A stretch of 64,000 bases of DNA from Candidatus Nitrosymbiomonas proteolyticus. GTDB lineage: Bacteria; Armatimonadota; Fimbriimonadia; Fimbriimonadales; Fimbriimonadaceae. Below the pieces are notes generated by a model. The model saw only the letters and a list, made by a program, of their open reading frames with translations. It ran no database searches and was not told the origin of the DNA. The position numbers and the translations under genes were made by a program. Shown piece by piece: positions 1 to 64,000 of the stretch. The number at the start of each line of letters is the position of its first letter. Position 1 is the stretch's first letter. The stretch is taken from contig AP021858.1 of NCBI GenBank assembly GCA_017347465.1, positions 2,560,472 to 2,624,471 of the forward strand. The letters run 5' to 3'.

Positions 1-892
1 ACTTGTGCCCGAGGGACTCGCCGGGTTGCGAATCGCGATGGACTGCGCTCATGGAGCTGCGTACGAGATCGCCCCGAGTGTTTTTCGGCAGCTTGGCGCT
101 GAAGTCGTTTGCGTCGGCGTTGCGCCCGACGGGCTCAACATCAACGCCGAGGGGGGAGCGACCAAGCCGCATAGCATCCAGAAACTCACTCAAGAGAGCC
201 GAGCGGACCTCGGAATCTCGTTTGATGGAGACGCCGATCGCGCGGTTTTCAGCGATTCTCTGGGGCGGCTCTTCAACGGCGACCGCATGATGGCGATTTG
301 GGCGGGACATTGGCGGAAGGAAGGAAGGATGGCATCGCCAAGCGTGGTCGGAACCGTCATGAGCAATGGGGGCTTCGCAAGGTACTTGAGCGCGAACGGG
401 CTGGACCTCCAGCGGGCCAAGGTGGGCGACCGAAACGTGACTCGGATGATCGGCGAACTCGGCGCCCAGATCGGCGGCGAGCAAAGTGGCCATGTGATCT
501 TCCCCGAACTTGGGCCGACGGGCGATGGCTTGGTGACCGCGCTCGAACTCGTGCGAGTTCTCAAGCGCGAAGGCAAGAGCCTCGCCGATCACTTCGACGA
601 CTTCGAGCCTTGGCCGCAGATTCTCGTGAACGTCAATACGCGAGCTAACTCAGGGTGGGACAAGGGACCCAAGGTGTCCAGTTCTCTCACCTCGGCGACG
701 GCGCGTGTGGGGAGCCGGGGGCGAGTCGTCGTGCGTGCGAGCGGAACTCAGCCGATGGTGCGGGTGATGGTCGAGGCTGACGACCAGGCGCTCCGCGACG
801 AAGCCTGTCAAGAGATCGTCGATGCGCTTTGCGAAGAACTCGGAGGGACGGTGTATTCGACCGTCGACCTGACCTATGCTCTTGGCGATTGA
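1..892 (+). CDS. glmM: phosphoglucosamine mutase, C-terminal part (5' end outside window)
   Basis: Converts glucosamine-6-phosphate to glucosamine-1-phosphate in the cytoplasmic route to UDP-GlcNAc, the precursor of peptidoglycan and LPS. The frame is open from the window edge, so the N-terminal catalytic-serine domain lies upstream. Visible motifs are the metal-binding loop DGDADR (codons near 224-242), the sugar-binding loop GGEQSGH (near 472-492) and the C-terminal phosphate-binding loop RASGTQPMVRVMVEA (near 736-780). The order and spacing match alpha-D-phosphohexomutases. GlmM rather than a phosphomannomutase is inferred from the overall look of the sequence. The stop codon overlaps coaX by 17 bp, so the two genes are probably cotranscribed and translationally coupled. 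Confidence 0.85.
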   Translation, partial: LVPEGLAGLRIAMDCAHGAAYEIAPSVFRQLGAEVVCVGVAPDGLNINAEGGATKPHSIQKLTQESRADLGISFDGDADRAVFSDSLGRLFNGDRMMAIWAGHWRKEGRMASPSVVGTVMSNGGFARYLSANGLDLQRAKVGDRNVTRMIGELGAQIGGEQSGHVIFPELGPTGDGLVTALELVRVLKREGKSLADHFDDFEPWPQILVNVNTRANSGWDKGPKVSSSLTSATARVGSRGRVVVRASGTQPMVRVMVEADDQALRDEACQEIVDALCEELGGTVYSTVDLTYALGD

Positions 893-1664
893 CGTCGGAA
901 ACTCCTGGACCTCGTTCGGGGCATTTGCCGAGGGTGTCTCGCAGGGATTCGCAGGGTGCGAGACGAGCCTGCTTCGCAACGCGGCGACGGCCATTACCGC
1001 GCTCGATTCGTGCCTCGTGGAGTTAGGGATCGGTCCAGGTGACTTCGATTGCGTTCTCGCTAGCGTTGTGCCGGAGGTAAGGCAATGGCTCGTCGATCGG
1101 CTCTGGGACCTCACCTCAAAGGCCCCTCTTGAACTCAAGGCTGCCGGGGATGTCGGCTTGACGGTCGATTACGAGCATCCCGAGACGATGGGCTCGGACC
1201 GGGTCGCGAACGCCCTCGAAGCGATCGGGTCCTGCCGCCTTCCCGCCATCGTCGTCGACTGCGGAACAGCGACGACGTTTGAGGTCCTGACGCCCGATGG
1301 GGCGCTTCGTGGGGGGCCGATCCTTGCGGGAATCGAAGTCAGTTTGCAAGCGCTTTCCAGCAAGACTTCCCTGCTGCCCCAAGTAGGCGCGCGAGCCGCA
1401 TTGAGTCCGCTCAACCGTTCGACCGCCGACGCGATGGTTGCTGGCGCGGTGCTGGGGCACGCTCACGCCGTCGTGGGGCTCGTCGGCGCGATCGAAGTTG
1501 AGTTGGGATCGGAATGCGAGGTCGTGTTGACGGGAGGACTAGGGGGTCTGATCGCGCCCCATTGTCCCGGAAGGTTCCAATACGACCCGCACTGGACGCT
1601 GCGGGGCATGGTCAGAGCATTCGAGCGTCTCTCTGGACCGACGAACCTGGCCCTTGAGTCATAG
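876..1664 (+). CDS. coaX: type III pantothenate kinase
   Basis: Phosphorylates pantothenate, the first step of coenzyme A synthesis, in the cytoplasm. The 262-residue length is normal for CoaX. The ASKHA-fold phosphate loop is at the very N-terminus (AIDVGNSWTSFGAF, residues 4-17). GSDRVANALEA, VDCGTATTFEVL and GGPILAGI follow in the family order. The ATG lies inside the end of glmM in another frame, and MLLAIDVGN is where CoaX proteins normally begin, which fixes the start. The 3' end overlaps the convergent HhH-GPD-like gene by 53 bp. Confidence 0.92.
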   Translation: MLLAIDVGNSWTSFGAFAEGVSQGFAGCETSLLRNAATAITALDSCLVELGIGPGDFDCVLASVVPEVRQWLVDRLWDLTSKAPLELKAAGDVGLTVDYEHPETMGSDRVANALEAIGSCRLPAIVVDCGTATTFEVLTPDGALRGGPILAGIEVSLQALSSKTSLLPQVGARAALSPLNRSTADAMVAGAVLGHAHAVVGLVGAIEVELGSECEVVLTGGLGGLIAPHCPGRFQYDPHWTLRGMVRAFERLSGPTNLALES

Positions 1665-2493
1665 CCTCGATTCTCGCCACGAAATCTTCCGTCGACCGTG
1701 CGATCCGCAAGCCGAAGTACGCGGTTCCCATGTTGAACCGGATTCCGCTCACCCCGGCTCTCCGGGCATGCTTCGCGATCTTCCCGGCCAGGACCCAGTC
1801 CGCGTAGTCCGCAGCGTCGGGTTCGTCGATCACGTAGGGAGCGATGAGTCGCATCCACTTGTCGATCGGCTGGACATAGAGCCTGTCCATGTGGTCGATG
1901 CGAGGCTCGATTTCGAACAGAAACACGACATCGCGCAGGAGCAGCGAAGTGAGCTTAGGACCGACCCCTCGAACATCGACCATTCGCAGGAACTGGGGTT
2001 CGATGCGCTGATTGGCTCGAACTCCCTTCACGATCCAACCCGCGATGCTGCCCGACCCGTCGAGTTCATGAATCTCCTGAGCGAGCTCCGCGATCCCGGC
2101 GATCACTCCTCGATTAAGTTGCTCCATCGGCTTCTTTTTGCGCTCTCCGCAGACCTCGACATATGCGTTCCACAGCGAGTCGGCGTCGGCTAGTGCGAGA
2201 AACTGGCCGATGTTCTCGGGCGAAGTACAGCTTTCAAGCGCCTCGATGCTGAGGGAGGCGAGTTCGTGGCGGTCCTTCCCGCGTCTGGAGAAGGCGTAGT
2301 AGCCGTAGATCGCCTTGAGGCAAAGATAAGGGTCGAGCAGCCCGTTTCGCACCTCCGAGATCGAGGGCTCGTCGAGGTCCATGGCGTGCTGCAGCGTCGG
2401 GAGGAGCAATTCGGCAACGTAACGATCCGCGGGTTCCCCGCTCATCATTCGCATGAGCGATTGGCACTCAGGCCGCACGTCTTCAATTGGCAC
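1612..2493 (-). CDS. HhH-GPD-like protein, possible DNA glycosylase
   Basis: About 293 residues, mostly helical. Near residue 178 is a helix-hairpin-helix signature VRGVGPKLTSLLLRDVV, followed about 30 residues later by YVQPIDKWMRLI. The latter resembles the P(V/I)D segment that carries the catalytic aspartate in HhH-GPD base-excision glycosylases. I see no lysine at the AP-lyase position, so a monofunctional glycosylase is the best guess. No iron-sulphur cysteine cluster is visible at the C-terminus. I chose the GTG at 2493 because GAGAGGGG lies 8-9 nt upstream; a TTG at 2547 is the alternative. The substrate is unknown and the family call rests on two motifs only. Confidence 0.55.
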   Translation of the reverse strand: MPIEDVRPECQSLMRMMSGEPADRYVAELLLPTLQHAMDLDEPSISEVRNGLLDPYLCLKAIYGYYAFSRRGKDRHELASLSIEALESCTSPENIGQFLALADADSLWNAYVEVCGERKKKPMEQLNRGVIAGIAELAQEIHELDGSGSIAGWIVKGVRANQRIEPQFLRMVDVRGVGPKLTSLLLRDVVFLFEIEPRIDHMDRLYVQPIDKWMRLIAPYVIDEPDAADYADWVLAGKIAKHARRAGVSGIRFNMGTAYFGLRIARSTEDFVARIEAMTQGPGSSVQRDARML

Positions 2494-2574
2494 CTGTTGT
2501 CGTCCCCTCTCACGGTCGGCACAAAAGCCGAGCCTGAGTGTGCCCAAGGCCAGCGAGTGGCTTTGGGCTCTCCG

Positions 2575-3921
2575 TCAGAATCTCGCGTCTGCCGCCAAGT
2601 TTGTGAGGACAGGTAAGGTCGGCGTCTGACGGCTACTGCCTCCCACGGTCCCTGTTTCACCTCGGCGGATCCGATAGAACACTTGCCAACCGAACTCCTC
2701 GATGGGCACCTGATTGGATCGAAATTCCCGCAATACGCTCACGATTGCTTGCGTGAACAGCCCCTGTGTCTTGCCGTTCAGCACCGATCCAAATACGTCT
2801 TCCCCTGGCATCGTCGCTTGCATTTGCGACACCTGGCCGAACATGGGCACTTCCATTCCGAAGTACCGGCCGCCCGTTACGGGCCGATGGGCTTGGAAGA
2901 ACGCAAAGACCTTCGCGCCCTTGGATAGGAACATCTGGAAGAGCTCCGACTTGGCGATCATCGTTCCGGCGTCGGTACTGAGCGCGGCCTCGACCCCTGC
3001 AAGGTAGTCGCGGCCTTCGATATTGGCGCCCGCCCCGGCGAAGTAGAGGAAGACCGTGGCGTCGGGAGTGATTCTCTCGGCAAGTGCCCTTGCGCTTGCG
3101 CGAATCTGGTCCGCAGTGGCGTTGATGACAAGGTCGATGTTCTCTTCGAGATATCCGGCGTCCATGACGAGGCTCTCGCGGATGATCTGCGCGTCGTCAG
3201 AGGCGAATGGCACTGCCCCGCCGACGAGTCGCGACTGCGAGTTTCCGATGATGAGCGCGAACTTGTTGGCGAGTGCCGGAACGCGGGTCCCTATAGGGGT
3301 GAGCGGGGGCGTACCCGTCGTTGGCGGCTGGCCTCCGGTAGCGCCCGTTCCCACTGGAATCGTCGTACCGGCGGTCGTTTCTTGGCCGCTTAGCTGACTG
3401 ACTCGGGCCAGTTCTTCGGGCGCGACAACTTCCGTATCGACCTTCCAGTTGATTTTCCCCGTTGCCTGGGTAAGCCGATTCTCCACTGAAAGGCGTTTCT
3501 CGGTGTCTCCCAGCGCTCCATAGACGGCATTGAGGAAATAGAAGGTCTCGTAGCTCAGTTGACCCTTGGAAAGGAGCGCCTCCCACTCGGCGGAAGCTTC
3601 TTGAAACAGGCGTCTGCGCTCGGCGGGTTCTGCGGCCGAGGCGCCGGCGCGATAGGCGCAGTAGGCGGCGAGAAAGTTCGGGGAATAGGGCGCGCCGTTT
3701 CGCCAACGCCGACGCTCAGTAACCGGCCCCGGCAAGAGGGTCGGACCCGAGATGTCTTCCGTGCGGAATGCGACAGCCGACTTGAACGCTTCCCTCGCGG
3801 CAGCCCAATCACCTGCTCTCGCGGCAGTGAGGCCTTCGTCGTAGTGGACGCTCCAAGTTTGCGCGAGCGCAGAAGCGCCGGCGAAGAGAGCCAACAGCGT
3901 AATCATCCATGAACGCAGCAT
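2575..3921 (-). CDS. exported caspase-fold protein with apparently inactive catalytic dyad
   Basis: 448 residues. Signal peptide about 1-20 (hydrophobic run, ends ALAQ), a TPR-like helical part (about 25-165), a Gly/Thr/Pro-rich linker (about 178-212), then a caspase-like (peptidase C14) domain. The first caspase strand is KFALIIGNSQ (220-229). The histidine strand reads FLYFAGAGA (291-299) where the family has YYSGHG, so the His is replaced. The cysteine strand reads VFAFFQAHR (338-346) where the family has DAC, so the Cys is also missing. A non-proteolytic binding role is inferred. It is the last gene of a run with a barrel protein and an Ig-like protein (gaps of 10 and 13 bp). GAGGAACAAACG precedes the ATG. 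Confidence 0.75.
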   Translation of the reverse strand: MLRSWMITLLALFAGASALAQTWSVHYDEGLTAARAGDWAAAREAFKSAVAFRTEDISGPTLLPGPVTERRRWRNGAPYSPNFLAAYCAYRAGASAAEPAERRRLFQEASAEWEALLSKGQLSYETFYFLNAVYGALGDTEKRLSVENRLTQATGKINWKVDTEVVAPEELARVSQLSGQETTAGTTIPVGTGATGGQPPTTGTPPLTPIGTRVPALANKFALIIGNSQSRLVGGAVPFASDDAQIIRESLVMDAGYLEENIDLVINATADQIRASARALAERITPDATVFLYFAGAGANIEGRDYLAGVEAALSTDAGTMIAKSELFQMFLSKGAKVFAFFQAHRPVTGGRYFGMEVPMFGQVSQMQATMPGEDVFGSVLNGKTQGLFTQAIVSVLREFRSNQVPIEEFGWQVFYRIRRGETGTVGGSSRQTPTLPVLTNLAADARF

Positions 3922-3931
3922 CGTTTGTTCC

Positions 3932-5059
3932 TCAATTCGGCAACCGATAGCTGAAGCTAACGCTTGTTGCCGTCCCTCCCTTGTTTTGTTTCGCGAAGCT
4001 CACATCGATCCCCCAATCCGCGTTGAGGGGGCGATAGCCTACCCCGTACGTGAAACCTTGGCTCGAAGTGAAATCGTCTCCGCCCGCTTCGACGAACCGA
4101 AAGCCCGCGCGGACCGGAATGGTTGCATCCCCCATCATATAGAGGTACTCGAAGCCTATGCCGCCAGCGAAGTGGTCCTTGCGGTTAACGCGGGAACTGC
4201 CTTTTCCGCCGTAGTAGTACTCGATCTGTCCTCCGTAGAGCATCGAATCCCGCCCGTCGCGATAGCCATCCTGCAGGAGCGCGATGCCCAGAGCGGCCCG
4301 CCCCGGAATGGTGGGGTAAAGGTCGACGCCGGGGCCCCCTCGCTGGACCTCGATCGGCGATCGAACGGTAAGCCCGATGGTCATGTGCGACTGGCTTGGT
4401 GGAGCAAACATCAGCCCGAACGCTCCGCCGACTCCTGTGCCTTTGTCGTGCGATTCAGCCTCTTGCGGAGGGATATTGCTGTCGGAGAAAACGATCCTCT
4501 GGAACGCGTCGATGTTTTGGAGGGCGACGATGAGTTGAAACCCCCAGCTAAGTGATTGCGAGCCATTGGACTGCCCGTAGCCAAGCGTCAAGAAGTCCGT
4601 TTTGACCTTCGCATGGTCGAAGTACGATTGGACTCCGTTGTCGAGGTTCTGCCCGGCTTGCGTGTCGTTCATCCATCCTACGACGGTGTAGGCGATGCCG
4701 AATGCGCTCTTGGAGCCTCTCGTCGGTGCCGAATAGCCCAAATGGGTGAGCTTGTAGTCTCCGCCTTCTTGCGCTGTGCTTAACCGCAGATCGGAGACCT
4801 CTCCGGTGACCGTGGTTCGGGTGGTCGGCAGCGTCCGCCCGGCGAACCCGACGGTCGGGCGATTGACGAACCCGAGCCCGGCAGGGTTAAGCGCGGTCGA
4901 GACCGTGTCGGCGCCGGTCTGATAAATGGCGCCACCCAACCCCATCGCGCGGCCGCCCGCGTCCAAAGCGTCCACCACATCGGGAACTTGTCCGAGAGCC
5001 ACTGCGGGCACGACGATCCCTGCCAGCGCGGCAGTCCTCAGCTTCCATGCATCCTTCAT
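3932..5059 (-). CDS. PorV/UPF0164-like outer-membrane beta-barrel protein
   Basis: 375 residues with a signal peptide (about 1-23, cleavage after VALG). The first strand region GGRAMGLGGAIYQTGADT followed by TALNPAGLGF is typical of the UPF0164/PorV family of transport-like barrels. The rest is made of alternating aromatic and glycine-rich strands, and the protein ends with a beta-signal-like segment SVSFSYRLPN. The location would be the outer membrane. In Bacteroidota PorV acts in type IX secretion, but nothing else of that system is visible here, so the function stays open. It sits between an Ig-like secreted protein (upstream, 13 bp gap) and the caspase-fold protein (downstream, 10 bp gap). 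GAGG lies 7 nt before the ATG. Confidence 0.72.
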   Translation of the reverse strand: MKDAWKLRTAALAGIVVPAVALGQVPDVVDALDAGGRAMGLGGAIYQTGADTVSTALNPAGLGFVNRPTVGFAGRTLPTTRTTVTGEVSDLRLSTAQEGGDYKLTHLGYSAPTRGSKSAFGIAYTVVGWMNDTQAGQNLDNGVQSYFDHAKVKTDFLTLGYGQSNGSQSLSWGFQLIVALQNIDAFQRIVFSDSNIPPQEAESHDKGTGVGGAFGLMFAPPSQSHMTIGLTVRSPIEVQRGGPGVDLYPTIPGRAALGIALLQDGYRDGRDSMLYGGQIEYYYGGKGSSRVNRKDHFAGGIGFEYLYMMGDATIPVRAGFRFVEAGGDDFTSSQGFTYGVGYRPLNADWGIDVSFAKQNKGGTATSVSFSYRLPN

Positions 5060-5072
5060 CGAGTACCTCTAT

Positions 5073-6062
5073 CTACTGATAGCGAACCAACACTTCTTGT
5101 GTAATTGCGACGTTACCCGCCTTGTCCATGACGTTTACAACGATCTTGAATTCTTTCGGTAATTGTAGCGTCCAGCGGAGCCTTCCTGCCCACCGCATCG
5201 TGTTGCCGGACCCGCCGAGGAACGTCTGCCGCGCGACGCGAGCGATATAAGTTCCGTCGAGACGGCGGGCGATCACGTCGACGCCGGTCAGGTCAATCGA
5301 GCTTGTGCTCACGTCGGTGATCTCCACGAGCACGGAGATGTTGCTTCTCGGCCGGAAAATCAGGTTCGAGCGAGGGTGGACGATCGTGACCGAGGGCGGC
5401 ACCCGATCGATCGTGACGTTGATCGACCGCGACACTTCGTTGTCGGCTTCGTCGCGCAACCGGATCGCAATCGTCTGCGGGCCGTCCTGCAAGATGCCGG
5501 CGGTGTCCCAGTTCACTTGGAATGCGTCGTTCGTAAGGGTCGTGCCCGTGTTGTTCGGGATGTCCTGGCCGTTGATTTGAACTCGATAATCCTTGAAGAA
5601 CGGCTCGCTCACTTCGACGCGGATCGGGACGATCCCCTTCACGAAGGCGTTGTTGATCGGATTGAACTGGAGGAACTTCGGCTTCGTAACATCGACGGTG
5701 ACGTTGATGATCGCCGTCCCGAACACGGAGTTGTTGTCGTTCCTCGTCGCCGTCACGGAAATCGTGTAGGCGCCTTCGGGGGCGGCTTGACTGAAGTTCA
5801 ACGGAAGGTTGTTGTCGATCTTGCCGTCCGCATTGGGCGTGAACCTCTCCGAAATGACCGTGGTGCCTCCAGGGCCCGTGATTTCGGCTCTCATCGTAAC
5901 TTCGACGTTGATGTTCGTTACCGTGAACTTCAGTTGGTTCGTCTGCCCCAAGAACTGCCCGTTCGTAGGGGAAGTGACGTTCAAGGTTTGGCTATATCCG
6001 AGGGTAGTTCCGAGGAACAGGGCCACTGCTCCTATCCATGCGTTCCACTTTGCGTTTCTCAT
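5073..6062 (-). CDS. secreted Ig-like repeat protein
   Basis: 329 residues. Signal peptide about 1-25 (ends GYSQ). Three tandem Ig-like beta-sandwich domains follow. Each starts with a short 'SPTNGQF', 'NPINNAFVKG' or 'HPRSNLIFRP' turn and ends with a typical Ig-like strand (IINVTVD, SINVTIDR). No catalytic motif was seen. This is the first gene of a three-gene minus-strand run (Ig-like, barrel, caspase-fold), which suggests an adhesive or structural envelope component that works with the barrel. The HAD phosphatase gene upstream ends 33 bp before this ATG, so read-through from it is possible. AGAGG lies 13 nt before the ATG. Confidence 0.7.
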   Translation of the reverse strand: MRNAKWNAWIGAVALFLGTTLGYSQTLNVTSPTNGQFLGQTNQLKFTVTNINVEVTMRAEITGPGGTTVISERFTPNADGKIDNNLPLNFSQAAPEGAYTISVTATRNDNNSVFGTAIINVTVDVTKPKFLQFNPINNAFVKGIVPIRVEVSEPFFKDYRVQINGQDIPNNTGTTLTNDAFQVNWDTAGILQDGPQTIAIRLRDEADNEVSRSINVTIDRVPPSVTIVHPRSNLIFRPRSNISVLVEITDVSTSSIDLTGVDVIARRLDGTYIARVARQTFLGGSGNTMRWAGRLRWTLQLPKEFKIVVNVMDKAGNVAITQEVLVRYQ

Positions 6063-6095
6063 AACGTTCGCATACCTCTTTGGGGTTCGCGGCTC

Positions 6096-6890
6096 CTATT
6101 GTCGCCGATTCGAGAGGATCGAGTCAACGAAAGAGGCGACACCGCCCTCTTCATTGGACTCCACGATCCTGTCGGCGACCGCCTTACAGTCCTCGCTGGC
6201 GTTGCTGACGGCGGCCGAGACGCCCGCGTATTCGAGCATGGGCACGTCATTGGAATAGTCGCCGATGGCGGCGATCTCGTGCCGTTCTATTCCCTTCCTT
6301 CGCGCGATCTCTCTCAACCCTTCTCCCTTATTGGCCTTGGCTGAAAGGAACTCCAGATATTCAGCCTCGCTCCGCACCAACACGACGGGCGTACCTCTTA
6401 GACGAGCCGCAAGCTCCTTTTGATGCTGATCGAGCACATTCGGCTCGTCGACCAGCATTACTTTCGTGACTTCGATGCCTCGGAGTTGTTCCCGATCCAA
6501 GTATTCCGGCACAAGGTGTCGAACCCGCTGAAGGTAGATTTCGCTCCAACGAGTGTCCGCGAAAAAGAGCAGGCGATCGCGGGCGTAGGCGTGAAAGTGG
6601 GTCCCGCTCTTCTCGGCAAAGTCCGCCACCGGCGACCAATACGGTTCGCCCAGCGAATGATGAGCCACCTCGAAATCGTCTTCATCGATCACGTGCGCCC
6701 CGTTTGCGGCGACGATGGGACAGCGGATTCCGATCTGATCGCTGTAAGCTCGGATCGCTGGGCCGTTTCGCCCGCTCGCAAGCACCACTTGAAGCCCCGC
6801 GGAACTCGCCCGAACCAGTGCCTGCGCGCTGCGAGGGTGGGGCGTCCGGTCGGATCGGAGGAGGGTCCCATCGAGATCGACCGCGAGCAT
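6096..6890 (-). CDS. Cof-type HAD superfamily phosphatase
   Basis: 265 residues, the usual size for Cof/YbiV-type HAD hydrolases, which dephosphorylate small phosphorylated metabolites in the cytoplasm. Motif I is AVDLDGTLL near the N-terminus, motif II is VLASGRN, and the C-terminal motif is KGEGLREIA followed by AIGDYSNDVPML with the metal-binding aspartates. The C2-type cap lies between motif II and the C-terminal motif. The frame is open far upstream, but the ATG at 6890 puts motif I at residues 3-11, as is normal. A GTG about 45 bp upstream is possible. No good ribosome-binding site was seen. It is divergent from the HDOD gene. The substrate cannot be told from sequence. Confidence 0.85.
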   Translation of the reverse strand: MLAVDLDGTLLRSDRTPHPRSAQALVRASSAGLQVVLASGRNGPAIRAYSDQIGIRCPIVAANGAHVIDEDDFEVAHHSLGEPYWSPVADFAEKSGTHFHAYARDRLLFFADTRWSEIYLQRVRHLVPEYLDREQLRGIEVTKVMLVDEPNVLDQHQKELAARLRGTPVVLVRSEAEYLEFLSAKANKGEGLREIARRKGIERHEIAAIGDYSNDVPMLEYAGVSAAVSNASEDCKAVADRIVESNEEGGVASFVDSILSNRRQ

Positions 6891-7057
6891 TCGAACCGCT
6901 GCTGTTGGGACACCTTCCGGGTTTTTGGACACTTGCGTAGAGATTGGTCGGGTCCCCCTGCGGTCAGCCACGGCGTTCGCCGATACTCTTATCGTGAGCT
7001 GCTCGATGGTACCCGGCGAGGTCACGCCGTTGACGGTCGAGCAGACTGGGAGAGCAC

Positions 7058-8020
7058 ATGCACGAATCGAGACTAGGCCCGCGCGACGGCTCGGGAGGAA
7101 AGAGCCGAATTGAATCCAACGACACCGACAATTGCGAGGAATCGCAGGTTGGACAAGTGAGCGGTTACACGAAAGAGTCGATCCGACGGTCGCTACCGAA
7201 GCTCGTTCAGAATCTCCCGGCATTGCCCGAGGTGATTTCGGCCCTGGTTCGGGAACTCGACAACGCAGAAGTCAGCGCGGGCGCAATTGAAAAGCTGATC
7301 GCTCGTGACGCCGCACTTTCGGCCCGGACCCTGCGCGTGGTGAACTCGGCGTATTATGGCCTTCAATCCCAGGTGGACAACCTGAGCAACGCCATCGTGA
7401 TTCTGGGCATTCAACAGATTCGAAACATCGTCCTCAGCATCGCAGCGATGAACCTGTTCAAGGCGTCTGGCCCCCGCATGCGAACGATGCACTTGCATTG
7501 CTGGAAGCTCTCCCTCGGCGCGGCGGCATCGAGCCAGATTCTGGCGCGTAAGGCCAGACTCACGGTAAGCGAAGTGGACGTTGCCTACATCGGCGGCCTG
7601 CTCCACGGTATCGGCAGGTTGTTTCTCCTCACCAACTTCCCCGAGGTGTACCTGAAGCTCAGTTCCGATCACGGGTTCGATTCACCGGAGTTCGCTGAAG
7701 CGGAGCATGACCTTTTTGGGCTTTCGTGCGCGGAGATGGGTTCGGAACTGGCGACTCATTGGAAGCTGCCATCGACGCTCGTGGCGGCCATCGGGTCGTC
7801 GACCGGCCCTTGCTCTGAAGAGGAAGCGGCCCCCAGCCAGGCGGTCTTCACCGGAGTTCAGATGGCGCGTGCGTTCGTCAATGAGCGGGAATTGCCATTC
7901 ACGGATATTCTGTCCTCAGTGACGATGCTGGGCCTCACCGAGGAAATCGTCGTCGCGGCCATGGAACAAGCGAACCAGTTCCTCGAATGCAACATGTCGA
8001 GCCTGGCGGCCGCTGCCTAA
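7058..8020 (+). CDS. HDOD domain signalling protein
   Basis: 320 residues made of a single HDOD domain, a catalytically dead relative of HD phosphohydrolases found in bacterial signalling proteins. The typical start LPALPEVISALVRELDN is near residue 52. It is followed by LIARDAALSARTLRVVNSA and the NAIVILG/QIRNIV segment. No receiver, GGDEF or other output domain is attached, so it probably acts through protein contacts. The first 45 residues are charged and probably disordered. GGGAG lies 5 nt before the ATG at 7058; a GTG at 7157 is a possible alternative. It is divergent from the HAD gene and convergent with the oxidoreductase gene (10 bp apart). Confidence 0.85.
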   Translation: MHESRLGPRDGSGGKSRIESNDTDNCEESQVGQVSGYTKESIRRSLPKLVQNLPALPEVISALVRELDNAEVSAGAIEKLIARDAALSARTLRVVNSAYYGLQSQVDNLSNAIVILGIQQIRNIVLSIAAMNLFKASGPRMRTMHLHCWKLSLGAAASSQILARKARLTVSEVDVAYIGGLLHGIGRLFLLTNFPEVYLKLSSDHGFDSPEFAEAEHDLFGLSCAEMGSELATHWKLPSTLVAAIGSSTGPCSEEEAAPSQAVFTGVQMARAFVNERELPFTDILSSVTMLGLTEEIVVAAMEQANQFLECNMSSLAAAA

Positions 8021-8030
8021 CCGGTCGAAG

Positions 8031-9104
8031 TCAAACCGAAACGTCGATGCGCTCTTCGACTCCCGTCGCCGCGCTCCTGTATAGTGCGTCGAAAATGGCG
8101 TTGACGTAGAACCCATGCTCTGCCGGGACTGGGGACGGTTTCTTTTCGAGGATCGCCTCCACAAACGCCTGTACCTCCGCGACGTGAGAGCTGGTGACGT
8201 TAGGGATGTTGACCGGTTTGAGGTTGAAGACCTGTCGGTTCTGTTCCGTGTAGATCTCGATGGGATTCTCGCCCCAAGTGCGAACGGCAGCGCCGGCCTT
8301 GGTTCCGAAGAGCTGACACTGGAACGGGTCGCCTTCGAGGTTGCCCATGAACGAGCTTTCGAGCACGACGACAGCTCCGTTGTCGAACCGAATCAAGCCC
8401 ACTGCGAAGTCCTCGACGGTGAACTTGGCTCTGTCGTAATCGCCCCAGTTGTTGAATAGCGCGGGGTTGGTTCCCAGGTGGTTCCAGGTCATCCCGCTCG
8501 CAGACACGGGCTTGGGGAACCCCATGAAGTGAAGGGTGAGGTCGAGGATGTGAACGCCGATGTCGATCAGCGGCCCTCCGCCTTGCTTTTCCTTGTCGAT
8601 GAAGACCCCCCAACCGGGTACGCCTCGTCGCCGTAGAGCCTGGGCGCGAGCATAATACACGTCGCCCAGGTTGCCGTCGTCGATGTACTGCTTCATGAAC
8701 TGGGCAGGGCCGGTGAAGCGGTTGTTCATGCCGACTTGAAGGATGAGACCGGACTTTCGGGCAGCTCGGACCATCGACCTTGCCTCCTCGGCGTTCATCG
8801 CAAGCGGTTTTTCGCAAAGCACGTGTTTGCCTGCTTCGAGGGCAGCGATCGTGGGTTCGACGTGATACTTGTTCGGCGTGGCGATCGATACGGCGTCCAC
8901 TTCAGGGTCGGCGATCACGTCGCGATAGTCGCCGGTGGTCTTCATGCCCCCGAACTTTTCGGCGGCTTCCTCGGCCACGTTGGGGTCGATGTCGCACGCC
9001 CACACCATTTCGCAGAGTTCCGGGAGCGAGGCGTACCCAGGCATATGGGCGCCCTGGGCGATTCCGCCGCTCCCAATGATTCCGATTTTGAGCTTCTTGG
9101 CCAT
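8031..9104 (-). CDS. Gfo/Idh/MocA family NAD(P)-dependent oxidoreductase
   Basis: 357 residues. An N-terminal Rossmann fold opens with KIGIIGSGGIAQGAHMPGY (residues 6-24). The family signature CEKPLAMNAEEA (near 96-107) carries the catalytic lysine of the EKP motif. It is followed by the alpha/beta C-terminal domain with GGGPLIDIGVHILDL, which carries the conserved D...H pair. Such enzymes oxidise or reduce sugars and inositols in the cytoplasm; the substrate is unknown. It is probably a single-gene unit: the PEP-CTERM gene upstream on the same strand ends in a strong terminator about 80 bp before this ATG. Confidence 0.9.
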   Translation of the reverse strand: MAKKLKIGIIGSGGIAQGAHMPGYASLPELCEMVWACDIDPNVAEEAAEKFGGMKTTGDYRDVIADPEVDAVSIATPNKYHVEPTIAALEAGKHVLCEKPLAMNAEEARSMVRAARKSGLILQVGMNNRFTGPAQFMKQYIDDGNLGDVYYARAQALRRRGVPGWGVFIDKEKQGGGPLIDIGVHILDLTLHFMGFPKPVSASGMTWNHLGTNPALFNNWGDYDRAKFTVEDFAVGLIRFDNGAVVVLESSFMGNLEGDPFQCQLFGTKAGAAVRTWGENPIEIYTEQNRQVFNLKPVNIPNVTSSHVAEVQAFVEAILEKKPSPVPAEHGFYVNAIFDALYRSAATGVEERIDVSV

Positions 9105-9166
9105 GAGTTGAGTTCAACGGAAGGAGATAGGTTGGGAAGGATACCAACAGGACCGCATCATTTTCG

Positions 9167-9206
9167 ACGGAAAACGAAGAAAGGCCGCCGGAAACCCCGA
9201 CGGCCC
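9167..9206 (-). terminator. rho-independent terminator of the PEP-CTERM gene
   Basis: Read on the minus strand, a 9-bp stem (positions 9197-9205 pairing with 9183-9191, one mismatch) with a 5-nt loop is followed directly by the T-rich run TTTCTTCGTTTT. It lies about 85 bp after the stop of the gene ending at 9291 and before the oxidoreductase gene, so it separates the two units. Confidence 0.8.
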
Positions 9207-9290
9207 TCAACTCATACCCCTACCTTTCCTCACGGCCCCCTGACAAGGAACCCAAATCTCATTCCAGCGCCAGACTCAAGAGGTCGTGCG

Positions 9291-10292
9291 CTACTTTCGC
9301 TTGCGCCGAAGAAGCGCCGCGACTCCCAGCCCCAGCGCGGCCATCGAAGCCGGCTCGGGAACGACGTTGAACGTCCCGAAGAACACGTCGTAAGGCGCGC
9401 CCTTGTGGGCCGAAAAGGTGTTCGAATCGTTAAGCCCGGAGATCGAGAACGTGAGGCGTAGACCCGCATCGGTCCCGCCGTTGAGGATCATGTCAGGAAA
9501 GTCCGTGACCGCTCCGCTTCGATAATCGTCGTCGGCCGGCGAGGCGAGGCTGTTGGCCAAGTTGCTCGTCGAAAGCGCGACGTAGTATCGGCCCGGAGCA
9601 TAGGTTCGGGCGAGTCGGCTTTGGTCCCCGACCCCAGTCCCTCCGCCGAGGATCGAGTTCTTGTCGTTGCCGAATCCAGGAAGGGCGTTGAAGCTCGAGT
9701 CGTACACCCACAGATCGGTGTCGGTCGAGTGGTTTTGGTTCATCGTGGAGATCACGATCTGGCCCGCCATATAAGAACCCAAGTTCATCGGAGTCACGGC
9801 GACGGTCTCGAGGCGAACTCGGTACTCGTCGGTCGTCGAAGATTGGCCGGCGACTCGGTAGTAGAGCGACTCGCCCTTGCCGAATCCGTACCATTGATTG
9901 AACCTCGAAGGGTTCGTCGACGCGGACGACTGTTGCAGCAGCGCGTCAGTCGAGGTGTTGATCACGCCATTCGTTTGCGTGAGTCCTCGAATCGAGCCTG
10001 TGTGCCCCGGAGTATTCGAATCGATCACCAAGCGATGGCGATAAATGCCTGAGTTCAGGCCCGCCAGGCTCAACCTGAAGTAGTCGGCGGTCGCAAGCCC
10101 CGAATTGGGATAGACGAGGGCGCCCGTTGTGACTCCCAGGATGCGATCCCCAGCGACGAGGCCGCCGAAGGCGTTCGCCTGCATCTTGTTGTTGTTATCT
10201 TCGGACTCATAGAAGTCCGCGGCTATTGCGGGAACGGCCACCAACACCGCCCCCAAACACGTCAGCAGACCGAAAGGTCTAGCGCTATTCAT
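9291..10292 (-). CDS. PEP-CTERM sorting domain protein, secreted
   Basis: 333 residues. Signal peptide about 1-23 (ends AIAADF). The large middle part is beta-rich and resembles bacterial pre-peptidase or cadherin-like extracellular domains. The C-terminus holds a classic PEP-CTERM tripartite signal: VPEPAS, a hydrophobic run (MAALGLGVAALL) and basic RRKRK. Such proteins are processed by an exosortase and delivered to the surface or exopolysaccharide. No exosortase gene is in this window. The ATG at 10292 is fixed by AAGGAGGACCAA just upstream and by the signal peptide. It is transcribed alone, away from sucC, and ends in the terminator at 9167-9206. Confidence 0.88.
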   Translation of the reverse strand: MNSARPFGLLTCLGAVLVAVPAIAADFYESEDNNNKMQANAFGGLVAGDRILGVTTGALVYPNSGLATADYFRLSLAGLNSGIYRHRLVIDSNTPGHTGSIRGLTQTNGVINTSTDALLQQSSASTNPSRFNQWYGFGKGESLYYRVAGQSSTTDEYRVRLETVAVTPMNLGSYMAGQIVISTMNQNHSTDTDLWVYDSSFNALPGFGNDKNSILGGGTGVGDQSRLARTYAPGRYYVALSTSNLANSLASPADDDYRSGAVTDFPDMILNGGTDAGLRLTFSISGLNDSNTFSAHKGAPYDVFFGTFNVVPEPASMAALGLGVAALLRRKRK

Positions 10293-10609
10293 TTGGTCCT
10301 CCTTCTTGGTGGCCGATGAAGGCTCGTTCAGGAGTTCCCTCATCGCCGGCGGGACAAATCGCCCCAAAAAAACCGGACCGCCCATGCGGACTCCACCTGC
10401 TTGTATCGTATACGAAGAAAGGGCAAACCGGTCATGGCAATGCATAAAGTAGCGCACAAAACTGGTATTCATACTTGTCGCATTGGCACGTGTGAGATCG
10501 GGCTGCCTTCGCAAGGGGGCTTGAGGGGCTCGTCCAAATGGCTCAGAACGCCGGGCGATGAGGGACGGCAAAACTCCTCGGGCCGACGGTAACATTCCTT
10601 CTCGTTGCC
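10293..10609. other. divergent intergenic region between the PEP-CTERM gene and sucC
   Basis: 317 bp that should hold both promoters. Visible are a perfect 10-bp palindrome TCGTATACGA at 10406-10415, an oligo-A run (10375-10381) and a strong Shine-Dalgarno for the leftward gene. I see no convincing -35/-10 pair for sucC and no coding potential. Confidence 0.6.
10406..10415. promoter_or_regulatory. palindrome, possible operator
   Basis: TCGTATACGA is a perfect 10-bp palindrome located 114 bp upstream of the PEP-CTERM start codon. On the minus strand the sequence TATACGAT within it could double as a -10 box. This is a weak call, because palindromes of this length occur by chance. Confidence 0.25.
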
Positions 10610-11764
10610 ATGAAGCTCCACGAGTACCAATCGAAGGAACTCCTTTCCCGTTACGGCGCGCCCGTTCCTCGGGGGGAGGTTACGTCGGACCCTGAAGAGG
10701 CGCGCTCGATCGCTCAGAACCTGGGCGGCCGTGTGGTCGTGAAAGCCCAAGTTCTGATGGGGGGCCGTGGCAAAGCGGGCGGGGTCAAGCTGTTCGAGGA
10801 CGCCGATTCGGCTTCCGAGTTCGTGCGCGACCTGATCGGCAAGAGGCTCGTGAGCGTTCAGAACCCTTCGGGGATGGTCGTCGAGAGGGTGCTGGTCGCC
10901 GAGACGGTGGACATTGCGGAAGAGTATTACTTGTCCGTTTTGCTCGACCGCGACGCTCAGAAGCACGTCGTGATGCTCTCGGCCAAGGGTGGGATGGACA
11001 TCGAAGAGGTCGCCGCAACAGACCCGGACGCCATCGCACGCGCCCACATCGACCCTGCATGGGGAATCTGGGACTATCAACTGCGTGCGCTCGTCGCCTC
11101 TGCGAACATTCCTGTTCCGGCAAGGCGAGGAGTCGCCCAACTGATCCGAACCGTGGTCAAGGCCTATCACGAGAGCGACGCAGAGATGATCGAGATCAAC
11201 CCGGTGGCGTTTACTGCCGACGGCAAGGTCGTCGCCGCCGACGCGAAAGTCTCCATCGAAGACAACGCCCTTTACAGGCATCCTGAGTACCTCTCCACCG
11301 CAGACGACAGCGCCGAGGACCCGATCGAGGCTGAAGCAGCGAGGAGGGGCATCGCTTACGTTCGGCTCGGGGGGAACATCGGAATCATCGGCAACGGCGC
11401 TGGGCTGGTCATGTGTTCGATGGACGAAGTCAAGGCCGCTGGAGGAAACCCCGCGAACTTCTTGGACGTTGGGGGAGGAGCGCAGGCCGAACGAGTGGCG
11501 AGTTGCGTCGAACTGGTCTTGACGGACCCGAACGTCGAAGGGCTGTTCATCAACATCTTTGGCGGAATCACCCGTTGCGATCAAGTGGCGATGGGCATTC
11601 TTTCCGCGTTCGAGAGCCTGAGCGTCGATCTCCCAGTAGTTGCCCGAATCGAGGGCACGGCCGCAGAAGAGGGTATTCGCATCCTCCAGGGCTCATCGAT
11701 CGTGCCTGCCGAGACGATGCAGGAGGCCGCATCGAAGATAGTGAGCCTTGTCGCGAGCAAGTAG
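10610..11764 (+). CDS. sucC: succinate-CoA ligase, beta subunit
   Basis: 384 residues, the normal length. This subunit of the TCA-cycle enzyme couples succinyl-CoA cleavage to NTP formation. The N-terminus MKLHEYQSKELLSRYG is diagnostic, followed by the ATP-grasp domain (VVVKAQVLMGGRGKAGG near residues 42-58) and the C-terminal CoA-ligase domain with NFLDVGGGAQ and INIFGGITRCD. ATP or GTP specificity cannot be read by eye. In most bacteria sucD, the alpha subunit with the phosphohistidine, follows directly. Here the next gene is an HxlR regulator, so sucD must lie elsewhere. Confidence 0.95.
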   Translation: MKLHEYQSKELLSRYGAPVPRGEVTSDPEEARSIAQNLGGRVVVKAQVLMGGRGKAGGVKLFEDADSASEFVRDLIGKRLVSVQNPSGMVVERVLVAETVDIAEEYYLSVLLDRDAQKHVVMLSAKGGMDIEEVAATDPDAIARAHIDPAWGIWDYQLRALVASANIPVPARRGVAQLIRTVVKAYHESDAEMIEINPVAFTADGKVVAADAKVSIEDNALYRHPEYLSTADDSAEDPIEAEAARRGIAYVRLGGNIGIIGNGAGLVMCSMDEVKAAGGNPANFLDVGGGAQAERVASCVELVLTDPNVEGLFINIFGGITRCDQVAMGILSAFESLSVDLPVVARIEGTAAEEGIRILQGSSIVPAETMQEAASKIVSLVASK

Positions 11765-11818
11765 CCCCGAACCATTTCCGTCCCTTGATGCGTCTACTCA
11801 GCAAGATCGCATCCGTTG

Positions 11819-11832
11819 AGTACTATCGTACT
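11819..11832. promoter_or_regulatory. inverted repeat over the putative promoter of the HxlR gene
   Basis: AGTAC-TATC-GTACT: two perfect 5-bp arms with a 4-bp spacer, 24 bp before the HxlR-family start codon. TACTAT (11821-11826) inside it could act as the -10 box. HxlR-family repressors often bind short GTAC-type inverted repeats upstream of their own gene, so autoregulation is plausible. The site itself is seen; the binding is inferred. Confidence 0.45.
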
Positions 11833-11856
11833 TTCTGAGTTTCGGGAGGCATGGAG

Positions 11857-12339
11857 ATGGCATTCGTTTGTACGGAATCGAGGTTGGGGTACGGCATCCC
11901 CCCTTTTTCGGGAGGTGAGGTCGAGGCGGATCGCACGCCGTGGTTCGTCTTCGAGGGCCCCCATATTCGGCTTCGCGAAGAACAGATTCAGTACTTGTCG
12001 GTGATCGGGGAGCGCTGGGGCCTCGTCGCGCTTTGGGCGCTCTGCAAGGGCCTGGTTCGATTCAACGCCATCCAGAGAGCGTGCGGCATCAACCCCAACA
12101 CCCTGCGCCAGCGGCTGATGGAGTTCGAAGCGCTGGGGATCGTCGAGCGGAGGGTGATCGCTGACGTGCGTCCAGCGGTCCAGTACTCGCTGACCGAAAA
12201 GGGGAGGGACTTGATCGAAGTCATTCGGCTCCTCGAAGTCTGGATCGAGCGCTGCACGTCAGGTACGGATACCGGTGACGCCCACACGAGGGCGCTCATT
12301 CAGGCCGAAGTAGGCGAATCGCGAAAACGGAAGCGCTGA
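11857..12339 (+). CDS. HxlR-family winged-helix transcriptional regulator
   Basis: 160 residues with one HxlR-type winged helix (about residues 40-125). The typical opening IGERWGLVALWALCKGLVRFN is close to the family's 'GGKWTLLIL..L..G..RF'. INPNTLRQRLMEFEALGIVERR is the recognition helix region, and VQYSLTEKGRDL is the wing and end. The N-terminal 40 residues contain one cysteine (VCTE), and HxlR relatives such as YodB and HypR sense stress through an N-terminal cysteine. I chose the ATG at 11857 because GGGAGG is 7 nt upstream; it is only 1 nt from the ATG at 11851. An inverted repeat at 11819-11832 suggests autoregulation. The target genes are unknown. Confidence 0.85.
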   Translation: MAFVCTESRLGYGIPPFSGGEVEADRTPWFVFEGPHIRLREEQIQYLSVIGERWGLVALWALCKGLVRFNAIQRACGINPNTLRQRLMEFEALGIVERRVIADVRPAVQYSLTEKGRDLIEVIRLLEVWIERCTSGTDTGDAHTRALIQAEVGESRKRKR

Positions 12340-12387
12340 CCCGAAGAACGCTCGGAGGCCCGGCCAACGGGTATCCTTCGATGCTCG

Positions 12388-14193
12388 ATGAGCAGGGCAT
12401 ATCGCACCCACGAATGCGGGAAACTCACCCGCGACGACGACGGTCAACGCGTGGCGCTTTGTGGGTGGGCCAACCGCGTAAGAGACCTCGGAAGCCTGCT
12501 CTTCGTCGACTTGCGCGACCGCACCGGCGCGGCTCAACTGTTCCTCGATCCCGAGAAATTCGCCGATCGGGCGGCCTTGCGGCCGGAAAGCTGCCTGCGG
12601 GTGGTGGGGACCGTTCGGCTTCGATCTCCTGAAACCGTCAACCCCAAGATGGCTACCGGCGAGGTGGAGTTGGTCGTCGAGGAGTTCGAAGTCCTCGGGC
12701 CTTCGAAAGCGCTGCCCTTCCCCGTGTCTGATGAAGAGCAGATGAGGTCGGTCAACGAGGAACTCCGCGTCAGGCACCGATACCTCGATTTGCGACGTCC
12801 CTCGATGCAAAGGAAGCTCGTTGTGCGGGCCGCGATCGTCAGGGAGATCCGTTCGTTCCTCGATGCGAGGGGGTTCCTTGAAATCGAGACGCCCATCATC
12901 ACCCGCTCGACCCCCGAAGGCGCGCGCGACTATCTGGTTCCGTATCGCTTGCAGCCGGGGCTCTGGTATGCGCTCCCCCAAAGCCCGCAGCAGTACAAGC
13001 AGCTCTTGATGGTTGCCGGACTCGAGCGGTATTACCAGATCGCCAAGTGCTTCCGGGACGAGAGCCAGCGCGCCGACCGCCAGCCGGAGTTCACCCAACT
13101 CGACCTCGAAATGTCGTTCGTGAGTCAAGAGGACGTGTTGCAGCTCGCCGAGGAGCTCACGATTTCGGTGTGCAATCGGGTGATCGAACAGCTTGAACTC
13201 GAAAAGGAGCCCGTTCAGCCGTTCGAACGGTTGCGCTATGACGACTCGATGGAGCTTTATGGGACGGACAAGCCAGACCTGAGGTTTGGGCTTCCGATTT
13301 TCGATGTCACCGAGGTCGCAGGGGGCTGCGGTTTTGGCGTGTTTCGAACGGTCGTTGAGTCCGGAGGATGCGTCCGGGGCGTGGTCTATCCAGGTGGGGC
13401 GGAGCTCTCCCGTAAGCAGATCGGAGAGCTTGAGGAATTCGCCAAGGAGTTCGGCGCAAAGGGCCTGGCGAGCCTTCCGCTTTCGGGTGGCGAAGGGTCC
13501 GTTCAGTCGGCAAGCGGAATCCCAGCACGAGGAATCGCCAAGTTCCTGCGGCCCGAGGAGATCGACGCAATCGTCGCCGCCGCAGGCGCCAAGGAGGGCG
13601 ATTTGCTTTGCTTCGTCGCGGACCGGCGGGCAGTTGCGCTCGAGGTCTTAGGGCGTCTCCGAAACGAAATCGGAAAGCGGTGCGGGCTGAAAGACCCCCG
13701 GATTCTGAAGTTCTGTTGGATCGTCGATTTTCCGCTCTTTGAGAAGGACGAGGAGACAGGCGGCTGGACACCATCCCACCATCCATTTACTGGCCCCAAG
13801 TCGGAGCACCTCGAGTTCTTGGAGTCGGACCCTGGGAAAGTTCGCGCGGAGTGTTACGACATCGTCTGCAACGGCACCGAGTGGGCTTCAGGCTCGATAC
13901 GGATTCATCGTCCCGACATTCAGTCGCGAGTCTTCAGCGTGATCGGGATCGACGAGGAGACCCAGAAAGAGCGGTTCGGGCATATGCTCGAAGCGTTTGA
14001 GTTTGGCGCGCCGCCGCATGGAGGGATCGCGCCAGGAATCGACCGGCTGGCGATGATGCTCTGCGACGAGGAGAACATCCGCGAAGTCATCGCGTTTCCG
14101 AAGGTGGGCCAGGGGCTCGACCCCCTCATGGGAGCGCCCTCCGAAATCGACAACGCGCAATGGAATGAGCTAGGGATTCGGCTGAAGGAGTAG
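12388..14193 (+). CDS. aspS: aspartyl-tRNA synthetase
   Basis: 601 residues, the size of bacterial-type AspRS with the GAD insertion. It charges tRNA-Asp in the cytoplasm. An N-terminal OB-fold anticodon domain (residues 1-110, starting SRAYRTHECGKL) is followed by the class II core: QSPQQYKQLLMVAGLERY, motif 2 with FRDESQRADRQPEF, and motif 3 GGIAPGIDRLAMML near the C-terminus. The GAD domain lies in between (about 300-410). Whether it also charges tRNA-Asn cannot be judged from this window. TATCCT 10-15 nt upstream of the start could be a -10 box. The next gene follows after 48 bp. Confidence 0.95.
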   Translation: MSRAYRTHECGKLTRDDDGQRVALCGWANRVRDLGSLLFVDLRDRTGAAQLFLDPEKFADRAALRPESCLRVVGTVRLRSPETVNPKMATGEVELVVEEFEVLGPSKALPFPVSDEEQMRSVNEELRVRHRYLDLRRPSMQRKLVVRAAIVREIRSFLDARGFLEIETPIITRSTPEGARDYLVPYRLQPGLWYALPQSPQQYKQLLMVAGLERYYQIAKCFRDESQRADRQPEFTQLDLEMSFVSQEDVLQLAEELTISVCNRVIEQLELEKEPVQPFERLRYDDSMELYGTDKPDLRFGLPIFDVTEVAGGCGFGVFRTVVESGGCVRGVVYPGGAELSRKQIGELEEFAKEFGAKGLASLPLSGGEGSVQSASGIPARGIAKFLRPEEIDAIVAAAGAKEGDLLCFVADRRAVALEVLGRLRNEIGKRCGLKDPRILKFCWIVDFPLFEKDEETGGWTPSHHPFTGPKSEHLEFLESDPGKVRAECYDIVCNGTEWASGSIRIHRPDIQSRVFSVIGIDEETQKERFGHMLEAFEFGAPPHGGIAPGIDRLAMMLCDEENIREVIAFPKVGQGLDPLMGAPSEIDNAQWNELGIRLKE

Positions 14194-14229
14194 GACCGCC
14201 CAGCTAACGCCCCAAATCCAGAATCGCGC

Positions 14230-14235
14230 TAAACT
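14230..14235 (+). promoter_or_regulatory. -10 box TAAACT, 6 nt before the start codon
   Basis: TAAACT followed by 6 nt and then ATG at 14242, without a Shine-Dalgarno. The geometry puts transcription start at or next to the start codon, suggesting a leaderless mRNA for the DUF1080 gene. Confidence 0.45.
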
Positions 14236-14241
14236 CTCAGC

Positions 14242-14886
14242 ATGATCGCGCTCTGTACCGCTACCTGCCTGATCGCTTGGACCCAAATCGATACGAAACC
14301 CGGAGTTCTTCCGCTCTTCGACGGCAAGAGCCTGAAGGGATGGACGCAAGACGTGCCGGAGAACGACGGCAAACCGGAAGCGCTGAGCCCATTCGTCGTC
14401 CGGGAGGGGATGCTCGTGAGTTTGGGCAAGCCGATGGGCCACCTCATAAGCGGGGCTGAATTCGAGAACTATCGCCTGCTGGTCGAATGGCGCTGGCCGA
14501 AGGGCGCGGGGAATTCGGGGGTCATCGTTCACGTTTCCCAACCGCGATTCCTGCGCGGCTTCCTCCCCAAAGGGATCGAGGCCCAGCTAATGAGCGGCAA
14601 TGCGGGGGATTTTCATCTCTTTGGAGAAGAGCTATTTCGCGCCGAAGCCCCCGCCGAAAAAGCTGGCAAGAACCTCACCGACGACTCTGAAAAGCCCCTC
14701 GGCGAGTGGAATCAGATGGTGGTCGAGTGCCTCGACGATGCCATCAAGGTGTGGGTGAATGGCACTTTGGTGAACCACGGAGTGAAGTCCTCCGTGCGGA
14801 AAGGCAAGATCGCATTGCAGTCGGAAGGCGCCGAGATCGAGTTTCGCAAGGTTGAGCTGACCCGGCTTCGGCCGAGTAGTCCGTAA
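14242..14886 (+). CDS. exported DUF1080 (3-keto-disaccharide hydrolase-like) protein
   Basis: 214 residues. A short hydrophobic N-terminus (IALCTATCLIAW) looks like a signal peptide. The single concanavalin-like beta-sandwich domain matches DUF1080: LFDGKSLKGW near residue 26, EFENYRLLVEWRW, GNSGVIVHV near 91-99, and QMVVECLDDAIKVWVNG near 160. Members are known or proposed to cleave 3-keto-glycosides or bind glycans in the periplasm. The protein's length is that of a lone domain. No partner oxidoreductase is adjacent, although a Gfo/Idh/MocA enzyme lies 5 kb away. The gene has no visible Shine-Dalgarno but has TAAACT 6 nt before the ATG. Confidence 0.82.
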   Translation: MIALCTATCLIAWTQIDTKPGVLPLFDGKSLKGWTQDVPENDGKPEALSPFVVREGMLVSLGKPMGHLISGAEFENYRLLVEWRWPKGAGNSGVIVHVSQPRFLRGFLPKGIEAQLMSGNAGDFHLFGEELFRAEAPAEKAGKNLTDDSEKPLGEWNQMVVECLDDAIKVWVNGTLVNHGVKSSVRKGKIALQSEGAEIEFRKVELTRLRPSSP

Positions 14887-14938
14887 TCATTGCGGGAACG
14901 CATAGATCGCCCACTGTCGTACTCTTGACGAGGGATTC

Positions 14939-15880
14939 ATGGAACTATCAGCGAATTGGAAGGTCTTGGGACTCGCCGTAGTCGTGGCGAGCGCGATCGG
15001 GTGTGGCACGTCGACGATTCCGTCGAACGGCGGAACTTCGGAAAAGGCGAAGGAAGAAAGCGCTGCACCTACCGGTACGACGGAGTTGTCGGAGCGTTCG
15101 GGCGCCGTTGAAGAAGCTCCGGCCGCAGGAGCGCCAGAAAAGAAGGAAGACGCCAAGCCTACAGGCCAAGCGGATTCCGCGAAGTCTGAGGAACCTGCGA
15201 AGAAGGACGCCCCCTCGGCGGAGCCCCCTCGAAACGCGCAACGCGGGAACCCTCCGGCTGACCGACCGGGAGGCCAGCCCCAAGGTGGCGCGGGACGAGG
15301 CGGGTCGGGGTTTGGAGGCGGCCTTGCGTTTCTAGTGGGCAGCGAGGCAGTCCGCAAGGAACTGAACCTAACCGACGATCAGATCAAGAAGATCCAGGCG
15401 GCTATGCCCCAGCGCCCGGCTCAGGGTCAAGGAGGGTCCGGACCCTCGCGCGAGGAGATGCAAGCTCAGTTTGCCGAGGCTCAAAAGAAGATCGAAGCCT
15501 TATTGACCCCGGCTCAGAAGACCCGCGTCAAGGAACTCCAATATCAGATGATGGGACTGCGGGCTTTCACCAATGACGCTGTGGTCAAGGATCTGGGGCT
15601 TTCTGAAGACCAGGTCGAGAAGATTCGGGGACTGGTTCCCCAGCGGCGGCAAGGCGGCGAAGGCGGCTCCGGAGCCGGGCAAAACGTCACCCCTGAAGAG
15701 CGGCAAAAGCAGCGGACGGAGGCGATGAAGAAGGCCCTCGAAGTCCTGAAACCCGACCAGCGCGCCAAGTGGGAGAAGATGATCGGCAAGCCGTTCTTGT
15801 TCCCTGCGCCCTCGCGGGGGACGACGGGCCGACCGGGGGGTTCCGCTCCAGGTTCGGGCGGCGTCGATCGAGACGCCTAG
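14939..15880 (+). CDS. lipoprotein with two Spy/LTxxQ-like helical repeats
   Basis: 313 residues. A lipobox-type signal (VVASAIGC, Cys at about residue 21) points to a lipoprotein. Residues 25-130 are a low-complexity Ala/Glu/Lys/Pro stretch that becomes Gly/Arg-rich. Two related helical modules follow: LNLTDDQIKKIQAAMPQRPA and LGLSEDQVEKIRGLVPQRRQ, each continuing to a 'TPAQKTRVKEL' or 'KPDQRAKWEKM' segment. These resemble the LTxxQ motif of Spy/CpxP periplasmic chaperones. The function is inferred to be periplasmic and stress- or metal-related at best. GAGGG lies 5 nt before the ATG. The 3' end overlaps convergent gcvT by 4 bp. Confidence 0.7.
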   Translation: MELSANWKVLGLAVVVASAIGCGTSTIPSNGGTSEKAKEESAAPTGTTELSERSGAVEEAPAAGAPEKKEDAKPTGQADSAKSEEPAKKDAPSAEPPRNAQRGNPPADRPGGQPQGGAGRGGSGFGGGLAFLVGSEAVRKELNLTDDQIKKIQAAMPQRPAQGQGGSGPSREEMQAQFAEAQKKIEALLTPAQKTRVKELQYQMMGLRAFTNDAVVKDLGLSEDQVEKIRGLVPQRRQGGEGGSGAGQNVTPEERQKQRTEAMKKALEVLKPDQRAKWEKMIGKPFLFPAPSRGTTGRPGGSAPGSGGVDRDA

Positions 15881-16956
15881 CGCTTGAGGAACCGCTTCCC
15901 GACGATCTTGCCGGGTTCGAGCTTTCCCCTAACGCCGACTTCGCACGGCGAGTCCAATGCCACCGAGGAGTCGAGCAGGGCAAAGGCGATCGAACGGCCC
16001 AGCGTGGGGGAATACACCCCGCTCGTAATCCGCCCCACTTCGCTTCCTGCAACCCAGACCGGCATTTCCGGCTGAAGGAGGCGTTTGGAGTCGAGCACCA
16101 ATCCGAAGATCTTCCGGGGCGTGCCTTCGGCTCTCGCCTGCGCTATGAGGTCGCCGCCGAGGAAGGGCTTGGTTTTCGAAATCACCCAGCCTAGGCCGGC
16201 TGCGATGGGGCTGAGGTCGTCGCTCAACTCGTGGCCGTAAAGGGGCAGGCCCGCTTCCACTCGGAGCGTGTCTCTTGCCCCAAGGCCACAAGGGACCACC
16301 CCCACGCCCCGCAACTGCTCCCACAGCTTGGGGCCGTCATCCGCGGCGCAAATGAGTTCAAATCCGTCCTCACCGGTGTAGCCTGACCTCGGAGCGAGGC
16401 AGCGCACGCCCCCGATTTCGGCCTCCACCAACCCGAAGAGCGAAGCGGAGAGGAGGGCGTTCGGGTCGCTCGACATCCCTGCCAACAGGTTGGCGGCCTG
16501 CGGGCCCTGAACGGCGATCATCGCCGTTTCGTCCGTGCGGTCCTGAATCTCTACCCCATAGGAGTTGTGCGCCCTGAGCCAGGCGACGTCCTTGGCGTGG
16601 TTCGCCGCGTTGACCACCATCCGGAAGAACTCGCCGCTGACCCGGTACAGAATGATGTCGTCGACGCATCCGCCGCGATCGTTGGGCAAGAGCGAGTACT
16701 GCCCTGCCCCGTCCCCCAGTTTCGAGACGTCGTTGGTGGTCATCCACTCGACGAACTCGAGCGCGCGCTCCCCTCGCAGTTCGAGACGGGCCATGTGGCT
16801 CACGTCGAACATCCCCGCGCCGTTTCGAACCGCCAGAGTCTCGGCGATGATGCCCTGATACTGGACCGGCATGTCGTACCCGGCGAAGGGAACCATCTTC
16901 CCGCCGAGGGCGACGTGCGAACCGTGGAGGGGCGTGCGGAGGATCGTTTCACTCAT
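15877..16956 (-). CDS. gcvT: aminomethyltransferase (glycine cleavage T protein)
   Basis: 359 residues, the standard length. The T protein transfers the aminomethyl carbon from lipoyl-H protein to tetrahydrofolate and releases ammonia. It opens with TPLHGSHVALGGKMVPFAGYDMPVQY. FDVSHMARLELRG follows, then the folate/aminomethyl site segments VQGPQAANLL and SGYTGEDGFEL with the catalytic aspartate of the latter. gcvH and gcvP are not next to it. TATACT lies 7 nt before the ATG without a Shine-Dalgarno, and no glycine riboswitch was seen in the short upstream region. Confidence 0.95.
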   Translation of the reverse strand: MSETILRTPLHGSHVALGGKMVPFAGYDMPVQYQGIIAETLAVRNGAGMFDVSHMARLELRGERALEFVEWMTTNDVSKLGDGAGQYSLLPNDRGGCVDDIILYRVSGEFFRMVVNAANHAKDVAWLRAHNSYGVEIQDRTDETAMIAVQGPQAANLLAGMSSDPNALLSASLFGLVEAEIGGVRCLAPRSGYTGEDGFELICAADDGPKLWEQLRGVGVVPCGLGARDTLRVEAGLPLYGHELSDDLSPIAAGLGWVISKTKPFLGGDLIAQARAEGTPRKIFGLVLDSKRLLQPEMPVWVAGSEVGRITSGVYSPTLGRSIAFALLDSSVALDSPCEVGVRGKLEPGKIVGKRFLKR

Positions 16957-16963
16957 ACCCGCG

Positions 16964-16969
16964 AGTATA
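16964..16969 (-). promoter_or_regulatory. -10 box TATACT, 7 nt before gcvT
   Basis: On the minus strand TATACT is followed by 7 nt and the gcvT ATG (16956). No Shine-Dalgarno is present, which fits a leaderless transcript. The preceding CTCGCGAG is an 8-bp palindrome. Confidence 0.45.
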
Positions 16970-16999
16970 CAGGCTCGCGAGAATTGTTGGCGAACTTGG

Positions 17000-17028
17000 T
17001 TGACGTGAATTTCTGTCTACTATATAGT
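17000..17028 (+). promoter_or_regulatory. sigma70-type promoter of the HTH-TPR-TPR-PilZ operon
   Basis: TTGACG (17000-17005), a 17-bp spacer and TATAGT (17023-17028): near-consensus -35 and -10 boxes with ideal spacing. Transcription should start near 17035, about 29 nt before the ATG at 17064. The -10 box is embedded in the palindrome at 17015-17032. Confidence 0.75.
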
Positions 17029-17032
17029 AGAC
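17015..17032. promoter_or_regulatory. operator 1, perfect 18-bp palindrome over the -10 box
   Basis: GTCTACTATATAGTAGAC reads the same on both strands over 18 bp. It covers the -10 box of the promoter, so a bound protein would block RNA polymerase. Confidence 0.7.
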
Positions 17033-17039
17033 ATATAGT

Positions 17040-17051
17040 TACTATATAGTA
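17040..17051. promoter_or_regulatory. operator 2, second copy of the palindrome core
   Basis: TACTATATAGTA repeats the core of operator 1. The two centres are 22 bp apart, about two helical turns, so dimers could bind on the same face of the DNA. It lies just downstream of the predicted transcription start. Confidence 0.65.
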
Positions 17052-17063
17052 GAGGACCACGCC

Positions 17064-17519
17064 ATGACAGAACAAGACCTTTCGTTTGTTGCCGACGCGC
17101 TGCTGTCGCTATGCGACCGGAACGACGACGCTCCCTTTTATACCGAAGACATCATGAGATCGAAGCTCAAGCGAGCTGAGATCAAAGACCCGAAGGCAGG
17201 GCACTGCGTCCTGCCTCGCGCCGAGAGCGAGCTGTTTCGGCGGGAACTCAACGAGCTTTTCGAGGCAGCGGGCCTTACGGAGCGGCAATATGAGGTGCTG
17301 CTCCTTCGGCTGGACGGATGGACGTTCGAGGAGATCGGCGCGAAGGGTGGCCACAGCAAGCAAGGCGCTCAGAACATTTTTCTTCAAGCGCTCAAGAAGC
17401 TTGTGCGCACTTTCCGCGTCTATCGCTTCAGAGGACTCAGCGACGTCTATGAGCAAGAGACCCACCGAGGGGCCCGATTTCGGCCCTTTGGTACAATGGG
17501 AGCGCAACCGCGCACTTGA
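17064..17519 (+). CDS. small helix-turn-helix protein (sigma70 region 4-like)
   Basis: 151 residues. The recognisable part is LTERQYEVLLLRLDGWTFEEIG followed by a basic helix KQGAQNIFLQALKKLVRTF (about 71-115). This is the arrangement of sigma70 region 4 or LuxR-like HTH domains. No sigma region 2 is present, so it is not a complete sigma factor. The N-terminal 60 residues and the short Arg-rich tail are not recognised. AGAGGACC precedes the ATG. It is the first gene behind a strong promoter carrying two palindromic operators, so it may regulate itself. It heads an apparent operon with two TPR proteins and a PilZ protein. Confidence 0.65.
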   Translation: MTEQDLSFVADALLSLCDRNDDAPFYTEDIMRSKLKRAEIKDPKAGHCVLPRAESELFRRELNELFEAAGLTERQYEVLLLRLDGWTFEEIGAKGGHSKQGAQNIFLQALKKLVRTFRVYRFRGLSDVYEQETHRGARFRPFGTMGAQPRT

Positions 17520-17564
17520 CGGTCAGGGGTTGGTTTGTTCGGGGGCATCGCGGGGTGTACGTTC

Positions 17565-18851
17565 ATGAGCATGGTGATTTGCAGCCACTGTCAGACGGCT
17601 AACAGCTTGGATTCCCACTTTTGCAGGCAGTGCGGCAAGGAGGTCCCGGAGGCTGAGCGCCAGCAAGCGCAAGCGAAGCTCGCCGAGTTGATTTCGGAGG
17701 GGTATAAGGCTTTCAGCGAGGGGCGAACGGACGAAGCGCTCCTGATTTCGGAGAACGCCCTTGGCTCGGAGCCTTCGAACGCGAACGCGCTCTCGCTTAA
17801 GGGGATGTGTTTCGAGCGTAACAAGCGGTATGCGGAGGCGCTCGAGTGCTTTGAGCAGGTCGTCCGGCAGAACCCCGATTCCGCGCTCGACCGCATCAAA
17901 GTCACGCACCTTCGCAACACGATTTCCGCCAAGTTGGTGGAGGAGCCGCAAGCTCCCGACAAGCGACGGATTCTGCTGGCCTCGATCTCCGCGACGGTCC
18001 TTGTCGTCGCAAGCGGAATCGCGATCGGCGGATTTGCCAATTGGGGCGACCCGGATGCAGGCAAGCGGACGGCAGAACTCAGTAAGCCCCAGCCCAACCC
18101 GTTCGACCTCGATTCAAGGCTTGCGGCCGGGGGCGGCGCTTCGACTTCCAATTCCGGCGAAAGCCCGGCGGCCCAACCCCAAGGCGGCTCAGGTTCAGGG
18201 AGCGAAGCGACGGGAAGCGCGCTTCCGCCTTCGGGCAGGCAGGTTCCGGGAATCAGCGGCTCGCGGACTCCACCTTGGCAGCCCCCCGAACTGGGCGCGG
18301 GGGTCGTCGTTCGGCCGGAGGGCGCGATTCCCGGTGGATCGGATTCGGGCGCAGCGACAGGAGGCGGATCGGGGACTTTACCGAACGTCGGAGGCAGCAC
18401 AGGCGGCAACGCGGGATCGAACCGCGGGCCCGACTCGCTCGATCCGGGTTTCGGCGCTCAATCGCCGCCAGATACGGGCATTATCGACATTCGGGTGAGC
18501 AAGCCGGACATAACCGGGGGCGGGCAATCGGTCGACCCCCAGACGAGCCGGAATCAAGCGGAGGCGCTGCTGCGGACCGCGCGCGATTTGTTCCTTGCCG
18601 GCAAGTTCGCGGACGCCGCAAGAACCTACGAAGCGGCTCTTCGCGCTGGATCGGACCCCGCGTCGACGAACCAGCGACTTGCCCAATGTTACGCGAAGCT
18701 GGGAAGGAAATCCGACGCCCTCAACGCCTACACAAAGGCGATCGCATCGTATGAAAGCCAGATTGCGAACGGTACGGGCAACGCGTCGGTGTTGAAGGCC
18801 TCGTTGGATGCCTGCAAGCAGTCGTTGCTGGTGCTGCGTGGCGGAGGATAG
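17565..18851 (+). CDS. zinc-ribbon/TPR membrane protein
   Basis: About 428 residues. The order is a zinc ribbon (CSHC near residue 6 and CRQC near 20), a first TPR pair (about 30-105), a transmembrane helix (about 137-157), a long Gly/Ser/Pro-rich linker (about 165-335), and a C-terminal TPR region (about 340-420, with LFLAGKFADAARTYEAAL). The zinc ribbon and first TPRs should be cytoplasmic and the linker and last TPRs periplasmic, if the helix is a simple N-in anchor. I chose the ATG at 17565 because it puts the zinc ribbon right at the N-terminus; a TTG at 17535 is possible. The next gene starts 3 bp after the stop. The role is probably scaffolding. Confidence 0.7.
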   Translation: MSMVICSHCQTANSLDSHFCRQCGKEVPEAERQQAQAKLAELISEGYKAFSEGRTDEALLISENALGSEPSNANALSLKGMCFERNKRYAEALECFEQVVRQNPDSALDRIKVTHLRNTISAKLVEEPQAPDKRRILLASISATVLVVASGIAIGGFANWGDPDAGKRTAELSKPQPNPFDLDSRLAAGGGASTSNSGESPAAQPQGGSGSGSEATGSALPPSGRQVPGISGSRTPPWQPPELGAGVVVRPEGAIPGGSDSGAATGGGSGTLPNVGGSTGGNAGSNRGPDSLDPGFGAQSPPDTGIIDIRVSKPDITGGGQSVDPQTSRNQAEALLRTARDLFLAGKFADAARTYEAALRAGSDPASTNQRLAQCYAKLGRKSDALNAYTKAIASYESQIANGTGNASVLKASLDACKQSLLVLRGGG

Positions 18852-18854
18852 CCT

Positions 18855-20345
18855 GTGACTTGGAGGCTCTCCAGCGTCTTTCTCCTTCTCTTCTCTTTCG
18901 CAGCCTTTTCGCTCGCCGTCCCCACGCTCTTCGTCGTCCAACTCGTCAGCCCCGAGTCTGCGGAAGCTCCTGTCGACGTACCTGCTGCGAGCGCTCTTGC
19001 GGCCCACATCGACGACGACGGCAGGGTTTTCCCCATCATTTGGAGCCTCACTGACCCGATTTTTCGCGCCGCGGTTGACAACGGAACGCTGAAGAACCTT
19101 CCCGAGCGCCCCGACCGGGACTCGGCTCTCCGCGCGGCGCAAACCCTGAAAGCTCAATACACCCTCATTTTCACCGCTCGGACGCGGGAAGGACATGTCG
19201 AGTTCGAGGCATGGTTGTTTGAGGGCCGCCGCCAGGTGTGGACGGACAAGCGGGAACTCGTGTCGTCCGGGACGGGGAACGATCTCAGCAACGCGCTCGA
19301 TACGGTCGGAAGAACTTACGCGATGCTCTTGGGGGCGGGCCCCTTCAAGAACCTCCCTCAGCAGCGAAAAATCGCGACTCCCGACCCTGGGAGCGGGCAG
19401 AGGCCCAACGTGAGCCTCGATCCTGGGTCGCTCGAAGACGACGCAGGCAAGGAGCTTGTGGCCGAGGCTGCCAAGCAGATCAAGGCCGGAAAGTTCGCCC
19501 TCGGAATCAACTTGCTCCGCGACTGCGTGGACCTTGCGCCCTTCGATATCACGCGGCGCAAAGCGCTCTGTGTCGCGCTCCTCGGGGCGCAACTCAACCT
19601 CGAAGCGGCGCGGGAAGCCCGATTGGCTTCGGAGATGTTTCCTCAGGATATTGAGCTTCGGGTGATCTCGGCCCGCGGATGGCTCGGGGCGAGCAACCAA
19701 ACGGAAGCGCTTACCGACCTGAACGAAGCGATCGCGCGCAAGCCGGAAAGCCCTGAGACGCGCCTGCTGCTCGGCGAGGTTCAGTTGCTTCGCGGCCGGC
19801 CCGATTTCGCCCTCGAACACTACGACGCGGCCCTCGCTGCTCAACCGACGGCGGAGGGGTACTTTCAGCGAGCGATCGCCCACCTCCTGCTCCGGGACTC
19901 GGAATCGGCCGAGAAGGACCTCTCGCGGCGCGCCGAGTTGGAGCCTGTGGCCGAGCCCGACGTTCAGAGCGCTCGCTACCTGTTTGTCATCCGGCTTGCC
20001 GAACCTGGCGCTTCGAACCTGGGCGAGAGGATGAGGTCGCTCATTCAGGCCGCGAGGCTGGACCCTGGTTCTCAAGCCGTGCTCGCCGAATTGCGAGCTC
20101 TGGCGGAGTTGAGCGGTCGCTGGAACCTCCTCATCGACCACGCATCGCCCCCCGCGCAACACCTGCGATCCCACGAGTTGCGCCGATTGGCATTGAAGTT
20201 GCTGGCAAAAGCTCTCAGCGAGATTCAACTCCACTTGAACGCTCCTTCCGGGGACGCTTTGGTGGAGGCGACGATCGACCTGGGTGAATGCTTGAGCAGC
20301 TTCGAAGAAGCCCGCGCTGCGTTCGCCCGAGAGAACGCAAGTTAG
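18855..20345 (+). CDS. exported TPR protein
   Basis: 496 residues. Signal peptide or anchor about 1-27 (hydrophobic SSVFLLLFSFAAFSLAV). A roughly 110-residue alpha/beta segment (about 40-155) is not recognised with certainty; its layout recalls TolB/CsgG-like N-terminal domains. From about 195 onward there are at least five TPR-type helical hairpins (for example KAGKFALGINLLRDCV, SNQTEALTDLNEAIAR, RPDFALEHYDAALAA). The protein should be periplasmic. The GTG start lies 3 bp after the previous stop and the next gene starts 10 bp after this one, so it belongs to one operon with the zinc-ribbon TPR and PilZ proteins. Confidence 0.68.
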   Translation: MTWRLSSVFLLLFSFAAFSLAVPTLFVVQLVSPESAEAPVDVPAASALAAHIDDDGRVFPIIWSLTDPIFRAAVDNGTLKNLPERPDRDSALRAAQTLKAQYTLIFTARTREGHVEFEAWLFEGRRQVWTDKRELVSSGTGNDLSNALDTVGRTYAMLLGAGPFKNLPQQRKIATPDPGSGQRPNVSLDPGSLEDDAGKELVAEAAKQIKAGKFALGINLLRDCVDLAPFDITRRKALCVALLGAQLNLEAAREARLASEMFPQDIELRVISARGWLGASNQTEALTDLNEAIARKPESPETRLLLGEVQLLRGRPDFALEHYDAALAAQPTAEGYFQRAIAHLLLRDSESAEKDLSRRAELEPVAEPDVQSARYLFVIRLAEPGASNLGERMRSLIQAARLDPGSQAVLAELRALAELSGRWNLLIDHASPPAQHLRSHELRRLALKLLAKALSEIQLHLNAPSGDALVEATIDLGECLSSFEEARAAFARENAS

Positions 20346-20355
20346 GTTTCTTGAG

Positions 20356-21021
20356 ATGGGCGATTGGTTCCCTGCCCTTGTGGGCATGTTGTCCGTGTTT
20401 GGCGCGTCTGTGCTCGTCAGCTACGCCGTGATGAAGTACGCGCGGCCTCGGCCGAAAGCTGCGATGCCTCCACGCGAGTCCGTCGTCAGGATCAAAACGC
20501 CCGACGGGATTTGGCGAACGCGCCTTGCCTCGGCGGGCGCGGAGACTTGGTGGATTCACGCCCCCTTGAACAGCGACTTCTACGTTCCCTTCTCAGTCGG
20601 CGAGACCCTGACTCTGGAAGTGTCCAGCCCCGAGGGAGTGATCCTTTTCAAGTCGCCGGTGTTGGCGAGGAGGTCGGAAGACCATACGTTTGAAGTGAGC
20701 GCTCCCAAAGATGCGCGCGGCCTCGAACGCAGGGAGCATCCCCGGCTGACCGGACTCGAACGATCGTGCGTGCGCGTCGATCGGTGCCGCGGGCGGATCG
20801 TGGACATCTCTCGCAACGGCGCGAAGCTCCTTGCCGCGCTTGAGGCTCGACGCGGCCAACGAGTGATGGTCGAACTCCCCGAACAGGACGGCCCCGTGGC
20901 TGCGTGGGTTTTGGAGACGCAGCAAGCGGTCGTAGAAGGATCGCTCGGGACGGAGATTCGGGTTCGATTCGAGGAGCCGATCTTCGTCACCCCCCTCAAA
21001 AAGCACTCAACCTCCGCTTAG
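20356..21021 (+). CDS. membrane-anchored PilZ domain protein (c-di-GMP receptor)
   Basis: 221 residues. N-terminal transmembrane helix about 5-27, followed by a basic stretch (ARPRPK). A YcgR-N-like beta domain (about 40-115) precedes the PilZ domain. Both c-di-GMP contacts are intact: RREHPR (an RxxxR motif, near residue 125) and DISRNG (D/NxSxxG, near 150). Binding of c-di-GMP is therefore well supported by family knowledge. The protein is the last gene of the operon starting at 17064 and sits on the cytoplasmic face of the inner membrane. It could transmit c-di-GMP to the TPR proteins encoded with it; that link is inferred from gene order only. Confidence 0.82.
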   Translation: MGDWFPALVGMLSVFGASVLVSYAVMKYARPRPKAAMPPRESVVRIKTPDGIWRTRLASAGAETWWIHAPLNSDFYVPFSVGETLTLEVSSPEGVILFKSPVLARRSEDHTFEVSAPKDARGLERREHPRLTGLERSCVRVDRCRGRIVDISRNGAKLLAALEARRGQRVMVELPEQDGPVAAWVLETQQAVVEGSLGTEIRVRFEEPIFVTPLKKHSTSA

Positions 21022-21038
21022 GGAGCGCGGAGGTTGAG
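21006..21038 (+). terminator. 12-bp hairpin across the PilZ stop codon
   Basis: CTCAACCTCCGC (21006-21017) pairs perfectly with GCGGAGGTTGAG (21027-21038) around a 9-nt loop that holds the stop codon region. There is no oligo-T run after it, so it may be an RNA-stabilising or rho-type structure rather than a classic terminator. Confidence 0.5.
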
Positions 21039-21072
21039 ATCGCGGTTTCGGTTGGGCGCCTCGACCGCGATT
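21039..21072 (+). terminator. second hairpin after the PilZ gene
   Basis: ATCGCGGT (21039-21046) pairs with ACCGCGAT (21065-21072). It directly abuts the first hairpin, so the transcript would end in two stacked stem-loops before the small ORF at 21087. Confidence 0.4.
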
Positions 21073-21086
21073 GAGGGAAGGAGGAT

Positions 21087-21260
21087 ATGCGTCACTTACT
21101 TAAACGCCCGAACCTGGTGGCAGGTTCCCCAATCGGCTTAGAATCGTCGGGGACGCCGGGACGGAGCGCCCCTGAACCCGATTCAGGCTCCAAGTCAGTA
21201 GGAACAAGGTCCCTCTATAGTGGGCCGGGAAGCGGTTCGCACCCCGGCGCGGGACGCTGA
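21087..21260 (+). CDS. possible 57-aa ORF with strong ribosome-binding site
   Basis: ATG preceded by GGAAGGAGGAT (ideal spacing) and open for 57 codons to a TGA at 21258. It starts MRHLLKRPNL and continues as a Gly/Ser/Pro-rich stretch with no recognisable domain. It runs into the 3' end of the convergent amidohydrolase gene (46 bp overlap). A 6-bp stem AACCTG/CAGGTT lies at 21111-21126 within it. It could be a small peptide, a remnant of a gene, or a chance ORF behind a good Shine-Dalgarno. Confidence 0.3.
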   Translation: MRHLLKRPNLVAGSPIGLESSGTPGRSAPEPDSGSKSVGTRSLYSGPGSGSHPGAGR

Positions 21261-22768
21261 TCGTACACCTGCATCTCGGCCCACTGGCCGGGAAGCAGAC
21301 CCGCTCCCAGTTGCCCATCGTCTCCACACGCTTCGGCGCCCGCAGCGGTGTAAGCGGCGATCGATTCCTCCAGGGAGAGGTTCTCCGCGGGGTCGAAGCC
21401 CTCCGGCCGTTGGGAGGCGGCATAAACGCCGACCCACGGGTCTCCCGGGACGACGGGCCGGTCTGAATTGAGGCTGAGCCGCAGGCCGGCATCGACGACC
21501 GATCGACACCGCTTCAGGCGCGAGGTCCTTTCAGGCCCGAGCTGCCGTTGGTAGGCATGGCCGATCCGAACAAGGAACTCCGGCTGCATCGTGACGCGGC
21601 AACCGATCCTCGCTAGACGCTCGATTTGCAGGTCCGAGAGCATCATGGCGTGTTCGATTCGGTGCGCTGAGGCATCGCCAAGCTGTTCGAAGGCGTCCAT
21701 GACGAGATCGGTCGACCGATCGCCAATGGAGTGGATGGCGAGCGGGAGATCTGCCTCGTGCGCTTCGCGAATCATCGCGTGAAGCCGCTCAGGAGGATAC
21801 ATCAACACGCCTTCATTCGTAGGCTCGTTTTCTGCCGACGGGTCCGCCCCAAACCGGCCGTAAATTGCGGCCGTTCCTGAACTGATCGCTCCATCGGCGA
21901 ATATCTTCACGCCGGCGATTCTCAGCCGAGAGGGATCGAGCGACCGATTGATCTCCTCGACCGCCCTTGCGCCGATTCCCTTGGGCCCGAACACCTTGGA
22001 CCAGAGGACGTACAGCCTGATCCGAACGGGCGCGCCGAGTTCGATGGCTTTCTTGTAGGCCTCGAGTTCGAACTCCAATCCCCTCTCGCCGGTCATCATG
22101 TCCGCCGCCCTGCCGATCCCCCATCGGCCCATGCTCTCGGCCGCCGCGTAGATGGCTTCGGCAGCCTCATCGACCGATGGCTTGGGGACGGCGGAAATGA
22201 CGCGTTCGTGGGCGGCTTCGAGGAGCACGCCGGAAAGCCTTCCCGAGGCGTCCCGGACGTACGCTCCCCCCTGGGGGTCCTTTTCGTCTTCGGCGACTCC
22301 GGCTGCTTGGAGCGCGGCCGAGTTGGCGACGCTGGCATGGCCGCTCGAGTGCCTGAGGATGGCGGGTCGATCCCCCGCGATTTGGTCGAGCTCGGTTCGC
22401 GTGAGGTGAAGCCCGTCAGAGAAGCGGTTCTGATCGTAATGAACGCCGACCAGCCACTGCCCTTCCGGAAGGTCGCGGCCACATTCGCGCAGGTGTTCGA
22501 GGAGGTCGTTTCGGGAGGTGAAGTCTTCGACCGGAATCCGCAAGAGGTCCAAGCCCGCAGGCAGTATGTGGCAGTGGGCGTCGACAAACCTGGGCAAGAC
22601 CCACTTCCCTTTCAGGCTGATCCGCTCGACCCCTTCGGGCGCTTGGACATTGGGCCCTCGTTCGATCACCTTCCCTTCGCGGACCCATAGGTTTTGCCGT
22701 TCCCCCGTCGGGGTCCAGGTGAAGTCGCAATAAAGTCGTTCCGGGTTCATTTCTAAGGAAGGGTTCAT
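21215..22768 (-). CDS. amidohydrolase 3 family protein (YtcJ-like)
   Basis: About 517 residues. A metal-dependent hydrolase of the amidohydrolase_3 group that cleaves amide-type bonds in unknown small substrates. VDAHCHILPAGLDLL is the first metal-binding motif (HxH), followed by GVHYDQNRF, FADGAISSGTAAIYGRFG, LAIHSIGD (histidine ligand), HRIEHAMML, and LSLNSDRPVVPGDPW with the catalytic aspartate at the C-terminal end. All expected ligands appear present. The start ATG at 22768 overlaps the stop of the upstream small membrane protein as ATGA, which supports this start and coupling. Confidence 0.85.
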   Translation of the reverse strand: MNPSLEMNPERLYCDFTWTPTGERQNLWVREGKVIERGPNVQAPEGVERISLKGKWVLPRFVDAHCHILPAGLDLLRIPVEDFTSRNDLLEHLRECGRDLPEGQWLVGVHYDQNRFSDGLHLTRTELDQIAGDRPAILRHSSGHASVANSAALQAAGVAEDEKDPQGGAYVRDASGRLSGVLLEAAHERVISAVPKPSVDEAAEAIYAAAESMGRWGIGRAADMMTGERGLEFELEAYKKAIELGAPVRIRLYVLWSKVFGPKGIGARAVEEINRSLDPSRLRIAGVKIFADGAISSGTAAIYGRFGADPSAENEPTNEGVLMYPPERLHAMIREAHEADLPLAIHSIGDRSTDLVMDAFEQLGDASAHRIEHAMMLSDLQIERLARIGCRVTMQPEFLVRIGHAYQRQLGPERTSRLKRCRSVVDAGLRLSLNSDRPVVPGDPWVGVYAASQRPEGFDPAENLSLEESIAAYTAAGAEACGDDGQLGAGLLPGQWAEMQVYDQRPAPGCEPLPGPL

Positions 22769-23031
22769 GGTTGGTCGGGCGGAAACTGCCTCGCCTTTTG
22801 CATTTGGCCGTAGAACCTGAGCATCACCGCTGCGCCCAGAGAAACCCACCACAATCGGTTTTGCAGCATGAAGAACATGTAGCTGCCCACGATGAACATA
22901 AAGTAAGCCAGGGCGGTGGCCGTCTCGCCCTCCTTCCCCTCACGAGCGCGACGGCCGTGCAAGAACATCATCGCGAGGCAAATGACGGCGATGACGGCGA
23001 AAAAGGCGGTCGAGAGGGACTCCGCAGGCAT
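22765..23031 (-). CDS. small membrane protein, uncharacterised
   Basis: 88 residues with two or three transmembrane helices (about 5-25 and 40-75) separated by a charged loop HGRRAREGKEGE. No family was recognised. I chose the ATG at 23031; a TTG at 23076 would add 15 residues and overlap the beta-CASP gene. The stop overlaps the amidohydrolase start (ATGA), so the three genes from 24448 to 21215 form one unit. Confidence 0.6.
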   Translation of the reverse strand: MPAESLSTAFFAVIAVICLAMMFLHGRRAREGKEGETATALAYFMFIVGSYMFFMLQNRLWWVSLGAAVMLRFYGQMQKARQFPPDQP

Positions 23032-23065
23032 AGGCGGGTAGTACCCGATTCTCGCAGCCGACCGC

Positions 23066-24448
23066 TCAAAGGTCAAACTGCTGCAGATGTTCGGGAATCA
23101 CGACTTCCCAGCCCAACTCTTCGACGATCTTATCCCGGAGCGTTTCCTGAGATTCGGGTTCACCGTGAACGATGAAGGTCCTTCGAGGTGGGGCCTGAAA
23201 GCAGCCCAGCCACTTGAGGATCTCGGCTTGGTCGGCATGGGCGGAGAGGGCGTTGAGCTTTTCGATCGTTGCTTTCACTTGAATTTCTTGCCCCAGAACC
23301 CGAACCACAGGGTTTCTTTCCAGAATCTGGCGTCCGAGAGTTCCTTCCGCCTGATACCCGGTGAAGAGGACGGTCGTATCGGACCGACCCAGTCGGTTGG
23401 CCAGATGGTGGACGATTCGGCCCCCCGTACACATCCCGCTTCCGGCGATCACGACGAACGGCCCCTCACGTGTGTTGAGTTTCTTGGACTCCCGGTAATC
23501 GGCGACGTAGTGCAAATTGGCGGGCGCGATGGGGTTGTCGTTCTGGCCGATCGCGATTCGAGTCTCGATGTCGTGCTCTTCGGTATGTTCGAGGTATCGG
23601 ATGGTGGTGTCGCTGGCCATCGGACTGTCGAGAAAGATCGGCAGCCTGGAGAACCCCTCGGACGCTTGCACCCGCTTGATGTAGTAGAGCATTTCCTGAG
23701 TTCGGCCAATCGAGAAGCTCGGGACGAGCAGGCATCGGCTTTCGCGGACAGCCTGCCCGAGCACCCGCGCGAGCTTCTCCTCGACGTTTTCGTTCGAGTG
23801 GATTCGATTCCCGTAGGTACTTTCGAGCACAAGGTACTCGGCGTGATCGACGCATGCGGGGTCCTTGAGGATAGGCGTGTCGTACCTCCCCAGGTCCCCG
23901 GACATGAGGATTCGCTCCCCGTTGGGAAAGTACACCTCGGCAAAAGCGGAGCCCAAAATGTGCCCTGCAGGCAAGTAGCGCCAGATCGCCTTACCCGGAA
24001 GCTCGTGGAACTTACCGTAAGGGACGGCGACGAACTGCTTGAGGCAAGCGAAGGCGTCGGCTTCCGTGTAAAGCGGGAGTGCAGGATCGTGCCTGGTCAA
24101 GCGCTTTTTGTTGAGAAATCGGGCCTGCTCGAGTTGAAGTCGCCCCGAGTCCGGCATACTGATCCGCGCGAGCGCGACCGTCGCGTGGGTCGCGTAGATC
24201 GGACCTGAGTAGCCTTCGCGAACCAACCGCGGCAGATATCCGATGTGGTCGAGGTGGGCGTGGGTCAGGACCACGGCGTCGATCTTGTCGGGCGGAACCG
24301 GAAACGGCTCCCAGTTCCTTCTTCGAATCTCCGAGCTGCCTTGAAACAGCCCGCAGTCAACCAAGATTCGGCGCTTGCCCAGGGTAATCAGGTGCCGAGA
24401 ACCGGTCACGGTTCGGGCCGCGCCGCAAAATCGGATGCTAACGGACAT
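23066..24448 (-). CDS. beta-CASP metallo-beta-lactamase-fold ribonuclease (YSH1/CPSF-like)
   Basis: 460 residues, the normal length for bacterial 'MBL fold metallo-hydrolase RNA specificity domain' proteins. Zinc ligands: LTHAHLDHIGYLP (about 61-73, HxHxDH), AGHILGSAFAEV and SGDLGRYDTP. The beta-CASP domain has VPSFSIGRTQEMLYYI and the signature SGMCTGGRIVHHL, and the C-terminus holds ALSAHADQ and FIVHGEP. Such enzymes act as exo- or endonucleases on RNA. The N-terminus VSIRFCGAARTVTGSRHL is typical and fixes the start. Confidence 0.88.
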   Translation of the reverse strand: MSVSIRFCGAARTVTGSRHLITLGKRRILVDCGLFQGSSEIRRRNWEPFPVPPDKIDAVVLTHAHLDHIGYLPRLVREGYSGPIYATHATVALARISMPDSGRLQLEQARFLNKKRLTRHDPALPLYTEADAFACLKQFVAVPYGKFHELPGKAIWRYLPAGHILGSAFAEVYFPNGERILMSGDLGRYDTPILKDPACVDHAEYLVLESTYGNRIHSNENVEEKLARVLGQAVRESRCLLVPSFSIGRTQEMLYYIKRVQASEGFSRLPIFLDSPMASDTTIRYLEHTEEHDIETRIAIGQNDNPIAPANLHYVADYRESKKLNTREGPFVVIAGSGMCTGGRIVHHLANRLGRSDTTVLFTGYQAEGTLGRQILERNPVVRVLGQEIQVKATIEKLNALSAHADQAEILKWLGCFQAPPRRTFIVHGEPESQETLRDKIVEELGWEVVIPEHLQQFDL

Positions 24449-24475
24449 ACCGAAAGAGCAGTATGCTCGAAGCGG

Positions 24476-24931
24476 TTACCAGAACGGGGGAAACACGATC
24501 CCGTCGACGTTCTGATTGTCCGAATACACCAGGTGTGAACTCGCGACAACCCATTCGCCTTCTTCCCGGACGAGCTTCGCGCGGACGACGGGTCGGTCGA
24601 TCCCGCCCCAGGTGTTGGGCTCTTCGCCTACGACGACCACGTCGGCCCACGAGCCTGTCGTGAAGAGAACCTTGTAGTACTTGAGATCACCCTGAATGTC
24701 GCTGTGGGCGATCACCTCTTCTGCGGCGTCCGCCATTTCTTTGCCGACGGTATGGGTTTGGACTTCGAAGGCGGCATAGGGGAGGATCATTAAGACGACG
24801 CTCAGGCCCGCCCAAAGCCTCCACGACCGCATCTCGTCCCGAATGTGAATGGGGCGCGTGATGACGTAGAGGGCGCTCAAAACCCCTGATGCGACCATGC
24901 AAATGCCCACGTACGAGATAACGCCAAACAT
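24476..24931 (-). CDS. uncharacterised membrane-anchored protein
   Basis: 151 residues. Two hydrophobic helices (about 4-26 and 38-56) followed by an extracytoplasmic or cytoplasmic domain of about 90 residues rich in beta strands (KYYKVLFTTGSWADVVVVG, WVVASSHLVYSD). No family was recognised. CGGGAGACCCG before the ATG provides a GGGAG ribosome-binding site. The stop lies 27 bp before the beta-CASP gene, so the two could be cotranscribed. Confidence 0.6.
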   Translation of the reverse strand: MFGVISYVGICMVASGVLSALYVITRPIHIRDEMRSWRLWAGLSVVLMILPYAAFEVQTHTVGKEMADAAEEVIAHSDIQGDLKYYKVLFTTGSWADVVVVGEEPNTWGGIDRPVVRAKLVREEGEWVVASSHLVYSDNQNVDGIVFPPFW

Positions 24932-25024
24932 CGGGTCTCCCGTACTGTTATCGGTCCGAACGGGCTAAGTCTCAAACAAGTCCGCCCGGTTTGCCCTCAA
25001 ACCAAGAGAATTGCCGGTTTCAAG

Positions 25025-25528
25025 CTACTTCGCTTGCGTCTGAGGTCCCGACTGATCGACGCCGTCGAACGTCCAGAGCGCCTGAGTCGAAGCGACGTCT
25101 TTGGCAACCTTGTCGACGTTGCGCCTGAGGATGGCGGGATGGATGTTTCGATTGTCGAGCGCGATGCCCATCATCAGCTTGTCGGACTTCGTGATGTAGA
25201 ACTGGCTGGGCTGAACCTCGAAGTTCGCTCGAAGCATTTTCAGGGGGCGATCGCCAAAATCGGTGGGGATTTGCCCAAAGTAAGCCGTGAGCCAGACGTA
25301 GTTCTTGCTGGCGCTGACCTCAGCCGCCAACGGGATGTCGAGCTCTTCCCGCGAGACCACGAACTCGAATTTGCCCTCGGCGAGGTCCTTGGGGACGTAA
25401 CCCAAGTTGGTGATCATCTCCTTCAACTGCTTGGCGTCGAGTTGGGTGTCTTGCGCGGGCAAGAACACTCCTCCCGCAAGAGCAGCCGAACCCACGAGCG
25501 GCAGGATCCAATGTGTCAATCGAGTCAT
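25025..25528 (-). CDS. exported small protein, YbjN/CesT-like
   Basis: About 167 residues. Signal peptide about 1-23 (LTHWILPLVGSAALAGGVFL). The rest shows an alpha/beta pattern beginning with LKEMITNLGYVPKDL and containing KNYVWLTAYFGQIP and FYITKSDKLMMGIALDNR, ending in a long amphipathic helix. This layout resembles YbjN/CesT-type folds, a tentative call. I chose the ATG at 25528 with GGAG 11 nt upstream; an in-frame start at 25564 would place charged residues before the signal peptide. There are no operon partners within 90 bp. Confidence 0.55.
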   Translation of the reverse strand: MTRLTHWILPLVGSAALAGGVFLPAQDTQLDAKQLKEMITNLGYVPKDLAEGKFEFVVSREELDIPLAAEVSASKNYVWLTAYFGQIPTDFGDRPLKMLRANFEVQPSQFYITKSDKLMMGIALDNRNIHPAILRRNVDKVAKDVASTQALWTFDGVDQSGPQTQAK

Positions 25529-25677
25529 GTCTTGTCGTTCTCCGATAGCGATGGCCTGTTCCAAGAAGAAGACGAAGCAGACCCCGCGATGTGTTGCGAA
25601 ACACGCCGGCGACCCATCGTTCGGCGTGCCCCGTATTCGTATCGGGGATTCCGCCCGTTTGGGTTAGGGCTGTGCGG

Positions 25678-26838
25678 TTAGCGGCCTGCGAACTTGGTGA
25701 CGGTTTGAACGCGGAGGAAGTCGGCGACCGTAGGACGCCCCACGACCCCGCTGTACGCTTTCGTCTGGAGTGTCGCGGGCCCAATTTGAACCTGGGAAGC
25801 GGTCGTCAGCGAGAGCGCGGTCCTCTCAGGGTCCGTCGTGAAGACGATCACGTTGGACGGATTGAGAGACTGCACCAGATCGAGCGCATGGGTCTCGCCC
25901 GGAAGCACCGCGACCCATCCTCTTTCGGCGGCTGCAGCTCGAACGACTTCAGGATCACCCCATTCGCCGCTCGAAATCCCGCCTTCCGCGTGAGTTAGGA
26001 GAGCGTCCACTTCGTTTCGATCCGAAAGCACCAGCACAGCCCCACCTGTCGCGCGCCCTTCTGCCAAGCCTCCGATCCATGCGCGGGCGGCGGCCTGTCG
26101 GTCGAACTCGCCCATCGCAAGGACGCAGGTCAATCCATCCGGACTCAACTCAGCGAACGAACAGTTGGGAAACCTGCTCTGGAGCGTCCGCGCGCCCGGT
26201 GCAGAGCACGCTACGAGCGAGCACGGCCCGCGATCTTCGGTCCCCGTGGCCAACAGCGCCACCGCCTTGAGGCCCCCCAACCGAAGGAGCGTACGTGCTC
26301 CGACCTCTCTTGCAGCCACCCTGAGAACCGCCTGGGCAGACGCATCGCACGCGGGGTCCCAGGCCACGACGCACTCTTCGACCCCGGCAACCCGCGCGGC
26401 GAGCGAGAAGTTGAGGAGCGACGGAACCTCTCGCAAGGTTCCCTCCAGGACGATTCCAACCCGTTCCAAAGGCAGCCACCTGCGGCCGAGCGAACTCGCC
26501 GTTTGGAACCCGGAGAGCGAGGTCCTCCACGACCAGCCGCTGGAAGTTCTGGTCAACCCCTTGGTGAGGGCCGCAAGTTCCTTTTCGTGGAAGGACCGGA
26601 TTTGCTCGATGGCCGTCCGAAGTTCCAGGAACTCTTCGGGGGAAACCACGGCGCGGCGAATCTCGTCGTCTGGAACGGTAGGGGCTGAGTTCTGAATCCC
26701 TTGGTCGTCTGCAAACGCTAAGGCCGATTCCAGTTCTTCACTACCGACGGTCTGAGGATTCGCCAGCGAGGCGGCCCACTCAAGGAAGGTCCGGTAGGAG
26801 GGATCGCCCGAAAGAGCAAGCCTGCCCAGGCTCACCAC
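25678..26838 (-). CDS. histidinol dehydrogenase-like protein lacking the zinc ligands
   Basis: 386 residues (HisD is usually about 430). The overall alignment by eye follows HisD: N-terminal helical part, PLERVGIVLEGT (about 123-134, HisD has PLERVGLYVPGG), a Rossmann-like part, and the ending VADFLRVQTVTKFAGR like HisD's VYDFLK. But QAEH is replaced by GLAEG, the APEH glutamate-histidine pair reads NPSN, and the GPNH segment reads GPAT. All zinc-binding and catalytic positions that I can align are thus lost. The GTG start overlaps the end of gltX, so it is coupled to glutamyl-tRNA synthetase. The role is unknown. Confidence 0.65.
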   Translation of the reverse strand: MVSLGRLALSGDPSYRTFLEWAASLANPQTVGSEELESALAFADDQGIQNSAPTVPDDEIRRAVVSPEEFLELRTAIEQIRSFHEKELAALTKGLTRTSSGWSWRTSLSGFQTASSLGRRWLPLERVGIVLEGTLREVPSLLNFSLAARVAGVEECVVAWDPACDASAQAVLRVAAREVGARTLLRLGGLKAVALLATGTEDRGPCSLVACSAPGARTLQSRFPNCSFAELSPDGLTCVLAMGEFDRQAAARAWIGGLAEGRATGGAVLVLSDRNEVDALLTHAEGGISSGEWGDPEVVRAAAAERGWVAVLPGETHALDLVQSLNPSNVIVFTTDPERTALSLTTASQVQIGPATLQTKAYSGVVGRPTVADFLRVQTVTKFAGR

Positions 26839-28373
26839 AAGAACTCCCTGGCTCGACGAGCCCGCTGGATCATTCTCGCAGGTCCGAGCACGGCCATCAA
26901 TTCAAACAGTCCCGGACCCACGGTCTTGCCGGTGAGCGCGACGCGTGTGGGATGAACGATGGGACCGAGCTTCTCGAAACCATGATCTTGCGCCCAGGTC
27001 CTAAGAAAGGCCTCGCATTCTTCGGCCCTCGGGCCGGAATTCGGGCTCTCGGCGAACGGGAACAACCAATCGACGAGGCTATTGAGAAGTTCAGGCACAT
27101 GGGATTGCCCGAACCACTTCTGCACGGCGGCTTCGTCCATCGGCGGCTCCTCTTGAAAGAAGAACGCGCAGGCCTCGCCGAAATCGGCGAGAGTCACGAC
27201 GCGAGGCTGTTCGAGCGCCAATGCCTGTTGGGCCAGTTCCGGTTGAGTCCGCAGGGTGTTGGATAGGAGCAACAGCGCCTCCCCAGTTGGTCTGCCGGCG
27301 TACTCCTCTTGGAGCCAGTAGTCGGCTGTGTCTGGCAACGAGAGGTAGGTCTGAACCGCCTCGGCCAGACGTTCTTCGGAAAGCTGGCGAATGTAATGGC
27401 CGTTCATCCAGTTGAGCTTCTCGGGGTCGAAGACTCCAGGCGAGGGCTGGAGGCCGTCGATATCGAACGCCGCGCACATCTCCTCCATCGACATGAGCTC
27501 CACGTCACCCCCCGGCGCCCAGCCGATGAGCGCCACGAAGTTCGCCAGCGCCTCAGGGCAATACCCCGCCGCGCGATAGTCGAGACATCGCGTGTCCCCG
27601 TGCCGTTTGCTGAGCTTCTTGCCGTCTTTGCCCAGAATGACGGGCACATGCACCCAAACCGGGGGTTCCCAGCCCAGAGCTTCGAAGAGCCACACGTGCT
27701 TGGCGACGCTCCCAATCCACTCCTCCCCCCGGAAGACGTGGGTGATCCCCATGAGATGATCGTCGATCATCGCCGCGCAGTGGTAAGTGGGCATCCCGTC
27801 GGCCTTGACCAACACGGGATCGTCTACGGTGTTTGAATCGAATTCGATCCTTCCGCGAATCGCATCGTGGCAGACCAGGGTCTTGTCGCGGGGCATTCTC
27901 AGGCGGATCACGTAGGGCCTGCCCTCTTTCTTAGCGGCGGCGGCTTGGTCGGGCCCCGCCTCCCTCCAGAGGCCGCCAAAGTAACCGATCGGTTGGCGGT
28001 TGAGTTGCTGCGAAAGGCGCATCTCCTCGAGTTCTTCGGGAGTGTCGAAGGCCGGGTAGGCGTGGCCGAGTTCGATGAGGCGTTCGACGTGTTGGCGGTA
28101 GATTCCGGCCTCGGAGCGCTCCGATTGGCGGTAGGGCGCGTGAGGCCCCCCTTTGTCCGGCCCCTCTTGCCACTCGATGCCCAGCCATTGGATGCTCTCG
28201 ACGATCTCCTCTTCGCAGCCAGGCACGAACCTCGCGCGGTCCGTGTCTTCAATGCGAAGGATGTGGATTCCTCCGTGCCGCCGCGCGAAAAGATGGCAAT
28301 AAAGCGCCGTCCGGACGTTTCCGACGTGGGGGCTTCCCGTGGGACTTGGAGCGTAGCGAACGCGTACCGACAT
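26832..28373 (-). CDS. gltX: glutamyl-tRNA synthetase
   Basis: 513 residues, a class I synthetase that charges tRNA-Glu in the cytoplasm. Near the N-terminus is the HIGH-type motif APSPTGSPHVGNVRTALY. The KMSKS-type motif is KKLSKRHGD near 245. Between them is EDTDRARFVPG. The C-terminal anticodon-binding domain is helical and follows about residue 320. No Shine-Dalgarno is visible; TAACCT lies 9 nt before the ATG. The stop overlaps the HisD-like gene. Discrimination against tRNA-Gln cannot be decided from sequence by eye. Confidence 0.95.
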   Translation of the reverse strand: MSVRVRYAPSPTGSPHVGNVRTALYCHLFARRHGGIHILRIEDTDRARFVPGCEEEIVESIQWLGIEWQEGPDKGGPHAPYRQSERSEAGIYRQHVERLIELGHAYPAFDTPEELEEMRLSQQLNRQPIGYFGGLWREAGPDQAAAAKKEGRPYVIRLRMPRDKTLVCHDAIRGRIEFDSNTVDDPVLVKADGMPTYHCAAMIDDHLMGITHVFRGEEWIGSVAKHVWLFEALGWEPPVWVHVPVILGKDGKKLSKRHGDTRCLDYRAAGYCPEALANFVALIGWAPGGDVELMSMEEMCAAFDIDGLQPSPGVFDPEKLNWMNGHYIRQLSEERLAEAVQTYLSLPDTADYWLQEEYAGRPTGEALLLLSNTLRTQPELAQQALALEQPRVVTLADFGEACAFFFQEEPPMDEAAVQKWFGQSHVPELLNSLVDWLFPFAESPNSGPRAEECEAFLRTWAQDHGFEKLGPIVHPTRVALTGKTVGPGLFELMAVLGPARMIQRARRAREFLW

Positions 28374-28382
28374 GGAGTGAAG

Positions 28383-28388
28383 AGGTTA
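28383..28388 (-). promoter_or_regulatory. -10 box TAACCT, 9 nt before gltX
   Basis: On the minus strand TAACCT is followed by 9 nt and the gltX ATG. There is no Shine-Dalgarno, so the leader would be about 2-4 nt long. Confidence 0.35.
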
Positions 28389-28504
28389 CCCGTGACGGGG
28401 TTCGTTAGGTCGTTCGCCCCGAAGCGTGAGAAGTTCTCCTCTGAATCGGCCTCTTTCCCGTAGGCTATGCATGTCGGACATAATCAGGGACGGTTGAATG
28501 CGCC

Positions 28505-29065
28505 GTGGCAGAGTGGTACTACGTAGGACATTACGGGCAGTTGGGCCCACTCACTCGCGATCAGATCGATGAATTGATCGTGGCCGGCGTGATTTCGCGC
28601 GAAACCTACATGTGGCGCACGGGCATGACGGACTGGGTCCCGGCGTCGTCGATCCTCGAAATCCAATCGGTTTTCGATTCCTTTCAACCCGTTGTGGCTC
28701 CGCCCCCGCCGCCGACGAGTCCGCTCCACCGGGCGGAGACGGCTCCTGCCGCCCCCCCGTCGGGTTCGACGTTCCACCAGCCCTACGGCACGTTTTCACC
28801 TTCGGCGTATGCCTCCCTCACGCCCGCGGGGTACGGCTATCCCGCGATTCGGAGTGACCGAAGCCGGTTGGTCGCGGGCATCCTGCAGATTCTGCTGCCG
28901 GGTGTGGGGCGGATGTACCTTGGGTATGTGGCGATTGGCGTCCTCCAACTCATCATATTGATTCCGACCTGCTTCATCGGTTGGCTCTGGTCGATCATCG
29001 ACGGGGTGCTGATTCTTTCGGGCTTCACCAAACTCGACGGTTACGGTAGAGTGCTCGAAAGCTGA
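28505..29065 (+). CDS. GYF_2 and TM2 domain membrane protein
   Basis: 186 residues. The N-terminal GYF_2 domain (about 1-50) shows WYYVGHYGQLGPLT, and later MWRTGMTDWVPASS. A Pro/Ala/Ser/Tyr-rich linker runs from about 60 to 115. The C-terminal TM2 domain has two helices with GVGRMYLGYVAIG between them and a 'WSIIDGVLI' second helix. GYF_2 domains are thought to bind proline-rich peptides, and here the linker itself is proline-rich. The GTG at 28505 starts the GYF_2 domain at residue 2. It is divergent from gltX and followed 43 bp later by the cyclophilin gene. Confidence 0.82.
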   Translation: MAEWYYVGHYGQLGPLTRDQIDELIVAGVISRETYMWRTGMTDWVPASSILEIQSVFDSFQPVVAPPPPPTSPLHRAETAPAAPPSGSTFHQPYGTFSPSAYASLTPAGYGYPAIRSDRSRLVAGILQILLPGVGRMYLGYVAIGVLQLIILIPTCFIGWLWSIIDGVLILSGFTKLDGYGRVLES

Positions 29066-29108
29066 TGCGGCGAGGTGTCGTCGGCGGAGTTGGCTCGTCT
29101 AAAGGGTG

Positions 29109-29672
29109 ATGACGTTCGTTCGTTCGTTGTTAGGACTGATAGCTGCAATCGCGGCGCTCCTCGTCGCGTCGGGCAGCGGCGGGTTCGACCCTCGAGGCCC
29201 CACCCTGTTGCGACTCGAAATCGAAGCGCGGGGCAATGTGGATATCCTGCTGCACACCGCCGAGGCGCCCAAGACGACCGCCCACATCGCCGCCTTGGTG
29301 GAGCGTGGCTTTTACAACGGGCAGCGCTTCTTCAAGGTCGTGACCTCGCCTAGGCCCTACCTGGTTCAAACAGGAGACCCCGCAAGCCGGGACGCCACCA
29401 AGCTCGACGACCCCACGATGGGAACGGGCGGAAGCGGAACCAAGGTTCCCTACGAGAGTTCCGGTTTTTCGAACGTGATGGGCGCGGTGGGGCTTTCAAC
29501 GCCGCCCAACGATCGCAATGGGGGCGACAGCCAGTTCTACATTCTGCTCGACAACGCCAAGTTTCTCGACGGCAGCTATACGGTTTTCGGCAAGGTCCAG
29601 TCCGGGATGGACGTTGTGAAGTCGATTCGCAAAGGCGACAAGATCGTCGCGGCGCGCATCGTCCGAAGCTGA
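29109..29672 (+). CDS. exported cyclophilin-type peptidyl-prolyl isomerase
   Basis: About 187 residues. Signal peptide about 1-21. The cyclophilin domain includes APKTTAHIAALVERGFYNGQRFFKV, with the isomerase loop altered from the family 'FHR' to FFK, and SQFYILLDNAKFLDGSYTVFGKV. It should accelerate proline isomerisation in the periplasm. The GTG codon just before is possible but less likely. The ABC permease genes follow after 53 bp. Confidence 0.82.
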   Translation: MTFVRSLLGLIAAIAALLVASGSGGFDPRGPTLLRLEIEARGNVDILLHTAEAPKTTAHIAALVERGFYNGQRFFKVVTSPRPYLVQTGDPASRDATKLDDPTMGTGGSGTKVPYESSGFSNVMGAVGLSTPPNDRNGGDSQFYILLDNAKFLDGSYTVFGKVQSGMDVVKSIRKGDKIVAARIVRS

Positions 29673-29725
29673 GACCGCTTCGTTTTCGATTGCGGTAACG
29701 CGGCTCAGGGTGTATTCTCTTCGCC

Positions 29726-30676
29726 GTGCGATTGGCGCGCGCCATCTTGCTGAGGCTGCTGTACGGGCTTTTGAGCCTGCTTTTTGTGTCGCTCGTAACC
29801 TTCGTCGCCGACGAGATCGCACCGGGCGACGCCGTCACGGTGATCGCCGGCGACAAGGCCAGCCCAGAAACCAAGGCGCGCATTCGAGAGAAATTTGGGC
29901 TCAATGATCCCCCGGTCGAGCGGTACTTTCGGTTTCTTGCGGGCGCGGTCCGGCTCGATTTTGGGGATAGCTACCATGGCGTTCAGGAACCCGTCATCGA
30001 CATCATCGAGCGCAACCTCCCGAACACGGTGCGAGTGGCGCTCATGGCCATCTTGCTCGCCGCCATCGTAGGCATCACGTTGGGAACGCTCGCAGCGGTG
30101 TATGAGAACCGCGCGGCAGATCGAGCAGTTCTCACCCTCAGTACGCTAGGGGTGACCCTACCCAACTTCGTTCTCGCGCCCATTCTCGTGTACGTCTTCG
30201 CGATTCAGTTGGACGTATTGCCTCAGAACTGGAGCGTGAACCGGGTCGCCGACGACATCTACTACCTGATTCTCCCCGTGGTGATCCTCTCCGCCCGGCC
30301 GATGGCGACTCTCACAAGGCTGACGCGGGCCTCGATGGTCGAGACCCTCAAGCAGGAGTTCATCAAGCTCGCGATCGCGAAGGGAGTATCGCCGACCCGT
30401 CTCGTACTTCAGCACGCGCTTCGGAACGCGATCCTGCCCGTCATCACGGCCATTGGAACGAGCTTCGGGTTTCTCCTCACGGGCTCCTTCGTCGTCGAGC
30501 GGTACTTTACGATGCCGGGGATCGGCCGCGAAGCGATCGAAGCGATTCAACAGAGCAACACCCCGGTGATCCAGGCCTGCATCCTGATCACGGGGGTCAT
30601 GTTCATTGGCGTGAACCTACTCGTCGACCTCTTGTTGCCGCTCTTGGACCCCCGCATTCGGGAGAGCCAAGTTTGA
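29726..30676 (+). CDS. peptide/nickel-type ABC transporter permease (DppB-like)
   Basis: 316 residues with about six transmembrane helices. The N-terminal helix is followed by a periplasmic part (residues 30-90) with LDFGDSYHGVQ, as in DppB/OppB. The cytoplasmic EAA loop reads EFIKLAIAKGVSPTRLVLQHALRNAILP (around residue 210-237), the contact to the ATPase. It imports peptides or similar solutes. The substrate-binding protein and ATPases are not next to it. The GTG start lies at the normal first helix. It overlaps the next gene by 4 bp. Confidence 0.9.
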   Translation: MRLARAILLRLLYGLLSLLFVSLVTFVADEIAPGDAVTVIAGDKASPETKARIREKFGLNDPPVERYFRFLAGAVRLDFGDSYHGVQEPVIDIIERNLPNTVRVALMAILLAAIVGITLGTLAAVYENRAADRAVLTLSTLGVTLPNFVLAPILVYVFAIQLDVLPQNWSVNRVADDIYYLILPVVILSARPMATLTRLTRASMVETLKQEFIKLAIAKGVSPTRLVLQHALRNAILPVITAIGTSFGFLLTGSFVVERYFTMPGIGREAIEAIQQSNTPVIQACILITGVMFIGVNLLVDLLLPLLDPRIRESQV

Positions 30677-31479
30677 AGCGGTTCGACCCGATGTTCTGGT
30701 TCGGCGTGAGCTTCCTCACGCTGCTGGTGCTCGTCGCCGTGTTTGGACCGATGGGGTCTGCGGGCCACAACGCCATCGTGGCCGACCCGTACCTTGGCCC
30801 TTCGGCGCAGCACTGGATGGGCACGGACGAGCTCGGACGGGACATTTTCAAACGGATCGCCTACGGCGCCCGGCTTTCGCTGATGATCGGGCTTTCGGTC
30901 CAGGCCCTGAGCCTCTTGATCGGGATCACGGCAGGGATGATCGGGTCGTTCGGCCCGAAATGGCTCCGCGTCATGGTGTTGCGATTCACCGATGGGATGT
31001 TCGCCTTTCCCGACATTCTGCTGGCGATCCTGATCATCGGAGTTTGGAAGACGGGTGTGGAGCCGGTCATCGTCGCGCTTGCAGTGACCTCGTGGCCGGG
31101 GATCACGCGCTTGGTCGTGACGCAGGTCGCCTCTCTGCGCGACCGCGAATACGTCGTCGCCTCCAACGCGATGGGCGCTTCAACTCCCTACGTTGTGATC
31201 CGGCACATCCTCCCGCAAATGTGGGGCGTGCTGCTAGCCGTCGCCATGGTCGATCTTGCCGGAACGATCCTGGCCGAGAGCACGCTTAGCTTCCTCGGCA
31301 TCGGCGTTCAGGCACCCGACCCAAGTTGGGGGAGCATGATCGAGAAGGGCCGGTTTGAGATGACCTCGAACCCGATGCTGCTGCTGTGGCCCTGTCTCGT
31401 GCTGAGCACCACGATCTTCGCTCTCAACTTCGTAGGCGACGGTATTCGGGCCGCGCTCGACCCGCGCCGGAAGTCGTAG
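30673..31479 (+). CDS. peptide/nickel-type ABC transporter permease (DppC-like)
   Basis: 268 residues with about six transmembrane helices. GTDELGRDIFKRIAYGARLSL near residue 37 is the conserved DppC periplasmic motif. The EAA loop EYVVASNAMGASTPYVVIRHILPQ (about 158-181) contacts the ATPase. It forms the permease heterodimer with the preceding DppB-like protein; the ATGA-type overlap indicates coupling. Neither ATPase nor solute-binding protein genes follow, since the next gene is on the other strand. Confidence 0.9.
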   Translation: MKRFDPMFWFGVSFLTLLVLVAVFGPMGSAGHNAIVADPYLGPSAQHWMGTDELGRDIFKRIAYGARLSLMIGLSVQALSLLIGITAGMIGSFGPKWLRVMVLRFTDGMFAFPDILLAILIIGVWKTGVEPVIVALAVTSWPGITRLVVTQVASLRDREYVVASNAMGASTPYVVIRHILPQMWGVLLAVAMVDLAGTILAESTLSFLGIGVQAPDPSWGSMIEKGRFEMTSNPMLLLWPCLVLSTTIFALNFVGDGIRAALDPRRKS

Positions 31480-31497
31480 GGTCGGGGAATCCCCGGC

Positions 31498-32829
31498 TCA
31501 GACCACCCAGAACCGCTCGGAAGCGGCCGGACGAATCGAGTTCCGAAGCCAAGGCTCGAACACCAACGTCGGGCTGTCGATCTTGGATTGGAGGACCTCG
31601 ATCGCCTTGCGGAGTTGGTTGTCCGACTCGGGTTTGCCAAACGGGTTGGTCCCTCCGTTGGGTTCGAACTCCACGACGACGTCCGGTTCGAGTCCGCCGG
31701 AGACGTACTGGCCGTCCTCATCCACTTTTCGGCTGATGTCGAGGCCGCTGGGCAGGTAGTACCGCGCGATCGTGATCTTGGCGAGGGCCCCATCGACAAG
31801 GGGTACCGGCGCTTGAACGGAGGCCTTTCCGTAGGTGTGCTCACCCACGAGCGTGGCGAGGCGGTAGTCCTTGAGAACCCCCGCGAAAATCTCAGCGGCG
31901 CTGGCAGATTCCCCGTCGATCAGCACCACCACGGGCTTCTCAACCTTGATACCGCGCCCCTTCCCTGTCCGAGCGACCTCCTCGGTGCCGTCCCTCATCT
32001 TCATCTTGACGACCACCTTGTTGTTCACGAAGTGTTCGAGCATCACGACGGCGACTTCGAGCAGCCCGCCCGGATTGCCGCGGAGGTCGATGACGAAGCC
32101 CTTGGCCTGTTGCGCGCTGAGCTTGGACAAGGCGTTCGCGAACTGTTCGGTCGTCGGTTCGGAGAAGCTGATGACGGAGACGTAGCCGATAAGCGCTCCC
32201 TCGATCATCTTGAACTCGACGCTCGGCGTGACAACCGGCTCGCGCTTCAAGCGCACCTTGAACGGCTTTTCGACCCCTTTGCGGATGAGTTCTAAGCTGA
32301 CGAAGGTCCCCGCTTCGCCCCGAATCAACTTGACGATCTCCGTCGTGGGCAAGCCCCCGACCGACTTCCCGTCGACTCCGACGATCGTGTCCCCCGCCCT
32401 GACTCCGCCTCGGCGGGCCGGGCCCTCTTCGAACACAGTATCGACCCGCGCGCCGAGGGGATCCCCTTGCAACCTCGCCCCAATGCCCACGAATTTGCCT
32501 CGGGTCTCGAGGTCGAACTCCTTGGCGATTTGGGGTTCGAGGTACTGCGTATGGGGGTCGCCCAGCGAGTTCATCAGCCCACCCAAACCGGCGTACTTGA
32601 GTTCCTTGGAATCGACCTTCTTGTAATAGCCCGTTCGGATATGGTCGAACGCTTGTACGAACATCGTCCTTGCCGTCACGAGCGTCTTCTGCGGCTTGCC
32701 GGTGAGGAGCGATTGGACAGCTTCGACCGAAGGCGGGCGGCCCTGTTGAAGGTCGCGCCAAGTGAACCCGAACGCAAAAAGGGCAACGAGGCCCAAGAGA
32801 ACGCCTAGCGTTTTGGTTAGGGCTCTCAT
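31498..32829 (-). CDS. C-terminal processing peptidase, S41 family, active copy
   Basis: 443 residues. Signal peptide or anchor about 1-22, then a CtpA-type N-terminal helical part, a PDZ domain (about 100-180, ARRGGVRAGDTIVGVDG), and the S41 protease core. The catalytic Ser is in LIDGESASAAEIFAG and the Lys in GEHTYGKASVQ, so the Ser-Lys dyad is intact. It cleaves C-terminal tails of periplasmic proteins. The ATG at 32829 overlaps the stop of the upstream, inactive paralogue as ATGA. The identity as CtpA is by family only. Confidence 0.9.
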   Translation of the reverse strand: MRALTKTLGVLLGLVALFAFGFTWRDLQQGRPPSVEAVQSLLTGKPQKTLVTARTMFVQAFDHIRTGYYKKVDSKELKYAGLGGLMNSLGDPHTQYLEPQIAKEFDLETRGKFVGIGARLQGDPLGARVDTVFEEGPARRGGVRAGDTIVGVDGKSVGGLPTTEIVKLIRGEAGTFVSLELIRKGVEKPFKVRLKREPVVTPSVEFKMIEGALIGYVSVISFSEPTTEQFANALSKLSAQQAKGFVIDLRGNPGGLLEVAVVMLEHFVNNKVVVKMKMRDGTEEVARTGKGRGIKVEKPVVVLIDGESASAAEIFAGVLKDYRLATLVGEHTYGKASVQAPVPLVDGALAKITIARYYLPSGLDISRKVDEDGQYVSGGLEPDVVVEFEPNGGTNPFGKPESDNQLRKAIEVLQSKIDSPTLVFEPWLRNSIRPAASERFWVV

Positions 32830-34115
32830 TGCCCGACCTCGCTGCTTGCGCGCGCTCGCGCTTTCCATTTGCCGATCCCTAACGTGTACCCGGAACCGTT
32901 CGGAAGGGTCTTCCATTCCACGGCGATCGGCTCTTGGGGGAGCGAACCCGAGATCAGAGTTGCGCCGGCCCTTTCGACCAGTAGGCTCGCCAGCACGCCC
33001 GGAGCGCCTCGCGTATAGGCGTCGACTAGGACCCCAAGCTTGTAGGGGGCCGAAGCGCCTTTTGCCACCGTCACGGGGATTGGGGGCTTTCCGTCTTCGC
33101 GAATGAGTTCACCGTAACTGCCGGCAGGAACCAGAACTTCGAGGATGCCCTTGGCGATTTCCCACGAGCCGACGCTTGCCCCACGAAAGTCGAGCGTGAC
33201 TTCCTTGCGGTCTTTCAGGGTCTCTGCGAGCATTTGGGGGACGCCGGGCGCAAGCCGAACGCGCAAAGAACCACCCTCGGATTGGGTGACCGGCGCAACC
33301 CGGCTGGGTCCTGCGACGATCTGGGTTGGCAGCACCCTCTCCCCTCGATGCCAGCTCACCGACATCGCGCCGCTTCCGGTCGAAAGGCGCTGCATGGCTC
33401 TCGCTGGCGTAATGCTCTTTCTTGTCCTCTCGCGCAGGTCCTTACGGAGTTCATCCAGCTTCGAAACCGGCCACTCGCCCGACTGGACCTTTTGCTGGGT
33501 CATTCGCAACAGGTCCACGGTTTCCGCATCGACGACCCAGTGTCCGTCGACCGCCTCGACCCAATCTCCGGGTTCGACTCCCGCCTTATCGGCAGGCCCG
33601 TTAGGAACGACATAGGTCACGAGAACTCTCGGAACGCGGGAGCCGCTAGCCACGAGGTCTCCGGGCTCCGCGGGCGGAGCGTCGGCCCCGTGAATTGGCT
33701 GAGGTCCCGCCGTGGGCGGCATTTCGAACACGAGTTCCGCGCCGATTCCCTCGAATTGGCCGCTTAATGCCTTCCGGTAGACGGGGAGGTCCTTGGCGTC
33801 CATGTAGATCGTCGTGGGGTCTTGTAGGCTCAGCACCATCCCTCGAATGGCGCCCGAAGCGAGCATCAGGTCGTCGTCGATGGGATCGACGAACTCCCTT
33901 TTGAGCAAGCCCGCCAGTTGATCGAAATACTCCCCTTCAGGGATCTCCGTCTGGACGGCGCGAGAGGCGAGAAGCTGTTTGGAAGCTACGGTGTCCGCGC
34001 CCGACCTCGTCAACCCCAAGTCGACGGCGTCGCGCACGCCTACGCCTAACACCACGGACGCGGCAGAAGCGCACACGATCCCGGTCATCAAGAACGTTTT
34101 CTGGGTTTCAGTCAT
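32826..34115 (-). CDS. S41 peptidase-like protein with missing catalytic residues
   Basis: About 429 residues. N-terminal hydrophobic anchor (about 9-25, MTGIVCASAASVVLGV). The architecture follows CtpA: helical N-terminus (LKREFVDPIDDDLM, MVLSLQDPTTIYMD), PDZ domain (VVPNGPADKAGVEPGDWVEA) and S41-like core. At the nucleophile position the active paralogue has GESASAAEIF, whereas this protein has YTRGAPGVLAS. The Lys position reads ISGSLPQEPIA. Both catalytic residues are therefore absent. It is translated directly before the active protease gene (ATGA overlap), so a regulatory or partner-subunit role is likely. I chose the ATG at 34115 for the signal-like start. Confidence 0.7.
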   Translation of the reverse strand: MTETQKTFLMTGIVCASAASVVLGVGVRDAVDLGLTRSGADTVASKQLLASRAVQTEIPEGEYFDQLAGLLKREFVDPIDDDLMLASGAIRGMVLSLQDPTTIYMDAKDLPVYRKALSGQFEGIGAELVFEMPPTAGPQPIHGADAPPAEPGDLVASGSRVPRVLVTYVVPNGPADKAGVEPGDWVEAVDGHWVVDAETVDLLRMTQQKVQSGEWPVSKLDELRKDLRERTRKSITPARAMQRLSTGSGAMSVSWHRGERVLPTQIVAGPSRVAPVTQSEGGSLRVRLAPGVPQMLAETLKDRKEVTLDFRGASVGSWEIAKGILEVLVPAGSYGELIREDGKPPIPVTVAKGASAPYKLGVLVDAYTRGAPGVLASLLVERAGATLISGSLPQEPIAVEWKTLPNGSGYTLGIGKWKARARASSEVGQ

Positions 34116-34248
34116 TCGGAAAGAGCCGTCCCACTTGATTGCTATTGTGCCCTTTGAAAGAAATCCTGCATGGCAAGGTTGCCAGGCTTTGCCGAACAGC
34201 GAGCGAGTTGCGGCGCGCCCGAGCACGAGTATATCAAAAGACGATGCT

Positions 34249-37161
34249 TCATGGGGCGTGGGTTCCGTCTGGGTCGATTGGCGGGGGAAGACCCTTGATT
34301 CGGGCCAGTTCGAGATAGGCCGCTCTCACCCGAGGATCCGCGTCGCGTCGAGCGTTTTCAACCTCTTCGACGGTGACGGGTCCCAATTGTTGAGCAAAGG
34401 CCCTAAGCGCCGCAGCCCGGATTTCCGGCGAGCGATCGACCACCGCGATCTGCAGTCCAGGCCGAAACCTTCCATCGAACTTCGTAGCCAAGAACTCGAG
34501 CATCTGCCTTCGGACCTCGATGCTGTCGTCGCGCACACCCTTGAGCCCCTCGGCGACCAGTTCTTCACGGGTGGACTCCAGCAACTTAAGGTAACTCGCG
34601 AGCCGAACCGCATCACTTGGATCGTTGACCGCGCTCCAGAGCAGCCGCCTGCCTCCGAGCGGGTGGTCTGGGTCGATGTTGCGCGTCGCAGCGTACCGGA
34701 CAGAAGGGTCGATTTCGTGAAGAAACACGAGGATGACGGTCTTGGATTCTTGCGTGTCGAGGGCGCCAATGGCCAAGGGGCCTGCCTGCCGGGCCCGCCA
34801 ACCTCGGCCAGTGAGCAACCCGCTCAGGGAACCCAGCATTTTGGGATCGGGGTGGGCTCGGAAGGCGGAGGCGGCGAACTCACGGCACCAATCGAACGGC
34901 CCCGCTTCGACGGCTCTCTTGAGGGCGGCGAACGCCTCGGGAGTCTCTTGAAACGTCAGGGCGGCGGCGGCGGCCTCGGAGACCCGCGGCGCAAGTCCGG
35001 CAAGCTCGCGGGCAAGGAGCGGGATCGAATCGGGGTTTCGTAACCGCGTTAGGGTCCAGCACAGATTCAGGCGAACGACCTCGCTCGGGTCTTGGAACAG
35101 CTTCAGCGCGGTCTCCCACTGTTCGGGGGTGGGCTCTTCAGGCAGTTGCGCCGCCCAGAGAGCGCGATCGAGCGGGAACTTGGAGGTCGCGTCGGGAGAG
35201 GCCAGCGGGACCGCAGAAATCGCTCGGCTCAACCCGTCGGGAGCTTGCGAGGAGACGACCAGGTCGTCGATTCGCACTTTCGGCAGTGCGCCGGGCTGCT
35301 TGGGAAACCAGAATCGCGCCGCAGGTTGGCTTTCGAGGATCACCGCACGAACCGGCATTGAAGACTCTGCTCCGGGCAACGAGGCAAGGTCGAGCATGAC
35401 CTGTTGCCACGCCTCGGTGTCGAGCGTCGCGACCTCAAAACCTCGCGCAGGAGCGGTCGCCTCTTCGGGGTCGGGGAACTGCCCGAACAACGAGAAGGCG
35501 AGTCCCCCCCATGAGGGGTCCGCGCTTTCAAGCCGGATCACCAGCGGCTCGGGTTTCTCCGCCTTCACCCAAAACGTCAGGTAACGCGACTTGGCCGCAT
35601 CGAACAGAGTCGCGCCGCCCGGGCTCCCGGCAAGGTAGCTTCGATGGCCCCGAACCGCGCCGCGCAATTCGAGATTCAGAACCTCGCCCCTCTGAGCGTC
35701 GGAGACAGGCGAAAGCTCCCCCGATCCGAGCGAAGGAATTGCCTGCACCTGCCGCAAATCGAACTCCAGCTTAAGGGCGACATCGCCAGCTTGGGGGCTT
35801 ATCAAAGGGGTTTCAAGGCCGAGAAGGTCGGCCTCGCGGGTTCCCCTTGGGATCTCCCTCACCCGGACGACGGCAAGGTGGCCTCCCTCGAAGGCCAGCC
35901 AACCGATCCATCTGCCTGCGAAATCCGCTTCCAGCTTGGGGATGAAGCGTTGAATCGCGCCGGGATCGACGCCGATCCAAGTTGGGTCGCCCGATCGTAG
36001 CAGGACCAGGGACTCCGTCCCCAACTCCAATCTGCCGTCGATCCCCCGTTCGGCCCGGGGAACTCCTTCCACCTGGAGCGCTTCGCGCCCTTGGGAGATC
36101 GAAAGGTTCGCGCCGATTCGTTCGCCGAGGGACGCCTTATCGAACCAGGGGAGCCGCGCGAACGGGTCTTCCGCGACTTCAGCGTAGGAGTATCCCTCCG
36201 CTCGGTCGAGGGCGCCCCTGCGGGCGGTGAAGTCGATTCCGGAAGCCTCCGACCTGAGGGTGAGGCTTCCAAAACCCGCCTGGGGGAAGCCCGCAGTTGG
36301 GTCGCAAAGAGGGGGGAGCGATTGTGCGAGGGCTTCGCCGTGCCAATAGGCGGTCTGCGGCCCGGCCGATGCGGGAATCCGGTAGCCGTGACGAGATGCG
36401 GCGAAGCGCAGGTGCCCTGCCCAGGCGTTGTACATCGAAGCCGCAAGGCCATAAGGACCTTGGCCCTCGCCGTCGTTGTAGAAGGACAGGCTCGTGACGG
36501 GCGTTCGGTTGACGAGCGTGGTTCCCCCTCCCAAAGCTGGGGCCGAATGGACGAGAAACACCGAGTCGTATGGGCCGCGGTAAACGCGATCTTCGGCCTC
36601 ATAAGCGCCGCCGTTGAATCGAGGGGTGAGATAGTCCTGAAGGAACGCCTCGCCGTAAGGCTGAGTGCGGGGCAGGGCTCGCGTGTGGGCCCATTCGGTG
36701 TCGATGGTCCAATCGATCGTGGCCCTCAGGTTCCCGCCCGCCGTAGCTTCGACCATCGACGCAAACAGTGCGGCGGCAGCCTTAATCTCTTCGAGTTCGC
36801 GGGTCACCAGGTTGCCTTGCCGAACCTGGTACATCCCCAATTCGTTGCGGTCGAGCACGGTGCAGCGCGGCAGCACAAACAGCTTGACCTTCCACTCAGG
36901 GGTGGTTGGGGTGATCGAACCTTTCGCGACCTCATACGCCGCTCGCATCCGTGCCCAAGAGCCGAGCTTCGGGATCGGAACGACCGTTCCGTTTGTGGTC
37001 ACTCTGAACCCTTGGCCTTCTGCGAACGGGTCGGGCAGATTGGGGACCTTAGCCACGACCGAAGCGCCGCCGATCTCGTACGTTCCCAGCGGGACGAGGT
37101 CGTCTTGAGGCGACGGGCTTGCGAGGGGCAACGCGAGGGCAAGCAAGGCGACAACGTTCAT
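34249..37161 (-). CDS. secreted protein with C-terminal HEAT-like repeats
   Basis: 970 residues. Signal peptide about 1-18 (VALLALALPLASPSPQ). Residues about 20-430 form an unrecognised region; residues about 440-650 look like beta-sandwich domains of a carbohydrate-binding type (YLTFWVKAEKPEPLVIRLES; PARGFEVATLDTEAWQQVMLDL). From about 690 to 960 there are HEAT-like helical repeats (for example DPSEVVRLNLCWTLTRLRN, DRSPEIRAAALRAFAQ). The ATG at 37161 begins the signal peptide and lies 4 bp after the mtnP stop, so it is part of that operon. The function is unknown; it is probably an extracytoplasmic binding or scaffold protein. Confidence 0.65.
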   Translation of the reverse strand: MNVVALLALALPLASPSPQDDLVPLGTYEIGGASVVAKVPNLPDPFAEGQGFRVTTNGTVVPIPKLGSWARMRAAYEVAKGSITPTTPEWKVKLFVLPRCTVLDRNELGMYQVRQGNLVTRELEEIKAAAALFASMVEATAGGNLRATIDWTIDTEWAHTRALPRTQPYGEAFLQDYLTPRFNGGAYEAEDRVYRGPYDSVFLVHSAPALGGGTTLVNRTPVTSLSFYNDGEGQGPYGLAASMYNAWAGHLRFAASRHGYRIPASAGPQTAYWHGEALAQSLPPLCDPTAGFPQAGFGSLTLRSEASGIDFTARRGALDRAEGYSYAEVAEDPFARLPWFDKASLGERIGANLSISQGREALQVEGVPRAERGIDGRLELGTESLVLLRSGDPTWIGVDPGAIQRFIPKLEADFAGRWIGWLAFEGGHLAVVRVREIPRGTREADLLGLETPLISPQAGDVALKLEFDLRQVQAIPSLGSGELSPVSDAQRGEVLNLELRGAVRGHRSYLAGSPGGATLFDAAKSRYLTFWVKAEKPEPLVIRLESADPSWGGLAFSLFGQFPDPEEATAPARGFEVATLDTEAWQQVMLDLASLPGAESSMPVRAVILESQPAARFWFPKQPGALPKVRIDDLVVSSQAPDGLSRAISAVPLASPDATSKFPLDRALWAAQLPEEPTPEQWETALKLFQDPSEVVRLNLCWTLTRLRNPDSIPLLARELAGLAPRVSEAAAAALTFQETPEAFAALKRAVEAGPFDWCREFAASAFRAHPDPKMLGSLSGLLTGRGWRARQAGPLAIGALDTQESKTVILVFLHEIDPSVRYAATRNIDPDHPLGGRRLLWSAVNDPSDAVRLASYLKLLESTREELVAEGLKGVRDDSIEVRRQMLEFLATKFDGRFRPGLQIAVVDRSPEIRAAALRAFAQQLGPVTVEEVENARRDADPRVRAAYLELARIKGLPPPIDPDGTHAP

Positions 37162-37165
37162 GACT

Positions 37166-38014
37166 CTATTCGGGTAGGAGTTCGAACAGTCGGACGTCTC
37201 GCGGGCTCGCCGCGTGTCCATCGCCTCGGCTAAAAGTCAGCGCCGCACGGGGTTGGAGCGTCGAAAGGTCCTTTGGCATACGCTCGATCAGGCTAAGGAC
37301 GACCTTGCGGGCGTTTTCGGCGTTCGACTTGAAGACCTCGAGCACATCGTGGGCGGTGACGGCTTCCGCTCCCGCGAACACCCCGCTGTCGTAGTCGGTG
37401 ATGAGGGAGATGTTGACGACCGCCATACCCAGTTCCCGGCACAGATACGCCTCAGGATACTGCGTCATGTTGATGACTTCCCAGCCCGCGCTGTGGAACC
37501 ACTGGCTTTCGGCCTTGGTGCTGAACCTTGGGCCCTGGATCACCACCACGGTTCCCTTCTCGTGGCAGGGAATCCCGTGTTTGCGGATCGTTTCGACGGC
37601 GAGCCTCCGAAGTTCGGGATCGTAGGTTTCAGCGGGAGAGACGTGCGTCGTTACGGGTCCATCGTAGAATGTGTCCTTTCGCCCGGAGGTCCGGTCGACG
37701 AACTGATCGCATACGACGAAGCTGCCCGGCTCTACGTGCTTTTGGAGCGAGCCGGCAGCGCACGGACTGATGACCGCCCGGACTCCCAACGAACGAAAAG
37801 CCCACACGTTGGCGCGGTAGTTGATCGCGTGAGGGGGAAGGGTGTGGGCACGGCCGTGACGAGGAAGAAACGCGACAGCCCGACCTGCCACTGAGGCGAG
37901 CGTGATCGAGTCGCTGGGGGGGCCGTAGGGCGTGTCCACCTTGATCTCCTCGACGTTTTCGAGAAGGCTGTAGAACCCCGATCCGCCGAAAACCCCGATC
38001 TCCGCTTGGCTCAC
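37166..38014 (-). CDS. mtnP: S-methyl-5'-thioadenosine phosphorylase
   Basis: 282 residues, the typical size. It splits methylthioadenosine with phosphate, starting the methionine salvage pathway in the cytoplasm. It opens with IGVFGGSGFYSLLENVEEI, has FLPRHGRAHTLPPHAINYRANVWA (phosphate and ribose contacts), FYDGPVTTHVS, GPRFSTKAESQ and the base-site MTQYPEAYLCRELGM. The last is typical of MtnP rather than of purine nucleoside phosphorylase. ATGA overlap with the upstream BtuF-like lipoprotein gene and a 4-bp gap to the HEAT gene indicate one operon. The link to the other two genes is unclear. Confidence 0.92.
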   Translation of the reverse strand: MSQAEIGVFGGSGFYSLLENVEEIKVDTPYGPPSDSITLASVAGRAVAFLPRHGRAHTLPPHAINYRANVWAFRSLGVRAVISPCAAGSLQKHVEPGSFVVCDQFVDRTSGRKDTFYDGPVTTHVSPAETYDPELRRLAVETIRKHGIPCHEKGTVVVIQGPRFSTKAESQWFHSAGWEVINMTQYPEAYLCRELGMAVVNISLITDYDSGVFAGAEAVTAHDVLEVFKSNAENARKVVLSLIERMPKDLSTLQPRAALTFSRGDGHAASPRDVRLFELLPE

Positions 38015-38889
38015 TCCGACCCCTCCTTGGGCGGGTTCGTTCGACCCAGAAAACCGTACACCTCTCGAATCAGAACGTCCACTCGAACGCCTCGCCGGAG
38101 CATCACGTCAGGGACGATCTCGGCGGTGCGGCCCGATTTGAGCGCCTTCAGCGAACCCAGGCGGGGATCGTCGGCGATCGCCCGTACGGAGCCCGCCACA
38201 AGGATCGCGTCGGGATTCCATTGCAGGAGCATCTCGGCGTTGACGGGAACGAACATCTTGGCATCGGGGCCGATGGGTTCTCCGCCCGACTTTCTCACGA
38301 TGTCTGCTTGGAAGCTCGCCAGACCGGCGATCATGTGCTCCGAACCTTCGCCAGGGATGAGCACCGCGACGGTGGGCTTGGGTTCGAGCGGCGCGCCTAC
38401 GGCCTGTTGCGAGGCGGCGTGAATCTTATCGACGTATTCCGACATTTCCGGCTCGGCTTTGGTGAGCGAGGCAAACCTAATGAGCCGGTCCACAAACTCT
38501 TCGATTGTCGAACCTCCAATCGCGAAGGTGTCGATTCCGAGTTCCTTGAACTTCTCCAAGTCTTGTTCGTTGAACAGGTCGGGGTCATAGACGACCACAT
38601 CGGGCTTAGCGGCGGCGATCGCTTCGTAGTTCGGCTTGACTCCGTTCATCAGGACGGGAACTTGTTCGAGCCCAGCGGGGTAGTTGCAGGCTGCCGTTCG
38701 ACCCTTGATTTCGAGCCATTGGCACCGCCCGCGGATGATCTCGGTGGCGCTGGGACTCAAGCTGACCGAGGTCTTGTAGAGGTCATCGGTCAATACGCCG
38801 CCGACGTTGGTCGGCTGATAGCCGCAGCCCCAAAGCGCCAGCGACAAGAGGAGACAGACGATCCATTTCGAAGGGCGCATGGCGTTCAT
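38011..38889 (-). CDS. BtuF/FecB-type ABC substrate-binding lipoprotein
   Basis: About 292 residues. Lipobox LALWGC gives a lipoprotein. The periplasmic-binding fold of the B12/iron-siderophore type (Peripla_BP_2) shows SLSPSATEII near residue 42, PNYEAIAAAKPDVVVYD, FAIGGSTIEEFVDRLIRF and, in the second lobe, NAEMLLQWNPDAILVAG. No permease (BtuC/FecD) or ATPase gene is nearby, so it is an orphan binding protein here; the ligand (cobalamin, heme, siderophore) is unknown. GGGAG lies 9 nt before the ATG at 38889. The stop overlaps mtnP. Confidence 0.85.
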   Translation of the reverse strand: MNAMRPSKWIVCLLLSLALWGCGYQPTNVGGVLTDDLYKTSVSLSPSATEIIRGRCQWLEIKGRTAACNYPAGLEQVPVLMNGVKPNYEAIAAAKPDVVVYDPDLFNEQDLEKFKELGIDTFAIGGSTIEEFVDRLIRFASLTKAEPEMSEYVDKIHAASQQAVGAPLEPKPTVAVLIPGEGSEHMIAGLASFQADIVRKSGGEPIGPDAKMFVPVNAEMLLQWNPDAILVAGSVRAIADDPRLGSLKALKSGRTAEIVPDVMLRRGVRVDVLIREVYGFLGRTNPPKEGSE

Positions 38890-38943
38890 TCTGACTGAAC
38901 GCTCCCACCGCTCGCCACGTGCCCGAATCGCCAACCGAGACCG

Positions 38944-39924
38944 CTACCCGAGTTGGAGGCGCATGGGCTTGTAACGGCGGGTGACTTCGAATCCTTGCGC
39001 TCCATAGAACCGATCGAGGGTGGTCCAATCGATGATCGTCTGACGGCAACCCCGCCGCTGAAGCTCCAGCAGCGAAGCCGAAAGCAGCGCGGTTCCCAGG
39101 CCCGTGCCCCTGCGCGACTTCGCCACTCCGATCGGTCCAAGGCTACCCCAGTGGCTGCCGAGCGCCCCTCGCCAAACTGCACCACCGACAGGCAGCTTGT
39201 GAGTCGAGTCCTGGATCAGGGCAAACCCGCACAGCTCAGAGCCCTCGAAAAGCCCGCAGACCGTTTCCGGGCCCTCGATTCCAACTTTCTGCAACACGTC
39301 GTACTGCCACCTTCCGGGGAACTCCGCTTGAAGGTGCGAGGCCAGCGCGGCCACATCGTTGTCGGTAAGGGTGCGAACGGACGCTTTGCCTTGCCCGCTT
39401 CCTCCGGGCCAGGCGGCCAAGGCCGTCTCCAAAGCAGGGGAGGGATGGTAGTTCTGAAGATCGCGCTCGAGGTCGAACACTTCGGGTTGTTCTTCAAACC
39501 CTTCGACCGTAAGGAAGTTGCAGAGTACGGGGAGATCGCAGGGGCAGCCGGGAAAGAAGTGGCGCGTGTCCTGCCCGAAAAGAAGCGCGAAGGCGCCGCG
39601 CTGCGCGATCACGCGTTTGGAGTACGACAGCAAATCGACCCCGAGCGCAGGTTCGAGGAAAGCGATCGCGGAAAGGTGATACGTGTCCTGGTCCGGGCCG
39701 GAGTAAAGTCCGGGGGCTGGGGAGCGTTTGACGGCCACGAACCCCGTTGGGACCCCGTTATCCCAGTGGATGCAGGAGGCCCCCCAATCGAACACGGGGC
39801 TCCCCACGGTGTTCGCCTGGAGGAGTTCAGCATCGACCCGGAATCGCGGGGAGTGGAACTTGTCCCACAACTCAACGAGCTTCGCGAAGTCCGCTCGTTC
39901 GAAGCTGGTGCGGCCCGCAATCAA
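38944..39924 (-). CDS. GNAT family N-acetyltransferase
   Basis: About 326 residues, roughly two GNAT-like halves. The N-terminal half (about 1-170) is weakly similar to the GNAT fold; the C-terminal half (about 190-326) has the acetyl-CoA loop motif SRRGTGLGTALLSASLLELQRRG and ends DRFYGAQGFEVTRRYKPM. It should acetylate an amine of an unknown small molecule or protein. The start is uncertain: I chose the TTG at 39924 (GGAG 8 nt upstream); a TTG at 39996 would overlap the DUF1844 gene by 32 bp. It is probably cotranscribed with DUF1844. Confidence 0.75.
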   Translation of the reverse strand: MIAGRTSFERADFAKLVELWDKFHSPRFRVDAELLQANTVGSPVFDWGASCIHWDNGVPTGFVAVKRSPAPGLYSGPDQDTYHLSAIAFLEPALGVDLLSYSKRVIAQRGAFALLFGQDTRHFFPGCPCDLPVLCNFLTVEGFEEQPEVFDLERDLQNYHPSPALETALAAWPGGSGQGKASVRTLTDNDVAALASHLQAEFPGRWQYDVLQKVGIEGPETVCGLFEGSELCGFALIQDSTHKLPVGGAVWRGALGSHWGSLGPIGVAKSRRGTGLGTALLSASLLELQRRGCRQTIIDWTTLDRFYGAQGFEVTRRYKPMRLQLG

Positions 39925-39964
39925 CGCGCAGGCTCCGAAGCTACCCCGCGGCAGCGGTTCGGCG

Positions 39965-40261
39965 TCATGCGTTGGCCTCCTTGCCGATGCCCACAAAGTT
40001 CACTCGGAGGTCGCGGATCAGGTTGCCGAGCCTGCGCTTGTCGTCTTCGTCGAGGTGGGGCTCAAGGAACGTCGCGAGGTGGGTCGTGACGTCGATCGCC
40101 ACCTTGGCTTCGGAAAGGTCGACCGCGACGTTCCCGGTGAACATATCCGGCTGGAGACCCATTTTCTGCCAAGCGATGGCCGACATCTGGTCCACCATCG
40201 CCATGATCACGGTGTAGACGCTTACGTGTTCCTTTTCCCCTTGGGTGCTGTCCTCCGACAT
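39965..40261 (-). CDS. DUF1844 family protein
   Basis: 98 residues, matching DUF1844 in length and layout: acidic disordered N-terminus, then a helix VIMAMVDQMSAIAWQKMGLQPD and DLSEAKVAIDVTTHLATFLEPHLDEDDKRRLGNLIRDLRVNFV. The function is unknown; the family is common in Planctomycetes, Verrucomicrobia, Acidobacteria and Armatimonadetes. Its ATG is 9 nt downstream of a TAAACT box and lacks a Shine-Dalgarno. Confidence 0.88.
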   Translation of the reverse strand: MSEDSTQGEKEHVSVYTVIMAMVDQMSAIAWQKMGLQPDMFTGNVAVDLSEAKVAIDVTTHLATFLEPHLDEDDKRRLGNLIRDLRVNFVGIGKEANA

Positions 40262-40270
40262 CGTGCTTTC

Positions 40271-40276
40271 AGTTTA
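40271..40276 (-). promoter_or_regulatory. -10 box TAAACT, 9 nt before the DUF1844 gene
   Basis: On the minus strand TAAACT is followed by 9 nt and the DUF1844 ATG (40261). There is no Shine-Dalgarno. This suggests a leader of only about 2-4 nt. Confidence 0.35.
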
Positions 40277-40385
40277 CAACGAGTCTGGGCGCTCAAGGAC
40301 ATTCTTCGACTCCGACTCGTAGGTATTCTTGGCAACGCGCTCGGCACGCGGGTTGAGTTGCCGGACGCGACCTCCTGAGGAACCC

Positions 40386-41336
40386 ATGTCAGATTCGCCT
40401 ACCCTCCATAACGTGCTCATCATCGGCTCTGGCCCCGCAGGCTACACAGCCGCTCTTTACGCCTCACGCGCAGGCCTCGACCCCATCGTTTTCGCCGGAC
40501 TCCAGCCTGGCGGCCAGTTGATGATTACGACCGACGTGGAGAACTACCCCGGCTTCCCCCAAGGCTTACTTGGCCCCGAACTGATGGACCTCTTCCAAAA
40601 GCAAGCCGAACGGTTTGGAACCCAGGTCGAGTACAAGGTCGTCACGCGAGTGGACCTCTCCGAGCGGCCGTTCAAAGTGTGGTGCGACGACGAGCTTTAT
40701 CTCGGTAAGGCGATCATCATCTCGACGGGCGCCGAGGCCAAGTGGATAGGGTTGGAAGGCGAAAAGACGTTTGGCGGCTTCGGAGTGAGCGCTTGCGCCA
40801 CCTGCGACGGGGCTTTCTTCAAGCAGATGAAGGTCGCGGTCGTCGGGGGCGGCGATACGGCTATGGAGGAGGCGAACTACCTGACGCGCCATTGCAGCAA
40901 GGTGTACGTGATCCACCGACGCGACAGCCTACGCGCCAGCAAGATCATGCAGGAGCGGGCCTTGGCGAACCCCAAGATCGAGTTCATCTGGAACGCTCAG
41001 GTCGTCGACATTCACGGGGACACAGAACCTCTTCGCAAGGTGACCGGAATCACGCTCGAAGACACGGTTACGGGGGAGAGGCGTCAGATGGAAGTGCAAG
41101 GACTGTTCGTTGCGATCGGGCATAAACCCAACAGCGAACTGTTTCAGGGCGCGCTGGACATGGACGACCTTGGCTACCTCATCACCGAACCTCACTCGAC
41201 GCGAACGAAGGTCCCCGGCGTGTTTGCCTGCGGCGACGTGATGGACCGAGTCTACAGGCAGGCCGTAACGGCGGCGGGTACCGGCTGCATGGCGGCCATC
41301 GACGCCGAGCGGTGGCTTGAATCGGAAGGGCATTAG
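40386..41336 (+). CDS. trxB: thioredoxin-disulfide reductase
   Basis: 316 residues, normal length. This flavoenzyme passes electrons from NADPH to thioredoxin in the cytoplasm. The FAD-binding motif [20 protein letters not shown] is near residue 10. The redox disulfide is CATCDGAFF (about 138-146), followed by the NADPH-binding [17 protein letters not shown]. It ends with the FAD motif [29 protein letters not shown] precedes the ATG at 40386. The next gene starts 1 bp after the stop. Confidence 0.95.
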
Positions 41337-41337
41337 G

Positions 41338-42441
41338 ATGATGGTTGCGACTTTAGCGGGACTTCTTCTCTTGAGCGGGCTGGGGGGCCAGGACCCCGCT
41401 GCGATGCAGCAGGAGTTCCCCGGACCCGAAGGCGGCCCGAACCGGCTGATGGTGATCACCAGCTTCGAGCGAATGGACCCCCCAAAGACCTCTCCCAAGC
41501 ACGGTTGGGTTTTCGAATGGGCGGTAGGAGCGCTGGGGCGGCAAGACCCTGCGCTGCCGTTCAACGCCCGTTTTCGGGTCTTTTCGCAGCTTCGGAGGCA
41601 AGAGAACGACGTGGCGCCCAAGATCGGCCGGATGTTGCTGCGAATGTGGGACATGAACGTCCGTAAGCTGAAGACCGACCACGCGTCGATGTACAACGGC
41701 GGGATTATCGATTTCTACCTCTGCTTTGGGGGACGGCCGGGGGGCGAACAGCTCTTCGACGAAGACGAGGAGCGGGGAGTCCGTAAGAAGGTCAACACGG
41801 TCTACATCTATGGGATTCAGACCTTTACGAAGCCGCCCGAACAGGCCCGCGAGGTGGCGCACGAGTACGGGCATGCGACTCTGCCGCCGGTGGGCGGGTT
41901 TGAGACGCCCGAAGATTGGGGCAACGGGTATCTCGGCGAGAAGCTGTATCTGAAGTGGTTTCACGACGAGGTGGCCGCTAGCCGACTCCGCCCGGACGAC
42001 GTCATGGGCACGACGGCCGAGGAGTTGGCTCGCTATGTGAAGAGCGAGGTCGATCCCTTAGTGACGAAGGCAGCGACCACAGAACCCGCCAAGTCGTCGA
42101 TCGGGGGCAAGGGGCCGGCCGCGATGGATGCCTATGTGGGCCTCGTTCTCTACGCTGAGGCGATCTTTCCGCCCGACCGCTTTGCACGGAGTCTGAGGCT
42201 CATCGGCTCGACCTTCGCCGGGGACTACCCCAAGGCCATGGTGGCCGCTTCCGAAGAAATCGAGACGTACGTGTTGCGGCTTCCGCCCCAGGTCAAAGGC
42301 AGGCAGATTTGGATTCCCCTTGGCAAAGGCAAGATCAGCGGGACGGTGGGAATCGTTCGGAGGTCCGGCGACTGGGCGTTGATCGATGGAGACGCGGAGT
42401 CGATCGTCATACGCAACCCGGCGCAGCCGCCCCTCCGCTGA
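41338..42441 (+). CDS. exported HExxH protein, putative zinc metallopeptidase
   Basis: About 367 residues. Signal peptide about 1-17 (VATLAGLLLLSGLGG). Near residue 180 is AREVAHEYGHATLPPVGGF, whose HEYGH is an HExxH zinc site with the glutamate, followed by GYLGEKLYLKWFHDE, where a glutamate could be the third ligand. No named peptidase family was recognised. It begins 1 bp after the trxB stop, so the genes are coupled. The stop TGA is directly followed by the stop of the convergent HD-GYP gene. Confidence 0.62.
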   Translation: MMVATLAGLLLLSGLGGQDPAAMQQEFPGPEGGPNRLMVITSFERMDPPKTSPKHGWVFEWAVGALGRQDPALPFNARFRVFSQLRRQENDVAPKIGRMLLRMWDMNVRKLKTDHASMYNGGIIDFYLCFGGRPGGEQLFDEDEERGVRKKVNTVYIYGIQTFTKPPEQAREVAHEYGHATLPPVGGFETPEDWGNGYLGEKLYLKWFHDEVAASRLRPDDVMGTTAEELARYVKSEVDPLVTKAATTEPAKSSIGGKGPAAMDAYVGLVLYAEAIFPPDRFARSLRLIGSTFAGDYPKAMVAASEEIETYVLRLPPQVKGRQIWIPLGKGKISGTVGIVRRSGDWALIDGDAESIVIRNPAQPPLR

Positions 42442-43560
42442 TCAGCTAAGGAAGGTCGGGTCGAGGGGCAATACCATTTGCGGGTGGACCCTGGCGACGG
42501 TGCGTTCCACCTGCATTTCCCAAGCTTCATCGCCCTTTTCGACCACCCTGCCGAAGGCGGCCACGACTTCGGGGTCGAAGTGCTTGCAACAGAGCGAGAA
42601 CACCTCTTGCAGGGCGCGCTCTCGCTCCCACGCAGGTTTATAGGGCCTTTCGTGCGTGAGTGCGTCCCACACGTCCGCGATCGCGGTAATTCTGCCTTCG
42701 ACGGGGATGTCCTTCCCGGCGAGCCCTTGCGGATAGCCTCTTCCGTCCCACCTTTCATGGTGGGTCCAAGCGATCGACTCGGCGAGCTGCAGGACCTCGG
42801 ACCGGCTGCCCGAAAGGAGCCTGCCCCCAATGGCCGCGTGAGTTTGGACGGTGGCCATTTCCTCGGCAGTGAGCCTTCCGGGCTTGAGGAGGACCGAGTC
42901 CGGAATCGCGATCTTGCCTATGTCGTGAAGCCTTGCCGCCATTCCAATCAGCTCGGCCCGCTCCCTCGGGAAGCCCAGTTCGGCGGCCACGAATTCAGCC
43001 ATCAGGCCCACGCGGTAGATGTGCCGCCCGGTTTGGTCGTCCCGGTACTCGGCTGCGAGGGTCAGCCGATTGCACATCTCTTCATAGGTCGAATCGAGTT
43101 GGAGCGACTGCCGGTGGACCGCCCTTTCGAGGTAGCGCTCCCTTCGGAGTTGTTCGAGAAAGAGCTTTCGGAGCATCAAGTGGTTCTTGATTCGCTGGAC
43201 GGTTTCGAGCGAGTCGAAGCCCTTGACGACGAAGTCGGTCGCGCCCGCCATCAGAGCCGCTCGCCTGACCTCCTTACTGGAGTCGAAGGTCATCATGATG
43301 ATCGGCACTCCATAGCAAAGGCTGAGGTCACCCTTCAAGTCCTGGAGGATCTCCAATCCGGACCTTCGGGGCATGTGTAGGTCGAGCAAGATGAGGTCAG
43401 GGTTCAACTGCCGGGCAGTTTCGAGGACGTACTCGGGCTCGAACACGTGCGAAACTTGAGTGATTCCCTCACGCGTGAGCGCATCGTGAATCCAACGGTA
43501 GTCGGTGACCTCATCGTCTGCGATAAGAATCTTAGCGTCGAAAAAATCGAAAACGAGCAT
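42442..43560 (-). CDS. response regulator with HD-GYP domain (c-di-GMP phosphodiesterase)
   Basis: 372 residues. A receiver domain (about 5-130) has acidic residues IADDE, the phospho-acceptor in LILLDLHMP and the conserved lysine in DFVVKGF. A short helical linker (about 135-175) leads to an HD-GYP domain (about 180-365) with RLHDIGKIAIPD (HD), HHERWDGRGYPQGLAG (HH..GYP) and ITAIADVWDALT. All catalytic motifs are present, so it should hydrolyse c-di-GMP in the cytoplasm when phosphorylated. GGGAGG lies 6 nt before the ATG at 43560. A promoter is visible at 43621-43649. No histidine kinase is adjacent. Confidence 0.92.
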   Translation of the reverse strand: MLVFDFFDAKILIADDEVTDYRWIHDALTREGITQVSHVFEPEYVLETARQLNPDLILLDLHMPRRSGLEILQDLKGDLSLCYGVPIIMMTFDSSKEVRRAALMAGATDFVVKGFDSLETVQRIKNHLMLRKLFLEQLRRERYLERAVHRQSLQLDSTYEEMCNRLTLAAEYRDDQTGRHIYRVGLMAEFVAAELGFPRERAELIGMAARLHDIGKIAIPDSVLLKPGRLTAEEMATVQTHAAIGGRLLSGSRSEVLQLAESIAWTHHERWDGRGYPQGLAGKDIPVEGRITAIADVWDALTHERPYKPAWERERALQEVFSLCCKHFDPEVVAAFGRVVEKGDEAWEMQVERTVARVHPQMVLPLDPTFLS

Positions 43561-43620
43561 GTGCCGCCTCCCCAAACCCAAGGTGGCGTCATGCCTCCAA
43601 ATCCGCTTCCCTGCCCGTGA

Positions 43621-43649
43621 ATTGTATACCAAGTTGTCCAGCACCTCAA
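43621..43649 (-). promoter_or_regulatory. promoter of the HD-GYP response regulator
   Basis: On the minus strand TTGAGG (43644-43649), a 17-bp spacer and TACAAT (43621-43626). Transcription start would be near 43615, about 55 nt before the start codon. Confidence 0.6.
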
Positions 43650-43809
43650 ACAATCGCTGCTGACCCTGGCAAAATTGCCGATAGACCCGCAAGACTTTCG
43701 TTCTATTATTTGGAACATTGCACCGGCCGGTGGACTGGCAAACAGCTTCGGCCAGGAAACTTTGCTCATAATAGGCTCTTACCGATTCGAACCATTCGAG
43801 ATCAAACCC

Positions 43810-46578
43810 ATGAAGTCACTCCATCGCTTCGCATTCCTCATCATTCTGTCCGCCAGTTTCCTTGCCGCCGACCTGCCGGCCCACGCCTTCTGGCAAGGCG
43901 GAGGCGCCGCCCAGGGCCAAGAAGAGAAGAAGCAGGACGAGAAGAAAGAGGAACAGCAGGAGCCGAAACAGGACCCGAAGGTCGAGCAGTACGAGAAGGC
44001 GATCAAAGACCTGACTCGCGTCGACGGGCCTTTTCCGCTCTACCAACGCAAGAGGGAATTGCTGCTCGAACTCTCGGAAGAGCGCCTCGACAAGCCGTTT
44101 TGCATTCAAGCGACGTTTCATACCGGGGTGATGGCCGACGGGGTTCAGGCTGGGTTCCCCGTGGGGGATTTCGCGGTACAAATCCTGCGGTTCGAAAGGC
44201 ACGAAGACAACGTTTGGATCGTGCAGCCCCACCTTGGCCACCGGTGGACACCCGACGACCCGCTCGGAGTTGCGGCTTCGCGTAGTTTCCCGGAGGCGAT
44301 CCTGGGGTCGTTCCGCATCGAGCAGCAGCACCCCGAGAAGAAGCTGTTGCTGGTCAATGTGACCAACCTCTTCATGGGCGACGTTTTCCGGCTTTCGGAG
44401 ATGGTGGCGGCGATTCTGGGCGGGCCCTACATGCTCGACCGCGAGAAGTCGGCCGCTGATTCGATCCGGGCAGCCGGCGACAGCACCATCGTCCGCATGG
44501 GCCTTCACTATGCCTCGCAGCGCGGCAACGAGCCCAATCCTCTCCTTGCGGCGCTTGGGCTTTCGTTGGGCGATCACCTTGCGGACAGTCGCAGCGCGCC
44601 GATCAAGGTGAGCTACAACCTTTGGTACCGCGCCGACTCCGACTACATGCCGCGCCTTGGCGACCCAAGGGTGGGGTACTTCACGCTGGACTACTACGAT
44701 CTGGCCCGGTTCGCCAACGATGACCGGACGCAGAGGTTCATCTTCAGATTCGGGCTCAAGAAGAAGGACCCTTCGGCAGCGATGTCCGAGCCTGTGAAAC
44801 CGATCGTCTGGTATGTGGACCCCTCGGTGCCGAAGGAGTATCGGGAGGCTTGCCGCGAGGGCATCCTCTTTTGGAACCGGGCGTTCGAAGGGATCGGGTT
44901 CAAGAACGCGATCGTGGTCAAGGAACCGGAATCGCTCGAAGAGTGGGATCATGCGGACGGCGTCCACAACGTCTTGCGTTTTGCGATGAGCGAGGATGCA
45001 ACCTACGCGATCGCTCTGCCGCGGATCGACCCGATTACAGGCGAGATCATCAGCGCCGGCGTCAATATGGACGCCAACCTGATTTGGGCCGCCTTTCGGG
45101 AGCAGGACAGGTTTTCGATTCCCGGCTCAAAGGCGGTTCAGCGGGGCCTCGATGTGCTCCTGCGTGACGATGAGCGCGACCTGAAGGAAAGTTGCGAGAC
45201 GTACCTTTTTGAAGGGCCTGAAGTTGCTGCAGCGCGGGCACGGTATGAATCCGCCGCCCAACGGCTCGGTTGGCATACGACCTCGTGTACCTACGGCAAG
45301 CAAAAGGCTCTCTCGGCGGCGTTCGGATGGAACGCTCTGATGAGTTCGGGTGTGAATATGAGCCGGGAGGAGTACGCCAAGGCGTTCCTCCGCGACATCG
45401 TATCGCATGAAGTCGGCCACACACTCGGGTTGAGGCACAACTTCATCGCCTCGACGCGCCTTTCGGTCGCCGAACTGGCGAACGACGCGATCACCTCGGA
45501 ACGGGGCGTCACCGCGAGCGTGATGGACTACACCCCTGTCAACGTGCCCGCCATCTTGAAAGGCGCGAAGAACCTCTATGCGCCGCGAATCGGCGACTAC
45601 GACATGTGGGCGATCAAGTTCGGATACATGGAGATTCCGGGCGCCCACTCGCCGTTGGGCGAAAGGCACGCCCTCAGCCAGATCGCCGCGCAATCGGGCA
45701 TGCCGGGGCATCGATTCATGACCGACGAAAACGCGGATTCTTTCGACCCGTTCGTGGTGCGGATGGACAACTCCAGCAATCCCCTGGAATTCAGCGAGCT
45801 CGTGCTGCGCGCGGCGTCGAACGTCGTGAACTTCGCCGTGACTCAGTTGCCGAAGCCGGGCGAAAGCTATGCCAAGCGCACGGAGATGATCCTAAGCGCG
45901 CTCAACCGCACGTTCCGAGAGTGCCAGAACTCCGCCCGGTTTGTGGGGGGCGTTGCCGCGAACCGGAACTTCAAGGGCGATGCGAACCAGAAACCGACGC
46001 TGGCCCCTGTGTTGGCGACTCAACAGCGCGACGCGATGCGGCTGATCGCTCGTTATGGGTTCAAGAACGACGTTCTCGACCTTCCGGCGGACGTATTGAT
46101 CAACCTCAGCCAGGACTTTCAGCAAGACACCAGTTCGGCATGGGTGGCCCCTCTTCGGGATTTCGTGGGCTCCCGCCAGACGCTGCTGTACTCGATGCTG
46201 ATGAGTTCGGCGACCACTCGAAGGATCGCAGAGAACGAGATCAAGGCGGGAACGTCGGCCTACCGCCTCGACGAGCACTTCAGCTTGCTGCTGGGCGCGG
46301 TGTTCACCGAGGTCGGCTCCGGCAAGGGAGTATCGGCAACTCGGCGCGACCTTCAGAAGTTCGCGATCAACGCGCTGTTGGTTCAGTCGGGCGCTGCGCC
46401 GGGCGGGGTGAACGAAGACGTTAGGGCGTTGTCGTCCGACGCCTTGACCCGGTTGAGCGCGCGTTTCGGCAACGCCATTCGCACGGGCTCGAACCTGGAT
46501 GGGCTCACCATGGCGCATTACCGCGATTCCAAAGCCACTATCGATCGCCACATCGCGAGAATCGCTACGGGTAGGTGA
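43810..46578 (+). CDS. large secreted zinc-dependent metalloprotease (DUF5117/DUF4953 type)
   Basis: 922 residues. Signal peptide about 1-28 (ends HAFW), then an unusual charged linker (about 32-60, EEKKQDEKKEEQQEPKQD). The catalytic motif SHEVGHTLGLRHNFIAS (around residue 535) is an extended HExxHxxGxxH zinc site as in metzincins. The Met-turn may be SVMDYTPVN about 35 residues later. This architecture fits the DUF5117-DUF4953 family of outer-membrane/secreted metalloproteases. I chose the ATG at 43810 by the signal peptide. The upstream 250 bp are shared with the divergent HD-GYP gene. Confidence 0.82.
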   Translation: MKSLHRFAFLIILSASFLAADLPAHAFWQGGGAAQGQEEKKQDEKKEEQQEPKQDPKVEQYEKAIKDLTRVDGPFPLYQRKRELLLELSEERLDKPFCIQATFHTGVMADGVQAGFPVGDFAVQILRFERHEDNVWIVQPHLGHRWTPDDPLGVAASRSFPEAILGSFRIEQQHPEKKLLLVNVTNLFMGDVFRLSEMVAAILGGPYMLDREKSAADSIRAAGDSTIVRMGLHYASQRGNEPNPLLAALGLSLGDHLADSRSAPIKVSYNLWYRADSDYMPRLGDPRVGYFTLDYYDLARFANDDRTQRFIFRFGLKKKDPSAAMSEPVKPIVWYVDPSVPKEYREACREGILFWNRAFEGIGFKNAIVVKEPESLEEWDHADGVHNVLRFAMSEDATYAIALPRIDPITGEIISAGVNMDANLIWAAFREQDRFSIPGSKAVQRGLDVLLRDDERDLKESCETYLFEGPEVAAARARYESAAQRLGWHTTSCTYGKQKALSAAFGWNALMSSGVNMSREEYAKAFLRDIVSHEVGHTLGLRHNFIASTRLSVAELANDAITSERGVTASVMDYTPVNVPAILKGAKNLYAPRIGDYDMWAIKFGYMEIPGAHSPLGERHALSQIAAQSGMPGHRFMTDENADSFDPFVVRMDNSSNPLEFSELVLRAASNVVNFAVTQLPKPGESYAKRTEMILSALNRTFRECQNSARFVGGVAANRNFKGDANQKPTLAPVLATQQRDAMRLIARYGFKNDVLDLPADVLINLSQDFQQDTSSAWVAPLRDFVGSRQTLLYSMLMSSATTRRIAENEIKAGTSAYRLDEHFSLLLGAVFTEVGSGKGVSATRRDLQKFAINALLVQSGAAPGGVNEDVRALSSDALTRLSARFGNAIRTGSNLDGLTMAHYRDSKATIDRHIARIATGR

Positions 46579-46613
46579 CCAAGGCTTAGGGGCGCACGGG
46601 AAGCCCGCTGAAA

Positions 46614-47618
46614 ATGGAGACCGAACGAACCGACGAAGCAACGGCAGAGCAAGCGGCCCAGGAGATCCGCGCGCTGATCGATGCTGCCGTAGCTCGAAGG
46701 GGGGGAGACACTGCGGCGGTCAAACCGGGACACCGAGTGCCGTTCGCTTGGCCGCCGGAGGCCGTAAGTCACAGGTATCCGTTGCATTCGAGCGACTGGC
46801 GCGGCACGGCGGAGTTTCGCGCTCACGGCGAGACCTTTCCTGTGCAGACCGCCACCACGCCCTATGGCGCTTTCGGAAGGTGCGAACCCCTCTGGCTCGA
46901 AGCCAAGGGCGACACTTTGGAAGCGATGCTCAGGCGGATGAAGGAAAGCGCAGAACCGCTCTTTCGTCGGCAGAGGGCCATCTCAGAAGCCTTGGGGGCT
47001 GAAGGCAGGTTCACGGGGTCGATCCGCTCGTTGGACAACCTATCGCTGCTGAAGTTGCTTTATTGTACGGACCGCGACGTTTCGCACGAAGCCAGCAAGG
47101 AGATCGAGCTTCGGGCGAGCCAGTTCCGGTTCTTGCCTGCCCTGCTCGAAGTGCTTGCCGACCGACGCCATCCGCATCGGCGGGCGGCGCAATGGTGCGT
47201 GCTGGACCTGTTTGAGGACTTCCCCAGTTTCTGCAGGACATCCGAGGACGAAGCCCAGGTCGTTGCGACGATCCGCGACCTGATCTGGAGCGCGGAGGAC
47301 GACTATGCGAGGACGATCTATAAAGCGGGAGTGGTCCTCGGCGGACACCTGCCGGGAGAGATCGGTGGGCCAGCACTGATCGAGTGCCTTCGGTGCGTGA
47401 GCAAGGTCGGCCGACGCTCCGCGATCCATGGGCTTTTTCACGTCGTCGAATGGGACCCCGAGTTGCGAGGGGCAGTTGTGCGAGCGCTCGAAGAATGCGC
47501 CGATGTGGAATCGGATCCGCAACTGAAGGAGTACGCGCAGCTAATGGCTTCCGACATCGCGCAAGGCGCCTACGACCACATCCCCGAACCGGTGTTTCCC
47601 GAGGAACTCTCCCCGTAG
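46614..47618 (+). CDS. uncharacterised protein with HEAT-like helical part
   Basis: 334 residues, no signal peptide, so probably cytoplasmic. The N-terminal 100 residues are not recognised (RYPLHSSDWRGTAEFRAHGETFPV). Residues about 130-320 are an all-helical repeat region (for example FRFLPALLEVLADRRHPHRRAAQWCVLDLF, and GGPALIECLRCVSKVGRRSAIHGLF) that resembles HEAT repeats. No catalytic motif was seen. The start ATG is the first in the frame and lies 35 bp after the metalloprotease stop; the next gene starts 42 bp after this one. Confidence 0.6.
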   Translation: METERTDEATAEQAAQEIRALIDAAVARRGGDTAAVKPGHRVPFAWPPEAVSHRYPLHSSDWRGTAEFRAHGETFPVQTATTPYGAFGRCEPLWLEAKGDTLEAMLRRMKESAEPLFRRQRAISEALGAEGRFTGSIRSLDNLSLLKLLYCTDRDVSHEASKEIELRASQFRFLPALLEVLADRRHPHRRAAQWCVLDLFEDFPSFCRTSEDEAQVVATIRDLIWSAEDDYARTIYKAGVVLGGHLPGEIGGPALIECLRCVSKVGRRSAIHGLFHVVEWDPELRGAVVRALEECADVESDPQLKEYAQLMASDIAQGAYDHIPEPVFPEELSP

Positions 47619-47660
47619 GGCAGGCAGGATTCAGAGCCTTCGGGGGCGAACCGAGACTCT

Positions 47661-49094
47661 ATGTGGTCCTTATTGTTGGCGGCGGCCCTCCAGGCTCCTC
47701 TCGACCGGATTCTTACCCATGACGATCTCCGAGGAGCGTCTGTCGGCGCGATCGTGACGACGCTGGACGGGACAGTGCTCTACGAAAGGAATTCCGACCT
47801 TCGGCTGATGCCTGCGAGCAACCAGAAGCTGCTGTCGGTGTCCTATGCGCTGCACGCGCTGGGACCCGACTTTCGTCCCCAGACTCGGATTTGGAGGCTC
47901 GCCGATCGAATCGCCATCGACGCGCCCGGCGATCCGAGTCTGAGCCTGGCGGACCTCCAAGCCGCCGCCGCCAAGGTGCGGTTCTCGGACGTGGCGCCGA
48001 TTGCCGTCCGGCAGGCGTACCGGGTGGGCGTTCCCTCCACGTGGGAGCACGACGACCTGCCCAACCGTTACGCTCCCCAGATCATGGCGTTTTCCTTCGA
48101 TCGAGGCGCGTTTCAACTCTATGCGGAAAACGGCAAACCGGTGCTCGTTCCCGAGTCGTTTGGAGTGACGGTCCGGCATTTTCCCGGCGGGGTCTCTTTA
48201 AGGGAGTACGACCCTTTCAAGAAGCTGATGATCGTGCGCGGAGACCTGCCGAAAGCGAGGACCTTTGTCGAGAACTTTGCGCTTCCTGAGCCTGACAAGT
48301 TGGCTGCGGGAGTCTTCGGGGGCGTGCTCGTGCCGCTCGCCGAACTCCCCGCTTCGCCTCCGACCCTGACGATCACGGGCAAGTCGGTGGGCGAGATGGC
48401 GAAGGAGTGCCTCGTTCCCAGCGATAACTATGTCGCCGAGCACCTGCTCCTCATGGCTGCGGGACTGAATGAAGCGCTCCCTAACAACGTGTACGCCGAG
48501 GCCACGAAGCGGTGGAGGGGGTTCCTTGTTGGAACTGCCGGGCTCGACGAAAGGACGCTCACCCTCTACGATGGGAGCGGGATGAGTCGGCACAACCTTG
48601 TGACGGCGGCCTCGATCGCCAAGCTCTTGCGGTGGGCGCAGAGACAGCCGTGGAGCAACCTCTGGATGGATGCCCTTGTGTCTCCCGGCAACGGAACGCT
48701 CAGTTCGAGGCTGCAGGGAAGCTCATTTCGAGGCAAGACGGGTTCGCTCGACATGGTTTCGTCGCTTTCGGGCTACGTCCGCACGCCCTCGGGGCAGACC
48801 CTCGTCGTAAGCCTTCTGATGAACCACTTTTCGTGTCCGACCGCTCAGGCTAGAAAGATTCAGGACGAGTTCATTCGAGAACTGGAAAAAATGTCGTCCA
48901 TTGGCACGGCGATTGATACGTCATGGAAGTATGAAGGCGCTCTTTCCGAGCCGGGCCATCGCGCTCTTGATGGGAGTGAGTCTGCTCGATCTGGTCCTGA
49001 CCGCTCTTCTGCACTCCAAGGGCCTCATCGTCGAGTTGAACCCTCTCATGCGCCCCCTGCTCGAAAGAAGCGAGTGGCTGTTCGCCTTGGTTAA
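47661..49094 (+). CDS. D-alanyl-D-alanine carboxypeptidase/endopeptidase, PBP4 (S13) type
   Basis: 477 residues. A short hydrophobic N-terminus (WSLLLAAALQAP) suggests a weak signal peptide. The penicillin-binding fold has the SxxK motif ASNQKLLSV (about 52-60), the second Ser motif in DGSGMSRHN (about 299-307) and the KTG motif GKTGSLDMVSSLSGYV (about 356-371). It trims peptidoglycan peptides in the periplasm. The protein should normally end near residue 415 (ARKIQDEFIRELEKMSS); instead the frame continues for about 62 residues with no similarity to PBPs, through the next gene (164-bp overlap from 48931). Either the stop was lost or the tail is an overprinted sequence. Confidence 0.82.
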   Translation: MWSLLLAAALQAPLDRILTHDDLRGASVGAIVTTLDGTVLYERNSDLRLMPASNQKLLSVSYALHALGPDFRPQTRIWRLADRIAIDAPGDPSLSLADLQAAAAKVRFSDVAPIAVRQAYRVGVPSTWEHDDLPNRYAPQIMAFSFDRGAFQLYAENGKPVLVPESFGVTVRHFPGGVSLREYDPFKKLMIVRGDLPKARTFVENFALPEPDKLAAGVFGGVLVPLAELPASPPTLTITGKSVGEMAKECLVPSDNYVAEHLLLMAAGLNEALPNNVYAEATKRWRGFLVGTAGLDERTLTLYDGSGMSRHNLVTAASIAKLLRWAQRQPWSNLWMDALVSPGNGTLSSRLQGSSFRGKTGSLDMVSSLSGYVRTPSGQTLVVSLLMNHFSCPTAQARKIQDEFIRELEKMSSIGTAIDTSWKYEGALSEPGHRALDGSESARSGPDRSSALQGPHRRVEPSHAPPARKKRVAVRLG

Positions 49095-49233
49095 GTCGCT
49101 GACGATTTTGATCACCTATGCCGTTTTGGTGTGGTACAGCCGAAGGAACTTGGTCTTCGTGCGGCAGGCGAGCGCGGTCGGCGCCGTGGCGTACGTCCTG
49201 ATCTGGAGCGTCTGGTTCGTGTCGGTTCCGTAG
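48931..49233 (+). CDS. DUF5658-like small membrane protein
   Basis: 100 residues with three transmembrane helices. It shows the DUF5658 pattern of an early Asp (SLLDLVLTALL) followed by ELNPLMRPL and a second helical hairpin ALVKSLTILITYAVLVWYSRR. The function is unknown. The ATG at 48931 lies inside the PBP4-type frame, so 164 bp are coding in two frames. GGAAG lies just before it. The stop is 14 bp before the convergent DUF1385 gene. Confidence 0.65.
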   Translation: MKALFPSRAIALLMGVSLLDLVLTALLHSKGLIVELNPLMRPLLERSEWLFALVKSLTILITYAVLVWYSRRNLVFVRQASAVGAVAYVLIWSVWFVSVP

Positions 49234-49247
49234 GCCCGCGTTTGGGT

Positions 49248-50270
49248 CTAGCCCGCGGCGGCTGCGGCAAGTCCTGAACCCGAGTCCGGCCCCGATTCTG
49301 CCTGGGCGTCCGCTTCGACGACCGCGCGAAGCGCCGCCAGCGCGACCTCGATCATCGAGTCGTCGGGGACCCGTGTCGTAAGGTACTGACTCATGAGCCC
49401 TGGCCACAGCAGCAGATTGATCAGCTTGCTCGAACGCATTTTGCCGGCGAACCGGATGACTTCGAAGCTGATTCCGGCGATGAGGGGCAGCAACGGCAAC
49501 TCCACGAGAAACCGCGCGATCGAAGTAAGGATGCGAGAGCTTTCGATTTCGGGCTTAGGCATGAAGGTGAACAGGATCATGCTGACGATCAGGACCACGA
49601 TGGCGAAACTGGTGCCGCACCTAGGGTGCAGGCGCGTTTGCTTGCGGCAGTTTTCTAAGGTGAGCTCCTGCCCTGCTTCGAGCGTGTTGATCGCCTTGTG
49701 CTCGGCCCCGTGGTACTGAAACAGCCTCTTGATGTCGGGCATCAAACTGATCAGGTAGATGTAGCCCAAGAAGAAGATCACCTTCAGCACTTCCGTGATG
49801 AAGTTGATCTGGATGGGATTTTCGACGCCTGCGGACTTCGCCTGGATCGCGAGGAAGTTCGGGAGGTAATTGAAGAGAAACAAGCCCATGAGAAGGCCCA
49901 CGACCAGAGCCATGCCCACTTGAATCGCTCCGATGGTCTCGTTGTGCTTGGGCGGGATCGGTGTGTTGTCGAGTTCGCCCTTGGATTCGCCCTCATTCAG
50001 TTGATATTCGGGTGCCAGTTGAATGTTGCCAGCGAAGCGAAGCGCCTTGTACCCGAGGGTCAGTGCGTCGAGGAGCGCCCAAGTTCCCCTGAGAAACGGC
50101 AGCTTGAGCCACCTCTGCCTGCCGATCCAGGTTTTTTCGAGCGGCTCGCACTGCAAAACGAGTTCCCCGTTCGGCGCGCGCACTCCCACTGAGAAATGCT
50201 TCGGGGACCGCATCATGACACCTTCGATGATGGCTTGGCCGCCTATCTGAAGGTACTCGGAGTTAGGCAC
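49248..50270 (-). CDS. DUF1385 family membrane protein
   Basis: 340 residues with several transmembrane helices. DUF1385 signatures: IGGQAIIEGVMMRSP near the N-terminus, KLPFLRGTWALLDALTLGYKAL, LFQYHGAEHKAINTLEAG (a charged conserved motif), and RLHPRCGTSFAIVVLIVS. The last third (LPLIAGISFEVIRFAGK) is also typical. The function is unknown, although the family is conserved next to prfA/prmC in many bacteria; that neighbourhood is not seen here. The GTG at 50270 starts right before IGGQAIIEG, and TATAAT lies 6 nt upstream, pointing to a leaderless mRNA. Confidence 0.88.
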   Translation of the reverse strand: MPNSEYLQIGGQAIIEGVMMRSPKHFSVGVRAPNGELVLQCEPLEKTWIGRQRWLKLPFLRGTWALLDALTLGYKALRFAGNIQLAPEYQLNEGESKGELDNTPIPPKHNETIGAIQVGMALVVGLLMGLFLFNYLPNFLAIQAKSAGVENPIQINFITEVLKVIFFLGYIYLISLMPDIKRLFQYHGAEHKAINTLEAGQELTLENCRKQTRLHPRCGTSFAIVVLIVSMILFTFMPKPEIESSRILTSIARFLVELPLLPLIAGISFEVIRFAGKMRSSKLINLLLWPGLMSQYLTTRVPDDSMIEVALAALRAVVEADAQAESGPDSGSGLAAAAAG

Positions 50271-50276
50271 CGACGA

Positions 50277-50282
50277 ATTATA
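50277..50282 (-). promoter_or_regulatory. -10 box TATAAT, 6 nt before DUF1385
   Basis: On the minus strand a perfect TATAAT is followed by 6 nt and the GTG start codon (50270). No Shine-Dalgarno lies in between, and the geometry suggests transcription begins at the start codon. Confidence 0.55.
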
Positions 50283-50412
50283 CCGAGGGTCCTCGGAGCG
50301 CTCGGACGAATTGCGGGGATTCGAGGCTTGTTCAGGAGAAAGCTGCGGCAACAGGAACTTTCTCGGCTGAATTCCGTCTAAACTTCAGGTAGTCCATCTG
50401 AGGAGGGCGCAA

Positions 50413-50634
50413 ATGGTTGACGGCAAGTTGCCGGAAGGTTTGCAGCTCACAGAGGACGAAGCGTTCGCTCTCTTGGCCATGTGTCTCATGAGCCCGCAGA
50501 GCATCGATCGGACGGTCGAAAGCGCGCTTCGAAAACTTGCCGAGTATTGTATCGTTACGAGCAATCATAAGGAATCTATAACAAATCCGAAGAGTCGGCA
50601 AGAACTCCGGGAGTTGAAATCGACAGGAGCCTAA
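50413..50634 (+). CDS. small uncharacterised protein (73 aa)
   Basis: 73 residues, helical and acidic in the N-terminal half (LTEDEAFALLAMCLMSP) with a basic C-terminus. GAGGAGGGCGCAA gives an ideal Shine-Dalgarno for the ATG at 50413, and TAAACT about 30 nt upstream may be its -10 box. No family recognised. The stop codon sits in the loop of a 9-bp hairpin. It is probably real because of the strong initiation signals. Confidence 0.55.
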   Translation: MVDGKLPEGLQLTEDEAFALLAMCLMSPQSIDRTVESALRKLAEYCIVTSNHKESITNPKSRQELRELKSTGA

Positions 50635-50644
50635 GGGCTCCTGT
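50623..50644 (+). terminator. 9-bp hairpin with the stop codon in its loop
   Basis: ACAGGAGCC (50623-50631), loop TAAG, GGCTCCTGT (50636-50644): a perfect stem. The TAA stop of the small ORF at 50413 is in the loop. No T-run follows, so termination would not be classic. Confidence 0.45.
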
Positions 50645-50681
50645 TCCGGCTTATGGGGTACCCGAATGCCGTCGTTTCGCT

Positions 50682-50687
50682 CACAAT
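50682..50687 (+). promoter_or_regulatory. -10-like box CACAAT, 6 nt before the Nif3-like gene
   Basis: CACAAT (one mismatch to TACAAT), 6 nt, then ATG at 50694; no Shine-Dalgarno. It fits the leaderless pattern seen elsewhere in the window. Confidence 0.3.
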
Positions 50688-50693
50688 ACGGGC

Positions 50694-51797
50694 ATGATTC
50701 GCGTTGCTGACGTGCTTGAGGCCCTTGAACGCATCGCCCCTTGCCGGTGGGCCTTCGAATACGACAACGTCGGCCTTCTCGTCGGGACTCCGGACGATGT
50801 GGTGACCCAAGGGGTCGTCGCCCTCGATCCCTCACCGGGCGCGATGAGCTTTGCTTCGGGTTGTGGAGCGGAGCTGTTAATTTGCCACCACCCCGTAATT
50901 TGGGACCCGATTCGGAAGCTGGATGGGTTGAGCTTTGGGTCGCGGATGGCCTTGAGGATCGCCCGCGCCGACCTTTCGATGATCGCCTGCCACACGAACT
51001 GGGACTCCGCTCCGGGAGGCATCAACGACACGCTCTGCGAGCGATTGGGCTTGGAAAACGTAGGCGAGTTTGGCGAGGCAGGGCCAGGGACGGCGTTCGT
51101 CAAGCTGGTCGTTTTCGTTCCCCCTACCTGGGCAGGTTCCCTTCTCGACGCTTTGTCGGCAGCGGGCGCAGGTTCAATCGGGGACTATGAGCGCTGCGCG
51201 TTCCTTTCGTCGGGGTCGGGCACATTCTTTGGCAGAGAGGGCACGAACCCTGCGGTGGGGTCTTCCGGCCAAGTCGAGAACGTGGAGGAATTGCGGATAG
51301 AGATGAGGCTTCCTGCGTCCCGGCTAAAATCCGTTCGAGAAGCGCTGTTGGCCGCTCACCCCTACGAGGAGCCCGCCTACGACTTCTACCCCCTCGTGAG
51401 CGCGCCCGAACAGCCCTCCGGCCGAATCGGCGAGCTTCGAACGCCACTGACCGTCGCGGAGTTTCGGGAGTTGTGCGATCTACGCCTCGAAACCCGGACG
51501 TGGGCCTGGGGCGACCCTGCCCGCAAGCTCACGAAGATCGCGGTCGTGGGCGGCGCAGCGGATCGCACCTGGCGGGCTGCGAGAGAGTCCGGCGCGGACG
51601 CCCTGCTAACGGGAGAGGTACGGCAGGACGTTGCGGTCGATGCGATGGAGAGCCGGTTCGCCCTCTTCGCCGCAGGGCATTACGCCACGGAAAACCCTGG
51701 GATGGCCGCGTTGGCGGTGAGGTTGCGCAACGAGTTGCCCGCGATCGAGTGGGTGGAATTCGAACCGGAACCGGGCTTCGACGGGCGGCCTTTGTGA
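50694..51797 (+). CDS. Nif3-like dinuclear metal centre hexameric protein
   Basis: 367 residues, the length of the version with the inserted middle domain (residues about 130-235). It starts MIRVADVLEALERIAP and reaches YDNVGLLVG. Metal ligands: LLICHHPVIW (about 63-72), HTNWDSAPGGIND (about 101-113) and AAGHYATENPG near the C-terminus. The family (YbgI/YqfO) binds two metals; it has been proposed to be GTP cyclohydrolase type 2, but the function remains unclear. It is convergent with atpG (8 bp apart). Confidence 0.9.
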   Translation: MIRVADVLEALERIAPCRWAFEYDNVGLLVGTPDDVVTQGVVALDPSPGAMSFASGCGAELLICHHPVIWDPIRKLDGLSFGSRMALRIARADLSMIACHTNWDSAPGGINDTLCERLGLENVGEFGEAGPGTAFVKLVVFVPPTWAGSLLDALSAAGAGSIGDYERCAFLSSGSGTFFGREGTNPAVGSSGQVENVEELRIEMRLPASRLKSVREALLAAHPYEEPAYDFYPLVSAPEQPSGRIGELRTPLTVAEFRELCDLRLETRTWAWGDPARKLTKIAVVGGAADRTWRAARESGADALLTGEVRQDVAVDAMESRFALFAAGHYATENPGMAALAVRLRNELPAIEWVEFEPEPGFDGRPL

Positions 51798-51805
51798 GGG
51801 GTTTT

Positions 51806-52666
51806 CTACGACTTGAGGGCTTCGGCGCCTGAGACGACCTCGAGGATTTCCTTGGTGATCGTAGCCTGCCGCTCGCGGTTCGCCTTGAGAGTCAGGTTCT
51901 GGATCATCTTGCCCGCGTTTTCGGTGGCGTTCGTCATGGCCGTCATCCGCGCGGCAAACTCGCTCGCCGTCGCCTCCAGAAGGGCTTGCCAAAGGAGCGT
52001 GAGGAAGTACCGGGGCAGAAGCGTCCCCACGAGGGTGTCTGCGGTGGGCTCGAAGATGTAGCCTAAGTTCGCGCCGGACTTCTCTTCGGTCTCCGGGGGC
52101 TCGATCGGTAGGAGTTGCACGACCTGAGGTACCTGACGGATCGCCGAGTAGAACTTGGCGTAACAGAGGTAGACCTTCGAGACCTCGCCCGACTCAAACA
52201 ACTCCTGGGTTACCTTAGCGACCGCTTTCGCGTCGTCGAACGAAGCTCCCGCCGAGGGCAAAGTGTGCTGGTACACCACCTCGTACCCTCGCTTGCCGAA
52301 GAAAAGCGCGCCCTTCTTGCCGACTCCGATGACCTTCGCCACCCCTGGCGTTTCCCGGAGGAACTGCGCCGCTCGTCGGATGAGGTTCGTGTTATAAGAA
52401 CCACAAAGCCCGCGCTCGGCCGTAACGAGGATCAGCGCGAAATTGTCGGAGTCGCTTCTTTCGAGAAGAGGATGTGCGGGGAGTTCGCCTGCGCCTGAGA
52501 GCGAGCTCACGACATCCTTGAGCTTTTCGCTGTAGGGCCGGGCGGCGAGGGCGCGTTCGGTGGCCCTCTTGAAGCGCGCGGCAGCCACGAGTTTCATGGC
52601 CCTCGTGATCTGCTGGATGCTCTTGGCCGCTTTGATTCGGCCCCGGATTTGCTTCAGTGTCGCCAT
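51806..52666 (-). CDS. atpG: ATP synthase gamma subunit
   Basis: 286 residues, typical length. The rotor shaft of F1. The N-terminal helix starts with ATLKQIRGRIKAAKSIQQITRAMKLVAAA, and the middle has LVTAERGLCGSYNTN. The C-terminal helix reads AARMTAMTNATENAGKMI...KANRERQATITKEILEVVSGAEA, as usual. It is the last gene of the operon on this side; atpD and atpC do not follow, and the next gene is on the other strand. Confidence 0.97.
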   Translation of the reverse strand: MATLKQIRGRIKAAKSIQQITRAMKLVAAARFKRATERALAARPYSEKLKDVVSSLSGAGELPAHPLLERSDSDNFALILVTAERGLCGSYNTNLIRRAAQFLRETPGVAKVIGVGKKGALFFGKRGYEVVYQHTLPSAGASFDDAKAVAKVTQELFESGEVSKVYLCYAKFYSAIRQVPQVVQLLPIEPPETEEKSGANLGYIFEPTADTLVGTLLPRYFLTLLWQALLEATASEFAARMTAMTNATENAGKMIQNLTLKANRERQATITKEILEVVSGAEALKS

Positions 52667-52680
52667 AGGTCGCCGATCGA

Positions 52681-54213
52681 TTACTTCTTGCTGCCGAACG
52701 ACTCCGCGAACTCAGCGCAAGCCTTCTTGAGGGTTTCTTCGATCTCCTTCGAGACCTCCTTCGTGGTCCTGATCGACTCGAGCGCTTCGGGATACTTGTC
52801 CTTGACAAAACTTAGGAGACCTTCTTCAAAGCTCGTGACTTTGTCGTTCGGGATGCCGTCGAGGAATCCGGAAGTGCCTGCGAAGATCGCCACGACCTGC
52901 TCATCGACCGGATAGCTGACGTGAAGGCCCTGCTTGAGAAGCTCCGTGAGGCGCTGGCCGCGAATAAGCTGCATCTGCGTCGCCTTGTCGAGGTCACTCG
53001 CGAACTGGCTGAAGGCCTGGACTTCGCGGAAGTTCGCCATTTCCAGCTTGAGCCTGCCCGCGACCTGCTTCATCGCTTTGATCTGCGCGTTCCCTCCGAC
53101 TCGGGAGACGGAGATTCCGACGTTGATCGCCGGCCGCACGCCCGCAAAGAATAGGTCGGGTTCGAGGTAGATCTGCCCGTCGGTGATCGAAATCACGTTT
53201 GTGGGGATATAGGCCGATACGTCGCCTTGCTGAGTTTCGATGATCGGCAGGGCGGTCAGCGACCCTCCGCCAAGATCGTCGTTGAGTTTGGCCGCGCGTT
53301 CGAGCAGGCGGCTGTGAAGGTAGAACACGTCGCCGGGATAGGCTTCACGGCCGGGGGGTCGTCGCAGGAGCAGCGAGACCGCGCGATACGCTTGCGCGTG
53401 CTTCGAGAGGTCGTCGTAGATCGCGAGGGCGTGCATGCCGTTGTCGCGGAAGTACTCGCCGATTGCTGCGCCAGCGAACGGCGCGAGGTACTGCATCGCG
53501 TTCGGGTCCGAGGCGCTCGCGACGACGATGGTGGTGTACTCCATCGCTCCGTGTTCTTCGAGGGTGGCGATGACCCGCGCGACGGACGACATCTTCTGCC
53601 CGATGGCTACGTAGATGCAGTGCATCGGGCTGCCGCCGGGCTCGTGAGTCGACTTCTGATTGATGATCGTGTCGATGCAAATGGCGGTTTTGCCGGTTTG
53701 GCGGTCGCCGATGATCAGCTCGCGCTGCCCGCGGCCGATCGGAATCATCGCGTCGATGGCCTTGATGCCCGTCTGAAGGGGCTCTTGCACTGGCTGCCTT
53801 TGGACGACGCCGGGGGCGAGGACTTCGAGCCTGCGGAACTCGTTGCTGGCGATCGGTCCTTTGCCGTCGATCGGTTGTCCGAGGGCGTTGACGACGCGGC
53901 CGAGCATTCCCTTTCCGACAGGAAGCTCGATAATGCGGCCGGTTTCTTTGACCGGATCGCCTTCTTTGATCTCGGTGTCGTCGCCGATCAAGACCGCGCC
54001 GATGCTGTCCTCTTCAAGGTTCAACGCAAGGCCCATGACGCCGCCGGGGAACTCGAGCAGTTCGCCCACTTGGCAGTCGGGAAGGCCATACACGCGGGCG
54101 ATGCTGTCGCCCACTTGCAGGACGGTTCCGACGTGCTCGACGTCGACCTTTCGTTGGAACTTACTGAGTTCCTGTTCAAGGATGGTGGTGATTTCTTCGG
54201 GTCGGATTGCCAT
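52681..54213 (-). CDS. atpA: ATP synthase alpha subunit
   Basis: 510 residues, normal length. It binds ATP in F1 non-catalytically. The N-terminal beta barrel includes [18 protein letters not shown], and the P-loop is [10 protein letters not shown] (about 169-178) as expected for alpha. [34 protein letters not shown] follows, and the C-terminal helical domain ends with a typical [22 protein letters not shown]. The gap to atpH is 4 bp and to atpG 14 bp. Confidence 0.97.
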
Positions 54214-54217
54214 GTTC

Positions 54218-54772
54218 TTATGCCTGCTTCAGCAGTTCGTATTTGAGTGTGTCGCGCATTCGGCGAAGGCTCCCGCGGACGGAACCGTCGAGGACGAAGT
54301 TGCCATACGCCACGCGAATCCCTCCGAGGAGGTTGGAGTCGACGGAGAACTCCGCTTCTACCTTTTTGCCGCTTCCCTTCTCGAGTTTCGTGAGGAGTGC
54401 GGACCGTTGTTTTTCCGTCAGTTCGATCGACGAGGCGATGTGGGCGTATAGCACGGCCCCATGCTCGCGCCGAATGGCCACGAAGGCTTTGTACACGTCG
54501 GGGACGAGGTCTTCCCTCCGCTTTTGGAGCATGAGCCGGAGCGCATGCATCGTGAGGGCGGTCACGCGGTCGGAAAACACCCTTTCGAGGACGGGCAGCT
54601 TGTGCTCGCGGGCGATTCTCGGGCTGACGAGGAATTCCCCGAAGCCCGGATCGCGCTCGATGATCCCCACGACCCCAGCGAGGTCAGCTTCGACGCTCTC
54701 GACGATCCCTTGCGACTTCGCCGCGCGATAAAGGGCCTCGGCATACCGTCGAGCCACTCGGGTGTCGCCCAT
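54218..54772 (-). CDS. atpH: ATP synthase delta subunit
   Basis: 184 residues, typical for delta (OSCP-like stalk). It starts [15 protein letters not shown], has [20 protein letters not shown] near residue 62, and ends with [27 protein letters not shown], all characteristic. It is encoded directly after atpF with no gap (54772/54773). Confidence 0.95.
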
Positions 54773-55381
54773 TTAGCCTGCCACCTCGACTTGCTCGATG
54801 AACTCGTCGATGAGCTTGCGGCTGCGCTCGTTGTCGACGGACTCCCCGACGAGCTTTTCGGTGGCTTGGAGGGTCAAGTTGACCACGTGGACTCGCAGAT
54901 CGTTCAGGATGCGCTGCTTTTCCTGCTCGATGTCGGCGAGCGCCTTCGCCTTGAGCTGCTCGGCCTGTTGGACGGCCTCGGCGCGCAGTTGGTCGCGAAG
55001 CGCTTGGGCTTCCCGAATCTGAGCCTGAATTTGCTCCCGCGCGGCGGCCTCCGCTGCAGAAAGCCTCTGCTCGTATTCGCCCCGCATCTCGTCCATGCGC
55101 TGCCGCAACTCTTCGGCCTCGGTGAAGGTCTCTTCGAGTTGAGAGTTGCGTTCGTTGATGGCGTTTTTGAGCGGATCGGTGTAGAACATCCGAATCAGCG
55201 GGAAGAGCAAGATCGTGATGCCCGCCATCGCCGCGGACTTGCCGAGGTTGAGGTCGAGTCCGGGGATCGGAACCTGGAGGTCCTTGAAGACCGTCGACCC
55301 CAGCAGCACGAGGGCGACACCTACGATCAGTCCGAGCCACTTGTTGCCCGATCCGGTTGGTTCAGTTGCTTGTTCAGCCAT
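54773..55381 (-). CDS. atpF: ATP synthase b subunit
   Basis: 202 residues, longer than the usual 160. The N-terminus carries two hydrophobic helices (about 14-31 and 48-66) instead of one; the second (ILLFPLIRMFYTDPLKNAINERN) corresponds to the normal b-subunit anchor and its following basic part. The rest is a long charged coiled coil (about 75-190) that forms the peripheral stalk. The first hydrophobic segment is unusual. Gap to atpE 59 bp. Confidence 0.9.
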   Translation of the reverse strand: MAEQATEPTGSGNKWLGLIVGVALVLLGSTVFKDLQVPIPGLDLNLGKSAAMAGITILLFPLIRMFYTDPLKNAINERNSQLEETFTEAEELRQRMDEMRGEYEQRLSAAEAAAREQIQAQIREAQALRDQLRAEAVQQAEQLKAKALADIEQEKQRILNDLRVHVVNLTLQATEKLVGESVDNERSRKLIDEFIEQVEVAG

Positions 55382-55440
55382 GTTGGTTCATAGGGACGCG
55401 AAGCGGCGACGCCAGCCCACGCCCCTATCGGTTTCGAGGT

Positions 55441-55662
55441 CTAGCCTGTGACCTTGCCCTGCAGAATGAGGGTGATAACGAACGTCAGAAGGAACACGAG
55501 TTCCATGAACGCGAGACCGATAAGCATACCGGTCTGGATTTTTCCCGAGGCTTCGGGTTGTCGGGACATGCCGTGCATCGCGCCGTTCGTCGCGATGCCT
55601 TGTCCGACCCCTACGCCAAGCGCGGCCAGTCCGACCGCGAATCCAAGTCCTAGTCCGAGCAT
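55441..55662 (-). CDS. atpE: ATP synthase c subunit
   Basis: 73 residues, two transmembrane helices with the loop SRQPEA (the conserved RQP turn). The ion-binding glutamate is in FMELVFLLTF. The residue after Glu is Leu instead of the Ser/Thr of sodium-type rings, so proton coupling is more likely. A Gln is present in the first helix (VGVGQGIA). The ring turns the central shaft in the membrane. Confidence 0.95.
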   Translation of the reverse strand: MLGLGLGFAVGLAALGVGVGQGIATNGAMHGMSRQPEASGKIQTGMLIGLAFMELVFLLTFVITLILQGKVTG

Positions 55663-55744
55663 TTTGTTGTTTTATCCTCCGTTGATGTTCCCTAGCTTGT
55701 CTTAGGAAATCTTGTCGTTGCGCGGATGGGGCGCCGCGCCGCCC

Positions 55745-56509
55745 TCAAGCGTGTGCGTGGGCAGGTCCGTGATCCTCCTCGTGGTGAGTGACTAGTCCCA
55801 AGTACACGCAAAACAGCAAAGTGAAAACCAGCGCCTGAACGATGCAGGTTAGCAGTTTGATCGGGATGAGCACCGCACCGATAGGCACCGCGAACTCGAT
55901 TCCCAACGCATCGAAGTGCCCCAGGTTGTTCAGGTTGAGCACGACCTCGTGACCGCCGTGAATGTTCCCATAGAGCCTCAGCGACAACGAGATCATCTTC
56001 ATCGCCTCCGAGATGAGCTCGATGATGAAGATGAGGCCCGATACGGCGACGAGCGCACCGACCATTTTGGGTCCAGCGAAGTGCTTGAGGTGCCCGAACG
56101 CCCCGTTCGCCTTGATGCCCTCATGCTGAACATAAAGTACCGCGACGATCGCGAGCCCCAGGTTCAGGCTCCAGTCCGCCGTGGGGGTGTGGTCGGCGAA
56201 CAAGCCGAGGATGTTCGAGACGAAGATGAAAACCCAGAAGGTCGCCATCATCGGCAGGTACTTCCTTCCGTGTGGCCCGATCACGCTGACGGCGAGGTTC
56301 TCAAGGAAATAGTAGAGGTGCTCGCCGGCGAGGGCAATGGGATTTCGGAAGACTCGCTTGGAGAGGCCCGCCTGAATCCGGGTCAGCAGAAAGGCGATCA
56401 GGGCCAGGACGATACCGACCCAAACGAAAATCTGCCAGGGGGATCCATGTCCGCCTTCAGATGCCGCCAGGAGTGTCGATTGAACCAATCCTTGTCCGCC
56501 CATGTCCAT
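55745..56509 (-). CDS. atpB: ATP synthase a subunit
   Basis: 254 residues, five or six transmembrane helices. MKMISLSLRLYGNIHGGHEVVL carries the conserved arginine needed for ion transfer to the c ring; QALVFTLLFCVYLGLV is the final helix. KYLPMMATFWVFIFVSNILGL is also typical. An acidic His-rich tail (HHEEDHGPAHAHA) follows the last helix, which is unusual. It is separated from atpE by 82 bp. Confidence 0.95.
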   Translation of the reverse strand: MDMGGQGLVQSTLLAASEGGHGSPWQIFVWVGIVLALIAFLLTRIQAGLSKRVFRNPIALAGEHLYYFLENLAVSVIGPHGRKYLPMMATFWVFIFVSNILGLFADHTPTADWSLNLGLAIVAVLYVQHEGIKANGAFGHLKHFAGPKMVGALVAVSGLIFIIELISEAMKMISLSLRLYGNIHGGHEVVLNLNNLGHFDALGIEFAVPIGAVLIPIKLLTCIVQALVFTLLFCVYLGLVTHHEEDHGPAHAHA

Positions 56510-56866
56510 TTAGCGCGAATAAAGGTCTGAACGGGTGGCCCGCCAGACCAGCGAAGAGTATACCATCGCGACAGCGATTGTAAACGCCGTCAACGCCTCC
56601 ATGCTGAGCGAATACGCCGCAAAACCTGCGATTCCGATTAGTGGGAACTTCACGAAGAACGCAGCGACGGTCGCAAGGATGCGGCGATTCGGGGGCAGGT
56701 CGGAGAACCGCACCAATTCGACGGTCCGGTACAGCACGTATGCGCCGAATGCGCCGCTCAGAAGTCCCAGCAGCAGCCCCACGCCGAACCTCCAGTCGAG
56801 GATCAGAGCGGAGATCGCGACCACGAGGCCGATGCCGAAGATTCCGAGCGCCCGTTGCTTGTTCAT
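56510..56866 (-). CDS. AtpI-like membrane protein
   Basis: 118 residues with four hydrophobic helices in AtpI layout (ALGIFGIGLVVAISALILDWRFGVGLLLGLLSGAFGAYVL; and the second hairpin FFVKFPLIGIAGFAAY). AtpI-type proteins are thought to assist c-ring assembly or magnesium uptake. The stop is directly followed by the atpB start (56509/56510), as in typical atp operons. Confidence 0.75.
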   Translation of the reverse strand: MNKQRALGIFGIGLVVAISALILDWRFGVGLLLGLLSGAFGAYVLYRTVELVRFSDLPPNRRILATVAAFFVKFPLIGIAGFAAYSLSMEALTAFTIAVAMVYSSLVWRATRSDLYSR

Positions 56867-56872
56867 CAGAGG

Positions 56873-57271
56873 TCAGCGGGGTTTGTTTTGGGCTCGAATG
56901 AGGGTGAAGAGCGCTCCCCCAAGGCCCACGATCGCTCCGATCATCGTCCCGATCGCTTGCCCCAGCGTTGAGCCAGTATTGAGGTCGATGAGCTTACCGA
57001 CGCCCCAGCCCACCCCAATGCATCCGACGAGGGTATAGGCGACGCTCAGCCCGACCCCAAGGCCCAAGTACTCGATGTTTTCTGTCTTCTTGGGAGCGCG
57101 CTTCCTTTGGTAGTCCCATTCAGGCACGTCCGGCAGCGCGGACCTTTTTCGCGATTCGGCAATCCTCTCGTCGATGCGCTGAAGCTCCTCGAGTTCGGCT
57201 TTCAACTTCTTCTCGACTTCCGCCAACGGGTCTGTGTCTTCTTGCGGTGGGCCGTTTTCGTCATCCGCCAT
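56873..57271 (-). CDS. AtpZ/AtpQ-like F0F1 ATPase assembly protein
   Basis: About 132 residues. An acidic disordered N-terminus with a coiled-coil part (PLAEVEKKLKAELEELQRIDERI), then two transmembrane helices containing YLGLGVGLSVAYTLVGCIGVGWGVGKLIDL and IGTMIGAIVGLGGALFTLI. The GxxxG-rich layout is that of the AtpZ/YneG family that precedes atpI in many operons. The start at 57271 was chosen over one 16 codons upstream, because TAACGT is 7 nt upstream and it starts MADDENGPP. It is the first gene of the atp operon, divergent from recG. Confidence 0.8.
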   Translation of the reverse strand: MADDENGPPQEDTDPLAEVEKKLKAELEELQRIDERIAESRKRSALPDVPEWDYQRKRAPKKTENIEYLGLGVGLSVAYTLVGCIGVGWGVGKLIDLNTGSTLGQAIGTMIGAIVGLGGALFTLIRAQNKPR

Positions 57272-57278
57272 ACTGAGA

Positions 57279-57284
57279 ACGTTA
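57279..57284 (-). promoter_or_regulatory. -10 box TAACGT, 7 nt before the atp operon
   Basis: On the minus strand TAACGT is followed by 7 nt and the ATG of the first atp gene (57271). There is no Shine-Dalgarno. It suggests that the whole ATP synthase operon starts with a leaderless message. Confidence 0.4.
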
Positions 57285-57295
57285 CCGCAACAGGC

Positions 57296-59470
57296 ATGGG
57301 CGACTCTGGCTTCTCGCATGGCGCGTCGGCTCTCGACCGCGAGGCACAGTATTTGAAGGGGGTGGGCCCCCGAAACGCGGCTCTGCTAGCGAAAGCGGGC
57401 ATCCGCACACTCCGCGACCTGCTCTACTATCTTCCTCGAAGGTACGAGGATCGCACGAACCTTCCGTCGATCGGGAGCATCCGTCCAGGTCAGAATGTGA
57501 CGGTTCGAGGCCGGCTGATTCGGGTCGAAGGTCGGCCACTTCGAAGGGGCATGGTGAGGATTTCGGCCACTCTTGTGGATTCGAGCAGTTCAGTCAACCT
57601 CGTTTGGTTCAATCAGCCCTGGATTCAGCGGAAGCTGAGTGCGATCAAGGGCGAAATCATCGCCTTTGGGACGGTCAAGGAATCCGGGTTCGCGTACGAG
57701 ATTCAGAATCCGGAGTTCGAAGTCATCGACGCGGACGACGATGGCAGCGCGTTCGCTCGGATCACGCCTGTGTACCCGCTCGTGGAGGGGCTCAATCAGA
57801 GCGTCGTGCGGCGGGCCGTGAAATCTGCGCTCGCCTTCCCCATCGAACTCGATGACCCTCTTCCTGAGGCGATCCGCAAGCGCTTCAAGCTACCGGGTCT
57901 CGGTTGGAGTCTCCGGCAATCCCACGTGCCGGATTCGTTGGGTTCGTCGGAGCAAGCGCGGCGGAGGCTCGTTTTTGAGGAGTTCTTGGGCCTTCAGCTC
58001 ACCCTCGCGCTCAAGCGGTCGGAAAGCCATGCGGAATCGGGGATCAGCTATCCGATCTCCGAACTGGGAACGGTCGCATCGTCTCACGAACCCCTCACGC
58101 TGTTTGATCCTCTGCCAGGTCAAGCGCCCACAGAGCCGCTTTGGACGGAGATCGGGCGGATGCTCCCGTTCGAACTGACCGGCGCGCAGCGGAGGGCCAT
58201 CGAGGAGATTTTTGCGGACATGGAGTCGCCTCACCCCATGAACAGGTTGCTCCAAGGTGATGTGGGCTCAGGAAAGACCGCCGTCGGAGCCTGCGCGATG
58301 CTCGCCGCCGTGCGTTGCGGATACCAAGCTGCGATCATGGCTCCCACGGAGATTCTCGCCGAGCAGCACTTTTCGAGCCTCAGCGCGATGTTCGCTCCGC
58401 TGGGAATCGAGGTCGCGCTGCTTGTCGGCAAGCTCACCGCCGCCCCTAAGAAGCGGGCGCGGTCTCATGCGGCGTCGGGACACGCGGGAATCGTGGTGGG
58501 AACGCACGCTTTGATTCAGGAAGGGGTGGAGTTCAAGCGGTTGGGGCTGGTCGTGATCGACGAGCAACACAGGTTTGGGGTCCTGCAACGGGCTGCGCTT
58601 CGCGGAAAGGGGCTCGGCAATCCCGACGTGCTCGTTATGACCGCTACGCCGATCCCGCGAACGCTAACCATGACCCTTTATGGCGACATGGACCTGACGA
58701 TCATCGACGAATTGCCCCCAGGAAGACGCCCGGTGAAGACACACCGGAAGTTCCTCGAACAGCGCGAGTCTGTGTACCAGGCCGTTCGCAAGCTGATCGA
58801 GGAGGGACGCCAGGCGTACTTCGTTTGTCCGCTCGTATCGGAGAGCGAGAAGGTCCAGGCGCACGCAGCCGAGGAGCTTCACTTCAAGCTGGCCAATGAG
58901 GTGTATCCCGACCTCAAAGTCGGACTCGTGCATGGGCAGATGAAGCCAGCCGAAAAGGACCGGGTCATGCAGGAGTTCCGAGATCGAGATCTCGACATCT
59001 TGGTAAGCACAACGGTCATCGAGGTCGGCGTGGACGTTCCGAACGCGTCGGTGATGGTGATCCAGGACGCGGATCGATTCGGCCTCAGCCAGCTTCATCA
59101 ACTCCGAGGGAGGGTGGGGCGTGGGGCGGAGCAAAGCTACTGCGTGCTGCTTGCCGACCGAGGCTCGCGCGAGGCGGAGGAGAGATTGGAAATCATGGCC
59201 GGGACGACGGACGGGTTCAAGATCGCGGAGGCCGACCTCAGGATTCGGGGCCCTGGCGAGCTTCTGGGGACCCGGCAAACTGGGGCGCTGGAGGTTCAGA
59301 TCGGCGACCTCGTGAGGGACCAGGGGATTATGGAGGAGGCGCGGCGCGCGGCTCAAGAGGTCATCAAGGGCGACCCGGAACTGGCTTCCCCGCAAAATCG
59401 CGGGCTTGCAGAGTTGGTTCGAAGGCGAAGAGCCGTCGAGGCAAGCTTAACCGCGCGTAGCCTCACGTAA
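57296..59470 (+). CDS. recG: ATP-dependent DNA helicase RecG
   Basis: 724 residues. It remodels stalled forks and Holliday junctions. The N-terminal wedge/OB part starts around QYLKGVGPRNAALLAKAGIRTLRDLL and has LPRRYEDRT. Helicase motif I is GDVGSGKTAVGA (about 321-332), motif II VIDEQHRFG, motif III MTATPIPRTL. The C-terminal motifs VIEVGVDVPNASVMVIQDADRFGLSQLHQLRGRVGRG and the TRG signature close to 'GTRQTG' are intact. The ATG at 57296 lies only 24 bp from the divergent atp operon start. An IS element has inserted about 23 bp after its stop. Confidence 0.96.
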   Translation: MGDSGFSHGASALDREAQYLKGVGPRNAALLAKAGIRTLRDLLYYLPRRYEDRTNLPSIGSIRPGQNVTVRGRLIRVEGRPLRRGMVRISATLVDSSSSVNLVWFNQPWIQRKLSAIKGEIIAFGTVKESGFAYEIQNPEFEVIDADDDGSAFARITPVYPLVEGLNQSVVRRAVKSALAFPIELDDPLPEAIRKRFKLPGLGWSLRQSHVPDSLGSSEQARRRLVFEEFLGLQLTLALKRSESHAESGISYPISELGTVASSHEPLTLFDPLPGQAPTEPLWTEIGRMLPFELTGAQRRAIEEIFADMESPHPMNRLLQGDVGSGKTAVGACAMLAAVRCGYQAAIMAPTEILAEQHFSSLSAMFAPLGIEVALLVGKLTAAPKKRARSHAASGHAGIVVGTHALIQEGVEFKRLGLVVIDEQHRFGVLQRAALRGKGLGNPDVLVMTATPIPRTLTMTLYGDMDLTIIDELPPGRRPVKTHRKFLEQRESVYQAVRKLIEEGRQAYFVCPLVSESEKVQAHAAEELHFKLANEVYPDLKVGLVHGQMKPAEKDRVMQEFRDRDLDILVSTTVIEVGVDVPNASVMVIQDADRFGLSQLHQLRGRVGRGAEQSYCVLLADRGSREAEERLEIMAGTTDGFKIAEADLRIRGPGELLGTRQTGALEVQIGDLVRDQGIMEEARRAAQEVIKGDPELASPQNRGLAELVRRRRAVEASLTARSLT

Positions 59471-59484
59471 ATATCTGACCGAAC

Positions 59485-60615
59485 TCAGACCGTTGCCTCA
59501 TCTAGAAAGCTGACCAAGGACTCGAGTTCGTGGAGCTCCATTTTGACTTTGAGGAGTTCCTCTCTGAGCTTGACGGGGTTGAGTGCCAGATAGATGCTCT
59601 CCAGTTCGTCGGCCTTGTCCTTTGAGAGGATTCCGGATGCCAGGAGCCGTCGGTAGGGGGTCGCGGCCTTTTCCTTGCCTTTGAGGCTGGGCTCGAAGAA
59701 GTTGACGAGGAGCCTCAAGACGCCGTAGAGCCGGTTCAAGAGCGCGAACTGCTTGTCGGTGTCGTAGCGCCCGTAGCCGGCGTGCTTTCGGACCAGGGCG
59801 CCGTTCTTCTGCTCGATGCGGCACTGGTCGTTCTTGTGGTACGGCCGGCACCTTGTCAGGAGGATGCCCTCCGATTGGCAGAAGCGCACGAGGTGGTAGT
59901 TGAGGAACTCCGAGCCGTTGTCGAAGTCCAGCCCAAGGAGATCAAATGGCAGCCTGGCCCGAAGGCTTTTGAGCTTCATCAGGGTCTCCTCTCTGCCTTT
60001 GCTCTTAAGCGGCGCGAACTCGCTCCAGCCGGTGGACACGTCCGTGATGCCGAGCGTCCAGAAGTGCGCGTCGTCGAGCTTTCCCCCGCAGTGGCCCACG
60101 GTGTCGATCTCGCAAAAGCCGGGCCTTGCGTCGTTCCAGTCGGTGCCGGTGCGCACGGCCACTTCTCGTTTGAGCAGCGAGCCCGGCCGCGTGAGGCTCA
60201 GGGCCGGAGGGTGCGCGTTGCGGTGCCGCCTTAAGAGCCGGTCGATCGTCGAGGCGCTGATTGCCGCCAGCTTCGAGCGAGTGGGCTCGGGCAGCGAGAG
60301 TTCCCCGTGCCGCTCTAAGGCCGACAGGAACTCGTCCAGGAAAGGCGCGAGCCTTTTGGAAGCCAGAAACCCGGAGAGCTTCCAGACCTTGACGAGCGCC
60401 GCCTCCTCGCTCGGACCGTAGACCCGGGCTCTGCGTCGCCTTTGCCTTGGCGGGGCCACGTCGAGCGCTTTGAGCGCGTGCATCGCGTACTTGCGAGCCC
60501 AACCCGTCGTCTGGCACAGCGAATCCAGGATCCGCCCCTTCTCAGACCGACCTGAACCTTCATAGTCCTTCCGAAAACGCGCGACCAACTCGCGCTTTGC
60601 CTTCATGCTCACCAT
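59485..60615 (-). CDS. IS transposase with integrase-core (DDE) domain
   Basis: 376 residues. N-terminal HTH (KGRILDSLCQTTGWARKYAMHALKAL about 26-51) and a basic linker (PPRQRRRRARVYG). The DDE catalytic core has EIDTVGHCG (first Asp, about 167), LGLDFDNGSEFLNYH (second Asp, about 229) and QCRIEQKNGA (Glu, about 268). The C-terminus is helical. The reading frame passes through the left terminal inverted repeat and stops 7 nt outside it, in the flanking DNA. The family (IS481/ISNCY-like) is tentative. AGGAGG precedes the ATG/GTG start; the spacing favours the GTG at 60612. Confidence 0.85.
   Translation of the reverse strand: MVSMKAKRELVARFRKDYEGSGRSEKGRILDSLCQTTGWARKYAMHALKALDVAPPRQRRRRARVYGPSEEAALVKVWKLSGFLASKRLAPFLDEFLSALERHGELSLPEPTRSKLAAISASTIDRLLRRHRNAHPPALSLTRPGSLLKREVAVRTGTDWNDARPGFCEIDTVGHCGGKLDDAHFWTLGITDVSTGWSEFAPLKSKGREETLMKLKSLRARLPFDLLGLDFDNGSEFLNYHLVRFCQSEGILLTRCRPYHKNDQCRIEQKNGALVRKHAGYGRYDTDKQFALLNRLYGVLRLLVNFFEPSLKGKEKAATPYRRLLASGILSKDKADELESIYLALNPVKLREELLKVKMELHELESLVSFLDEATV
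59494..59515 (+). repeat. left terminal inverted repeat of the IS
   Basis: 22 bp TGCCTCATCTAGAAAGCTGACC, the inverse of the right-end repeats. It is coding: the transposase frame runs through it. Confidence 0.75.
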
Positions 60616-60637
60616 CTGCCTCCTAGGGTTGTCCCTG

Positions 60638-60659
60638 GGTCAGCTTTTTAGGTGAGGCA
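60638..60659 (+). repeat. inner right copy of the terminal repeat
   Basis: 22 bp, inverse of the left end with two mismatches. It lies 35 bp inside the outer right copy in the same orientation. Confidence 0.7.
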
Positions 60660-60672
60660 TCGACTTGCGTAG

Positions 60673-60693
60673 GGTCAGCTTTCTAGTGAGGCA
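60673..60693 (+). repeat. outer right terminal inverted repeat of the IS
   Basis: 21 bp GGTCAGCTTTCTAGTGAGGCA, inverse of the left end except for a missing base. Confidence 0.75.
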
Positions 60694-60761
60694 GAGCGAA
60701 CCGTTTCGTAACGACGGGTACTTATGCAACAATCCGTTTCGAGTTTGGGTTTGCACTTGCC

Positions 60762-61097
60762 ATGGACTTGGAGATCGGTGTCGGCGAAATCAGTTCGCTC
60801 GAACTAAAGGATGAATTGGAAAGCCCTAACCCGCCCGTGCTCGTCGATGTACGGGAGGAGTCAGAACTTGGCATCAGTCGCATCGACCCTCACGTTCACA
60901 TCCCTCTCGGCTCGCTGCCCCTTCGACTGAAGGACTTGGACTTCGAAGCGAACATCGTCGTGATGTGCCGGTCGGGCAATCGGAGCCTTACCGCTGCGAA
61001 CTACTTGGTTCGGCGCGGCTTCAAGCGAGTTCGCAATCTGTCCGACGGCATCAACGGCTGGGCGACCCATGTCGACCCGCGGATGCAAAAGTATTGA
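60762..61097 (+). CDS. rhodanese domain protein
   Basis: 111 residues, a single rhodanese domain. VLVDVREESELGISRI is the start of the domain and VVMCRSGNRSLTAANYLVRRGF carries the catalytic cysteine in the CRSGNRS loop, which is of the thiosulfate/sulfur-carrier type. NLSDGINGWATHVDP ends it. Transfers a sulfane sulfur in the cytoplasm; the acceptor is unknown. It is convergent with the glutathione peroxidase gene, 6 bp apart. Confidence 0.88.
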   Translation: MDLEIGVGEISSLELKDELESPNPPVLVDVREESELGISRIDPHVHIPLGSLPLRLKDLDFEANIVVMCRSGNRSLTAANYLVRRGFKRVRNLSDGINGWATHVDPRMQKY

Positions 61098-61103
61098 TCG
61101 TCC

Positions 61104-61655
61104 CTACCCCAGCTGTTGCTCGATGACCTTGAGGACCTCGGGGGCATCGGGCTTCGTTCGAGAAGGGAATCGCCAAGCTTTGGTTCCGTCTCGCGAGACG
61201 ATGAACTTGGCGAAGTTCCATTCAATGTCCTTTCGGTCCGTTTTTCCGATCAGCCACTGGTAGAGCGGGTGGATTCCTTCGCCCTTGACCACGATCTTAG
61301 AGAACATCGGGAACGACACGCCGTATTTCTGGGTACAGAACTCCTTGATCTCTTCGTTGCTCCCCGGCTCTTGGTTGTTGAATTGGTTGGCCGGAAAGCC
61401 TAGCACGATCAGCCCACGGTCCTTGAACTTCTCATGAATCGCCTGCAGGGATTCGTATTGGGGAGTCAGTCCGCAATACGACGCCACGTTCACGACCATC
61501 AGGACCTTGCCTTTGTACGTCAGCAACGGCAGGGACTGCTCTTCGATCGTGTTCATCGTGAACTGGTAGATGGGCTTGTCGAGATCGACCTCGCCCGCGG
61601 ACGAACTAAGGCCGGCCAGTAGCGACGCGGCAAAAAACAAGCAGCTCATGCTCAT
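61104..61655 (-). CDS. exported glutathione peroxidase family protein
   Basis: About 183 residues. Signal peptide about 1-20 (CLFFAASLLAGLSSS). VVNVASYCGLTPQYESLQ has the peroxidatic Cys in the usual place (Cys version, not selenocysteine), GFPANQFNNQEPGSNEEIKEFC gives the conserved Gln and the resolving Cys region, and IEWNFAKFIVSRDG has the Trp-Asn pair. It reduces peroxides in the periplasm, probably using thioredoxin-like donors. The ATG at 61655 has GGAGG 11 nt upstream. Confidence 0.9.
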   Translation of the reverse strand: MSMSCLFFAASLLAGLSSSAGEVDLDKPIYQFTMNTIEEQSLPLLTYKGKVLMVVNVASYCGLTPQYESLQAIHEKFKDRGLIVLGFPANQFNNQEPGSNEEIKEFCTQKYGVSFPMFSKIVVKGEGIHPLYQWLIGKTDRKDIEWNFAKFIVSRDGTKAWRFPSRTKPDAPEVLKVIEQQLG

Positions 61656-61679
61656 CAGGAATGGAACCTCCAACGAAGG

Positions 61680-63074
61680 CTACGGAAGTTGGGCCAAGCG
61701 AATCAGCAAGTGGGCGTAGATTCGGCTCATGCGAAAGAGGTGTTCAACCTTGAGGCGTTCGTCCGTTTCGTGGGCGTTACCGTCGCCCTTCCAGCCCGTT
61801 CCAATGCTCACGGTGTTTGGGACCATCCTCGCGTACGTTCCTCCGCCCATCACCTTGGGAATCGCCGGTTCGCCCGTCTCTTCGGCGTACACGCTGCAAA
61901 TCGTCGCCACAAGTGGGTGATCGAGCGGGAAATGCAGCGGCGGCGCGTCGTCGAAATCGGCCACTCGAAAGCCGGGCAGGCACTCGGAAAGACGCTTTTC
62001 GCACCGCTCCCGCACCTCCTCGCCTTGCCACTCTACCGGGTATCTCACATTGAATAGCAGCACGAGCTTGCCGAGGTGAGATCTGACGATGCCGAGGTTG
62101 GAGGTCAGGTCCTCAGAAACCTCGTCGCGGCCATGAATCCCCAAACCGACCCCGGAGATGTGGCACAGATCGAGAAGCGATTCGAGACTGGCGCGCTCTT
62201 CTACGGGAGCGATTTCGACGAGAGCCCGAAGCAGTCGCGTCGCCGCGGAATCGCCCCGATGAGGAGCAGCCCCGTGCGCGGCCTTGCCCTTCGCCAACAG
62301 GTGCAAGTCATCTCCGTTCCAATGCCAGCGCAGGTTAGCATCCCAGTAGTCGCCCAGGGCAGATTCGACGCTGGCCCGGTGCGCGCTATCGACCCCGACC
62401 ACAGCCTCGCAGCGATCGATCACGATATTGGGCCGCTGTCCTCCTGACATCGATTTCAGTTCGATGGACCCCTGAGGCAAGGGGCCCTCGACGGTGAGGT
62501 TGGCGATCCCCTTTTCGGCGTGATAGAGCGGCCAGCCTGAGTCTGGTGCGAGCCCGAAATCGGGAGGCGCCTGACTGAGGTTGTAGTGAGCAAGGCATCG
62601 CATTCCCGACTCTTCGTTGCAGCCGAACACCATCCGAAATCGCGCCTTGAGTTCGGGGCACGCAACTTGAACCGCCCGCATGGCATACAGCATCGCCATC
62701 GTCGGACCCTTGTCGTCGGTCGATCCCCTCGCATAGAGGTAGCCGTCATCGACCGTCGCTCCGAACGGTTCGTACTTCCAGCCGGGGCCGGTCGGCACTA
62801 CGTCGAGGTGTCCGAATGCGGCAATGGATCTGTCTCCCTCTCCGAATTCGCCATAACCCGCAAAGCCTTCAAGGTCCTCGGTCTTCATCTCCCAATTGCG
62901 GCAGAGTTCGAGGGCAAGGTCGAGGGCGTCTCGGACCGGGCCTCCAAACGGCGCTCCAGGTTGGGGCTCCCCTTCGATCGAGGGGATGCGGAGCATCCGT
63001 TGGGTATCGGCCAGCAGCCCTGCTTCGTTTTCGCGCAGCCACTTCTGCGCTCGTTCCACTTCCGGCGACAGCAT
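61680..63074 (-). CDS. M20 family dipeptidase (PepV-like)
   Basis: 464 residues. A zinc-dependent dipeptidase. FGHLDVVPTGPGW (metal His and Asp) is near residue 87. GSTDDKGPTMAMLYAMR follows (bridging Asp), then GCNEESGMRC (catalytic Glu). The lid domain lies between about 180 and 370, and the last metal His lies near GGGTYARMVPN. Length matches PepV/DapE-like 'Sapep' enzymes. The protein lacks a signal peptide, so it is cytoplasmic. TAACCT is 6 nt before the ATG, without a Shine-Dalgarno. Confidence 0.9.
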   Translation of the reverse strand: MLSPEVERAQKWLRENEAGLLADTQRMLRIPSIEGEPQPGAPFGGPVRDALDLALELCRNWEMKTEDLEGFAGYGEFGEGDRSIAAFGHLDVVPTGPGWKYEPFGATVDDGYLYARGSTDDKGPTMAMLYAMRAVQVACPELKARFRMVFGCNEESGMRCLAHYNLSQAPPDFGLAPDSGWPLYHAEKGIANLTVEGPLPQGSIELKSMSGGQRPNIVIDRCEAVVGVDSAHRASVESALGDYWDANLRWHWNGDDLHLLAKGKAAHGAAPHRGDSAATRLLRALVEIAPVEERASLESLLDLCHISGVGLGIHGRDEVSEDLTSNLGIVRSHLGKLVLLFNVRYPVEWQGEEVRERCEKRLSECLPGFRVADFDDAPPLHFPLDHPLVATICSVYAEETGEPAIPKVMGGGTYARMVPNTVSIGTGWKGDGNAHETDERLKVEHLFRMSRIYAHLLIRLAQLP

Positions 63075-63080
63075 CCGTCG

Positions 63081-63086
63081 AGGTTA
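63081..63086 (-). promoter_or_regulatory. -10 box TAACCT, 6 nt before the M20 peptidase gene
   Basis: On the minus strand TAACCT is followed by 6 nt and ATG at 63074. No Shine-Dalgarno is present, which fits a leaderless message. Confidence 0.45.
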
Positions 63087-63117
63087 CCTACCTCGCTTCC
63101 CCCTGAGCAGGGGTTCC

Positions 63118-64000
63118 ATGAGGTATCCCTTGCCCATGCTTCAAGAACGAGCTGCCCGGCTTTTCGCCGAGCGCTTCGGACGCGCGCCGGAAGGCGTGGC
63201 CTATGCGCCGGGAAGGGTCAACCTGATCGGGGAACACACGGACTACAACGAGGGGTTCGTGCTCCCGACCGCGATCGACCGGGGGATTGCGGTGGCGTTC
63301 TGTCGCAGCGAGGGGCCGAGCGTCTTCGTTTCGAGCCGATATGGAGAGGCGGAACCGTTCTTTGCCCGAAAGCCAGAGCACGGCATCGCGCGGGATTGGG
63401 CCCGATACGCGGCAGGCATGGCGTGGGCGCTCCAACAGGAGTTTGAGGCCCCGATTGCGGACGTATGGGCACTCACCGACGCGGACCTTCCGGCAGGATC
63501 GGGACTCAGCAGCAGCGCTGCCTTGGAGGTGGCGGTAGGGCTGGCGCTTTGCCGGGCGTCGGAACTGGAGATCGCGCCGAAGAAGCTCGCTTTGCTGGCT
63601 CAACGAGCCGAATCCGAGTATGTGGGCGTCCGATGCGGCGTGATGGATATGTTCGCGATCGCCCTTTCGCAGAAGGGGAGCGCGCTGTTTCTGGACACGA
63701 GGAGCTTGGAGTTCGAGCACTTACCGTTGCCGCAAGGAGTCTCGATTGCGATTCTCGACACGGGTGTGCGGCGGGAGCTCGCGGGGTCTGCCTACAATCA
63801 GCGGCGCGAAGAGTGCTCGCAGGCCGCGGTGGCGCTGGGCGTGGCATCGCTCCGGGACTCGGACGAGGGGATGCTTGGCGCAAGCCCACTCCTGAGCGAC
63901 CTCTTACTCCGGCGAGCGCGTCACGTGATCCGTGAGAACCGTAGGTGCAAGGACTTCGCGGCGGCGCTCCGGGCCCACTCGACAGAGCCTTTGGGGCGTT
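63118..64000 (+). CDS. galK: galactokinase, N-terminal part (3' end outside window)
   Basis: About 294 codons visible; the frame is open at the window end. It phosphorylates galactose for the Leloir pathway in the cytoplasm. The galactokinase signature GRVNLIGEHTDYNEGFVLP is near residue 30, and the GHMP ATP-binding loop LPAGSGLSSSAALEVA is near 128. The metal/base-site region CGVMDMFAIALS follows. The ATG at 63118 is preceded by AGGGG 5 nt upstream; the in-frame ATG at 63136 is the alternative. It is divergent from the M20 gene with 43 bp in between. Confidence 0.9.
   Translation, partial: MRYPLPMLQERAARLFAERFGRAPEGVAYAPGRVNLIGEHTDYNEGFVLPTAIDRGIAVAFCRSEGPSVFVSSRYGEAEPFFARKPEHGIARDWARYAAGMAWALQQEFEAPIADVWALTDADLPAGSGLSSSAALEVAVGLALCRASELEIAPKKLALLAQRAESEYVGVRCGVMDMFAIALSQKGSALFLDTRSLEFEHLPLPQGVSIAILDTGVRRELAGSAYNQRREECSQAAVALGVASLRDSDEGMLGASPLLSDLLLRRARHVIRENRRCKDFAAALRAHSTEPLGR

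Follow-up and report, generated by a model that had tools for sequence, protein, structure and literature searches.

The SOS box of Gram-positive bacteria is bound by LexA and has the consensus CGAAC-N4-GTTCG. The predicted operator described here resembles that box in that its two half-sites converge across a spacer of exactly 4 bp, and the LexA proteins read here are likewise canonical, with the cleavage motif and GDSM. Moreover, the Gram-positive box GAAC-N4-GTTC itself precedes homologues of the regulator gene studied here in other Armatimonadota. In the present case, however, the half-site is GTAGAC/GTATAC rather than GAAC, so that only the N4 geometry is common to both; the outer TA flanks are conserved, and the recognition helix reads SLRGVTVHL instead of SSSSTVHAHL. 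A second point of comparison is Xpf of PBSX, an SOS-induced phage sigma-like activator. Like Xpf, the product of the gene examined here is a small sigma-like regulator, predicted to be induced by damage. Unlike the xpf gene, its gene is chromosomal and stands alone in many lineages of the phylum.

LexA motifs vary widely, and 17 have been counted (main text of PMC8565304). In the Balneolaeota, the LexA regulon is described as containing LexA, RecA, translesion polymerases, a helicase and a radical SAM protein, and its phylum-specific motif was obtained, as here, by comparative genomics; unlike the motif reported here, it is a direct repeat, TTACACATATTTTWTACATA, which was discovered in lexA promoters and tested in vitro (main text of PMC7739468). 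The Bacteroidetes are described as non-canonical, with new palindromes before genes such as imuA-imuB-dnaE2, recA and splB (main text of PMC8565304). That case resembles the present one in the occurrence of new palindromes at SOS-type genes, but the regulator is reportedly not a LexA homologue, the motifs are CTAA-N5-TTAG and GGA-N5-TCC, and binding was tested (same source). The SOS regulons presented in the main texts of both reports include imuB-dnaE2, splB or radical SAM genes, and the word "Armatimonad" is absent from these texts. Our searches of open-licence literature turned up no published SOS box of the Armatimonadota.

The window, a stretch of 64,000 nucleotides from Candidatus Nitrosymbiomonas proteolyticus, contains on its forward strand a gene (P0001, 17064..17519) for a 151-aa sigma-70-region-4-like regulator, as judged from Pfam, PHROG and AlphaFold. 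The Pfam model Sigma70_r4_2 matched the protein with an E value of 2e-4, below the cut-off. When the protein was tested as a sigma-70 factor with E values up to 10, Pfam returned two region 4 models only, both below their cut-offs, and no region 2. The profile phrog_3512, named "sigma factor", matched all 32 family members examined at E ≤ 0.1, with a value of 2.8e-6 for the protein itself. The AlphaFold model is helical (mean pLDDT 80.5, pTM 0.53); a fold search of the PDB gave no match at E ≤ 0.001, and the hits, of which the best reached 0.07, were mostly sigma region 4 domains. The family shares a conserved tail, PYRGL..VYR.E..R. An identical protein is encoded in CP054189.1 and a relative with 46% identity in an Armatimonadetes bacterium. 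Downstream lies a zinc-ribbon/TPR gene (17565..18851, forward strand; Pfam), which is a frequent neighbour within the organism's own family and stands outside the conserved unit in the 43 orthologue neighbourhoods read by eye. Since the neighbours vary between families, the regulator gene is the likely target of the operator.

The regulator gene is preceded by a sigma-70 type promoter on the forward strand, read by eye as TTGACG (17000-17005), a 17-bp spacer and TATAGT (17023-17028). The initial annotation had drawn attention to two palindromes over this promoter, GTCTACTATATAGTAGAC at 17015-17032 and its core TACTATATAGTA again at 17040-17051, with core centres 22 bp apart, and both were found as claimed. 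As had been proposed, the -10 hexamer falls within the first and the start region within the second, and the two core copies (17018-17029 and 17040-17051) are 22 bp apart. The window contains two matches at up to two mismatches, compared with 0.05 expected; none of 100 shuffles yielded two such matches, and the two promoter copies were the sole matches at up to one mismatch in the whole genome (2,809,316 bases). Within each palindrome, the halves diverge around a gap of 6 bp (GTCTAC-N6-GTAGAC), whereas halves taken from both together build a third dyad that the initial annotation had missed, TATAGTAGACATATAGTTACTATA at 17023-17046, whose centre (17034.5) lies midway and whose halves converge, as in the conserved form GTAGAC-N4-GTCTAC.

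It is this third dyad that is conserved. A homologue search found the regulator gene in 43 of the 61 genomes of the order, including the present one, and a matrix was trained on the upstream regions of these orthologues. The aligned dyad was present in 42 of the 43 promoters, with leave-one-out scores of 14.0-34.8; the sole miss (L023) scored -6.8. Among 10,753 random 230-bp windows, a background that includes some true sites, the mean was -10.0 and the 99th percentile 5.3. The core consensus computed from the orthologue promoters is TAGTA(G/T)AC-N4-GT(C/A)TACTA, and the longer form is TATAGTA(G/T)ACATATGT(C/A)TACTAT. In 26 of the 42 orthologues, a TTGAC is located no more than 60 bp 5' of the centre of the box. 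The copy at 17023..17046 (forward strand), which we predict to be a LexA-type operator and call the main box, is the best match of the window (26.1) and overlaps the -10 of the promoter; its left half is canonical and its right half is degenerate, with three of six core bases. The second best match of the window (12.1) is a possible weak box at 17001..17024 on the same strand, with a good right half, GTCTAC, and a poor left half, which by eye is lost in the congener; the third best scored only 0.1. A sequence-only covariance model built from 41 of the 42 operators (the one omitted being an identical duplicate) gave the main box a low score (13.4 bits, E 0.42). At E ≤ 10, this model matched two places only in the organism's own genome, namely the main box and a site at a DUF3276 gene.

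The first of the twin palindromes (17015..17032), which encloses the -10, is composed of the right half of the weak box and the left half of the main box. The core of the second (17040..17051) consists of the right half of the main box together with some of an isolated outer half-site, GTAGAG (17048-17053). An unknown repressor that reads both TACTATATAGTA palindromes themselves, as two dimers, had been suggested. The preservation of both copies 22 bp apart in a congener, with one change in one copy, even though the flanks have diverged by eye and the regulator is only 62% identical, speaks for such a repressor. Yet the twin layout (up to two mismatches) occurs in only 2 of the 43 orthologue promoters, our own and that of this single congener, where the first palindrome has its only, altered, copy; the single central dyad occurs in 42. 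In addition, the rest of the genome contains no copy with one mismatch or fewer, and boxes or half-boxes in a 22-bp register yield the same layout. We consider the two-dimer reading highly improbable, and the exact twin palindrome was dropped as a conserved motif. The 22-bp spacing holds in another sense, since the weaker box lies exactly 22 bp 5' of the main box; as a spacing of twin TACTATATAGTA palindromes it did not stand. The more general proposal, that the promoter of the HTH gene is covered by the operator of a repressor, is supported, with LexA as the likely repressor. That no known repressor consensus had come to mind was fair, because our searches of open-licence literature found no such consensus in print, although the Gram-positive LexA box has this geometry.

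LexA was found in 59 of the 61 genomes of the order, including the present one, and scored over the cut-off in 58. The AAG/VAG cleavage motif and GDSM were present in all 28 LexA proteins read. The recognition helix SLRGVTVHL of these proteins is unusual; it starts with S-L-R-G in 27 of the 28 and with S-V-R-G in the remaining one. A small genome without lexA (G029) has neither the regulator gene nor a box among the matches listed. The covariance model found matches at E ≤ 1 in at least 56 of the 61 genomes, and two genomes with LexA (G002 and G022) have no box among the matches listed at that threshold. The lexA promoters themselves are peculiar. In a set of 48 (loci L134-L163 and L196-L215), from which two contig-edge loci (L153 and L155) were left out because LexA was not at the expected place, 44 contain a GTAGAC half-site, compared with 6.9% of shuffles; a full N4 box (score of at least 12) is present in five, the other 43 fall below 12, and the organism's own lexA promoter has no full box. 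A half-box, TTGACA(G)GTAGACAAA, is conserved behind the lexA -35, with GTAGAC no more than 5 bp past TTGAC in 30 of the 48, and a GTCTAC-like partner is found 18 bp beyond it in 14 of the 48, a spacing unlike that of the N4 box. This half-site layout may reflect weak autoregulation of lexA.

The box also occurs at genes of the SOS type. Of 59 recA genes, 30 were read, including three with uncertain starts (L166, L175 and L179), and 18 of these promoters scored at least 12 against 0.22 expected; the organism's own recA promoter has no box (-8.2). We also read 41 further sites, none of them before the regulator gene, which were our own pick from the upper part of the matches listed. Fifteen are followed by genes for Y-family polymerases (ImuB-like, seven), SPL-like radical-SAM proteins (six), a DnaE-type polymerase (one) and RecG (one). 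Twelve of these 15 were submitted to Pfam and all 12 agreed, the remaining three being assigned by resemblance; four radical-SAM proteins were scanned, and one of them exceeded the cut-off of the SPL model itself. The other 26 sites precede unfamiliar or unrelated genes, or none: seven stand before members of one family, two before phage head-protease genes and 17 make up the rest, and one of the 41 sites (L126) has no ORF. ImuB-like genes are also preceded by weaker sites, both in the organism's own genome and in the congener, where a RecQ-like helicase gene has such a site too.

A box-preceded family with the pattern MAFNV..YLI.VRGG..YLPV was seen at L098, L106, L110, L115, L117, L123 and L124. 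Its sole member scanned (L110) had no Pfam match and matched only PHROGs of unknown function, and the family is a candidate new SOS gene. At six loci (L048, L099, L101, L105, L113 and L221), the start ATG lies inside the box (ATGTCTACT, encoding M-S-T; ATGCAC at L221), a few bases past the -10. These genes possibly produce leaderless mRNAs.

The organism's own genome has operator-like sites in front of the genes for an ImuB-like polymerase, a DUF3276/PUR-like protein and a NusA-like protein, and in front of a phage-head gene cluster. They stem from a pattern scan with TAGTANACNNNNGTNTACTA at three mismatches that found 17 places, compared with 50 for the reversed control, and therefore most of these places are noise. 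Loci were assigned to 15 of the 17. Four score at least 16: the DUF3276 site (26.3), the main box (26.1) and the sites upstream of the NusA-like (18.5) and ImuB-like (16.8) genes. A site scoring 13.0 sits within open frames and looks coding, and the place at the capsid operon, to which no locus had been assigned, scored 15.5. The box at the DUF3276/PUR-like gene lies at its start codon (L048:1501-1520; C1:1183498), and an FtsZ-like ORF, oriented divergently to this gene, starts about 165 bp from it; the FtsZ-like and NusA-like assignments were made by eye. The phage-head genes form a short run (L194:128-3813; C1:2686127-2689812) with the operator-like site between the -35 and the -10. The PHROGs identify a head maturation protease, a virion structural protein and a major head protein, with a 140-aa ORF that had no match. 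By eye, the run lies between a transporter gene and a glycogen-synthase-like gene, and no tail or terminase gene was noticed. Head-protease genes with an SOS box also occur at L099 and L100. It is possible that the run is a domesticated, damage-induced capsid cluster.

The regulator could instead bind the operator through its own sigma-region-4-like HTH. Its fold is of a DNA-binding type, and a box before its gene in nearly every orthologue promoter is typical of an autoregulator. The distribution of the box argues against this explanation. Among the 18 genomes of the order in which the regulator was not hit, at least 15 have box-model matches, although a more sensitive profile of the regulator matches weakly in some of these genomes (E about 1e-5 to 1e-3), and we provisionally took these matches for other sigma-type proteins. 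Some of these boxes precede ImuB-like or radical-SAM genes (G004, G033, G028, G007 and G014), and the box is also found at recA. We therefore regard autoregulation as quite unlikely and LexA as the preferred reader of the box, a choice on which the comparison across the phylum also bears.

A profile search for the regulator in 201 genomes of the phylum gave a match at E ≤ 0.001 in 177, many of the weak ones probably being other sigma proteins. LexA was then sought in 28 genomes outside the order, its recognition helix was read, and the promoter of the regulator homologue was scored against both types of box. All seven genomes with only the SLRG helix have a GTAGAC/GTATAC-N4 box (scores 16.7-27.3), and none of the seven has a GAAC box within two mismatches. 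Six of the seven genomes with only the Bacillus-like helix (SSSSTVHAHL) have (C)GAAC-N4-GTTC(G) with no more than one mismatch, and the seventh (G218) has neither type. Thus, none of the 14 genomes with a single LexA type shows a crossed pairing of helix and box. Fisher's test gave 0.0006 for seven versus six, a value that overstates independence because six of the seven SLRG-only genomes belong to one genus. Eleven genomes contain both LexA types, and their regulator promoters carry the GTAGAC type in seven and the GAAC type in four. Each of these genomes (G160, G182, G065, G103, G150, G166, G172, G187, G196, G204 and G224) has at least two LexA paralogues, one with the Bacillus-like helix and one with the SLRG helix; four paralogues (L301, L304, L310 and L314) that did not fit the helix pattern were left out. 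In the remaining genomes, G071 has a different LexA and no box, G130 has no box and no LexA was found in it, and G155, in which no LexA was found, has a GAAC box with one mismatch, a degree of resemblance reached by 1.0% of shuffled 300-mers. The regulator gene thus stays under SOS-type control, and its box follows the LexA type that is present.

This change of box with the LexA helix also speaks against autoregulation. It bears as well on the idea that the dyad is a by-product of the -10, whether as a hairpin of RNA or DNA or as a promoter element that no protein reads. The -10 hexamer does lie inside the first palindrome, and perfect palindromes can in general fold. Nevertheless, box-like sites occur where the -10 is elsewhere (the organism's own capsid operon, by eye, and recA promoters), and in other lineages the dyad becomes GAAC-N4-GTTC. 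A structural or reader-less origin is scarcely credible to us.

We put the probability at about 90% that a LexA operator of new specificity represses an SOS-induced, stand-alone sigma-region-4-like regulator, a reading drawn from sequence comparison. Computation established the box, its conservation, its regulon and the way it covaries with the LexA helix. Several observations count against this reading: the degenerate right half and low covariance-model score of the main box, the small number of full boxes at lexA, the boxless recA promoter of the organism itself and the boxless orthologue promoter L023, the 26 sites before unfamiliar or unrelated genes, the LexA-bearing genomes G002 and G022, and G218 with neither type of box. 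The steps of binding, repression and induction, the help of the outer half-sites and the role of the regulator are extrapolated from the established behaviour of LexA. A LexA dimer with the helix SLRGVTVHL, as carried by part of the Armatimonadota, would occupy the TAGTAGAC-N4-GTCTACTA box over the -10 and the start, where it would block initiation by RNA polymerase. Upon DNA damage, the RecA filament would stimulate LexA self-cleavage and the promoter of the regulator gene would be released. This gene would then be expressed at the same time as those for error-prone polymerases and for repair. The product would act as a second-layer regulator, perhaps by competing for RNA polymerase or by redirecting it. 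In the organism's own genus, extra flanking half-sites with a period of 22 bp probably aid a box with a degenerate right half.

Armatimonadota of quite different lineages appear to keep the regulator gene under damage control. A more tentative scenario, whose odds fall somewhat short of even, is that LexA was duplicated in the phylum and one copy switched from GAAC-N4-GTTC to GTAGAC-N4-GTCTAC through the change of SSSSTVHAHL to SLRGVTVHL, with the spacing unchanged. Genomes with both copies would then be living intermediates, and the regulator would have been SOS-controlled throughout as a core second-tier damage switch, perhaps for the SOS-boxed phage-head cluster. The predicted operator provides a little-studied phylum with a readable DNA-damage regulon and adds a LexA specificity with its matching recognition helix. 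The genomes that hold both LexA types allow a direct test of how LexA can acquire a new site and yet keep its regulon. The results also point to a damage-induced sigma-like regulator that annotation would hardly call an SOS gene.
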